Virus record (IMG/VR): IMGVR_UViG_3300037520_000961 | Coordinates: 1-31,304 of that record | Length of the DNA stretch: 31,304 bases | DNA from: a virus | Strand: one strand, 5' to 3' | In this document: positions 1-31,304 of the stretch, piece after piece | How the letters are laid out: every line of letters starts with the position of its first letter | Numbering within the stretch: the first letter of the stretch is position 1 | The notes under the pieces: model-generated | The model's input: only the letters and a program-made list of their open reading frames with translations | Told to the model about the DNA's origin: nothing | The model's database searches: none | Program-made: the position numbers and the translations under genes

Positions 1-498
1 GGCGGTCAGGTGGCCGACGTCGTGGCCGTCTTCAAATTGGCCCGTGAGGAGATGCGAGACGCCGTCTCTCGCGGCATCACGAGCGGTGGCTCACTCGCCG
101 ACGTCATCGAGGAGGTGCGGGCGCGACTGTCGACGACGTATGTACGAGCAAGCGCCGCCGTCGACGCGGCGATCATGGCCGTCGGCCGTCGCGCCGTCGT
201 CTCGGCCGCGCGCGAGCTCGAGAGTGAGCTTGACCTCGTCTACGTCTACGTCGGGCCGAGAGACGCCAAGAACAGGCCGTTCTGTCGACAGTGGGTCGGC
301 AAGGCGGTGACGGACCCGGCGCGCCTGGACAACGGACAGGGCTTGCCCGCCGACGACTACTGCGGCGGCTACGGGTGTAGACATAGCTGGGCGCCCACAA
401 CAGTAGCGACGGCAATCGCAGAAGGGATCAGGATTTACCGTCCCGATGGATCGCGCCTGATCATCGACGCTGAGACAATGGGGCTAGCGCGGAGGTGA
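1..498 (+). CDS. Minor head protein, C-terminal part (Mu gpF-like head morphogenesis domain), 5' partial
   Basis: The reading frame is open from the first base, so the gene probably begins upstream; a GTG at position 10 is a possible but poorly supported start without a Shine-Dalgarno. The C-terminal half has the pattern seen in Mu gpF-like minor head proteins: a GPRDAKNRPFCRQWVGK segment, then a GGYGCRHSWAP segment that lies near the end of this family. Such proteins sit next to the portal and help build or close the procapsid. The portal and terminase would be expected just left of the window. The stop overlaps the GGAGGTGA that serves as ribosome site of the next gene, so the two are coupled. 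Assignment rests on motif recognition only. Confidence 0.72.
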   Translation, partial: GGQVADVVAVFKLAREEMRDAVSRGITSGGSLADVIEEVRARLSTTYVRASAAVDAAIMAVGRRAVVSAARELESELDLVYVYVGPRDAKNRPFCRQWVGKAVTDPARLDNGQGLPADDYCGGYGCRHSWAPTTVATAIAEGIRIYRPDGSRLIIDAETMGLARR

Positions 499-502
499 CG
501 TC

Positions 503-1111
503 GTGGGCATCACAACGAAACGGTCTGGCACTCCGGTCAAGTTTGACGCCGAGAAAGCGGCTCGCGTTATTGGCGCTTTCGTCCCAGGCGCGATCCTGTT
601 GCGCACCGACAAGGGCATCGCGACGACGGGACAGGCTTTCGCCGCATACTCGACGCGGTACCGTCGACAGCTCCAACGCATGGGCGAGGATCAGAAAGTC
701 GACCTTCGCTTGACGGGTGGCCTTCTCAACAGCATCAAGGTGCGAGACACCGTTATCGCGGCCGACTACGTCCAGGTGACGATCGCACCCGACAACGGCA
801 CATCGCCGGAAGTGAGGGCACCGTCTCAGACGCGAGCGATGCGAAAAGCGGGGCTCGTCGAGGGACGTTTCGGCGAAACCAAGATCTACAGGACCCTTCG
901 TCGTGGCGAGGCCAAAAAACTCGCTAAAGACCTCGAATACGAGACTGGCGCACGCATGATCAAGACCGGCGAGCGAGGCCCGCCGCATAACGTCTTGGGC
1001 TATTGGATCCATCACGGCATCGGGATGCCCGCGAGGCCCTTCATGGGCCTGACCAAAGAGCAAGAGGCTGAGCTCTACCGGCTGTTGGCCAAGGCCAAAA
1101 TCTTCGGGTGA
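503..1111 (+). CDS. Head-tail completion / virion morphogenesis protein
   Basis: 202 residues, GTG start placed 4 bases after a GGAGG ribosome site (491-495). Residues around 35-80 carry the pattern of a small phage completion protein: a G-x-A-F-A-A-Y-S motif, a basic stretch, then KVDLRLTGGLLNSI. This resembles the phage virion morphogenesis / gp10-like tail completion families that bind the end of the tail or the neck. The C-terminal part has GPPHNVLGYWIHHGIGMPARPFMGL, again typical of neck proteins with an ARPFMG ending. It follows the minor head gene directly and precedes a connector candidate, which fits the head-tail joining region. The exact role (neck, completion or stopper) cannot be settled from sequence alone. 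Confidence 0.68.
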   Translation: MGITTKRSGTPVKFDAEKAARVIGAFVPGAILLRTDKGIATTGQAFAAYSTRYRRQLQRMGEDQKVDLRLTGGLLNSIKVRDTVIAADYVQVTIAPDNGTSPEVRAPSQTRAMRKAGLVEGRFGETKIYRTLRRGEAKKLAKDLEYETGARMIKTGERGPPHNVLGYWIHHGIGMPARPFMGLTKEQEAELYRLLAKAKIFG

Positions 1112-1133
1112 CGGGCCTAGCGCTCCGCTGTCA

Positions 1134-1151
1134 ACTGCATTAGAGTGCAGT
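1134..1151. promoter_or_regulatory. 18-base palindromic motif, copy 1 (ACTGCA-N6-TGCAGT)
   Basis: A perfect 6-base inverted repeat with a 6-base spacer (TTAGAG) lies in the short gap after the completion gene. The right half, AGAGTGCAGT (1142-1151), recurs identically at 15171 and 15202 before the scaffold gene. The three copies are over 14 kb apart and lie only in gaps before genes, so a protein-binding site or promoter element is likelier than chance. The motif overlaps the possible GTG start at 1145 of the next gene, which favours the ATG at 1154. Confidence 0.55.
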
Positions 1152-1153
1152 CC

Positions 1154-2062
1154 ATGCAACGCGTCCTAGTCGGGTCAACCGAGTCGATCCTGAGCTATCC
1201 TCGGCTCTCCGACGACGTCGGCATCTCGACTGGCGTGCCCTCCGACCCCGCCACGGCGCGGCGCATCTCGTCGCAGTACCCTGACGCCGACGGTGTCTAC
1301 GTCGCGGCAACGATTGACTCTCTGTCGACGACGACGCAGGGAGCCTGCAGCGAAGGCGACGACCGCATCCCGCTCGCAGCATCGGTCGCAATCGTCGCCG
1401 GCCGGCGCTACCTCGTCACCGACAGCGCCAGCGCCCGGCCCGTGGTGGTTGTAGCGGCCCGTGGTGGCACCCTGGCCACGATGTGGCTCGCTGAGCCCCT
1501 ACCCTGCGACCTCGGCAACGCGTCGACTGTGCGCGGTCTGGCTGTGTCTGTGGCGCTCGATGCCGTCCAGACCGGCGAGCCCGGCGCGGGCTATGTGCTG
1601 TTCCGCGCGACCGTCGACGGCGTCGTCCGTGAGTGGGACGAGTCTTTTCGGGTCGTCCGGCGCATCACGTCGATCGCGCTGACGCCGACGGAGCTGACGC
1701 AGTCCTATCCCGTCGTCAGGCAGATCGCGTCGTCGTCTGACCTCACGCTCGAAGAGGCTATCCAAGCAAGCTGGCGCATGGTCATGGTCCCGGCGCTCGC
1801 GGCTCGCGGCATCCTCGATGAGGACGTCTTGACCGATGACGTGCTTGTCCCGATGCACGCATCGGCGACGGTGCTGCATCTCGCGAGGCAGTGGCCTGCG
1901 GCGCCCGCTGAGTTTGTTGAGCGCTTGTCGACGTCATACGAGCAAACCAAGCAGACGACGTGGGACCGGATCGACCTCATCACACGCTCGCAAGAAGAAG
2001 AGACTCCCGACGTGCCGACGCCGGGTAGCCAGACGACGCGCTACATGAGGCTGTCGCGGTGA
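1154..2062 (+). CDS. Putative head-tail connector/adaptor
   Basis: 302 residues from ATG 1154. A GTG at 1145 would add three residues but falls inside the palindromic motif. I do not recognise a family with certainty. The first 190 residues look beta-rich with many Val/Thr/Ala; residues about 195-285 are helical and Glu/Arg-rich, a plan reminiscent of head-tail adaptors that have a helical bundle. It lies between a completion protein and a tail-terminator candidate, exactly where an adaptor is usually found. The stop overlaps the next GTG (GTGA), so expression is coupled. It is the only gene in the left block with a regulatory-looking palindrome in front of it. Confidence 0.5.
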   Translation: MQRVLVGSTESILSYPRLSDDVGISTGVPSDPATARRISSQYPDADGVYVAATIDSLSTTTQGACSEGDDRIPLAASVAIVAGRRYLVTDSASARPVVVVAARGGTLATMWLAEPLPCDLGNASTVRGLAVSVALDAVQTGEPGAGYVLFRATVDGVVREWDESFRVVRRITSIALTPTELTQSYPVVRQIASSSDLTLEEAIQASWRMVMVPALAARGILDEDVLTDDVLVPMHASATVLHLARQWPAAPAEFVERLSTSYEQTKQTTWDRIDLITRSQEEETPDVPTPGSQTTRYMRLSR

Positions 2063-2511
2063 CGTGGCGTGACGCTCGCCGCGCTCTCGTGTCGATCCCC
2101 TCGACGGTGACGCCGTCGGTGGTCGGGCGAGGCCTGCCCAACAGATACACCCACGACGTCACAGGACACGACGAGACGGTGGGCACGCAGTCTCGCCGAT
2201 GGTGGGGCCGAGTCCTCTCCGGCGCGGCTGAGGGGCCATACCAGACGCAGCAAACGCGGCACCGGCTGACATGGGAGGTCGTCGTCGAGTACGTCGACAG
2301 CCTCGGTGATACCGCGTCGATTGACGAGGCCATCCCCACAGACGCGGCGCAGCTCGCGACCGCTTTCGCGAGTGGCGCAAATTGGGATCGGGCGTCGTCG
2401 GGCATCGTGGCGGTGACGCCAGCGGGCACCGACGTAGCGCCCTACACTGTGGAGCAGGTGAGCGGAGCTCGCCGACTGCGGATGACTCTTGAGGTGAGGT
2501 ACAGCACATGA
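2059..2511 (+). CDS. Putative tail terminator protein
   Basis: 150 residues, GTG start overlapping the previous stop by four bases, with GAGG at about 2047-2050. No catalytic motif is visible. The middle part (TWEVVVEYVDSLGD, then a Thr/Asp/Ala segment with the DAAQLATAF helix) and the terminal strand RLRMTLEVRYST resemble the small alpha/beta tail-terminator proteins that cap the tail tube and join it to the neck. Its place just before the tail tube gene, with an ATGA overlap, fits this. A minor tail protein of the same position is the alternative. Confidence 0.55.
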   Translation: MTWRDARRALVSIPSTVTPSVVGRGLPNRYTHDVTGHDETVGTQSRRWWGRVLSGAAEGPYQTQQTRHRLTWEVVVEYVDSLGDTASIDEAIPTDAAQLATAFASGANWDRASSGIVAVTPAGTDVAPYTVEQVSGARRLRMTLEVRYST

Positions 2512-3740
2512 CCGACGTCGCCAGACTCTCGACGCTGCGCTACGCGCTGCATTCCAACAACGCCACTTTCAGCGGCACGCCTGGCACGCTGTTCCCGCTT
2601 CGTCTCACCGACGACGGCGCATCGTTCTTGCCACGCAATCGCACGCCGATCCCGCGCCCGCTGCGATCGCTCTCGGGCCGGCGCTACTCGCATATCCGCG
2701 GCGTCCAAGACCTCGCCGACATCACCGTGGCGACGGAGATGCGCGGGGTCAACAGCAACACGGGCGCGGCCGTCACCGACTGGGAGGCGAAGATGGAGCA
2801 AGGCTACTTGCTCGCCTCGCTCTTCGGTGCGGTGGCTCCCGCGACGACAGGCGTTGCGCCGACGGTGGCAGCATCGGGTCACACGCCAGCGTCCGGCATC
2901 GTCGCCGTCGTCGGAACCACGACGGCCAATGGACAGGTCATCGCGTTTTCGTCGTCGGCCGGCCTTCAGGTCGGCCGCATCGCTAGCGGCGGTGGCACTA
3001 CGACGCTGACGCTCGATCATCCCTACAGCGGCACACCGACGACGTCGGCGACGGTGTTCCGGATGGGCGTCTACAGCGTCAACGACGCCGTCACTCACCA
3101 CGTGCATGCGTTCTTCGCCGCTGAGGGCGAGGATTGGCGACGCGACTACTTCGGCTGCATGCCGATGAGCATGAGCCTCGCAATGCCCAACGCTGGCCTG
3201 GTGACGATGTCGTCGGTGTTCTCGCCGACGTCGTTTGCCCATCTCGCTGAGGCCAACCCGGCGCACGCTGAGCCGACGAGCGGTAATCCCATCGTCGTCG
3301 ACGCATGCCGCATGTGGTTTGCTGGTCATGACGTCATCGCGCGCGACATCACGATCAACTACTCCGCTTCGACGACGCCGCGTGTTGCGTCGACGCGCAC
3401 CAACGGGCGCCTTGGTGGCGTGTCGTCGACCGGCGACGGTAAGACGTTCACGGTGGAGTTCAGCGTCTACCTCGGCGACGGCAACATAGCCGGCGAAGTG
3501 CGGGACAGCACTGGCTCGCCGACGCTCAATGAGCTCATCGGCGACAGCTCATCCAGCGGCCAACCATCGACGACGCGCAAGGTCTCGCTCCAAGTCGGCA
3601 GCGAAGTCGGCGCGGTCGTCTATGCCTACCTGCCCGAGGCCGACTGTGTGGTCACCACGCAGCACACCGACGGGCTTACTGTTGCTCGCGTCGTCGCCAC
3701 TGGTACCGGCGCTCTTCCTGCTATCCTCGCTGTTGGGTGA
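2508..3740 (+). CDS. Putative major tail tube protein
   Basis: 410 residues, ATG overlapping the previous stop (ATGA), with GAGGTGAGG at 2491-2499. The composition is that of a tail tube subunit: Thr/Ser/Gly/Ala-rich and beta-strand-rich throughout, no transmembrane segments, few lysines. Residues about 115-185 (a Gly/Thr-rich stretch with SSSAGLQVGR and the TLTLDHPYSGTP turn) look like an inserted Ig-like or loop domain, making the protein longer than many simple tube proteins (about 150-250 residues). Tube proteins form stacked hexameric rings around the tape measure. The identification comes from position after the terminator candidate and from composition, not from a signature motif. Confidence 0.6.
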   Translation: MTDVARLSTLRYALHSNNATFSGTPGTLFPLRLTDDGASFLPRNRTPIPRPLRSLSGRRYSHIRGVQDLADITVATEMRGVNSNTGAAVTDWEAKMEQGYLLASLFGAVAPATTGVAPTVAASGHTPASGIVAVVGTTTANGQVIAFSSSAGLQVGRIASGGGTTTLTLDHPYSGTPTTSATVFRMGVYSVNDAVTHHVHAFFAAEGEDWRRDYFGCMPMSMSLAMPNAGLVTMSSVFSPTSFAHLAEANPAHAEPTSGNPIVVDACRMWFAGHDVIARDITINYSASTTPRVASTRTNGRLGGVSSTGDGKTFTVEFSVYLGDGNIAGEVRDSTGSPTLNELIGDSSSSGQPSTTRKVSLQVGSEVGAVVYAYLPEADCVVTTQHTDGLTVARVVATGTGALPAILAVG

Positions 3741-3744
3741 TCAC

Positions 3745-4146
3745 ATGACCGTCCGAATCGCAAACACCGTCCGCAATTCTCGCATCGACGAAATCCGTAT
3801 CGCCGTCGACGCTGGCGCAGGCGCTGGTCTTCTCCGTATCTACAGCGGCACCAAGCCCGCCAAGGGCGGCACGCCCGCGGGTACTTTGCTCGCTGAGCTC
3901 ACATGCGCCGATCCTTGCGGGTCGTCGTCGTCGGGCGTGCTCACGTTCACGACGCCTTTCTCCGACACGTCGGCGAACGCAACGGGCACCGCCGCGTTTT
4001 TCTATCTCGTCGACTCGACGGGCGCTTTCGTCTGCGACGGCGACTGCGGCACGAGCGGGTCTGACCTCAACTTGACGACGCTGTCGATCGTGTCGGGTCA
4101 ACCCGTGCAGGTGACGTCGCTGACGATCACCGACGGAAACAACTGA
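3745..4146 (+). CDS. Small beta-rich virion-associated protein
   Basis: 133 residues from ATG 3745; the frame is open further left but that part overlaps the tube gene and is not protein-like. The sequence begins MTVRIANTVRNSRIDEI, followed by LLRIYSGTKPAKGGTPAGTLL, and ends with strand-like Thr/Ser segments. This is a pattern I know from small phage structural proteins with IYSG(T)xPA motifs in environmental siphoviruses; no enzymatic role is suggested. It contains two close cysteine pairs (CADPC and CDGDC). It probably decorates the tail or capsid. The function is not established. Confidence 0.55.
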   Translation: MTVRIANTVRNSRIDEIRIAVDAGAGAGLLRIYSGTKPAKGGTPAGTLLAELTCADPCGSSSSGVLTFTTPFSDTSANATGTAAFFYLVDSTGAFVCDGDCGTSGSDLNLTTLSIVSGQPVQVTSLTITDGNN

Positions 4147-4154
4147 GGTGAGTC

Positions 4155-4571
4155 ATGCCGGATAACGTCGGATACACACCGGGGTCGGGCGCTACCATTG
4201 CTGCCGACGACGTCGGCGGCGCGCTCCTTCAGCGCGTCAAGATCGTGCAGGGCGTCGACGGCGTCAACGATGGCGATGTCGCGGCGAGCAATCCGATGCC
4301 AGTACAAGAGGTGTCGGGCGCGACGTCGCTCCTTCGACGCATCCTCGAGCGCCTCATGTCGCCCGCCGGATTCGACATGTCATTGGACCGCTCGCGTGTG
4401 ACGGCCGTGCTTGAGAGTGGCACGGTGACGACGGTATCGACGGTATCGACGGTAACGACGGTAACGACAGTGACCGGCTTGACCAACATCGACGGCCGAA
4501 GCGGCGCGATGCTTATCGACCAAACTAATCTGAGCGCGTGGGCTGATTGTGTCCGCGCCCGCATCACCTGA
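4155..4571 (+). CDS. Phage structural protein with Thr-Val repeat
   Basis: 138 residues, ATG 4155 behind GAGGTGAG (4145-4152). The central part has NPMPVQEVSGATSLLRRIL, followed by a Thr-Val repeat stretch and GLTNIDGRSGAMLIDQTN, ending LSAWADCVRARIT. This arrangement is common among unassigned environmental phage proteins encoded just before a large MANTFKK-type virion protein, as here. The repeat is a run of 9-base units in the DNA (separate entry). The role is unknown; an adaptor to the larger partner protein downstream is a reasonable guess. Confidence 0.55.
   Translation: MPDNVGYTPGSGATIAADDVGGALLQRVKIVQGVDGVNDGDVAASNPMPVQEVSGATSLLRRILERLMSPAGFDMSLDRSRVTAVLESGTVTTVSTVSTVTTVTTVTGLTNIDGRSGAMLIDQTNLSAWADCVRARIT
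4422..4475 (+). repeat. Six 9-base tandem units inside a virion gene
   Basis: Six consecutive 9-base units of the form ACGGTRWCG/ACGGTAACG encode a Thr-Val-(Thr/Ser) tripeptide repeat. Two adjacent units are identical twice (ACGGTATCG, then ACGGTAACG), and the last is degenerate. Slipped-strand changes in copy number would keep the reading frame, so the beta-strand stretch could vary in length. Confidence 0.8.
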
Positions 4572-4589
4572 CGACGACGAGGATCCATC

Positions 4590-6197
4590 ATGGCAAACAC
4601 CTTCAAGAAAGTGCTCGACCGCATGATGTGGGCGCAAGTGGCGCCCGCACCAAACGCACATGCTGCGGGAACCTCAATGTGTTCCGACCTCCGCAGCGAC
4701 GTCAGCCGCAATCCGTTTGCTTACAATTTGGTGTCGACTACAGTTCTTAACAGATTCAACATCATCACCAAATCATGGCAGCTCGCGGTGTCTTCTGGTG
4801 TTTCAGCGGTTGCCGCTTCGTCGTCGTGCTGCTTTGTGCCGTCGTTTGGTGCGGTCGGCACGATCGCAGCGGGCGCTACGACGACGAGCGTCGTTATCTC
4901 GACGGCGCTTCCCGGATCGGTCGGCGTCAACATGCTCGCGAATCGTGGCGGCTCTGGCGATCTCGGCTTCAAGATCCGGATCATCGATACGACGGCGGGC
5001 AAAACAGAAGAACGATTTATCATCGGAAACACAAGCGGAACGACGCCGACTATCACCGTCGACAACGCCTTTACTTTCACGCCAGCGACGGGAGCGCGAT
5101 ATGAGATCCTCGGCGGTCGCGTAATCATGCTCGGCTCTGGTGCACCTGCTGCGGCGTCGTGGCGTTCGTTCGAGGTCGCGACGAACACGCTCGCGAATTT
5201 GTCAAACACCAATCTTCCGACGATGGCCACAGACTCGGCGCTGATGGTCCTCGACGAACAGTACACGCCCTACGATTGCGAGCCCGGCGAGGGCATGATC
5301 AAAGGCTCATTCGAGTACGACAATAATCTCGTGAGCCGCAAGGCACTGTCAGCGACGGCCGCCGCAGCGTCGACGATCACGGGGCAAGCGACAGGCGGTG
5401 ACGCCGTCGTCGCAGCCAATGAGTTTCGCAATTTCCAAATCCGCATCGTGCAAGACGCGACGACGCCAGCGGCTGTCGGTCAACGACGAATCATCGCATC
5501 ACACACCGCAGGACCGTCGGCGGTCTACACGCTCGGCACCGCATGGGCTACGACTCCGTCAACGTCGGCGAAGTTTGTAATCGAACTGCCGAATCAGATC
5601 GTGCTGCGCACCGCTGCCAACACGACGACGTACACGTACAACTACAGCGACGCTACGCAGAATAACGGCACCAACTCAATCGCCGCAAACGCATGGTCGA
5701 CGACGTACTTTGGCGCAGCTCCAGCCGCAAACGGCATCGGATGTCTGTGGGCGCCGTCTTTTGGTATCCGGCCCGATCCAGCGCGCAATGCGCGACACTC
5801 GCATTGCTTCTTCTTCAGAGGTGGCGCTGTTACGCTCGATCTCCTCGACATCGCTGGCGGCACAACCGGCGCGTGGACTGGCGCGATCACATACGACGGT
5901 GGCAACAACGTTTTTGGTGCAGGCACAACCGGGTGCCATTCGCCCTTCGCTCAAGAAGGCCGTTTCACTTACGTCAACGTGTACGTCGCTTCGCAGATCA
6001 ACCAGATATATCGATTCGACGCAAAAAACCGCGTCTTCAGCCCCTACACACCGACGGGATTTATCCAGGCCGGTACAGCGGCACAGGGCGGGCGCATGGC
6101 CGCATACTGCGCCATCGATGGGACGGACAAGTACGACGTCGTGTTGCTGCAAGCGCACCTTTCGACCATCTCGCAAGAACTCATTCCACTTGTGTGA
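4590..6197 (+). CDS. Large virion structural protein
   Basis: 535 residues, ATG 4590 with GAGGATC before it. The N-terminus MANTFKKVLDRMMWAQVAP and the following Asn-Pro-Phe-Ala-Tyr-Asn and Val-Pro-Ser-Phe-Gly-Ala-Val-Gly-Thr-Ile-Ala-Ala-Gly-Ala-Thr-Thr-Thr stretches belong to a group of phage virion proteins of unknown fold. Repeated strand-turn patterns (for example two similar GTTP-T and GxxxxYxLG segments around residues 145-175 and 305-330) suggest internal duplication or a beta-propeller-like build. No transmembrane or enzymatic motif is seen. It could be a decoration, tail or host-recognition protein. The large size and position between the tube and the repeat protein support a virion role, but the specific job is not visible. 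Confidence 0.6.
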   Translation: MANTFKKVLDRMMWAQVAPAPNAHAAGTSMCSDLRSDVSRNPFAYNLVSTTVLNRFNIITKSWQLAVSSGVSAVAASSSCCFVPSFGAVGTIAAGATTTSVVISTALPGSVGVNMLANRGGSGDLGFKIRIIDTTAGKTEERFIIGNTSGTTPTITVDNAFTFTPATGARYEILGGRVIMLGSGAPAAASWRSFEVATNTLANLSNTNLPTMATDSALMVLDEQYTPYDCEPGEGMIKGSFEYDNNLVSRKALSATAAAASTITGQATGGDAVVAANEFRNFQIRIVQDATTPAAVGQRRIIASHTAGPSAVYTLGTAWATTPSTSAKFVIELPNQIVLRTAANTTTYTYNYSDATQNNGTNSIAANAWSTTYFGAAPAANGIGCLWAPSFGIRPDPARNARHSHCFFFRGGAVTLDLLDIAGGTTGAWTGAITYDGGNNVFGAGTTGCHSPFAQEGRFTYVNVYVASQINQIYRFDAKNRVFSPYTPTGFIQAGTAAQGGRMAAYCAIDGTDKYDVVLLQAHLSTISQELIPLV

Positions 6198-6206
6198 GGT
6201 GTCACC

Positions 6207-6371
6207 GTGTCCATCGCAGAATTGATAGACCTAGTCAGACGCAAACTCACCTCGCTGAACGGTGCGCGCTCTCACGCGTACCTCGTCGGCGACGGTGAGA
6301 CCGTCGTCGACCTCGACGCCAAGATCCAAGAGACCCAGACCACGCTTGACCAATTGCTGACGCTGGTGTGA
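6207..6371 (+). CDS. Short conserved phage protein (54 aa)
   Basis: A 54-residue reading frame from GTG 6207, with GAGGTG 6 bases before it, ending TGA 6369-6371. The sequence starts MSIAELIDLVRRKLTSLNGA, then SHAYLVGDGETVVDLDAKI, then QETQTTLDQLLTLV. The pattern of a helix, a S-A-x-x-x-G-D turn, then a LD-x-x-I-x-E-T helix is shared by many short phage proteins located among tail genes. It is too short for a confident family call. It probably forms a helical hairpin that assists tail assembly or a fibre. Confidence 0.65.
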   Translation: MSIAELIDLVRRKLTSLNGARSHAYLVGDGETVVDLDAKIQETQTTLDQLLTLV

Positions 6372-6375
6372 CGAC

Positions 6376-7113
6376 GTGCTGCTGACGCTGCTCTCAGGCG
6401 CAAGCTTCGTCGGCGTGAGTGCCTCGGGCACCATCACGCTCGACGACGTCATCGCCTCAGGCAGCGGACAGCAGACACACATCGCCACGGGCGGCATCAC
6501 GCTCGATGACGTCACAGTAGCTGGCGTCGGAGATACCGGCTCAGTCGACGGCACGGGCGCGATCACGCTCGACGATGTCACCGTAGCCGGCACCGGTACG
6601 TCAACGATCGTCGGCACCGCTGGCATCACCCTCGACGATGTCACCTTCGCCGGGTCGGGCGACGTCGGCTCCGCATCGGTCGACGGCACTGGCGCTATCA
6701 CGCTCGATGCCGTTACGGTGGCCGGTAGCGGGTCGCCGGTCATCGACGCCAGCGGGGCCATCACCCTCGACAGCGTCACCGTTGCAGGCGCGGGCTCACC
6801 CGTCGTCGCCGCATCTGGCGCGGTCACCCTCGACGATGTCGCGGCGCTCGGCTCAGGCACGCAGACGCACGTCGCCAGCGGCGCGATCGTGCTCGACGAT
6901 GTCGGATTCGTCGGCGTCGTCACCACGCCAGCGACGACGGGGACGGGCGCTATCACCCTCGACGACGTCGGCATCTGGGCGACCAACAAGGCCCCGATGA
7001 TGACCGGCACCGTCCCAGCCCAGCTCGCGGCGGCGGGCACGGTGCCCGCGGCGCTGCCCGTCGTTGGCGCCGTGCCATCATCCCTCACCCTACTCGGACA
7101 GGTGCACCCATGA
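6376..7113 (+). CDS. Repeat-built beta-solenoid-like fibre/structural protein
   Basis: 245 residues from GTG 6376, four bases after the previous stop. Residues 18-205 consist of nine copies of a unit of about 21 residues with consensus G-A-I-T-L-D-D-V-T-V-A-G-x-G followed by a variable turn. Units begin near residues 18, 39, 61, 82, 106, 127, 148, 169 and 191. The C-terminus (211-240) has three shorter GTVPAQLAAA-type 10-residue units. Such regular units suggest a beta-solenoid or a trimeric fibre shaft. It is followed by a BppU-like gene (ATGA overlap), so a baseplate or tail-fibre appendage is likely. No enzyme motif is seen. Confidence 0.65.
   Translation: MLLTLLSGASFVGVSASGTITLDDVIASGSGQQTHIATGGITLDDVTVAGVGDTGSVDGTGAITLDDVTVAGTGTSTIVGTAGITLDDVTFAGSGDVGSASVDGTGAITLDAVTVAGSGSPVIDASGAITLDSVTVAGAGSPVVAASGAVTLDDVAALGSGTQTHVASGAIVLDDVGFVGVVTTPATTGTGAITLDDVGIWATNKAPMMTGTVPAQLAAAGTVPAALPVVGAVPSSLTLLGQVHP
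6427..6975 (+). repeat. Nine near-tandem 63-72 base units encoding the solenoid
   Basis: The coding sequence of the solenoid-like protein is made of nine diverged units, mostly 63 bases long with occasional 66 and 72. The core ATCACGCTCGAYGAYGTCAC recurs in recognisable form in nearly every unit. Because unit lengths are multiples of three, recombination between units would change the protein length without breaking the frame. Confidence 0.75.
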
Positions 7114-7424
7114 CGGCGCTAACAATCAAGCAAGGCCACACGCAGTCTGTGACGCTCCAGGTGCTCGCCAGCGGCGGCGGCGCGTTCAACCTTACCGGAT
7201 ACGCGGTCAGCCTCGTCGTGCGCGCCCAAGGCCAACTGGTGAAGGCAGGGACGGTCGTCTCGCCAGCGACGGGCGAGGCGACCTTCGCCTTCGCGGCGGC
7301 GGACTACGCCTCGGCACTCCAGCCCGGCCGGTGGCCCTATGAGGTCTGGGTCTCAGACGTCGACGAAAACCTGCCCGTCCTCTCCGGTACCCTCACGATC
7401 GTCGACGTCCCGCAGCGCGTGTGA
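7110..7424 (+). CDS. BppU-type N-terminal Ig-like baseplate/fibre adaptor
   Basis: 104 residues, ATG overlapping the previous stop (ATGA). The sequence MTALTIKQGHTQSVTLQVLASGG..FNLTGYAVSLVVRAQG...GTVVSPATGEATFAFAAADYASALQPGRWPYEVWV..LPVLSGTLTIVD follows the pattern of the small Ig-like domain at the N-terminus of phage BppU-like baseplate upper proteins. In those proteins the domain attaches a receptor-binding part to the tail tip. Here the domain is alone, with no fused fibre, so it probably acts as an adaptor for a neighbouring fibre protein such as the repeat-built one upstream. The fold assignment is good, the partner is inferred. Confidence 0.72.
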   Translation: MTALTIKQGHTQSVTLQVLASGGGAFNLTGYAVSLVVRAQGQLVKAGTVVSPATGEATFAFAAADYASALQPGRWPYEVWVSDVDENLPVLSGTLTIVDVPQRV

Positions 7425-7458
7425 TATCGCCGCGCATCACCCTCACCATGAGGCGCAC

Positions 7459-8109
7459 ATGCCCGCACTGTTGATTTACCCCGGCACCAAAGGGACGCCC
7501 GTCCCGCTCCAGGACGTCCTTCGCGAGGCCCACGATGCCTTTCGCGAGGCCCGCAAACTCCAAATCGAGCAACGCCGCAAACGGCGTGTGCCGCTCGACG
7601 ACAGCACTGACTGGTCCGAGGCCAAGGCAGCCGCCGATCGCGTCTCTGCGGCCGTCACAGAGCGCGACACGGCCAAAGCCTCGCGAGAGGCGCGAGCCCT
7701 CGCGGAGCTCACCGATGGCAACGCCCTCGAAGAGGTCGGCCCCTATGATGCAGACCCAGCCGTCGATGGGATCATGGTCACGATGCAGGTCGTCGCCGAT
7801 GCCGACCGGCGTCTCTGGACCGCCGAGACGCAAGCGGCCTGGTCGAGGCTCAAGGAGGCGCGCATCGCTGGCGACCACGTCGCCGCGCAAAAGGCGCTGA
7901 ATGACATGGACGCCGTCGCCGCTCGCGTGGTGTCGGCCGTTGTGGTCGAGCTGCAAGGCATCGAGGGGCTCAAGGCGACGATTGCCGAGTCGATGCCGGG
8001 CCTCGTGCTCGCCGGGCTCCTGGCTCCGCTTTACGCGGCCGCAAGGCACTTCCTCGAGCTGCCGCCGGGAAAAGCCGTGCGCTGTGGGCTGCAACCGCTG
8101 TCGACCTGA
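7459..8109 (+). CDS. Tail assembly chaperone, short (gpG-like) product
   Basis: 216 residues, ATG 7459 with GAGG at 7450-7453; the frame is open further left but has no ribosome site there. The sequence begins MPALLIYPGTKGTPVPLQDVLREAHDAFREARKL and is then rich in Ala, Glu, Arg and Lys helices. Family membership is judged from position directly before the tape measure gene and from the frameshift signal near its 3' end. As in lambda, the short product is made by most ribosomes and a longer product (to 8447) by those that slip. Such chaperones bind the tape measure and recruit tail tube subunits, then leave the tail. The zero-frame tail after the slip site ends only 12 codons later. Confidence 0.7.
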   Translation: MPALLIYPGTKGTPVPLQDVLREAHDAFREARKLQIEQRRKRRVPLDDSTDWSEAKAAADRVSAAVTERDTAKASREARALAELTDGNALEEVGPYDADPAVDGIMVTMQVVADADRRLWTAETQAAWSRLKEARIAGDHVAAQKALNDMDAVAARVVSAVVVELQGIEGLKATIAESMPGLVLAGLLAPLYAAARHFLELPPGKAVRCGLQPLST

Positions 8110-8447
8110 CGCGGTACGACTGCGACGACTGCCCCACAGCGCGGCGAGCTCAGCAAGGGTGCACCTCGGATGGACCGGTGCTTTTCTTCGCCGGCACCGA
8201 GTACGCCACGCGCCGATGCCCACGGCGTCACCTCCGCGACAATCCGGACGTCGGCGGCGCCCTCGCGCTTTGGCGCGCATGCGAGGGCAAGCCCGGCGTC
8301 GAGGCTTTGCGAGCCCTGTCAACTCACACGGCCGATGCTTTCGTCGTTATCGATGGCGGCCGAGCTGCTAAGATGCAGTCGGACGCTGAGCAAGCACGCA
8401 ACGACGCACGGGCGCAGGAGGCCGCGAGGCCACGGGGTCGACGATGA
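7459..8447 (+). CDS. Tail assembly chaperone, -1 frameshift (gpGT-like) product
   Basis: Translation of the first 205 codons in zero frame, then a -1 slip at GGGAAAA (8067-8073), gives a predicted 329-residue protein ending at TGA 8445-8447. The -1 frame is open from the slip site to that stop and looks like real coding: it contains C-x2-C near YDCDDCPTARR, another Cys about nine residues later (QQGC), then FFAGTEYATRRCP, a possible zinc-binding set. A separate start for this frame (GTG 8178) would lose this conserved-looking part, so I do not favour it. Its stop overlaps the tape measure ATG (ATGA), coupling the two genes. In lambda the gpGT product binds tail tube protein through its T part. 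Confidence 0.72.
8067..8142 (+). promoter_or_regulatory. Programmed -1 ribosomal frameshift signal
   Basis: The zero-frame reading G-GGA-AAA (8067-8073) is a canonical X-XXY-YYZ slippery heptamer. Five bases later begins GCGCTGTGGG (8079-8088), which pairs perfectly over 10 bases with CCCACAGCGC (8133-8142). Inside the loop ACCGC (8094-8098) pairs with GCGGT (8111-8115). This spacing and stem are what -1 frameshifting needs. Confidence 0.78.
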
Positions 8448-10162
8448 CGCAGACGATTGAATACGTCGTCAAGGTGAACGCCACGCAAGCCCAAGCGGCC
8501 GTCGCCGACGTGGAGAAGCGCTTCGGCGGCGTCGACACTGTCGTCGCCCGCGTCGACAAGTCGATCATCGCGCTCGAGCGCGACATGAAGGACCTCAACG
8601 CCGCTATCGCGGCGGGCGGGCCGAATGTTGAGCACTATCGGAAGGAGCTTGACGCCCTCGGCCAAGCGGCTGGGCGTGCTGTCGGCGGCAAGAGCGGCCA
8701 AGGAAACATGGGCCAAGGCTTGCTCATGTTTTCGCAGACGCTCGACGATGCACAGTATGGCGTGAGAGGAATCGTCAACAATATCCCTGGGCTTGTGCAG
8801 GGCCTCGGCATGGGGATGGGCGTCGCTGGCGTCGCTCAGGTCGCGATGATTGCCGTCTCGCAACTGACCGACAAAGTCACCGGATTCATCAAAAAACAGC
8901 AAGAGGCGTCTCAGGCTGCAATCGTTATCCGCAACTCAATTTTGGACATGCGGATCGCGTCTGGCCAGACGACGGAGGATCTCAGAAAGCGTCTCGAAGA
9001 AATCAAAGTGGAAGCCGTCGGCGGCAGACCTGCGGTGCTAAAAGCACAGACCGACAAAGAGGTAAAAGACCTCGAGACGTCAATCACCAACAACGAGCAA
9101 AGGCTCGAACGGATACGGAAACAAACGCTCGAGCGCTTTCCGGAGGCCACGCGACTAGCCGCGATGGGAGACGCCAATCGTCTCATGTCGGATACAGAAA
9201 AGAGAGAAGCGAACGCAATCAAGCTCAGGATTGATGCCGACAAAGAGTCAATCGAGAACGCGAAAGAAAATCTCAGGCTACGGCTCGAGATAGCCAAGGC
9301 AGAAGAAGAAGCCGCAAAGAAAGCGGCAGCTCGATTCAAAGGCGGCGGCGGCAGCGGTGCTTCGGTCGAACGCGACTATGCCGTCTCTCTCGAAGAGCAG
9401 GCCGCATATGGAACGGGCTTTCGTGGTCAGACTCTTATGTCGACGATCGTCGAAGACACGGCGAAGCGGCAAGCCGAGGCCGCGCAAGATGCGTCGGACC
9501 TTGAGAACGAAATCCGCCAAGAGATGCTCAAGCACGACGAGAAGAACAACGCGGCGGCCGAGAAGCTCGACAGAGAGCGGACGCGAGAGCTTGACCGGCA
9601 GGCTCGAGAGCGACAGCAAATCCGAGAGCGCGAGGCCGAGCACGCGAGGCGGCTCCACGAGCAAGAGGTCGACTATCTGACGCAGATGGGAACGACGGCG
9701 GCGGCCGCTATCGGCACCTTTGCGGCGCAGTCGGCGGCCGGACAAGAAGAGGCTTTTCAGAATCTCTTGGGAACCGCGTCGATGCAAGCCGGTGGCATCA
9801 TCATGCTTGAGGGCGGCAAGGTCATGGCCGCAGGTATCGCGGGCATGCTCACTGCGCCAAATCCTATCAGCGCGGCTCAAATTGTCGGAGGCGGCGCCCT
9901 TGTCGTGGCGGGTGCTGCGGTGCAGACGGGAGGGCCTGCGGTAATCTCGTCGCTGATGAGCATTGCAACTGGCGGCGGCGGAAAACAAGCAGCCGCCAAA
10001 GACCGAGGCGCCTCACCTCGAAGTGGTAGCGGTGGCGGCGGCGGCTCAGGTGGCCTCGTCGTGAACGTGAGCTACGGCGCTGGTGGCCCGTTGCCAGAGG
10101 ACATCGCCAGAGAGATAGATAAAGTGGTGAAGAGCAACGACCGCCGACGAGGTGCAGCGTGA
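8444..10162 (+). CDS. Tape measure protein
   Basis: 572 residues, ATG overlapping the chaperone stop (ATGA). Residues about 88-150 carry a typical tape measure block: LLMFSQTLDDAQYGVRGIV, then NNIPGLVQGLG with a hydrophobic Gly/Ala/Met segment. Residues about 200-300 and 330-410 are long charged coiled-coil helices rich in Glu, Lys, Arg and Gln. Residues about 415-515 are a hydrophobic Ala/Gly-rich region with possible membrane-inserting helices, followed by a Gly-rich linker. Tape measure proteins set tail length and enter the host envelope at infection. At about 1.5 angstroms per residue the predicted tail is short, near 85 nm. The central coiled-coil is AAG/GAA-rich, so its GC content is lower than in neighbours. 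Confidence 0.9.
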   Translation: MTQTIEYVVKVNATQAQAAVADVEKRFGGVDTVVARVDKSIIALERDMKDLNAAIAAGGPNVEHYRKELDALGQAAGRAVGGKSGQGNMGQGLLMFSQTLDDAQYGVRGIVNNIPGLVQGLGMGMGVAGVAQVAMIAVSQLTDKVTGFIKKQQEASQAAIVIRNSILDMRIASGQTTEDLRKRLEEIKVEAVGGRPAVLKAQTDKEVKDLETSITNNEQRLERIRKQTLERFPEATRLAAMGDANRLMSDTEKREANAIKLRIDADKESIENAKENLRLRLEIAKAEEEAAKKAAARFKGGGGSGASVERDYAVSLEEQAAYGTGFRGQTLMSTIVEDTAKRQAEAAQDASDLENEIRQEMLKHDEKNNAAAEKLDRERTRELDRQARERQQIREREAEHARRLHEQEVDYLTQMGTTAAAAIGTFAAQSAAGQEEAFQNLLGTASMQAGGIIMLEGGKVMAAGIAGMLTAPNPISAAQIVGGGALVVAGAAVQTGGPAVISSLMSIATGGGGKQAAAKDRGASPRSGSGGGGGSGGLVVNVSYGAGGPLPEDIAREIDKVVKSNDRRRGAA

Positions 10163-10965
10163 GCTATCCGGTCCTGCTTGGTGCGATCGTCATCACGTCG
10201 GCGAATCGCGCTATCCGATTCAAAGAGGGCGCGAACACAAACAACGCACAACTCGCGCTGGGCACGTATTATCTGCGAGGCGATGGTGCAGCGGGCGACT
10301 TCCTCCCCGCGCTTGTGACGGCACTACAGGCCGCCAACGCGAGCACCAACACATACACGGCGACGGTGTCGCACAACATCGACACCAACGCGGCACACAC
10401 AACCATCACCATCACGAGGGCGACGGGCGCCGACAACTTTCAGATCCTCTGGGCAGATGCACAGACGACGTTTGATGAACTGCTACTCGGCTTTTCGGCG
10501 AGCACCGCCGACAATGCGCTCGCGAAGACGTCGACGCAGGCGTGTGCCGCAGGATGGGTCAGCAATGACATCTTGCGTGAGCTCGAGCCGTTCAGCGAGC
10601 GCGCCGTGAGTGTGCCGCGCAAGGTCAACGGCGCCGTCGTCGGCGTGACACGCTCGTCACAGATGACGTCATGGGCACTTGGGTTCGCATTCGTGCATGA
10701 GGATCGGATGCTCAAGCGGCGCGCTCTCGCCGTCGCGGCTGACACGCTCGAGGGTTTCATGGAGCGCTTCGGGCCGGGTGCTGCGTTCGAGGTGCATGAG
10801 TCGCCGCTCTCGGCGGGCACGACGCTTTCGGCGCTATCGTCGTCGACACGGGTGGCCGTGATGCACTGGTCAGAGGACACACTCTCATCGTTCCGGCCGC
10901 AGCGCATCGGCCCCGGCGTGCCGCTCTACGACCTCGATACAATCGCGCATGAGCAGGTGACGTAA
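10159..10965 (+). CDS. Putative distal tail protein
   Basis: 268 residues from GTG 10159, overlapping the tape measure stop (GTGA), with GAGGTG at 10149-10154. The N-terminal half (residues 1-115) looks like a beta-sandwich containing TYYLRGDGAAGDFLPALVTALQAAN, and the second half has SWALGFAFVHEDRMLKRRALAVAADTLEGFMERFG. It sits between the tape measure and the large hub gene, where siphoviruses encode the distal tail (Dit) protein. I found no diagnostic motif, so a different tail-tip role is possible. Its stop overlaps the next start (TAATG). Confidence 0.6.
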   Translation: MSYPVLLGAIVITSANRAIRFKEGANTNNAQLALGTYYLRGDGAAGDFLPALVTALQAANASTNTYTATVSHNIDTNAAHTTITITRATGADNFQILWADAQTTFDELLLGFSASTADNALAKTSTQACAAGWVSNDILRELEPFSERAVSVPRKVNGAVVGVTRSSQMTSWALGFAFVHEDRMLKRRALAVAADTLEGFMERFGPGAAFEVHESPLSAGTTLSALSSSTRVAVMHWSEDTLSSFRPQRIGPGVPLYDLDTIAHEQVT

Positions 10966-13202
10966 TGGTCTATTATGGACGCACCGCCAACGAACACGTC
11001 GACGTCACGATGGCCCTCGTCATCGAGGGCATACCTACTGTCTTCACCGAGCGCGCCATCGCCGGCACACCGGCTAGCTGGAATGGTGCGACGCAGGCCG
11101 TGTGTGTGACGCGCGTCGAAGAGGGCGAGTCAACGCTTGACTTCAACGAGCGCCGCGAGACGGCGGCGACGCTCGACGTCGACGTGCTCGACGACGGGAG
11201 CCTCACGCTTCTCTTCGCGTCGGCATCGCGGTCGGTGAGCTACGTTTCTGCGAACGCATCGGCATCGGCGACGACGATCAACCTCGGATCGACGGCCAAT
11301 CTCGTCGCTGGGCAGGCAATCTACATCGGCAGCGAAACGATCATCGTCGGCACCGTCGCAAGCGCAACGCAGCTCACCGGGTGCACGCGGGGCGCCTACG
11401 GCAGCAAAGCGGCGGCGCTCTTCGGCACCGCCAGCGACGGAGACTCGGTCTACGTGCGCCCGCCATCGTGGCGAGGGCGACGAGCCAAGCTCTACGGCTG
11501 GGGTGCGTCTGAGACGCTCCTCGGCACCTATATCGTCGACGACGCACCGATCCAGCAAGGCGACTCAACGTGGGCGCTGCGGATGGCGAGCATCGCTCAA
11601 GAGTACTTCGAGCGCGTCGTCGGGCTCGGGCTGCGCAAGCCGTTTGCCGGGGGCATTCCCGTCATCCCAGGCATAACCGACACAGATATCGCTATCGTGC
11701 TGGAACCAGACGGGAACTCAGCATTTCGCACCGGCGTCAACTTTCCGACGTATGTGCTCTTCGAGTATGGGGAAAACCCAAGCGGAACGCGTGGCCCAGG
11801 CGCATCGATCTACAAGCTCAACAGTGTTGACACAGCCACCGATTACACAATTTTTCTCGACGTGCTCCCACTGTACGGGACGCGTCAAATGTTCTCTCGT
11901 CCTGGCCCGTTTACCAGGAAACCGTGCTTTGCGTCGCCGATGGCCATCGTCGGCGGAAAAAACGCCATGCTCCACGTCATGCTGTCCAAGGAGGGCCAAG
12001 CGGCGGGCGGTGTGACTTACGACTGTCTGCCAGGTCGCGCGCCGACGAAGTCAGAAGACCTCGGTTGGCGTCTTGGTGCGAACTTCGATCCGTCCGAGGT
12101 CGACATCGACGCATTCGACGAATTCCCCGAGACAGAGTCGACGTGGGTGATCAACAAAGAGCGCAAGCTCACCGAGCTGCTACGCGAGTGGACGTTGATC
12201 AACGGCGCGATCATCGTCACGACGGCCGACGGCAAGATCAAACCCATCTCGATTGCTCCACCGCGCATCACGAACTCGACGACGATCGGCGCGTCAAGCA
12301 TCATCCCCGACGGCGCTGTCAGTGTGCAAGCCGACGAGGGAAGCATCTACCCGCGTATCGAAATCAAAGCGGGATATGACCCGGTAAACGACGATTACGT
12401 CGACACATTCAACCTCATCGACGCCGACATGGCCAAGCGCTACCCGCGCGCCACCGACGTGATCGGCGTCGAGATAGGTAGCATCGGAATAGCTGGCGAG
12501 TACCCGCGCAACGTCTCACGGCCGCCGTGGCAAAATCCCGTGTCGATGACACCTGGCGAGATGATTCCATTTGTGCAGTCGCTTATCCGACCCGCACAAT
12601 CAGGGCGCCGCATCGTTTCGCTGTCCCTCTCGCACGAGCACCTCGGCTTGCGCGTCGGCGACTTCGTTACGTTCGGCAACGACCTGCCGAACGGGTTCGC
12701 CGTGCCAGACCTTCGCGGAGGAACCATCACCGGTCTCTCAGGACGCATCATCTCACGACGCCCCAGATACGACCAGGCACGCGTTGATGTGCAGATCGAA
12801 CTCCTCGAGCGGCGGCTTCACATCTGCCCGTCTGCGACGCTCTCAGGCGCTCCTGTGGGGAATACGATCGTGCTCAACGCAAGCACGGTCGAAAACCCGC
12901 TCTCCTCGCCGTCTGACCATTTCTGGGTCGGAGCCAATGTCCAGATCGTCGACGCATCACAGGGCGGCGGTGCAGGCACACCGTGGAGTGCAGACGTGAC
13001 TGCGATCCCAAGCGGGACGCAGCTCACCCTCAGCTCGGTGCCGACGGTCATCGCCGACGGGTGGACCCTCGCGTCAGGTGACCGGGTGACGCTGCTTCCC
13101 AGCAATAGCGGACTCGGCACGTCAGCGAGCGGATACCAGGCAGTCGAGGGCGCCGAGATTCAAGATAGCGATGTGTTTTATCCAAGCAACAGGTGGGTCT
13201 AA
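10965..13202 (+). CDS. Tail hub / tail-associated structural protein
   Basis: 745 residues, ATG overlapping the previous stop (TAATG). Residues about 90-140 include the beta-rich motif GQAIYIGSETIIVGTV...TQLTGCTRGAYGSKAAAL, which recurs in phage tail proteins next to the hub. Downstream parts include ARRAKLYGW-type and LYG-like segments and a repeat of ordered beta strands. A large protein in this position after the distal tail gene fits the baseplate hub or tail-associated protein that forms the tail tip. No lytic-enzyme motif was seen in it. The C-terminal section (after residue 620) contains a second GNTIVLNAST/LSSVPT block like that near residue 90, hinting at domain duplication. Confidence 0.65.
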   Translation: MVYYGRTANEHVDVTMALVIEGIPTVFTERAIAGTPASWNGATQAVCVTRVEEGESTLDFNERRETAATLDVDVLDDGSLTLLFASASRSVSYVSANASASATTINLGSTANLVAGQAIYIGSETIIVGTVASATQLTGCTRGAYGSKAAALFGTASDGDSVYVRPPSWRGRRAKLYGWGASETLLGTYIVDDAPIQQGDSTWALRMASIAQEYFERVVGLGLRKPFAGGIPVIPGITDTDIAIVLEPDGNSAFRTGVNFPTYVLFEYGENPSGTRGPGASIYKLNSVDTATDYTIFLDVLPLYGTRQMFSRPGPFTRKPCFASPMAIVGGKNAMLHVMLSKEGQAAGGVTYDCLPGRAPTKSEDLGWRLGANFDPSEVDIDAFDEFPETESTWVINKERKLTELLREWTLINGAIIVTTADGKIKPISIAPPRITNSTTIGASSIIPDGAVSVQADEGSIYPRIEIKAGYDPVNDDYVDTFNLIDADMAKRYPRATDVIGVEIGSIGIAGEYPRNVSRPPWQNPVSMTPGEMIPFVQSLIRPAQSGRRIVSLSLSHEHLGLRVGDFVTFGNDLPNGFAVPDLRGGTITGLSGRIISRRPRYDQARVDVQIELLERRLHICPSATLSGAPVGNTIVLNASTVENPLSSPSDHFWVGANVQIVDASQGGGAGTPWSADVTAIPSGTQLTLSSVPTVIADGWTLASGDRVTLLPSNSGLGTSASGYQAVEGAEIQDSDVFYPSNRWV

Positions 13203-14503
13203 TGGCTCGCGTTCGATCGACCAATCCCGTCGGTGTCACGCCTCGCGAAGTCGCTCCAGACTCGCCGATCTATGCGCGCTGGTTGCGTGCTGCTGTCGGT
13301 GATACCGCGCTCGCGCATGACCTGATCACCGGAGCCAATTCGACGACGGCGATCGACCACAGTGGTGCTCCGCTTGGATGTCCGCTGCGAATGCCGCTCG
13401 CGGCACAGGCGATAAATAGAGATATATCAGCAACGTCGGATGGTGATTATTACATTCTAGCCGTTCCGGTGTTCATCCGAGGTGGAGAAACTGACACCTA
13501 TTCGCTTCGCATGTCAGTGACGCCGGGCGGGTCCGATGACATGACGCTAGAGGTCAGAGACTCAACTTTTGCAATTCTTAGCGTTCCGCTCCGCGGTGAA
13601 GTAGAGGAACCGCCAGTGCGCGGCGACGGGACGCTAATTCCTATCAATCGAGTATTCGTCGTAAAATGGAATTTCACGATCTACACAGCAGGACTTTACT
13701 ACATATTCGTAAGACGCAGATGCACAGACGCAAACGACCGTTTATTTTCTTGGTCTCTCGACAACGCAAGGCCAAGCGCAGGCTCGACGAACGGCCTTTT
13801 CGTCGACGGCTCAACGCTTGTCGGCAGTCCATACGATGCGCCTGCATCATACAGCGTCGCAAACAACGTCGAATTTTACGACGAGGAGGTCACAGCATAC
13901 ACCACAGGGCTGTCTGCCTATGTGACGTCGCGACTCAACCGCAAGCTGAACGCGCTTTGGGAATATGTCACAGGGTCGAGGATACCAGGGAACAACGCAT
14001 ACAAGGGCACGTCGACCGTCAACAATGACCGGGATATATGGACAAACGAGGCGTTGCTTGAGTTTCCGATGACGATCGCCGCGCTCGGTGCGAGCGCCTC
14101 ACTTAGTGCCGCGAAACCCCCAGCCACATCTGACATGCAGGGATGGATTCGCTATCCGGTCGCTAACTCGACGACGTCAAGATCGTTTTGCGGTCTTGTG
14201 ATGTTCATGCCGAATTTTCGGACGTCGACGTCAGATCTCAAATGCACAGTTTTGTTTCAAGCTTCAATAACCGGCGACAGCATGGCGGATTGGCGGTTTG
14301 ACGTCAACGTCAGCGGATCAACGACTGGCCAATTTTCACCAACACAATTGGGATCGTCTAAATATTGGACCGCCACCGTCACAGGAATCCCGTTCACCGC
14401 AGGAACATCCAATCTTGTCGACGTAAGAATAGCGAACACAGTCAACGGCGGCGCGGTCAAGCACGCTCAGATGCTCGGTGTGTGCCTCTACTTCGACCCC
14501 TGA
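13202..14503 (+). CDS. Putative tail fibre / receptor-binding protein
   Basis: 433 residues from ATG 13202 (TAATG overlap with previous stop; AGGTGG just before). An upstream in-frame GTG at 13193 is less likely. The N-terminus MARVRSTNPVGVTPREVAPDSPIYARWL resembles tail-tip adaptors. Residues about 60-180 form a compact beta-rich domain with YSLRMSVTPGGSDD and ITRNDR-like turns, followed by Ser/Thr/Asn-rich sheets. Codon use is visibly more AT-rich here than in flanking genes (13400-13760 and 14200-14440), which is common for host-recognition proteins exchanged between phages. The receptor and exact attachment are unknown. Confidence 0.5.
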   Translation: MARVRSTNPVGVTPREVAPDSPIYARWLRAAVGDTALAHDLITGANSTTAIDHSGAPLGCPLRMPLAAQAINRDISATSDGDYYILAVPVFIRGGETDTYSLRMSVTPGGSDDMTLEVRDSTFAILSVPLRGEVEEPPVRGDGTLIPINRVFVVKWNFTIYTAGLYYIFVRRRCTDANDRLFSWSLDNARPSAGSTNGLFVDGSTLVGSPYDAPASYSVANNVEFYDEEVTAYTTGLSAYVTSRLNRKLNALWEYVTGSRIPGNNAYKGTSTVNNDRDIWTNEALLEFPMTIAALGASASLSAAKPPATSDMQGWIRYPVANSTTSRSFCGLVMFMPNFRTSTSDLKCTVLFQASITGDSMADWRFDVNVSGSTTGQFSPTQLGSSKYWTATVTGIPFTAGTSNLVDVRIANTVNGGAVKHAQMLGVCLYFDP

Positions 14504-14510
14504 GGATTCC

Positions 14511-15155
14511 ATGGCCATCACTCGAATCGTTTCATCTGAGCCGCTCACAAACGCCGAGGCGACGTCGTGGGCGCCTGCTGTCTCTCGACGTCTGGCGACG
14601 TCGCTCGCTGGCCGTCCGCGCTACCTCCTCGAGCTTCTACGCGGCGACGGTGCAGGCTTTGAAGGTGACGTCGGCACGCCGCTCAACCCACAGGGTCAGC
14701 TCGGCGTCGACCGCAGTGGTCCACCGTGGGGCGATGCACACCTGCATCCGATGTGGATTTACGAGCACGCCGTCGACACGAACATAGCCGGGCAGGTCGC
14801 CATCGCATCGCTCACCGCCGTCGGGCAGGTGGCGACGGTGTTCGCTGAATTCCCGAATCGCCCGCACTATGTCGCGCCGAAAGTGCCCTACTCGCGGGCC
14901 TACTTTCGCGGCCGTGTGACGTGCGTCGGCGGTGGTAGCTGCACGGTGCAGGTGCGTGTGTACTCGGGCGAGGTCTCTCGTTTTGCGTCGGTGACGACGA
15001 CGGGCACCGGCACCATCGGCGACAGCGTGACTTTCGCCGACGTCGTTCCAGGCCTGAACTCTGTCCGCATCGAGTTCGAGTGCACCGCCCTCACGGGCAG
15101 CTCAGCGCGCATCGATCGGGCAAGCCTCAACCAGATCGCCCGGCGCTCGCACTAG
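14511..15155 (+). CDS. Beta-rich tail-tip/accessory structural protein
   Basis: 214 residues from ATG 14511, with GAGGA 5 bases before it; the frame is open 33 bases further left but without a good start. The sequence has MAITRIVSSEPLTNAEATSWAPAVSRRL at the N-terminus and a beta-rich second half with CVGGGSCTVQVRVYSGE and GSSARIDRASL. No enzyme motif is visible. It is the last gene before the capsid unit and lies directly after the fibre candidate, so it may be a fibre partner or tail-tip component. I do not recognise the family. Confidence 0.45.
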   Translation: MAITRIVSSEPLTNAEATSWAPAVSRRLATSLAGRPRYLLELLRGDGAGFEGDVGTPLNPQGQLGVDRSGPPWGDAHLHPMWIYEHAVDTNIAGQVAIASLTAVGQVATVFAEFPNRPHYVAPKVPYSRAYFRGRVTCVGGGSCTVQVRVYSGEVSRFASVTTTGTGTIGDSVTFADVVPGLNSVRIEFECTALTGSSARIDRASLNQIARRSH

Positions 15156-15162
15156 GCTGTCA

Positions 15163-15180
15163 AGCGCAAAAGAGTGCAGT
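15163..15180. promoter_or_regulatory. 18-base palindromic motif, copy 2 (imperfect)
   Basis: AGCGCA-AAAGAG-TGCAGT: the right half and the NNAGAG spacer match copy 1, while the left half differs from ACTGCA at two bases. It lies 31 bases before copy 3, almost exactly three helical turns, so two bound proteins would face the same side of the DNA. It is in the gap before the scaffold gene. Confidence 0.55.
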
Positions 15181-15186
15181 CGGATC

Positions 15187-15216
15187 TTGCGGGTCTGCAA
15201 CAGAGTGCAGTAGGCT
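15187..15216 (+). promoter_or_regulatory. Candidate promoter for the scaffold-capsid unit
   Basis: TTGCGG (15187-15192) and TAGGCT (15211-15216) are separated by 18 bases and could act as -35 and -10 elements. Copy 3 of the palindrome fills the spacer. This would let a palindrome-binding protein turn the promoter on or off. The match to consensus is weak, so this is only a candidate. Confidence 0.35.
15194..15211. promoter_or_regulatory. 18-base palindromic motif, copy 3 (TCTGCA-N6-TGCAGT)
   Basis: CTGCA and TGCAG form a 5-base inverted repeat around the spacer ACAGAG. The right half AGAGTGCAGT (15202-15211) is identical to the other two copies. It ends 11 bases before the scaffold ATG, close to the ribosome site AGGGG, so binding there could also affect transcription start or translation. 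Confidence 0.55.
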
Positions 15217-15222
15217 AGGGGC

Positions 15223-15882
15223 ATGACAACCTCCGCCGATGGCGCGCCGACCCCTTCCCAAGAGCCTGTGGCGGGCTCTGCTGCCCCTTCACCTGACGTC
15301 GTGGATATCGACGCGCTCAAGGCCGCTGCGGCCGAGCTGGCGGCCCTCAAGGCCGAGGCGGCGGAGGCGAAAAAACTTGACAGGGAGGCGCGGAAGCGGG
15401 CGCAAGAGGATGCCGAGAAGGCGGGCGAAATCGCCAAGGCCCTCGAAGCGGCCAAGTCGCGCCTGGCCGAGCTCGAGGCCAACGAGCCGCTGGCGCAGCG
15501 CTGGCGCGCCTACGAGGCCGAGGAGGCCAAGCGTCTCGACGGCGAGGCATCGACGCTGCCTGAGGCCGTGCGCGACCTCTACCAGGGCGCTGGCGACATC
15601 GAGGCCAAGCGCAAGGTGCTTGCCGCGTTTCGCGCCACGTCGTCGACGACGGCACCCGTCAAGGGCCAGCCACCGGCGATGGGTGCGCCCGCTCCGGTGT
15701 CTGCCGTCGACATCGAGGCCGCGCTCGCCGACAAAAGCGGTCAAAAGCTGGCCGAAATCAAGAAGCGCGACCCCGGCGCAGTGAGCGCATTTTTCAACCG
15801 AGTCCTCGCGAATCGCGGTGGCTCTCAATCCCTCGGCGTCGGGCGATTCGCATCGTCGACGACCAAGGCGCCCAACGCTTGA
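15223..15882 (+). CDS. Capsid scaffold protein
   Basis: 219 residues, ATG 15223 with AGGGG before it. Residues about 25-100 are a long Ala/Glu/Lys/Arg-rich coiled coil, with residues DALKAAAAELAALKAEAAEAKK visible at its start. The ends are Ala/Pro/Ser-rich and flexible, and the C-terminus is basic with a FFNRVLANRGG helix. This is the typical build of a phage scaffolding protein, which forms the core around which coat protein assembles and is then removed. It directly precedes the major capsid gene, 26 bases away. No protease-like segment is present, so the scaffold may leave intact or be cut by another enzyme. Confidence 0.85.
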   Translation: MTTSADGAPTPSQEPVAGSAAPSPDVVDIDALKAAAAELAALKAEAAEAKKLDREARKRAQEDAEKAGEIAKALEAAKSRLAELEANEPLAQRWRAYEAEEAKRLDGEASTLPEAVRDLYQGAGDIEAKRKVLAAFRATSSTTAPVKGQPPAMGAPAPVSAVDIEAALADKSGQKLAEIKKRDPGAVSAFFNRVLANRGGSQSLGVGRFASSTTKAPNA

Positions 15883-15908
15883 GCGGCGCGTGCCGCAATA
15901 GGTGACCC

Positions 15909-16901
15909 ATGCCCGTCTCTTCGTCCACCACCGTCTCAAATTGGTTGCTCACCGAGGTCATGAGCCAGATGGCTCTTGACCCGCTCCGCGGCAAGTATGT
16001 TCTGTTGCCATTCCTCAATATGGCCGACATCTCGGGCCGCGCGACCAAGGTTCGCAAGATCCGCAAGAAGTCCGCGATTGCCGCCGCTGTCGACGACAGC
16101 GAGGGAGTTGCGTTCAGCAATCCCGCGGCAATTGGCGTGCAGGCCAATATCAGCATCACCCCGACGACCAAGGTGCAAGGCATCCAGCTCACCTCTGACG
16201 CCGTCGAGCTCGCGCTCCCCGGTGTGCCGCGCTCGCAAGTGATCGCCGCCATCGAGGGCAGCAACCCTGTCACGCTCCCGCTCGTGCGTGACGCGATCAC
16301 CGAGATCCTCGAGGCTCACTACCTCCGCGCCGAGACCGACGCGCTCGCGCTCTTCTCCGGCCTGTCGGAGTCGGCGGGTACGACCAACCAGCCGCTGTCG
16401 TTTGCCACGCTTCTCGACGCGCTCCTCAAGGTGATGGACAACAACCCGTCGTCAGAAGACCTCGTCTTCGTGCTCGAAGAGCAAGGCATGGCCGACCTCC
16501 GCACGCTTGCGGCGTCGGGCGGCGGCGCGTCGCTGTCGGCCATCTTCGGCGGCGGTGGTTCGGGTGATGTCTCGTTCTTCAACCACAGGCCCGATGCCTC
16601 GCGCAACGGGCTGCGCGGTTCGTTCGCTGGTATCCCGATCTACAGCGCGAACAAGAACGTGATGGCGACGGCAAACGCCGGCGTCGACCGTGTCGCCGCG
16701 CTTATCGTCGCTGGTCGTGGCGAGACTGGCGCGCCCGGCAGCGTGCGTGGATTCGCTGAGATGGTCGAGCGCTACGAGCCCTCGCTGGGCTTTCAGTACG
16801 ACCTCAGCGACGACACCCTGCTTGCCGTGGGTCGCTGGTGCTGGGCTGTCGGCGAGCACACCGACGAGCACGGATGCAAGATCATCTACGACCTCGACTG
16901 A
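15909..16901 (+). CDS. Major capsid protein
   Basis: 330 residues, ATG 15909 with AGGTGA at 15900-15905. It begins MPVSSSTTVSNWLLTEVMSQMAL, then ISGRATKVRKIRKKSAI, followed by the ITPTTKVQGIQLTSDAVELAL strand pattern and an Ala/Gly/Ser-rich middle, and ends with QYDLSDDTLLAVGRWCW. This general order fits HK97-fold coat proteins of the roughly 300-330-residue class that use a separate scaffold. The preceding scaffold gene and the strong terminator after it point to a highly expressed product. Its position downstream of the tail genes is unusual. Confidence 0.82.
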   Translation: MPVSSSTTVSNWLLTEVMSQMALDPLRGKYVLLPFLNMADISGRATKVRKIRKKSAIAAAVDDSEGVAFSNPAAIGVQANISITPTTKVQGIQLTSDAVELALPGVPRSQVIAAIEGSNPVTLPLVRDAITEILEAHYLRAETDALALFSGLSESAGTTNQPLSFATLLDALLKVMDNNPSSEDLVFVLEEQGMADLRTLAASGGGASLSAIFGGGGSGDVSFFNHRPDASRNGLRGSFAGIPIYSANKNVMATANAGVDRVAALIVAGRGETGAPGSVRGFAEMVERYEPSLGFQYDLSDDTLLAVGRWCWAVGEHTDEHGCKIIYDLD

Positions 16902-16909
16902 GTCGTCTG

Positions 16910-16946
16910 GCCGGGGGCTCACGACGAGCCCCCGGCTTTTCTTTCT
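16910..16946 (+). terminator. Rho-independent terminator after the capsid gene
   Basis: GCCGGGGGCTC (16910-16920) pairs perfectly with GAGCCCCCGGC (16926-16936) around a 5-base loop, then TTTTCTTTCT follows. It starts 8 bases after the major capsid stop. It should end most rightward transcripts, so genes beyond depend on read-through, antitermination or a promoter not visible here. Confidence 0.92.
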
Positions 16947-16974
16947 ATCCATCCCTCACAAGAGGCGCGTCGAC

Positions 16975-17433
16975 GTGAAACGAACCATCAAGCTCCGCTG
17001 CATCAAAGACCCTCACATCGTCGAATTCGTCGACGGTGGCATCACCAAAGAGGGCGAGCCAACCTCGCAGCGGCAGGCGCTTGCGCGCGTGTTGTCGAAG
17101 CGCATCCCCGTCGTCGTCGACGGCAAAGAATCGCAGCTCCCCGTGTTTCTCATCGAGCACGTCGGTGACTGGCGTTTTGCGCCGAATGAGTCTGCGCCGT
17201 CGTCTGACGATGCCCTCGCCTTCGAGTCCGACGTCATCCAACGCGAGCACCCAGAGCACATGCTCGCGAAGTGGGCCAGGGCTCGCGATGGCTTCATTGC
17301 AAAGAGCATCGAGGCACGTCGTCAAGCCGAGGTGCAGCTCGAGCAACAGATGGGCGGCGAAGTCGCGAAGTCGATCCAGGCAATGGTGAAGTCCGTTGCA
17401 TCGTCGTCGACGAAGGCGGTGGCTCGTGTCTGA
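16975..17433 (+). CDS. Head-module protein of unknown function
   Basis: 152 residues from GTG 16975, with AAGAGG about 10 bases before. The frame is open further left but that part overlaps the capsid gene. The N-terminal 60 residues look like a small alpha/beta domain (KRTIKLRCIKDPHIVEFVDGG). The rest is helical and charged, ending in RRQAEVQLEQQMGGEVAKSI. No known motif was recognised. It lies between the capsid terminator and a beta-rich decoration-like gene, so a head-completion role is plausible. It is followed by a gene whose start overlaps its stop region. Confidence 0.55.
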   Translation: MKRTIKLRCIKDPHIVEFVDGGITKEGEPTSQRQALARVLSKRIPVVVDGKESQLPVFLIEHVGDWRFAPNESAPSSDDALAFESDVIQREHPEHMLAKWARARDGFIAKSIEARRQAEVQLEQQMGGEVAKSIQAMVKSVASSSTKAVARV

Positions 17434-17572
17434 TATCAAGAATAGCACCGTCGACAAAGTCGCCGAGAAAATCAAGCAATCAAACCCTTCTCTCTCCTCG
17501 GAGAAAGCGCGTCAAATGGCGCGTGAATCAGCCGAGCGCATCAACCGCAACAGCCGCGAACGCGGCAAGTAG
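17426..17572 (+). CDS. Small basic phage protein (48 aa)
   Basis: 48 residues from GTG 17426, overlapping the previous gene by 8 bases, ending TAG 17570-17572. The sequence MSDIKNSTVDKVAEKIKQSN, then PSLSSEKARQMARESAERI, then NRNSRERGK is highly charged and helical. Its length and composition resemble small phage head-associated proteins, but I recognise no family. The stop is part of the AGGAG site of the next gene. The reading frame is supported by codon use like its neighbours. Confidence 0.5.
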   Translation: MSDIKNSTVDKVAEKIKQSNPSLSSEKARQMARESAERINRNSRERGK

Positions 17573-17580
17573 GAGCTCCA

Positions 17581-18084
17581 ATGTCTCTCGCCGCACTGAA
17601 TACCGGTGGTACGCCTCTCGCCCTCGTGGCCCAGATCAACGACGCCACCGGTGAAACAATCACCGTCGCCGCCGCTGCTACGCCACAAGCGATCCTCTCG
17701 TCGACGCTCTACACCGCCGCCAAGAACAACGCGGGCGGCACCCTCACCTTCACCGGCTCAACCGGCGTCGTCGCTGTCGCGGCTCCCGCCGCTCTCGGCG
17801 ACTACGAGGTGCTCGCGATCGTCGGCGACGGAATCGGGACCAACTCAGCCGTCGTGGACATCGAGATTTGGGCCAGCATCGGCGGCGCGGCCAAGGCGCA
17901 GATCGGCGCGGGCTCGCGCAAGACCGAGCTGGCAACGGCGTCTCGTATGGCTATCCCCGCTGCGTATGCGGTATGGGTGCCGACCGCCGTCGGCGACACC
18001 GTCGAAGCCCGCGTTCGCGTCGGGACCAACGGTCACGCTCTGACGATTCGCGATTTCTCGCTCATCGTCCGAAAGATTGGCTGA
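17581..18084 (+). CDS. Putative capsid decoration protein
   Basis: 167 residues, ATG 17581 with AGGAG 5 bases before. Almost all residues are small or beta-forming: Ala, Thr, Gly, Val and Ile, with ETITVAAAATPQAILSSTL and ALGDYEVLAIVGDGIGT. There are no cysteines and no hydrophobic helices. It looks like a single beta-sandwich domain of the type used as capsid decoration. Position after capsid genes supports this. Another structural role is possible; sequence alone does not decide it. Confidence 0.55.
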   Translation: MSLAALNTGGTPLALVAQINDATGETITVAAAATPQAILSSTLYTAAKNNAGGTLTFTGSTGVVAVAAPAALGDYEVLAIVGDGIGTNSAVVDIEIWASIGGAAKAQIGAGSRKTELATASRMAIPAAYAVWVPTAVGDTVEARVRVGTNGHALTIRDFSLIVRKIG

Positions 18085-18110
18085 GCGTCGACGTCAACCG
18101 AGGGTCACAC

Positions 18111-18512
18111 ATGAAAAAAGCAATCATCATCGTCGTGGCCCTCGGGCTGACAGTCGCGACCGGGCTCGCCGCGTTTGGCGGCGGGCCTGTCATCGTCGGG
18201 CAAGCGGCACACGCTGGCCTCACAGATGTCGGACCAGCATTCCCCCGCCACGAGCGCATCACATGCGACACGACGGCGGGCGGCATCGAGATCAAGCCGA
18301 GCGGCAGCTACCAGCTCGTATCCTATGAATGCGAGGCCAAGGGTGCGGTCTTCATCGGCTCCACCACTGGCGCTAATGCGGCGCTGACGACGGCAAACGG
18401 CGTCGAGATGGCCGACGGCGACCGCTTCGGGTCGAATGTGCAGCGGCCTGAGCGCTGCATCTCGGCAGGGTCTGTGGTGCTTCAGTGCCGATTCCTGGTG
18501 ACCTCTCCGTGA
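18111..18512 (+). CDS. Exported protein with two likely disulphides
   Basis: 133 residues from ATG 18111 (GAGGG a few bases before). The first 35 residues are a signal peptide: two lysines, a hydrophobic core (AIIIVVALGLTVATGLAAF), then a small-residue region. There is no lipobox cysteine. The mature part has four cysteines (52, 74, 116, 126), probably two disulphide bonds, consistent with a periplasmic or secreted location. The frame is open further left but only this start gives a signal peptide. The function is unknown. It overlaps the following exported protein by GTGA. Confidence 0.65.
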   Translation: MKKAIIIVVALGLTVATGLAAFGGGPVIVGQAAHAGLTDVGPAFPRHERITCDTTAGGIEIKPSGSYQLVSYECEAKGAVFIGSTTGANAALTTANGVEMADGDRFGSNVQRPERCISAGSVVLQCRFLVTSP

Positions 18513-19642
18513 GGCTCATTCTAGCCGCTGTCCTTGTCCTATCCGCCTCTCAGGCGGGGGCCGAGGTCATCGGTCACGAGAGGGGCATCCTAGGCGGCGA
18601 GGAGGGCTTCTTTCGGACGCGCAACGGCGTGGTGGTTGGATCGTCTGTCGTCATCGCCGCGCTGCCCTATGCGCGCACGGTGACGTGTGGGTCGTACACA
18701 CTGACCGGAACCGCCCCCGGCGGTGGTGCAGTGACATGGTCGGCCTCTCCGTCTGGCTCGTCTGGCTCGTGCACGGGAACGACATCGTGGTCATGCGTCG
18801 TCGACGTCGACCCCGACGCAAGCGGTGAAGGAGTCGAGGTGATCACAGTGGCGCAGTCTGGCGCGTCAAGCGCGCAGGCCACGCTCGGATTCTACGTCGA
18901 TGGCGAGCACTCTTGCTTTCTGTCGCAATCCGTCGACGGCAGTTACAACAGTACGCGAGTAAACCTTGACCCCGTGGCGACGTGGGAAAATCTGGGCTCG
19001 TCGGCGCTTGACGTCACGCAAGCGACAGGCTCAGCACAACCGACGTTCAGGACGTCGATCGTCGGCGGGCAACCGATCGTCAGGTGCGACGGTGGCGACA
19101 GTCTGGCCGCGTCGACGGCGAGCGATTGGACCTATCTCCATGACGGCACGGATTGGACCATTGATGCCGCCAATCTGTACACAGGGACGGCTTCGTCTCA
19201 GATTATCGTCGCCACAACCATCGCGCTCGACAGCGCGACGAATCGCGGTCTCAGTGTTTGGCACCCAGTGACTACGGGAGGAGTAAGATTCACAATTTCG
19301 GAAGGCGCAACCCGTCCTGTCCGATCGTCTACTGTATCTTCGTCTCCTAGTGTTTTTAACCTCAGCACTATGATTCTCGACGACGACGGTGGCGCCGGGT
19401 CCGATGGTTTTGTGTATCTGAATGGAGTGCTTGGCAACTCTCCAGTGAGAAGTGGGACATATTCCGCCACGGCCCCTCCAGCGGGCGTCACTGTGTGCGC
19501 TGAGACTGACGGCGGAGCGGCTTTAACCGGCGACCTATTCCGCGTCCTAATCTACCAATCCGCCCTCAGCGCAACACAGCGCGACATCAACAAATCCGTC
19601 GACGAGTGGGCGCTTGGCGGCTCACTTCCGGTGACGCCATGA
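18509..19642 (+). CDS. Exported Ig/LamG-like (concanavalin-like) protein
   Basis: 377 residues from GTG 18509, overlapping the previous stop. That start gives a clear signal peptide, MRLILAAVLVLSASQAGA, cut after AGA; a start at 18485 would place it inside the protein. Residues about 40-140 resemble an Ig-like domain (Cys residues, GTAPGGGAVTWSASPSG). Residues about 145-370 contain ATWENLGSSALDVTQATGSAQP, then IVGGQPIVRCDGGDSL, and a later DDDGGAGSDGFVYLNGV, a LamG/concanavalin-like lectin pattern. Such domains bind sugars or surface proteins. An exported lectin-like protein in a phage lysis region is unusual; superinfection exclusion or a host-surface effect are guesses. Confidence 0.65.
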   Translation: MRLILAAVLVLSASQAGAEVIGHERGILGGEEGFFRTRNGVVVGSSVVIAALPYARTVTCGSYTLTGTAPGGGAVTWSASPSGSSGSCTGTTSWSCVVDVDPDASGEGVEVITVAQSGASSAQATLGFYVDGEHSCFLSQSVDGSYNSTRVNLDPVATWENLGSSALDVTQATGSAQPTFRTSIVGGQPIVRCDGGDSLAASTASDWTYLHDGTDWTIDAANLYTGTASSQIIVATTIALDSATNRGLSVWHPVTTGGVRFTISEGATRPVRSSTVSSSPSVFNLSTMILDDDGGAGSDGFVYLNGVLGNSPVRSGTYSATAPPAGVTVCAETDGGAALTGDLFRVLIYQSALSATQRDINKSVDEWALGGSLPVTP

Positions 19643-20220
19643 GCCGACTCAGGCAAGCGATGATCGCTATCCCCTCGATGGGGCTCGCCGCCGCTCTGGC
19701 GCTCTACGGTCTCACGCCGCGAGAAATGACCGACGCCGTCATTGACGCTGCTGTGGTGCTGCGCTCGATGGCGCGGACCCCCGACGAGATCGTTGATCTC
19801 ATCGTCGCCGAATCCGGCGCAAGCCGTGACGAGGTCGAGCCAGTCGTTCGGCTCGCTGTCGGCAGCGTCGGCCGTGACTCGCGCAGCCTTCGCACCGTCG
19901 ATCTGTCGGTGCTTGTGCCCGCGACCAAGGCGACCGACGCCGTCGAGGCGTACGCACAGGCGTTTTGCGCGCCGCTGTTGGCCTTCGCCGATGCGTCTCA
20001 CCCTGTCGTGGCCGAATGCCTCGCCGCGCAGCGTGCGGCATCTGGCGTGCCGTATTGCGTGGGTGACGCGGTCGCTGGCTATCTTGTCCGCTCGCCGGCC
20101 ACGCCACCTCAGGCCGAGCTTGCGCAGCAATGGCTCGGGTCGATCGCCACCATCGTCGACGGCGACCCAGCGGCGGCGCTCGCCGCGCGCGGGTGGCAGA
20201 GGTGTCCAGATGCATCCTGA
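19639..20220 (+). CDS. Membrane-anchored or exported protein of unknown function
   Basis: 193 residues, ATG overlapping the previous stop (ATGA). Residues about 8-24 (MIAIPSMGLAAALALYG) form a short hydrophobic segment after a few basic residues, a signal anchor or uncleaved signal. The rest is a soluble, helix-rich domain with three or four cysteines near residues 109, 121 and 134. I do not recognise a family. It sits between two exported proteins and a phospholipase, and its gene overlaps the next by 11 bases, so it is probably part of the same system. Confidence 0.5.
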   Translation: MSRLRQAMIAIPSMGLAAALALYGLTPREMTDAVIDAAVVLRSMARTPDEIVDLIVAESGASRDEVEPVVRLAVGSVGRDSRSLRTVDLSVLVPATKATDAVEAYAQAFCAPLLAFADASHPVVAECLAAQRAASGVPYCVGDAVAGYLVRSPATPPQAELAQQWLGSIATIVDGDPAAALAARGWQRCPDAS

Positions 20221-21085
20221 CGTCTACGCCAGCGTGAGCGGCGGTGGTCCCGCTATCACCTATCTCGCTGGCGCAGCGTCGTCTCTGGCCGCTCGATCGC
20301 GTGTGCTCGGGTGGGCCGGTGCATCGGCGGGCGCGCTTGTCGCGGCCTGCAAGGCGTTTGCTGTCGCCGATGAGACGATTGTGCGTATCCTTGTCGAGGT
20401 GCTGTCGACGGGAAAGGTCTTGAATCCAGGTCTTGGGAATATTCCCCGCGGCGGAATCTTCGACCTCGACACCGTGGGCGCGATCGTCGACGCCAACTTG
20501 GGCAAGGGCGCACGCCTCGGGGATGCGAGCGTGCCTCTCGTCGTCTGCGTGACCGACCTTGACAGGGCGCGTCCTGTCTATCTCGCGAAGGCAACTACGC
20601 CGCGCGTGCTCGTGCGTGAGGCGCTCATTGCGTCGTCGTCGTTCATGTGCGGGGTCACGCCAGCGGCGACGATCCCAAGCATCGGCACCGAGCTCTCGCC
20701 GGACATCCGTCTGTGGGGCGACGGCGGCCTCACAGACAACACGGTCGACGGCATCTGGGATGGCCTTCGCGATCCTCGTGTGGCGCTGCGTCTCGCTCGC
20801 CACGACGGCGATACACAGCCGCACGAGCGCATCCGCGACGGTGACGTGCCCAAGATTCTCGCGGCGCTTCCTCGTGCTCTCTTGTGGGGCGCGTCGACGT
20901 GGAAATCACGTCGCATGGATGGCCTCGACATCGAGGTCGACGGCGTCAACGACTGGTCTTTCAAAAAGACCGAGACGCGCATCCTTGGCGAGTGGGCCGA
21001 CGGCTACGACAGCGCCGCCGGGCAAATCGGCGAGTGGTTGCGTCGACGAAAAGACGCTGAGACAATGGCGACCCATGAGCATTGA
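20210..21085 (+). CDS. Patatin-like phospholipase
   Basis: 291 residues from ATG 20210 with AGAGG 8 bases before; upstream open frame overlaps the previous gene. It shows the patatin hallmarks in order: SGGGPAI (residues 10-16, oxyanion loop), the GASAG nucleophile elbow with Ser39, the ALIASSSF block around 138-145, and the DGGLTDN motif with Asp171. Patatins hydrolyse the acyl ester bonds of phospholipids, using a Ser-Asp pair. It lacks a signal peptide, so it acts from the cytoplasm, perhaps after holin pores form. It sits directly ahead of a holin-like and a peptidase gene, implying a lysis role, possibly damaging the inner or outer membrane. The catalytic residues appear intact. Confidence 0.85.
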   Translation: MHPDVYASVSGGGPAITYLAGAASSLAARSRVLGWAGASAGALVAACKAFAVADETIVRILVEVLSTGKVLNPGLGNIPRGGIFDLDTVGAIVDANLGKGARLGDASVPLVVCVTDLDRARPVYLAKATTPRVLVREALIASSSFMCGVTPAATIPSIGTELSPDIRLWGDGGLTDNTVDGIWDGLRDPRVALRLARHDGDTQPHERIRDGDVPKILAALPRALLWGASTWKSRRMDGLDIEVDGVNDWSFKKTETRILGEWADGYDSAAGQIGEWLRRRKDAETMATHEH

Positions 21086-21320
21086 GCAGGCCCTTGTCTC
21101 CGCTGTCTCTGCTGTCGCTGGCGGCGCCGCCGCGTGGGCCTCGCTACAGGCACGCGTGAGACGACTCGAAGAAATCACCGCCGACCTCAAGGCCGAGAAG
21201 GCATCGAAAGAGGCGCTGTCCGTCGTCGCGTCGTCGGTGGATAGACTGACACAGGAGATGGAGCGACGCTTCGATCGATTAGAAGACTTACTCAAAGCCA
21301 TCATCGCGAGGCCACAATGA
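21075..21320 (+). CDS. Small coiled-coil membrane protein (lysis region)
   Basis: 81 residues from ATG 21075, overlapping the patatin gene by 11 bases. An N-terminal hydrophobic segment (residues about 6-24, ALVSAVSAVAGGAAAWASL) is followed by a charged coiled coil (residues 25-75, many Arg, Glu and Leu). The layout resembles XhlA-type or inner-membrane spanin-like proteins, with a helix in the membrane and a coiled coil outside. There is no lipoprotein partner next to it, so a classic two-part spanin is not evident. Its stop overlaps the start of the next gene (ATGA). Confidence 0.6.
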   Translation: MSIEQALVSAVSAVAGGAAAWASLQARVRRLEEITADLKAEKASKEALSVVASSVDRLTQEMERRFDRLEDLLKAIIARPQ

Positions 21321-21556
21321 CCGACGCTCCCGATCCCACCATCGACGACGGCGGCGCCGTCGGCCGCTTTCTCGCTCGCATTTTCGGTCGCAGCTATCGC
21401 ACCACGATCGCCGGCGTGGTGACCGTGCTCGCGCAAGGCGTGGCGCTCGCACCCGGCATGCCTCCTGACGTCGCACACTGGGCGCAGGTGCTCGCCGGCC
21501 TCGCGTCTGGCGCGGGTCTGCTCATCGCCAAAGACGCTCGCGTGTCGGGCAAATGA
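21317..21556 (+). CDS. Putative holin
   Basis: 79 residues, ATG overlapping the previous stop (ATGA), with GAGG 5 bases before. The hydrophobic parts are residues about 29-47 (TTIAGVVTVLAQGVALAPG) and 54-69 (WAQVLAGLASGAGLLIA), joined by a short PPD turn, and the protein ends KDARVSGK. This size and the ending match small phage holin-like proteins with an AKDxxVSG tail. Holins make inner-membrane holes that time lysis. It is followed at once by a tiny gene and the C39-like peptidase. Confidence 0.65.
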   Translation: MTDAPDPTIDDGGAVGRFLARIFGRSYRTTIAGVVTVLAQGVALAPGMPPDVAHWAQVLAGLASGAGLLIAKDARVSGK

Positions 21557-21681
21557 CGCGCTTCCTCGTCGTCTACGATGACGACGTTGAGCGCATCGTC
21601 TATGCGCCGTCGGTCGACGTCGCCGACAAGATCGCGGCCGTGCTGCGCCTCGAGCGCGTGGTGATCATATGGGCAGAATAG
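21553..21681 (+). CDS. Very small protein (42 aa) in the lysis cluster
   Basis: 42 residues, ATG overlapping the holin stop (ATGA), ending TAG 21679-21681. The sequence MTRFLVVYDDDVERIVYAPS, then VDVADKIAAVLRLERVVIIWAE has a beta-alpha-beta look. It ends inside the start of the peptidase gene (13-base overlap), so translation is likely coupled. Nothing is known of it. It may be only a bridge that keeps ribosomes loaded onto the peptidase gene. Confidence 0.45.
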   Translation: MTRFLVVYDDDVERIVYAPSVDVADKIAAVLRLERVVIIWAE

Positions 21682-22253
21682 GATACCAAGACCAACCCGT
21701 GCTGTGGCAGGGCGATCCTCGCTGGGGTCGCCGCACGGTCGGCCTCGGGCAAGGCACGTTTGGCGCCGTCGGTTGTGTCGTCACGTCGCTGGCGATGGCG
21801 CTCCGATTCCTCGGCGTCCGCGCTGGCGCAACACCGCTGCAGGTCCAAGCGGCGGGGCTCCTACACGGCAACGTGTGGGCTCCAGGGCAATCGGGGTGTG
21901 TCGTCCCGGCCCTTGTGTCGGCTCAGGTCTACGTGAGCCCTGGCATCGATTTGGCGGGGCCTGGGAAGGTCGCCGACAAGGGTGCCTTGCGCGAGCTCAT
22001 CACCGAGACACTCGGCAAGCGCGGCGTGCTCTTGCTCGCCGTCGACTATGACCGCTCGTTGCCGAAGGGCGACCCGATCGCGGATCATTGGGTGTGCTGC
22101 TACGCCGTCGACGGTGACGACGTGCTCGTAGCCGACCCTGCTACGGCGCGGACCGAGCGTCTGCTTTCGTCGACGCTCGAAGGCCCCGTGAAATGGGGCA
22201 AGATCACGCGCCGCTACTCGGTGGCGCGTGCTGTGTCGGTGCTGGTGGACTGA
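21669..22253 (+). CDS. C39-like cysteine peptidase, putative endolysin
   Basis: 194 residues from ATG 21669. The N-terminus has DPRWGRRTVGLGQGTFGAVGCVVTSLAMAL, the C39-like catalytic Cys36 with a helix behind it. The His motif ADHWVCCYAVDG (His140) and ADPA (Asp156) follow in the right order for a papain-fold peptidase. Such enzymes in phages cut peptidoglycan cross-links. It has no signal peptide and lies next to the holin, so it is probably the lysis enzyme. The gene end overlaps the convergent operon by 40 bases. A processing peptidase is the alternative. Confidence 0.72.
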   Translation: MGRIGYQDQPVLWQGDPRWGRRTVGLGQGTFGAVGCVVTSLAMALRFLGVRAGATPLQVQAAGLLHGNVWAPGQSGCVVPALVSAQVYVSPGIDLAGPGKVADKGALRELITETLGKRGVLLLAVDYDRSLPKGDPIADHWVCCYAVDGDDVLVADPATARTERLLSSTLEGPVKWGKITRRYSVARAVSVLVD

Positions 22254-22456
22254 CCCTTCGCCTTTGCGAGGGCGGCGCGGGCCTTGTCGAGAGCGTCGAC
22301 GTAGGCCCCGAAGCCGTCTTCTCCGGCACCGGCTCGCCGCTGCGCTTCCGCCAACATCTCACACGCCGCCAGTAAGTCAGGCGCGGCGGCGATGAGGTGG
22401 GCATCCACGCAGGGCGACGGCGGGCAACTGTGGCAGGTAAAATGAGCACACTTCAT
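22214..22456 (-). CDS. Small phage protein with LIAAAPDLLAA motif
   Basis: 80 residues, ATG 22456 overlapping the previous gene's stop (ATGA). A longer start at 22477 would lie inside the previous gene and is not used. The N-terminus is Cys-rich (CAHFTCHSCPPSPC, four cysteines). Then comes AHLIAAAPDLLAACEMLAEAQ, a motif seen in many short phage proteins of unknown function, and the Ala/Lys/Arg-rich end is helical. Its 3' end overlaps the lysis peptidase gene on the other strand. This is the last gene of the leftward operon. Confidence 0.65.
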   Translation of the reverse strand: MKCAHFTCHSCPPSPCVDAHLIAAAPDLLAACEMLAEAQRRAGAGEDGFGAYVDALDKARAALAKAKGQSTSTDTARATE

Positions 22457-22749
22457 GACGCACCGCCCTTGTGCCACGCGTTGAGGTCATCAAGCACAGC
22501 GCGAATTGCATCGAGGCGCACAGCGTCGTCAGCGAGCGACCCAGCTCGGCGTGTGGCCTCGCGGATCACGGCAGTGCACAGCGTGCGGCCAAGCCCGTTA
22601 CGAGGTCCGACGCGGCCGTTGATAGGCGCTGGGATACCGTGAGTCAGTCGGGCGTGGTGGATAGCCTGACGGGTGACACCGCAGTGGCGCGCAAGGTCTG
22701 CGTCGGTTCCCGTCCAGCTCTTGAGTGTGTTGAGGTCGATTCGGTTCAT
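22453..22749 (-). CDS. Helix-turn-helix DNA-binding protein
   Basis: 98 residues, ATG 22749. Residues about 14-38 (TGTDADLARHCGVTRQAIHHARLTHGI) form a helix-turn-helix with the turn at CGV and the recognition helix TRQAIHHARL. Residues 45-98 are helical and end WHKGGAS. It is probably a small transcription regulator or replication accessory. It lies at the far end of the operon; the palindrome family is a possible but unproven target. The stop overlaps the next gene start. Confidence 0.65.
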   Translation of the reverse strand: MNRIDLNTLKSWTGTDADLARHCGVTRQAIHHARLTHGIPAPINGRVGPRNGLGRTLCTAVIREATRRAGSLADDAVRLDAIRAVLDDLNAWHKGGAS

Positions 22750-22758
22750 GATGCCACT

Positions 22759-23385
22759 CTACTTTGTTTTTTTGACACGTCCACTACGGATGTCACGTTG
22801 CCGCTCTCGCGCTCGAGCGCGTCGGCACTCGACCTCACGGCAGCACGGTCTCGCCGTGTCCCGCGGGAAGAAATCAAGCGCGGCTTGACACCACCAACAG
22901 TGCACGGCGGTTGCCTTGATGCCGGAGACGAGCTCCGCCGCACGTTGACGATCGCGGTCACGCGCGCGCCTCAGCGCCTGAGACTTGCGCCCGGCCTCAG
23001 CCTTGCGGGCCTTGTAGCAGGGCTCGGCCGAGCACCATCCGCGGCCGACGACGATGCCTTGGCCCCACAAGCGCACAGATGCCCCGCAGTACTCGCAAGG
23101 CACATAGACCGGTGTCGACCCTCGGTCGCGTGTCGAGACGTGGTCTCGAAGCGTTTTAGCGCGTCCTGGTTGCTGCGCCTTGCACTTGGCGTAGCTGTCG
23201 ACGACGACCAGCCTCCGACCGTCGCACACTTCGAGGGCCTCGCGGTCGTCGTCATCGCGGCACGCCTTGCCCGCGTCGACGCCGCACTCTGCACAGCGCC
23301 CGTAGCTGGCCCACGGGCCGCGCTCGATGATGCGGGCCGGTGACGCCTCGGCGAACTTTGTCAGAGCTTTACCTTTGGCCGTCAT
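22759..23385 (-). CDS. Protein with three zinc ribbons
   Basis: 208 residues, ATG 23385 overlapping the previous stop (ATGA). Three groups of cysteines appear: C31-x2-C34, C42, C54; C97-x2-C100, C118-x4-C123; and C163-x2-C166, C182-x4-C187 (C181 nearby). Groups two and three have the same layout and each is followed by an Arg/Lys-rich helix (CYKARKAEAGRKSQALRRAR and CRRARARERQRD), suggesting an internal duplication. It probably binds nucleic acid or acts as a structural zinc module. No catalytic motif was recognised. Group one resembles small zinc fingers of phage proteins. Confidence 0.65.
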   Translation of the reverse strand: MTAKGKALTKFAEASPARIIERGPWASYGRCAECGVDAGKACRDDDDREALEVCDGRRLVVVDSYAKCKAQQPGRAKTLRDHVSTRDRGSTPVYVPCEYCGASVRLWGQGIVVGRGWCSAEPCYKARKAEAGRKSQALRRARDRDRQRAAELVSGIKATAVHCWWCQAALDFFPRDTARPCCREVECRRARARERQRDIRSGRVKKTK

Positions 23386-23519
23386 CGCTCACGCTCGTAG
23401 AACGACGCCAACCACATCGCGTGACGTCGAGCGCGGCGACGGGCTGAGATCTCGTCGGATAGCAATGCAACACCGTAGACGACGACGGAAAGCGCGACTG
23501 TCAAGACGATGGCGGTCAT
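23382..23519 (-). CDS. Single-pass membrane micro-protein (45 aa)
   Basis: 45 residues, ATG 23519 overlapping the previous gene's stop (ATGA), stop TGA 23382-23384 overlapping the next start. Residues 3-20 (AIVLTVALSVVVYGVALL) form a likely transmembrane helix, and the basic tail RRRARRHAMWLASFYERER probably stays in the cytoplasm. The 4-base overlaps on both sides support it as a real gene. The role is unknown. Confidence 0.6.
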   Translation of the reverse strand: MTAIVLTVALSVVVYGVALLSDEISARRRARRHAMWLASFYERER

Positions 23520-23734
23520 GGCTTCACCGGTGCGTCGCCGGGGACGGTGTCGAGGGCGAGCAAGGCAATCGTGAGCGGCGCGGCGTCGATGACGCGCCAG
23601 TTTGCGGCGACGGTCTTTCTGGCGCGGTAGGCGACTTCCTCAAGCAGCCGCAGCCGCTCTTGCGCCGCCGCGAGCTGTATTCCCACCTCGAACAATTGGC
23701 GCTCTGCTTTCTCCGCTCGTTCTTTGTCCGTCAT
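23516..23734 (-). CDS. Small helical coiled-coil phage protein
   Basis: 72 residues from ATG 23734, with GGAG 8 bases before. A longer TTG start at 23770 overlaps the methyltransferase stop and is the alternative. Residues about 1-45 form a heptad-like helix (ERAEKAERQLFEVGIQLAAAQERLRLLEEV), and the rest is mixed. No known family is recognised. Its stop overlaps the membrane micro-protein start, so the genes are coupled. Confidence 0.6.
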   Translation of the reverse strand: MTDKERAEKAERQLFEVGIQLAAAQERLRLLEEVAYRARKTVAANWRVIDAAPLTIALLALDTVPGDAPVKP

Positions 23735-23766
23735 CGTCGGTGCTCCGGTTCGTGCATGGTGTCTTC

Positions 23767-24453
23767 TCAAAACATCGTTGGTGTGTAGCCTCGTTCGAGG
23801 CGTCTTCTGGCTATCTCGTAGTGCTCGGGCTTCTCCTCTGACGTGATGCAGCGACGGCCTTCCATCGCCGCAGCAAGGGCGGTGGTGCCAGAGCCGCAGA
23901 ACGGGTCCACAATGAGGTCGCCGGGGCGGCTGTAGTCGCGGACGATGGCGCGCATGAGGCCGAGGGGCTTGCAGCCTGCGATTCCGGCCCCCTTCACCGT
24001 CGGCGCTTCATAGGCACCGGGCAGACAACCCCACGTCGCCATCGTCTTGTTCCTCGGGCGCCCGACCATCATGTAGACAGCCCACGACGACGGACCATCC
24101 CCGACAAGGCGCGGGCGCTTCTGGATGATTGGTACCGGCGCGAACGTATACAGGCCAGCGTTTCGGTAGGCTGACTCCCATGCTGGGATCAGATCATGGC
24201 TCGTCATGCACGCCAGCCAGCCTCGACACCGAGGTGCCCATGCGCCAACGAATTCTACGACGGTTGTGGCAGTGAATTCTTCGTAGGCGATACTCTCGCG
24301 GGTATGCTGTCCTGTGATCGAGATGGTCGATTCAGCGCCGTCGTTGTGTCCGTCGTGAGTGGCCTTACTATACGGCGGGTCACAAATCACCGCATCGCAC
24401 GTCGTCACGTCGGCCAACACGTCTTGCCATCGGCCTAGCCTCAGATCAATCAT
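23767..24453 (-). CDS. DNA N4/N6 methyltransferase
   Basis: 228 residues, ATG 24453 overlapping the previous stop (ATGA). The DPPY catalytic motif (Asp25-Tyr28) is near the N-terminus and FCGSGTT (residues 185-191), the SAM-binding motif I, is near the C-terminus: the beta-class order of N4-cytosine and N6-adenine methyltransferases. The middle part is rather short and without a long target domain. No cognate restriction enzyme is present, so it probably protects phage DNA from host enzymes or tunes phage gene expression. The target sequence cannot be predicted. Confidence 0.87.
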   Translation of the reverse strand: MIDLRLGRWQDVLADVTTCDAVICDPPYSKATHDGHNDGAESTISITGQHTRESIAYEEFTATTVVEFVGAWAPRCRGWLACMTSHDLIPAWESAYRNAGLYTFAPVPIIQKRPRLVGDGPSSWAVYMMVGRPRNKTMATWGCLPGAYEAPTVKGAGIAGCKPLGLMRAIVRDYSRPGDLIVDPFCGSGTTALAAAMEGRRCITSEEKPEHYEIARRRLERGYTPTMF

Positions 24454-24590
24454 CGTCCACCCAGCTCGCGATAAATCGTCTGCACAAGCGCCCAGTCGCG
24501 ATCGGTGAAGCTCGACTCGGGTTTCTTGCGAGACTCGCTCACAGCGCGCTTGGCTTTGTTCCAGATGGCTTCGTCTTTTTGTCCTGGCAT
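24450..24590 (-). CDS. Conserved phage micro-protein (46 aa)
   Basis: 46 residues, ATG 24590, stop TGA 24450-24452 overlapping the methyltransferase start. The sequence MPGQKDEAIWNKAKRAVSES, then RKKPESSFTDRDWALVQTIY, then RELGGR is strongly patterned (WNKAKRAV, FTDRDWALV, IYRELGG) and resembles a short conserved family in tailed phages. The function is unknown. Overlap with the next gene supports it as real. It is too short for most gene finders. Confidence 0.7.
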   Translation of the reverse strand: MPGQKDEAIWNKAKRAVSESRKKPESSFTDRDWALVQTIYRELGGR

Positions 24591-24600
24591 TATTGGCCCC

Positions 24601-24774
24601 TTATTGGTGAAAGCTGTCTTCAAGCTCTTCTTTGATTCTCGCCAGTCGAGTCTCAGCGTCGACGACGCGATAGAGCATCTCCCTGTATGCCTCCCACGCT
24701 TTGTCTCGTTGCGCGTTTGCCTCAGCGACGAGGGCGCGCAGGCGATCCATCTCGCGCCTTTCTTTTCGTGTCAT
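24601..24774 (-). CDS. Small charged helical protein (57 aa)
   Basis: 57 residues from ATG 24774, ending TAA 24601-24603. The sequence MTRKERREMDRLRALVAEAN, then AQRDKAWEAYREMLYRVVDA, then ETRLARIKEELEDSFHQ is almost entirely charged and helical, probably one coiled coil. GGGGAGAG lies about 13 bases before the start. Ten bases separate its stop from the next start. No function can be assigned. Confidence 0.6.
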   Translation of the reverse strand: MTRKERREMDRLRALVAEANAQRDKAWEAYREMLYRVVDAETRLARIKEELEDSFHQ

Positions 24775-24776
24775 CG

Positions 24777-24947
24777 TCACGGTTTCTCTCCCCTTGCTTT
24801 GGCGATGGCGAGCTCAACCTCGAGCACCCTCACACGTTCAAGCGCCTCGTTGCGCTCATCCTGCATGCGATGCCACACCGATGTAGGCACCACGACGACG
24901 TTGACGGTGTCGTCGAGGATGCCGAGGATACGGAACAGAAAGCTCAT
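24777..24947 (-). CDS. Small protein with hydrophobic N-terminus and helix (56 aa)
   Basis: 56 residues, ATG 24947 overlapping the nuclease stop (ATGA). A longer frame start at 25016 lies inside the nuclease gene and is not used. The N-terminus MSFLFRILGILDDTVNVVVVPTS is hydrophobic and may lie in or on the membrane. The rest, WHRMQDERNEALERVRVLEVELAIAKARGE, is a charged coiled coil. The family is unknown. Confidence 0.58.
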   Translation of the reverse strand: MSFLFRILGILDDTVNVVVVPTSVWHRMQDERNEALERVRVLEVELAIAKARGEKP

Positions 24948-25279
24948 CGGGTCACCGCTATGAGTTTTTGGACTGCGTCTACTGCCTGTTGTTTTCCTTT
25001 GGCGACGACGACGCAATCACCGAGGCCGCGCAAGTACTCATGCCAATCTTTCTGCTCTTTGCTGACAGTCCCGCCGTCGGCTCGCTTGAACTCGATCCAC
25101 AGCCGCAAGGCCGGAACATGGAGGTCAGGCACGCCGCGCGTAACGCCCTCCGCTTTGAGTCTGGCGCCTTGGCTGGCTCCACGGTGGCCACCGTTGGGGA
25201 TCGCGTAAACGCGCACGCTTGGGTGCGTCTGGCGCAGCCATTGAACGAACTCGCGTTGCTCTTCGTGCTCGGTCTTCAA
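24944..25279 (-). CDS. VRR-NUC domain nuclease
   Basis: 111 residues from TTG 25279, which overlaps the previous stop (TTGA) and has GAGG 7 bases before. An ATG at 25309 would add ten residues but has no ribosome site and more overlap. The VRR-NUC pattern is visible in order: EHEEQREFVQWLR, VYAIPNGGHRG (Asn-Gly-Gly), the GVPDLHVP motif with Asp, LWIEFKRADGG with the Glu-x-Lys pair, then SKEQKDWHEYLRGLGDCVVV. These residues form the metal-dependent active site of this PD-(D/E)XK subgroup. It may cut recombination intermediates or be a Holliday-junction-type nuclease in phages. Function in this operon is inferred. Confidence 0.82.
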   Translation of the reverse strand: MKTEHEEQREFVQWLRQTHPSVRVYAIPNGGHRGASQGARLKAEGVTRGVPDLHVPALRLWIEFKRADGGTVSKEQKDWHEYLRGLGDCVVVAKGKQQAVDAVQKLIAVTR

Positions 25280-25473
25280 AACGGGACCTCGTCTTTCCAG
25301 TCGGGGCATGCGTTGGGCGTTTCGGCGAAGTCGTCGGGTGGCTTCTCATCATGAACGCGGCATGCGTTGGTGTATCCGTCGAGGTGGTAACAGTTGAAGC
25401 ACACACGTGGCATGCGCTCGCGTAGCGCCTTGCACTCGTCGTCCCACACTTGCAGGGCCTTTGGTCGGTTCAT
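25276..25473 (-). CDS. Small zinc-binding protein (65 aa)
   Basis: 65 residues from ATG 25473, which overlaps the helicase stop (ATGA); a start at 25479 is possible but less fitting. The CFNCYHLDGYTNACRVHDEKPPDDF segment with C-x2-C, then Cys and His, then a NACPDW end suggests one zinc finger with four to five ligands. The same general pattern appears in small phage proteins with unknown roles. It lies between the helicase and the nuclease. Confidence 0.65.
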   Translation of the reverse strand: MNRPKALQVWDDECKALRERMPRVCFNCYHLDGYTNACRVHDEKPPDDFAETPNACPDWKDEVPF

Positions 25474-27107
25474 GCCCACGTCCTTCTCGTGATTGTGTTG
25501 AATTTTCCTTCGGTCGTGTACCGAATTTCAACCGGGTGTGGAGCGGCGTTGAAGGCCGCAGCCACGGCGTCAATATCGTTGTTTGCGATCAGGTCTGGCG
25601 GCAGATGGCTTGCCACCTTCTGCGCCATTTTGATCACGGTTGTCCATGCTTTTTGTCCTGCGTATCCGTCGTGGAGCACCGTCAGATATTCCGTGACAGG
25701 GTGGTCGCTGAGGCATCCGTAGTAGGTCACTGTCAGCATGTCTTTTCCCGAGCGGCTGGCGACCTTGCGCCATGTCCACTCGGTGACCTCGAGGACTTTT
25801 ACGTCGTCTGGGTTGATGCCAAAGACCATGTCAACTTCCTCGAGCTGTGGAGCCTCAGGCGGCGGTGGCGCAGCACGGGGAAACTCAAAGCCGCAAGCCG
25901 GGCAGGTCATGATGTGGATCGGGACAAGCTCGGCGCACTCGCACGATTCGCCGCCACGGATCACGGTGTTTGGGCACACCTTGACCGGCACTTCACCGTC
26001 TTTTCCAGGCCCCTTCACCCTCGGCGCCGTGATGGGTCCATGCTGTGCCACGAGACCGGCAAAATCGAGGACAAGACAGTCGGTCTTGCCTTCGGCCTTG
26101 CGGAGGCCGCGTCCGCTCATTTGCATGTAGAGGGAAACGGACATCGTAGGACGAAGGAACGCGATGAAGTCGACACCCGGCGCATCAAATCCCGTCGTCA
26201 GCACGTTGGCATTTGTGATCGCCGTGACCTTGCCATTCTTGAAATCGGCGATGATTTTCTCTCGCTCGCTCTTTGGTGTGTCGCCGGTGATGCACTCGGT
26301 GACGACGCCACGAGCCCGCAACGCGTCTAGCATGCGTTCGGCGTGGCGGACACCAACACAAAACACCAACCACGACTTGCGGCCCGTCGCATTGGCCATG
26401 ATTTCGTCGGCGACGATCGCGTTTTGTGCGTCGGTGTCGACGAGGTCTTGCAGCTCAGATTCAATGAACTCTCCGCCGCGCTTGTGCAGACCCGACGTGT
26501 CAAACTTCTTTTTGGTCGCGCGACATCGTAGTGGCGAAAGGAAGTCGCGAGATAGCAACTCCTCGACGCTGACAGGCTCCACGAGGCCATCGAATAGTGC
26601 GGGCTTGTCGGTGATGTATCCGTGGCCGAGACGGTAAGGCGTAGCCGTCAACCCGATCACACGCATGTGCTGGTTGTTTTTGGTCAACTCACCAATAAAT
26701 CGCCTATAGCTACCTTCGTCGTCGTGGTTGACGAGGTGGCACTCGTCGATGATGCATAGGTCGACGTGGCCGACGTCGGCGGCGCGGTTGCGGATCGACT
26801 GGATGCCGGCAAACGTGATCGGCTCACCGAGGTCACGACGACGCATGCCGGCGTGGTAAACCCCAAGCGGCGCCGCCGGCCAGACAGCGCGCATGCGCTC
26901 GGCGTTCTGCTCGATGATTTCTTTGACGTGTGAGAGCATGAGGATGCGTGTTTCTGGCCACTCTGTCAGCGCTTCTCGACACAGGGTGGCAACCACGACG
27001 CTCTTGCCGGCACCCGTCGGAAGGACGAGGCACGGATGGCCAGTGTTGCTCCGCATCCATTCCATGAGCTCGTCAATGGCGCGGCGCTGATAGTCCCTGA
27101 TCTTCAC
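25470..27107 (-). CDS. RadD-like superfamily 2 helicase
   Basis: 545 residues, GTG 27107 overlapping the previous stop (GTGA). Motifs in order: the Q-like MKIRDYQRRAID, Walker A PTGAGKS (30-36), DECH box (121-124), TATP (154-157), a TTGFDAPGVDFI segment (304-315), motif VI QMSGRGLRK (329-337), then a Cys group (378, 389, 391, 402, 405) that probably binds zinc as in RadD. RadD-type enzymes remodel recombination intermediates. The last 130 residues look like an extra domain of unknown function. Being in an operon with annealing and nuclease genes, it probably acts in phage recombination or replication. Confidence 0.88.
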   Translation of the reverse strand: MKIRDYQRRAIDELMEWMRSNTGHPCLVLPTGAGKSVVVATLCREALTEWPETRILMLSHVKEIIEQNAERMRAVWPAAPLGVYHAGMRRRDLGEPITFAGIQSIRNRAADVGHVDLCIIDECHLVNHDDEGSYRRFIGELTKNNQHMRVIGLTATPYRLGHGYITDKPALFDGLVEPVSVEELLSRDFLSPLRCRATKKKFDTSGLHKRGGEFIESELQDLVDTDAQNAIVADEIMANATGRKSWLVFCVGVRHAERMLDALRARGVVTECITGDTPKSEREKIIADFKNGKVTAITNANVLTTGFDAPGVDFIAFLRPTMSVSLYMQMSGRGLRKAEGKTDCLVLDFAGLVAQHGPITAPRVKGPGKDGEVPVKVCPNTVIRGGESCECAELVPIHIMTCPACGFEFPRAAPPPPEAPQLEEVDMVFGINPDDVKVLEVTEWTWRKVASRSGKDMLTVTYYGCLSDHPVTEYLTVLHDGYAGQKAWTTVIKMAQKVASHLPPDLIANNDIDAVAAAFNAAPHPVEIRYTTEGKFNTITRRTWA

Positions 27108-27946
27108 GGCTTCACCATGTGGTCGTGCGCCTCATAGTCGGTGCAGCCCATCCGCTGGTTGGCGACGGGGATCGGCTCGTAGTCGTGGCGTTCACAACGC
27201 CATGTGCCGTCTTCCTTCGCCGTCGAGTGTGCACACGTTCGGCAAGAGCGAGGCACGTCTCGTGTCGTCGGCGAGTGGCAGAACGAATGAGCCGCGCAAG
27301 GCTTGCACTGGTACCACGACGGGTCATGTGACAGCGGCGGCGGCATCTCGTCGACGATGGCAAGGCGCTTTCCTCGGGCGATCGCCTTCTCGGCGACGTC
27401 GCGGTCGTAGCGCACCCGCTCGGTGTAAATGCGGTCGTCGTCCTTGCACACGGCGAGATAGAGCGCCCGGTCGATGCCGAGGCCGTGCATGTAGCATTGC
27501 ATCTGGATGAAGTGGCGCGGCTTGGACTTTTCGACGCCATGCTTCTCGAGGTCGGCAAAGCTCTTGAGACTGTGGGTTTTAAATTCAGCAACGTGCGGTT
27601 TTTTCGGCGCCTCGGGAACGCCAGACCGGATCACGGCGTCGATGCTCCCCGACACATGACACCCAAAGTCGACGCGTTGTTGCTCGCCTTCGTCGATGAC
27701 ACACCCGATCGCCCGCAGGTCGCCGAGGATTACGGCTTCTTCGCGATGGCCTCGACGGAACAGACGCAGCATGCGCCCGCTGAACGATTCAGGGACAGCC
27801 CAGCGAAACTTGAGCCACAACCAGCGGTCACACTCGGCTCCAAGCTCGCTACAGCCCATATGGGCTCGTGGAGCTTCCTGGCGGGCCTCGTGGTGGGCGT
27901 CGATTGCAGACGCTGTCAGGCTTCGCGGTGGAGGGATGGGGGCCAT
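27104..27946 (-). CDS. Cas4-like Fe-S PD-(D/E)XK exonuclease
   Basis: 280 residues from ATG 27946. Residues 67-70 (HREE), Asp103 (GSIDAV), Glu121-x-Lys123 (AEFKTH) and Gln148/150 (QMQCYMH) are the expected nuclease motifs. Cys32 or Cys39 near the N-terminus and C214-x2-C217-x5-C223 match the four-cysteine [4Fe-4S] arrangement of Cas4 and AddB enzymes. A second cysteine group (235, 238, 251, 268) looks like an added zinc finger. Such enzymes digest DNA ends to give single strands for the annealing proteins nearby. The start is 15-25 bases after a terminator-like hairpin. Confidence 0.83.
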   Translation of the reverse strand: MAPIPPPRSLTASAIDAHHEARQEAPRAHMGCSELGAECDRWLWLKFRWAVPESFSGRMLRLFRRGHREEAVILGDLRAIGCVIDEGEQQRVDFGCHVSGSIDAVIRSGVPEAPKKPHVAEFKTHSLKSFADLEKHGVEKSKPRHFIQMQCYMHGLGIDRALYLAVCKDDDRIYTERVRYDRDVAEKAIARGKRLAIVDEMPPPLSHDPSWYQCKPCAAHSFCHSPTTRDVPRSCRTCAHSTAKEDGTWRCERHDYEPIPVANQRMGCTDYEAHDHMVKP

Positions 27947-27961
27947 TGTGGGTCACCAGAG

Positions 27962-27984
27962 AAAAGGGGGCCACGGGCGCCCCC
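27962..27984 (-). terminator. Terminator-like hairpin within the leftward operon
   Basis: On the minus strand GGGGGC pairs with GCCCCC around a 7-base loop, followed by TTTTC. It lies between the 66-residue gene and the nuclease gene, ending 15-20 bases before the nuclease ATG. It may lower or regulate transcription of everything downstream, acting as an attenuator. Confidence 0.65.
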
Positions 27985-27992
27985 TGGTTGTT

Positions 27993-28193
27993 TCACCGAT
28001 TCCACTTGTCGTGGTTCACGGTGATCATTGGCATGCCGTCGGGCTGACAGATCACAACGTTCACCGCCGTGCCGTTATGGTCCGACGGGAACGCGCGGGC
28101 GATCTGCACCAGCGCCTTGCTGATCTGTTCGTTGGATTCCACCAACCGCCGCAGAAGGACTTCTACCTCCGTCTCGTTGCTGGGCCCGCTCAC
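27993..28193 (-). CDS. Small protein of unknown function (66 aa)
   Basis: 66 residues from GTG 28193, which overlaps the DUF669 stop (GTGA); an ATG at 28205 would add four residues inside the previous gene. The N-terminal half is a helix (ETEVEVLLRRLVESNEQISKALVQIARAF), and the second half is a beta-like stretch (GTAVNVVICQPDGMPMITVNHDKW). The layout suggests an oligomeric scaffold but no family is recognised. It is the last gene before the terminator-like hairpin. Confidence 0.6.
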   Translation of the reverse strand: MSGPSNETEVEVLLRRLVESNEQISKALVQIARAFPSDHNGTAVNVVICQPDGMPMITVNHDKWNR

Positions 28194-28666
28194 TTCTTCC
28201 CCCAAGGCGGCGTCTTCGCCGCAGCAGCAGAGGTAGCTGGCGTCGTAGTCGGTGCAGCAGCAGCACCGCTGGCCGACTTGTACGCCTTCACCTCGTTTTG
28301 CGTTCCGTACTGCTCGGACTCTTTGATCGTGACCTTCACCGAAACCGAGCGACCAACCAGCTGATCGGTATCCTCGAGGCGCGGCAATCCGACGGCGCGC
28401 ATAAGCTCTCCGAGCTGCTGCGCACCGATTTCCTCAGCCTTCGGGTTCGGGTTGCGCAGGTTGATGTTTGAAAACAGCACCCGCCCCTGGTGCGACGGCC
28501 CCGTGACGTCGAGGCGCATCTTGATGTAGCTGCCGGTCCCAGCCTGAGTCTTCTTGATGTCCGCTTCCGAAATCGTCGCGGCGTACCAGCCAGCGGGCAG
28601 CGGCTCGAAGTTTCGGTCACTCTTTGGCAAATCGTCTGCAACGTAAGTCTGATCAAGTCTCGCCAT
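28190..28666 (-). CDS. DUF669 family, putative single-strand DNA-binding protein
   Basis: 158 residues, ATG 28666 with AAGGA before it, 3 bases after the previous stop. The sequence FEPLPAGWYAATISEADIKKTQAGTGSYIKMRLDVTGP, then GRVLFSNINLRNPNPKAEEIGAQQLGELMRAVGL, is the DUF669 pattern. This family is usually encoded next to phage recombinases and is thought to bind single-stranded DNA. The C-terminus is an Ala/Thr/Pro-rich linker ending PPWGKK. Here it lies near Sak4, which agrees with this role. Confidence 0.85.
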   Translation of the reverse strand: MARLDQTYVADDLPKSDRNFEPLPAGWYAATISEADIKKTQAGTGSYIKMRLDVTGPSHQGRVLFSNINLRNPNPKAEEIGAQQLGELMRAVGLPRLEDTDQLVGRSVSVKVTIKESEQYGTQNEVKAYKSASGAAAAPTTTPATSAAAAKTPPWGKK

Positions 28667-28669
28667 GGC

Positions 28670-29050
28670 TCATCCTTCTTTCTTTGCAATGCTGAAGCTG
28701 GGTCGGCCCGGCTTCGTGGTGATTGCCCCGGTCAGTGGCTTGGTGATGCTCTCGTCGGCGCGCTCCCACGCCTTCGCGTTGATCTCTGCTTTCCAGCGGA
28801 ACAGGGCCGACAGGTGATCGGTCAACCCCGCCTCGCGGGCAAGGTCTTGTAGGGCGTCGGTGTCGACCTTGCGATCGATACGCCCAACGATCTTGATCTC
28901 GACGTCGTCGAAGTCGCGCCGCATGGTGCCGTCAAGGTCGGCGGGCACCTTGAGGGCTGCGGCGATCTGGTCCTCGAGGTCGCGACGGCGCTCCTGCGCT
29001 GCGCGCTCCGCTTCCTTGGCTTCCATCCAGGCGGTGAGGAGATCGATCAC
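28670..29050 (-). CDS. Conserved protein of the phage recombination cassette
   Basis: 126 residues from GTG 29050, overlapping the ATPase stop (GTGA). The sequence has a helical N-terminus (LLTAWMEAKEAERAAQERRRDLEDQIAAAL), then GTMRRDFDDVEIKIVGRIDRKVD, DHLSALFRWKAEINAKAWERAD and the ending TTKPGRPSFSI. This protein type is regularly encoded between a Sak4-like ATPase and DUF669 in phages (possibly DUF7173). It has no known catalytic motif. It may assist recombinase loading. The family recognition is from pattern memory, the function is unknown. Confidence 0.68.
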   Translation of the reverse strand: MIDLLTAWMEAKEAERAAQERRRDLEDQIAAALKVPADLDGTMRRDFDDVEIKIVGRIDRKVDTDALQDLAREAGLTDHLSALFRWKAEINAKAWERADESITKPLTGAITTKPGRPSFSIAKKEG

Positions 29051-29730
29051 TTTGCACCGCCGATCTTCCCGATCAGGGCCTTCAGGTCATACGGCTCCCA
29101 CATGTCGAGGCGGCCGCTGCGATCTTTCGCGTGCCAGACGCCGTCGTCCTGGCATTGAAAAACACGCTCAACCGTCTCACCAGTGCGATGGACGCGGACG
29201 ACAAGGACCTCGTCGAAGTAGTAGGGCAGGTCCGCCGTCAATTTCTTTCCAGGCATGCTGGCGACGTAGCGGAGCTCGCCCATCTCGGTTGCGCCCTTTT
29301 CGACCTTCGCCGTCATGACGACGTGGCGGTTTGGAAGGTCGCGAAAGGCGCGGATGATGCCCGCCATCTTGTCCTGCATCTCGCCATAGGCTGCTCGTGG
29401 GTCCTTGGCGCCCTTGCCGCCCTTGCGCTCGGCGGCAAGGACAACCTCGGCAATCTCAGACAGCGAATCGACTCCGACGGCGTTGAACTGGCGGGCCTCG
29501 GCGGACTCAGTCAGCCACGCATAAGCCTCGTACAGATCGTCGATGCCGTTGATCGTAATGTAGGGTTTGTCGCTGTCGCGAATCGACAGCAGCCCCTCTT
29601 CGGCGGACAGGATGACAATGTCGTCCAGCTGGGCAAGCGCCCGCGTTTTACCGGCGCCAGACTCACCGGGCACCAAAACCTTCACAAATGGCGCAGACAA
29701 CGCGCCGGTTCTGCGTAACGAAATGGCCAT
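29047..29730 (-). CDS. Sak4-like RecA-fold ATPase / annealing protein
   Basis: 227 residues, ATG 29730 with AAGGAGG before it. It has the Walker A motif GESGAGKT (22-29), the Walker B region FNAVGVDSLSE with Asp88, and AEEGLLSIRD (residues 43-52) as in the AAA_24 phage nucleotide-binding family that includes Sak4. Sak4 enzymes promote single-strand annealing with a partner SSB; here DUF669 may be that partner. It is the first gene of the leftward operon and is read from the divergent promoter region. The ATPase fold is sure, the annealing role is by analogy. Confidence 0.83.
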   Translation of the reverse strand: MAISLRRTGALSAPFVKVLVPGESGAGKTRALAQLDDIVILSAEEGLLSIRDSDKPYITINGIDDLYEAYAWLTESAEARQFNAVGVDSLSEIAEVVLAAERKGGKGAKDPRAAYGEMQDKMAGIIRAFRDLPNRHVVMTAKVEKGATEMGELRYVASMPGKKLTADLPYYFDEVLVVRVHRTGETVERVFQCQDDGVWHAKDRSGRLDMWEPYDLKALIGKIGGAK

Positions 29731-29773
29731 GCGGCCCTCCTTGATGGCGCGGTCCGATCATCGGGTTGCGCCG

Positions 29774-29802
29774 TTGCATATGGACACTACAGGCACCATA
29801 TG
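29774..29802 (+). promoter_or_regulatory. Rightward early promoter candidate
   Basis: TTGCAT (29774-29779) and CATATG (29797-29802) are separated by 17 bases and lie 27 bases before the Cro-like gene ATG. The -10 match is partial. It overlaps the leftward promoter and the inverted repeat, so the two directions are likely linked. Confidence 0.55.
29777..29802. promoter_or_regulatory. Inverted-repeat operator in divergent promoter region
   Basis: CATATGG (29777-29783) and CCATATG (29796-29802) form a perfect 7-base inverted repeat with 12 bases between. Both arms overlap the predicted promoter elements of the two directions. It is the likely binding site of a repressor, possibly the Cro-like protein encoded next to it. 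Confidence 0.6.
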
Positions 29803-29812
29803 GGACAGTCAA
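29784..29812 (-). promoter_or_regulatory. Leftward early promoter candidate
   Basis: On the minus strand TTGACT (29812-29807) and TAGTGT (29789-29784) are spaced by 17 bases, a good sigma70-type match (TTGAC, TA---T). Transcription would run through the Sak4 gene start at 29730. The -10 lies between the operator arms. Confidence 0.65.
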
Positions 29813-29829
29813 GCACGAACGGAGGCACG

Positions 29830-30009
29830 ATGTCAGCAGAGCAGATCAGGGCCGCGATGGCGGACCGGGGAATCAAGATCAGGGACGTGGCGAAGGCCAC
29901 CGGATTATCGCGGGGCACGATCTATCGCTTCCTCAAGGGCGAGGCGGACGCGCACCCGTCGACGCTGGTGCTTCTTGAGGGCTTCCTGAAGGGGGTGATC
30001 CGTGGCTGA
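29830..30009 (+). CDS. Cro/CI-type helix-turn-helix regulator (59 aa)
   Basis: 59 residues from ATG 29830 with GGAGG 4 bases before. A start at 29800 would overlap the -10 element. Residues about 13-36 (IKIRDVAKATGLSRGTIYRFLKGE) are a classical helix-turn-helix, with ATGLSRGTIYRF as turn and recognition helix. It is small like Cro or an excision-type regulator. It is next to the divergent operator and likely binds it. Its stop overlaps the next gene by 8 bases. Confidence 0.78.
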   Translation: MSAEQIRAAMADRGIKIRDVAKATGLSRGTIYRFLKGEADAHPSTLVLLEGFLKGVIRG

Positions 30010-31304
30010 CCTGCGCCAATTTTTCGGAGGCGGCGCCTTCATTCCCGCCGACCCCGGAACACCCGAAGAACAGCTCCTTCGCGCTATCGAGGTGGCTGGT
30101 ATCGACCCGCCGTCGGCAGTGGTTCTCGACGGAAAGATTCACAGGTTCGGTCCGCAGAAAGCCGCTTGGTATATCGCGTACGGCGATGGGGTTCCGGCCG
30201 GTCGCTTTGGCGACTGGCGGCAGGGAATCGACGAGCCATGGCGAGCTGAGATCGGGCGCCGGCTGTCAGCCGCTGAGGAGGTTGAGCACGCCCGCCGCAT
30301 GGCCGAGGTCCGCGCTCAGCGCGAGGCAGAAGCCGAGGCTCGCCACGAGGTGGCCAGCGACGTTGTAGGGCGCATCTGGGAGGATGTCGCGCCGGCACCG
30401 ACAGATCACCCCTATCTTGTGCGCAAGGGGATCAGGCCCCACGACCTCCGCGTCACCGGTGACGGGCGGCTGGTGGCGCCGCTCTACTCGCCAGAGGACG
30501 AGCTGGCCAGCCTGCAATATATCGACGCCAGCGGCGGCAAGCTCTATCACCCAGGTGGGCAGACCGGCGGATGTTTCACCATGATCGGAGGTCGAGAACC
30601 CGACGGCGTTACCTATATCGTCGAGGGCTACGCCACCGGAGCCACCGTCCACGAGGTCAGCGGGCGACCTGTCGTGGTGGCCTACAGCGCCTCCAATCTC
30701 GTGCCGGTGACGGAGCACTGGAAAGGGAGGCTACCCGGCGCGGACCTCTGTGTCGTCGCCGACAACGACAAGAGCGGCGTGGGTCAGCGGTACGCGGAAC
30801 AGGCGGCGGCAAAACACGGCGTGCGTTACGTCGTCCCGCCGATTCTCGGCGACGCAAACGACTACGTCCAGGCTGGCAAAGACCTGGCGTCTCTCCTTGC
30901 GCCTCGAGCCCCGGACTGGCTGATCCCCGCCGACGACTTCGCGAGCCAGCCGGCCCCGATTTCGTGGCTGGTGCGAGGGTGGCTGCAGGACCAGGCCTTG
31001 ATCATGGTCCACGGGCCATCGGGCGGCGGCAAGACGTTCGTGGTCCTGGACTGGTGCCTTCGCCTGGCGAGCGGTGCTGCAGATTGGTTCGGTTGCCGTG
31101 TCAGGCCTGGGCCAGTCGTCTATCTCGCAGGCGAGGGCCATCACGGGCTGCGTGGGCGCGTGGCGGCGTGGAAGGTTCACCACGGTGCGCCCAAGCTTTC
31201 CATGTGGCTCAGTCGCGACGGTTGCGACCTCGACACAGACGAGGGCCTGAATCGGGTGAAGGCGAACGTGATGGCGCTTGGGGTTCGGCCAGCGCTGATC
31301 GTGG
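30002..31304 (+). CDS. Toprim primase-helicase, 3' partial
   Basis: GTG 30002 opens a frame that runs to the window end (434 codons so far). After an N-terminal region with an Arg/Ala/Glu-rich helix (90-118), a Toprim domain shows VEGYATG with Glu208 and ADNDKSG with Asp254/Asp256, the metal-binding residues. Residues 338-345 are a Walker A motif (GPSGGGKT), followed by the start of a RepA/AAA_25-like helicase domain (VVYLAGEGHHGLRGR); the Walker B Asp would be just past the end. No N-terminal zinc-binding domain is seen. Such proteins prime and unwind phage DNA at replication start. The overlap with the regulator gene puts both under the same promoter. Confidence 0.85.
   Translation, partial: MADLRQFFGGGAFIPADPGTPEEQLLRAIEVAGIDPPSAVVLDGKIHRFGPQKAAWYIAYGDGVPAGRFGDWRQGIDEPWRAEIGRRLSAAEEVEHARRMAEVRAQREAEAEARHEVASDVVGRIWEDVAPAPTDHPYLVRKGIRPHDLRVTGDGRLVAPLYSPEDELASLQYIDASGGKLYHPGGQTGGCFTMIGGREPDGVTYIVEGYATGATVHEVSGRPVVVAYSASNLVPVTEHWKGRLPGADLCVVADNDKSGVGQRYAEQAAAKHGVRYVVPPILGDANDYVQAGKDLASLLAPRAPDWLIPADDFASQPAPISWLVRGWLQDQALIMVHGPSGGGKTFVVLDWCLRLASGAADWFGCRVRPGPVVYLAGEGHHGLRGRVAAWKVHHGAPKLSMWLSRDGCDLDTDEGLNRVKANVMALGVRPALIV

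Follow-up and report, generated by a model that had tools for sequence, protein, structure and literature searches.

Two adjoining open reading frames in different frames, placed directly upstream of a probable tape measure gene, raise the question of whether the second is a gene of its own or an extension of the first that is reached when ribosomes slip back by one base. They lie in an IMG/VR virus record of 31,304 bases, the whole of which is referred to here as the window, and an earlier note on this DNA had proposed that they form a tail-chaperone gene with an unusually complete -1 frameshift signal. Tail-chaperone frameshifting itself is well known. We put at roughly 90% the probability that lambda-type -1 frameshifting makes a G / G-T pair of tail chaperones at this locus, with an extension built on four cysteines (Cys4) that most likely bind zinc.

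The proposed elements, i.e. heptamer, 5-base spacer, 10-base stem and inner hairpin, were all recovered exact to the base (Table 1), the two arms of the stem being perfect complements. The -1 frame is indeed open from the slip site to a stop that overlaps the start of the following ORF, while the 0 frame continues past the slip site for 11 codons; the long form is predicted to have 329 aa. Across the 4,726 in-register positions of 15 ORFs that we picked, GGGAAAA occurs a single time, together with AAAAAAC twice and GGGTTTC, AAACCCA and AAACCCG once each elsewhere. A search of positions 7400-8600 against Rfam gave no RNA family match.

Table 1. Coordinates of the features at the chaperone locus of the window.
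Feature	Position	Strand	Description	Basis
0-frame ORF, putative short tail assembly chaperone (G form)	7459..8109	+	216 aa; ATG 7459, stop TGA 8107-8109	function by position and analogy
Slippery heptamer, -1 register	8067..8073	+	GGGAAAA, read G_GGA_AAA in the 0 frame (Gly204, Lys205)	0-frame codons; GGGAAAA in 33/34 records
Spacer	8074..8078	+	GCCGT, 5 nt	same length before the 5' arm in 29 distinct sequences
Stem, 5' arm	8079..8088	+	GCGCTGTGGG, nearly invariant	fold and alignment
Stem, 3' arm	8133..8142	+	CCCACAGCGC; partner 5 nt further on in other lineages	weak against coding controls
Inner hairpin	about 8096-8124	+		predicted fold only
-1 frame extension (T part)	8070..8447	+	125 codons counted from the slip-site AAA; open through 8444, stop TGA 8445-8447	kept in 33 contigs; -1 frame under selection
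Cys4 motif, probable zinc site	8121..8219	+	C-x2-C-x9-C-x18-C-P-R; Cys codons 8121, 8130, 8160, 8217	
572-aa ORF, probable tape measure protein	8444..10162	+	ATG 8444	position; variable length in relatives; annotated genes after distant relatives

A comparison of relatives, in which the frameshift reading could have failed, found the heptamer, the -1 frame and the extension kept in 33 viral contigs. These were found with a profile of the extension (A2), searched via two peptide patterns in its second half (around W68 and H86) that lie more than 60 codons away from the slip site. Among the 33 contigs the heptamer is GGGAAAA in 32 and A_AAA_AAA in the most divergent one, L088, whose extension is 48% identical and whose slip site has thus changed to another canonical one; with the window added, the site is canonical in 34 of 34 records (33 GGGAAAA, one AAAAAAA). 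One of the contigs, L065, is identical to the window across the 1,100 bases compared, and the 34 records comprise 29 distinct sequences over the stretch from -60 to +93 (26 distinct rows in the shorter stretch of alignment A8). The incomplete record L004, which also has GGGAAAA, was excluded from the counts, and an earlier DNA-pattern scan (33 stretches) is not used as evidence for the heptamer, which was part of its pattern. The 0-frame ORF is kept in all 23 relatives aligned. In L088 the 0 frame passes the usual stop and continues for 48 codons, giving the short form a long alternative tail.

The pattern of variation near the slip site tells the two frames apart. Among the 29 distinct sequences, all columns from the heptamer to +23 are fixed in 28 or 29, except for spacer positions 10 and 11, and further on, between +24 and the 0-frame stop, variation is highest at third positions of -1 codons. 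Seven alleles within columns 23-40 are found in at least five of the 29 sequences; every one of them is synonymous in the -1 frame and changes the 0-frame residue. When all 28 alleles of columns 8-40 are counted, 12 are silent only in the -1 frame, 8 only in the 0 frame, one in both and 7 in neither, whereas the 99 possible changes would divide into 26, 28, 2 and 43. The check for synonymous constraint suggested by the earlier note therefore identified -1 as the constrained frame ahead of the 0-frame stop, a pattern of alleles which argues that the -1 frame is translated before that stop is reached.

Cultured phages carry distant relatives of the extension. A tblastn search with the window extension gave a weak match (E 0.03) to Rhizobium phage L338C, and the L338C extension, used as a query in turn, led to 12 records, seven of which were read (Rhizobium phages L338C, RHph_I4 and RHph_TM16, Agrobacterium phage JP1, and Rhodobacter phages RcTiptonus, RcZahn and RcDurkin). 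All seven loci have a Cys4 extension that continues the preceding ORF in its -1 frame after an in-register heptamer. This heptamer is GGGAAAC in L338C and RHph_I4, AAAAAAC in RHph_TM16, JP1 and RcZahn, and AAAAAAG in RcTiptonus and RcDurkin, and the 0-frame ORF ends 10 to 91 nt away from it. With RcDurkin omitted as a near copy of RcTiptonus, a heptamer falls in the last 100 nt at six of six loci, against 1 of 5,832 other in-register positions there. Aligned with hhalign, the profiles of the two extension groups, thin as they are (Neff 2.0 and 2.8), match over 89 columns with a probability of 96.1 and an E-value of 3.1e-9; on this profile evidence the window extension is homologous to -1 extensions in alphaproteobacterial phages, those of Rhizobium, Agrobacterium and Rhodobacter. 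Extensions of the cultured loci are 20-37% identical to those of the other group, and the 0-frame chaperones of the two groups, compared by eye only, look different in sequence.

Two further matches of the tblastn search, H5 and H6, were rejected; neither is followed by an annotated tape measure gene, and H5 runs antisense to annotated genes. The window chaperone, the tape measure ORF and the L061 extension had no match in cultured phages, the extension profile found no relative in contigs of bacterial genomes, and the extensions of JP1 and L088 as single queries yielded no further contigs.

RcZahn is a case in which the extension bears on published data. The excerpt of PMC8601537 describes the chaperone genes of this phage as being without clear evidence of frameshift sequences. 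In its record (L106, MW677529.1) we found an in-register A_AAA_AAC at positions 1801-1807 of the locus, ahead of the tail assembly chaperone ORF; the 0-frame ORF ends 22 nt further on, and the -1 frame opens 3 nt before the heptamer. The -1 frames of RcZahn, KLRLGVMAIRLMPERSCAGC, and RHph_TM16, KLRLGVAAIRLMPDRECSKC, agree right from the slip site, in a region upstream of the annotated start in RcZahn.

Could the extension be a separate gene, with a start inside the -1 frame or with re-initiation at an NTGA overlapping the 0-frame stop? The first usual start codon in the -1 frame of the window is GTG 8178, at the 0-frame stop the overlapping -1 codon varies among relatives between CTG, TTG and GTG, and in L338C and RHph_I4 GTG codons occur in the -1 frame 18-30 nt past the slip site, so that for these two phages alone re-initiation may be an alternative. 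But 8178 comes after two of the four conserved cysteines, and a third straddles no start. In 12 of the 34 records the -1 frame does offer a possible start ahead of the first cysteine, Cys18, whereas the other 22 have no ATG, GTG or TTG in that frame before it, and five records have none even before the fourth, Cys50. The constraint on the -1 frame also begins upstream of the 0-frame stop. On the start-codon tables and the frame under selection we reject an independent start or re-initiation, and consider a separate gene very improbable.

A long form could also arise by slippage of the polymerase on the A run instead of slippage of the ribosome, and L088, with seven A in a row, would suit such a process; the other 33 of the 34 records have just four A after GGG, and a run of four is short for polymerase slippage, which leaves this explanation with only a slight chance. 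That the two adjoining frames are the remains of a once continuous gene, split by decay or by a sequencing error, is hardly credible and was ruled out by conservation, since 34 records drawn from many assemblies all share this break to the base. As for ribosomal frameshifting, we are close to certain of the slip itself.

The stem is the least supported element of the frameshift signal. Its perfect 10-base pairing stands, but goes only mildly beyond chance: when the 3' part of the window is given random synonymous codons, a mean of 8.4 of the 10 pairs is retained and all ten form in about 9% of trials (p 0.09). The 'perfect stem' is less striking than it appears because most of the pairing already follows from the two protein motifs. 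The fold of the window has a z of -1.76, with 13 of 200 shuffles as good. Among the 29 sequences the 5' arm is nearly fixed and the position of the 3' arm varies; ten of ten pairs form at +67..+76 in 11 and at +72..+81 in 8, and at least nine pairs form at one of these two positions in 27, L075 having 8 and L088 7. Other folds are preferred by four sequences (L075, L077, L082 and L083). Folding energy lies below the mean of random synonymous codons downstream of the overlap in 27 of the 29, most of them close kin, with a mean z of -1.33, and pair counts tested against coding give a combined p of 0.004 over 12 representatives and of 0.056 over 6 lineages, both sets being of our own choosing. 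By standard covariation 84.6% of cells are paired, a value reached in 47 of 500 shuffles, and slid versions pair 30 to 58%. The stem, barely above coding expectation, was not upheld as strong evidence by itself. We regard a stem at this site as likely, and some part for it in slippage as reasonably probable.

The identity of the gene as a tail chaperone just upstream of the tape measure gene, as the earlier note had it, is supported by position, by length variation and by annotated cultured relatives. In all of the 25 records inspected, picked from the 34, the start of the next ORF is at most 8 nt away from the -1 stop when the start giving the longest ORF is taken, and where complete (22 of the 25) it is 478-626 aa long. 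Tape measure protein lengths vary among phages, and by position and length variation the next ORF is probably tape-measure-like in all 25 records. An annotated tape measure gene follows at six of the seven cultured loci, with one short ORF in between in L338C; the RHph_TM16 record ends before that gene. At the three Rhodobacter loci one of the two ORFs is named tail assembly chaperone. Family searches gave no tape measure match for the 572-aa ORF of the window and no Pfam chaperone match for its 0-frame chaperone. The latter has a confident model (pLDDT 86), which gave weak fold matches, none with E <0.001, among them tail assembly chaperones of Arthrobacter phage Molivia (E ~0.08) and of Escherichia phage K1H. 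A fold comparison with the PDB was set aside as it returned general helical matches only, with Z up to 8.4.

The extension itself is marked by its cysteines. The Cys-x2-Cys and further cysteines seen by the earlier note were confirmed, at positions 18, 21, 31, 50 and 71 of the window extension; the first four are invariant in 24 of 24 aligned sequences, as is Cys71 within the close family. Across 11 sequences from both groups, i.e. that of the window and that of the cultured phages, the four remain invariant, and so do K1, A8, the Gly that precedes the third Cys and the Pro-Arg that follows the fourth. The four form two pairs with a ligand-like spacing. What the earlier note had suggested, a zinc-binding part, thus gains four cysteines kept across deeply diverged phages, and zinc itself would be the probable though far from assured ligand, and the compact module, with which the extension opens in this phage group, would most likely serve as a structural zinc site, with a probably helical tail behind it.

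That frameshifting is real and the cysteines hold no metal, being kept for disulfides or another reason, is the less likely reading. The AlphaFold model of the extension, poor at pLDDT 55 and of no use for a metal site or a fold search, leaves room for it, but the C-x2-C...C...C-P-R spacing is invariant where neighbouring residues vary, and the protein would be expected in a reducing cytoplasm. Extension and chaperone had no match worth the name in Pfam, PHROG or NCBIfam, and searches of solved structures by sequence gave nothing related. By titles and abstract openings, the literature on tail assembly chaperones combined with zinc, cysteine or zinc finger held no paper on a metal site. Within the extension, the 24-base stretch 8215-8238 recurs inverted at 488-511 with one mismatch (E 2.9e-5).

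Lambda offers the closest known arrangement, with the G ORF, towards whose end a slip site occurs in the same register, then a -1 extension and the tape measure gene H. Its slip site, GGGAAAG, is one base away from GGGAAAA, as had been pointed out, and its T part has no Cys, so that the Cys-rich extension does differ from lambda gpGT. Family searches gave no sequence match to lambda; a 10-bp stem can form in the window. According to the excerpt of PMC5009743, the tape measure protein of lambda is bound by gpG and by gpGT, the less abundant of the two at a gpG:gpGT ratio of about 30:1, and the T part binds the tail tube protein. By analogy, we infer that this division of roles applies to the window chaperones too. 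At G_GGA_AAA a small share of the ribosomes on the chaperone gene would shift back by one base, with probable help from the stem that begins 5 nt downstream; most would stop 11 codons later and release the 216-aa form, and those that slipped would read 124 more codons. The tape measure protein would then be coated by G in many copies and G-T in few, and recruitment of the major tail protein would fall to the extension, the T part, whose presumed core is the Cys4 module. Pseudomonas phage Adele and the Vandenendeviridae likewise have a short and a long chaperone (TAC-N and TAC-NC) made via a conserved -1 shift, the downstream ORF being routinely annotated as hypothetical; their slip motif is GTTTTT, and the excerpt of PMC12846349, the source for these phages, mentions no Cys module.

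Elsewhere in the window, a block on the minus strand (23767-29730) matches a DNA methyltransferase, a DNA helicase, a Cas4-domain exonuclease and a Sak4-like annealing protein. Two long ORFs, 2508-3740 and 3529-4146, overlap in different frames; the second matches the virion structural family phrog_3758 from residue 74 on only, which puts its true start probably near 3740.

We believe that these data make a well-supported computational case for tail-chaperone frameshifting in uncultured phages, in which the letters of the slip site vary by group (GGGAAAA, AAAAAAA, GGGAAAC, AAAAAAC, AAAAAAG) and its slipperiness stays. Judged on Pfam, PHROG, NCBIfam and the literature, the Cys4 extension family and its spread over phage groups seem to be new; the family is missing from the three databases and is now linked to cultured phages, where it can be tested. 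For Rhodobacter phage RcZahn, published without a clear slip site as far as the excerpt of PMC8601537 goes, a candidate is offered here. More tentatively, and at somewhat less than even odds, the extension may be a 'Cys4 T domain', i.e. a separate class of chaperone extension, held together by zinc, translated solely through -1 frameshifting, responsible for recruiting the tail tube subunit, and common to phages whose 0-frame chaperones look unrelated. If this is true, the extension is exchanged between phages as a module in the course of evolution, and their tail assembly would rely on zinc or on the host cell's redox state. A defined metal site in the T part would offer a way to study how this part grips the tail tube protein.

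Follow-up and report, generated by a model that had tools for sequence, protein, structure and literature searches.

We identified a patatin-like phospholipase gene within the predicted lysis cassette of a small tailed phage, and we propose, with about an even chance of being right, that the encoded protein is an optional accessory late lipase of the lysis module that would aid lysis. The gene lies on a 31.3-kb IMG/VR fragment, the whole of which was analyzed and is referred to here as the window. A single fixed slot in all carriers found, purifying selection on the gene, and an M15 peptidase next to the patatin of a divergent carrier together support its membership in the lysis module. The preliminary description of this DNA had suggested that the phospholipase might aid or replace outer-membrane rupture. 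Module membership speaks for the first part of this suggestion. The second part, replacement of spanins, was not supported, as patatin-less relatives also lack spanins and patatin has been gained and lost in the group.

The patatin gene and its neighbors

The patatin open reading frame scored above the Pfam gathering threshold for PF01734 (E=5.4e-13; 50 bits against a cut-off of 27.7). Its motifs are intact and located where the preliminary description had placed them (Table 1), and in our alignments Ser39 and Asp171 were unchanged in 12 of 12 patatin homologues, as well as in the 32%-identical patatin of contig G021 (locus L080). The protein thereby shares the GxSxG/DGG catalytic dyad family of the bacterial patatin effectors of the VipD, ExoU, and CapV types. 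Its GGG motif reads GGGPAI, without the basic residue of the GGGx[R/K]G oxyanion block. Many but not all members of the family have this residue, ATGL/PNPLA2 being one exception, so that its absence is not disqualifying. The L080 patatin (11130-11933) likewise has GGGSNC, and the missing residue in both phage proteins hints at an unusual substrate.

Searches beyond the family profile returned little. The best PDB profile hit was VipD, at a non-significant E=0.29, and a structure model had a mean pLDDT of 41, too low for a fold search. Using tblastn against 50,697 phage genomes, neither the window patatin (E up to 10) nor the L080 patatin (E up to 0.01) had a match. No signal peptide or transmembrane (TM) segment was found in the window patatin (hydropathy maximum 1.46), and no activator, sensor, secretion, or targeting domain was seen in it. 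The protein is a predicted lipid acyl hydrolase, whose activity, timing, substrate, and role in lysis are inferred.

The cassette is located between the structural genes and the early genes, which are encoded on the opposite strand. Patatin directly precedes the coiled-coil, holin-like, and peptidase genes, the order given in the preliminary description, with a 42-aa open reading frame as an additional member. From patatin to the peptidase, neighboring genes overlap by 4-13 bp, and g23, the gene before patatin, runs 11 bp into it. A scan for promoter-like sites separating patatin from its neighbors found no more than it did in shuffled sequences, which is weak evidence that no such site exists.

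Table 1 Features of the window discussed in the text
Feature	Coordinates	Strand	Remarks
Probable major capsid protein	15909..16901	+	position after scaffold-like gene; no Pfam or PHROG match
g23, N-terminal hydrophobic segment	19639..20220	+	directly adjoins coiled-coil gene in several patatin-less relatives
Patatin-like phospholipase, 291 aa	20210..21085	+	PF01734; GGG 11-13, GASAG 37-41 (Ser39), DGG 171-173 (Asp171)
Small N-terminal-TM coiled-coil protein, 81 aa	21075..21320	+	hydropathy 1.61 at residues 6-24
Two-hydrophobic-segment protein, holin-like, 79 aa	21317..21556	+	segments 30-48 and 52-70, Kyte-Doolittle 1.59 and 1.45 (weak)
42-aa open reading frame, no known family	21553..21681	+	homologues in L016, L007, and L051; present in most cassettes of the group
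C39-like cysteine peptidase, papain fold (predicted), 194 aa	21669..22253	+	Q14-C36-H140-D156; candidate endolysin

Two of the small cassette proteins are candidates for membrane functions. The coiled-coil protein, which is kept in relatives both with and without patatin, weakly matched an Rz-like (i-spanin) family (PHROG 5151, E=0.007), while its analogue in L003 matched a PHROG holin (E=1.3e-4), and by architecture it may be either i-spanin-like or holin-like. The protein encoded next shows 78-85% identity to its counterparts in four patatin carriers (L003, L014, L015, and L016) and is also kept in the patatin-less L051. It had no holin family match in Pfam or PHROG searches, and we call it holin-like from its hydropathy, size, and position.

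The three consecutive genes before patatin (18111-18512, 18485-19642, and 19639-20220) encode signal-peptide- or anchor-like hydrophobic N-termini (hydropathy 1.8-2.5), which are unusual for late phage genes. In L003 and L015, the product of the second gene ends, judged by eye, in an SGNH-like esterase domain.

The last gene of the cassette had been described as encoding a C39-like peptidase. At the sequence level this is weak, with a match to PF13529 (E=0.017) that fell below the Pfam cut-off. Using tblastn (E up to 1), the peptidase had no match in the 50,697 phage genomes. Predicted structure and catalytic residues support the assignment. An AlphaFold model (pLDDT 82, pTM 0.84) retrieved staphopain, phytochelatin synthase, the PCAT1 C39 domain, and the pseudomurein endoisopeptidase PeiR in Foldseek, together with some viral proteins named lysozyme or endolysin, and the four catalytic residues were unchanged in 10 of 10 homologues, as expected for a papain-type cysteine peptidase. 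C39-like domains are present in mycobacteriophage endolysins (PMC3314691). The protein is a likely endolysin, with a predicted cell-wall role.

Patatin at one slot in related phages

The phage genome could be completed from a second contig (G006), which is 99.7-100% identical to the window, overlaps both of its ends, and adds the 7.2 kb that the window lacks, including terminase and portal. Two relatives of 37.4 kb (G002 and G003) are circular permutations of each other and therefore probably complete. These overlapping and permuted pairs indicate complete genomes of ~37-38.5 kb. As no tyrosine integrase or resolvase was detected in eight records, these small (~38 kb) tailed phages are probably virulent, which argues against lysogenic cargo. 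Scans of GTDB genomes with patatin and capsid alignments revealed no relative, and hence no host was assigned; the terminase matches (best ~31%) do not identify one either. An outer membrane is therefore an assumption.

We collected relatives from IMG/VR in scans that used patatin, the peptidase, the holin-like protein, and the capsid protein as queries; the contigs come from metagenomes, and some relatives nearly duplicate others. Patatin was found directly upstream of a coiled-coil or TM cassette gene in all 16 of the carrier contigs found, so that, within patatin carriers, the refuting case named in the preliminary description, a patatin not conserved next to holin genes, was not encountered. 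Another 20 related contigs keep the cassette and have no patatin, from which it follows that lysis in this group does not need it. A Pfam patatin search was negative in 17 of 18 records, the eighteenth being the divergent carrier L080. On a tree of the capsid protein, which also served to gather relatives, patatin presence requires four changes by parsimony, at least two of which are forced by well-supported branches. This patchy distribution at one fixed slot marks patatin as an accessory gene. Its dN/dS of 0.05-0.27 indicates purifying selection and not decay.

The divergent carrier provides the best evidence that the neighborhood is a lysis module that includes patatin, since its patatin sits beside a recognized endolysin. 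In L080, the patatin (PF01734, 74 bits) fills the same slot: it comes immediately behind the gene that, in patatin-less relatives of this contig, has the coiled-coil gene next to it, and it overlaps a TM/coiled-coil gene by 4 bp. A convergent M15 peptidase gene follows in the peptidase slot, with a match to the PHROG 894 endolysin family (E=4.5e-41). This patatin may have been acquired separately, or a single old gene may have been lost in other lineages.

The slot lies beside a variable zone in which genes for a metallophosphoesterase, an SGNH protein, and an HExxH lipoprotein come and go, a setting that also fits a cargo or host-takeover gene (membrane remodeling, superinfection exclusion, or counter-defense) that merely resides between structural and lysis genes. 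The patchy capsid-tree pattern is in line with such a reading, as is the match of the L080 patatin to PADLOC phospholipase effectors (1.5e-8). Against it, patatin keeps to one side of the lysis genes in every case, with overlapping start and stop codons, no separate promoter was found, no integrase was detected in eight records, and the window patatin itself had no PADLOC match and no adjoining cyclase or sensor gene was seen. The lack of a PADLOC match also led us to reject a defense-effector identity for the window patatin. Of the alternatives to an accessory lysis lipase, cargo is the one we consider least improbable, although still unlikely.

The metallophosphoesterase gene is paired with one for a small TM protein. 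The pair is located before patatin in one clade (L007:4830-5717) and after the peptidase gene in L057, L068, L071, and L075, and has thus moved around the lysis cassette.

Spanins and the outer membrane

The preliminary description had noted that no spanin lipoprotein with a lipobox is visible. A six-frame lipobox scan, which recovered both positive controls (lambda Rz1 and T7 gp18.7), agreed with this: no plausible o-spanin or u-spanin was found in the window and G006, which together cover the whole phage, nor in G002 and G003. The few matches of the scan were antisense, within larger genes, or without the codon-position bias of the phage. Compared with lambda Rz/Rz1, the window coiled-coil protein is i-spanin-like in architecture, whereas the phage genome has no o-spanin lipoprotein.

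Taken at face value, this absence in the complete genome and in two permuted complete relatives would agree with strict replacement, in which the phospholipase is the sole outer-membrane disruptor in the place of a spanin. However, the same scan found no plausible spanin lipoprotein in the near-complete patatin-less relatives G007, G008, G010, G012, G013, G014, and G015, and so the absence of spanins is not tied to the presence of patatin. Moreover, ~13% of surveyed phages have no recognized spanin (PMC6139136), the coiled-coil protein may be half of a spanin pair whose partner went unrecognized, and the argument depends on the Gram type of the host. We regard strict replacement as the least probable of the explanations considered here, and a very unlikely one.

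Some relatives encode other lipoproteins. For a 95-aa Cys/Pro-rich lipoprotein in carrier G001 (L023:6250-6537), encoded between the large terminase and portal genes, the position and the lack of a TM partner speak against a spanin. Short Cys-rich lipoproteins with a lipobox and an HExxH motif (HEAQH, HEGAH) are encoded shortly upstream of the lysis genes in two patatin-less relatives, at L043:4692-5099 (identical to L119:4809-5216) and L110:15829-16185 (the contig of L045/L091). The first had no Pfam or PHROG match, and both could possibly be outer-membrane-anchored metallopeptidases. As a general swap for patatin they were rejected, since most patatin-less genomes have neither.

A proposed role in lysis and its parallels

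Under our preferred reading, an accessory lipase that aids lysis, patatin and the genes for the coiled-coil protein, the holin-like protein, and the C39 peptidase, which together close the late operon, would be translated jointly. Having no export signal, patatin would accumulate in the cytosol late in infection. Since it has no signal peptide or TM segment, its route would resemble that of a classical endolysin: the holin-like proteins would permeabilize the inner membrane, giving patatin access to its substrate. It could then deacylate phospholipids of the inner membrane and, after its release together with the endolysin, those in the inner leaflet of any outer membrane. Such deacylation would weaken the envelope and make the final rupture faster or more complete. 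A stronger version, in which a cytosolic patatin released by the holin along with a C39-type endolysin dissolves the outer membrane independently of spanins, would make this the first phage with a classical endolysin whose lysis depends on patatin; we consider it improbable.

Contrary to the preliminary description, which held a lysis role of phospholipases in phages to be, to its knowledge, not established, a patatin-based lytic cassette had already been proposed for Wolbachia phage WO (PMC9203015; first suggested in PMC3173496). We found no experimental test of it in the literature searched. In both phages, patatin is close to a small N-terminal-TM coiled-coil protein (PMC9203015 for WO) at the end of the tail or late genes, no spanins are present, and a role in cell exit or lysis has been proposed. 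Phage WO differs in that it has an ankyrin protein and genes for a contractile tail (sheath, late control D), and no conserved endolysin. In the window phage such tail genes were not seen, and a candidate peptidase endolysin is present. The window and WO patatins could be aligned only at the Pfam motifs (BLASTP E=0.09; hhalign probability 0.3%), and their small coiled-coil proteins showed no detectable homology (2% probability). Searched against the 50,697 phage genomes, a WO-type patatin matched only WO phages and two unannotated records. The window cassette is a variant of the proposed WO-type kind, with an endolysin candidate and with proteins not detectably homologous to those of WO.

For WO, a role of patatin in entry or in exit was left open (PMC3173496), and a virion-associated phospholipase for entry can be envisaged here too, since the gene comes after structural and secreted-looking genes (window 13193-20220). 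Yet lysis-like neighbors are located downstream in every carrier, and the window patatin is not fused to a structural domain and has neither a signal nor a binding domain. We judge an entry role improbable, slightly more so than spanin-independent dissolution of the outer membrane.

A second parallel is LysB of mycobacteriophages, a mycolyl-arabinogalactan esterase that belongs to the lysis cassette and attacks the last barrier of the envelope (PMC5707550, PMC6116114), and without which phage Ms6 leaves incompletely lysed cells (PMC5707550). The likeness to the window patatin is one of logic, a lipolytic enzyme beside a holin and an endolysin, and is an analogy only. LysB is an alpha/beta hydrolase (PMC7022511) of cutinase-like fold acting on mycolate esters, whereas the window protein is a PF01734 patatin and is dispensable in its phage group.

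The question that these phages address is how the spanin-less fraction of surveyed phages (PMC6139136) breaches the outer membrane. Close relatives that do or do not carry a lipase at a single, constant position of the cassette form a natural set in which an answer based on lipid hydrolysis is testable. If true, the proposed role would provide an independent parallel to the WO patatin hypothesis, in phages with an endolysin candidate, and would extend LysB-like lytic lipases beyond the mycobacteriophages.
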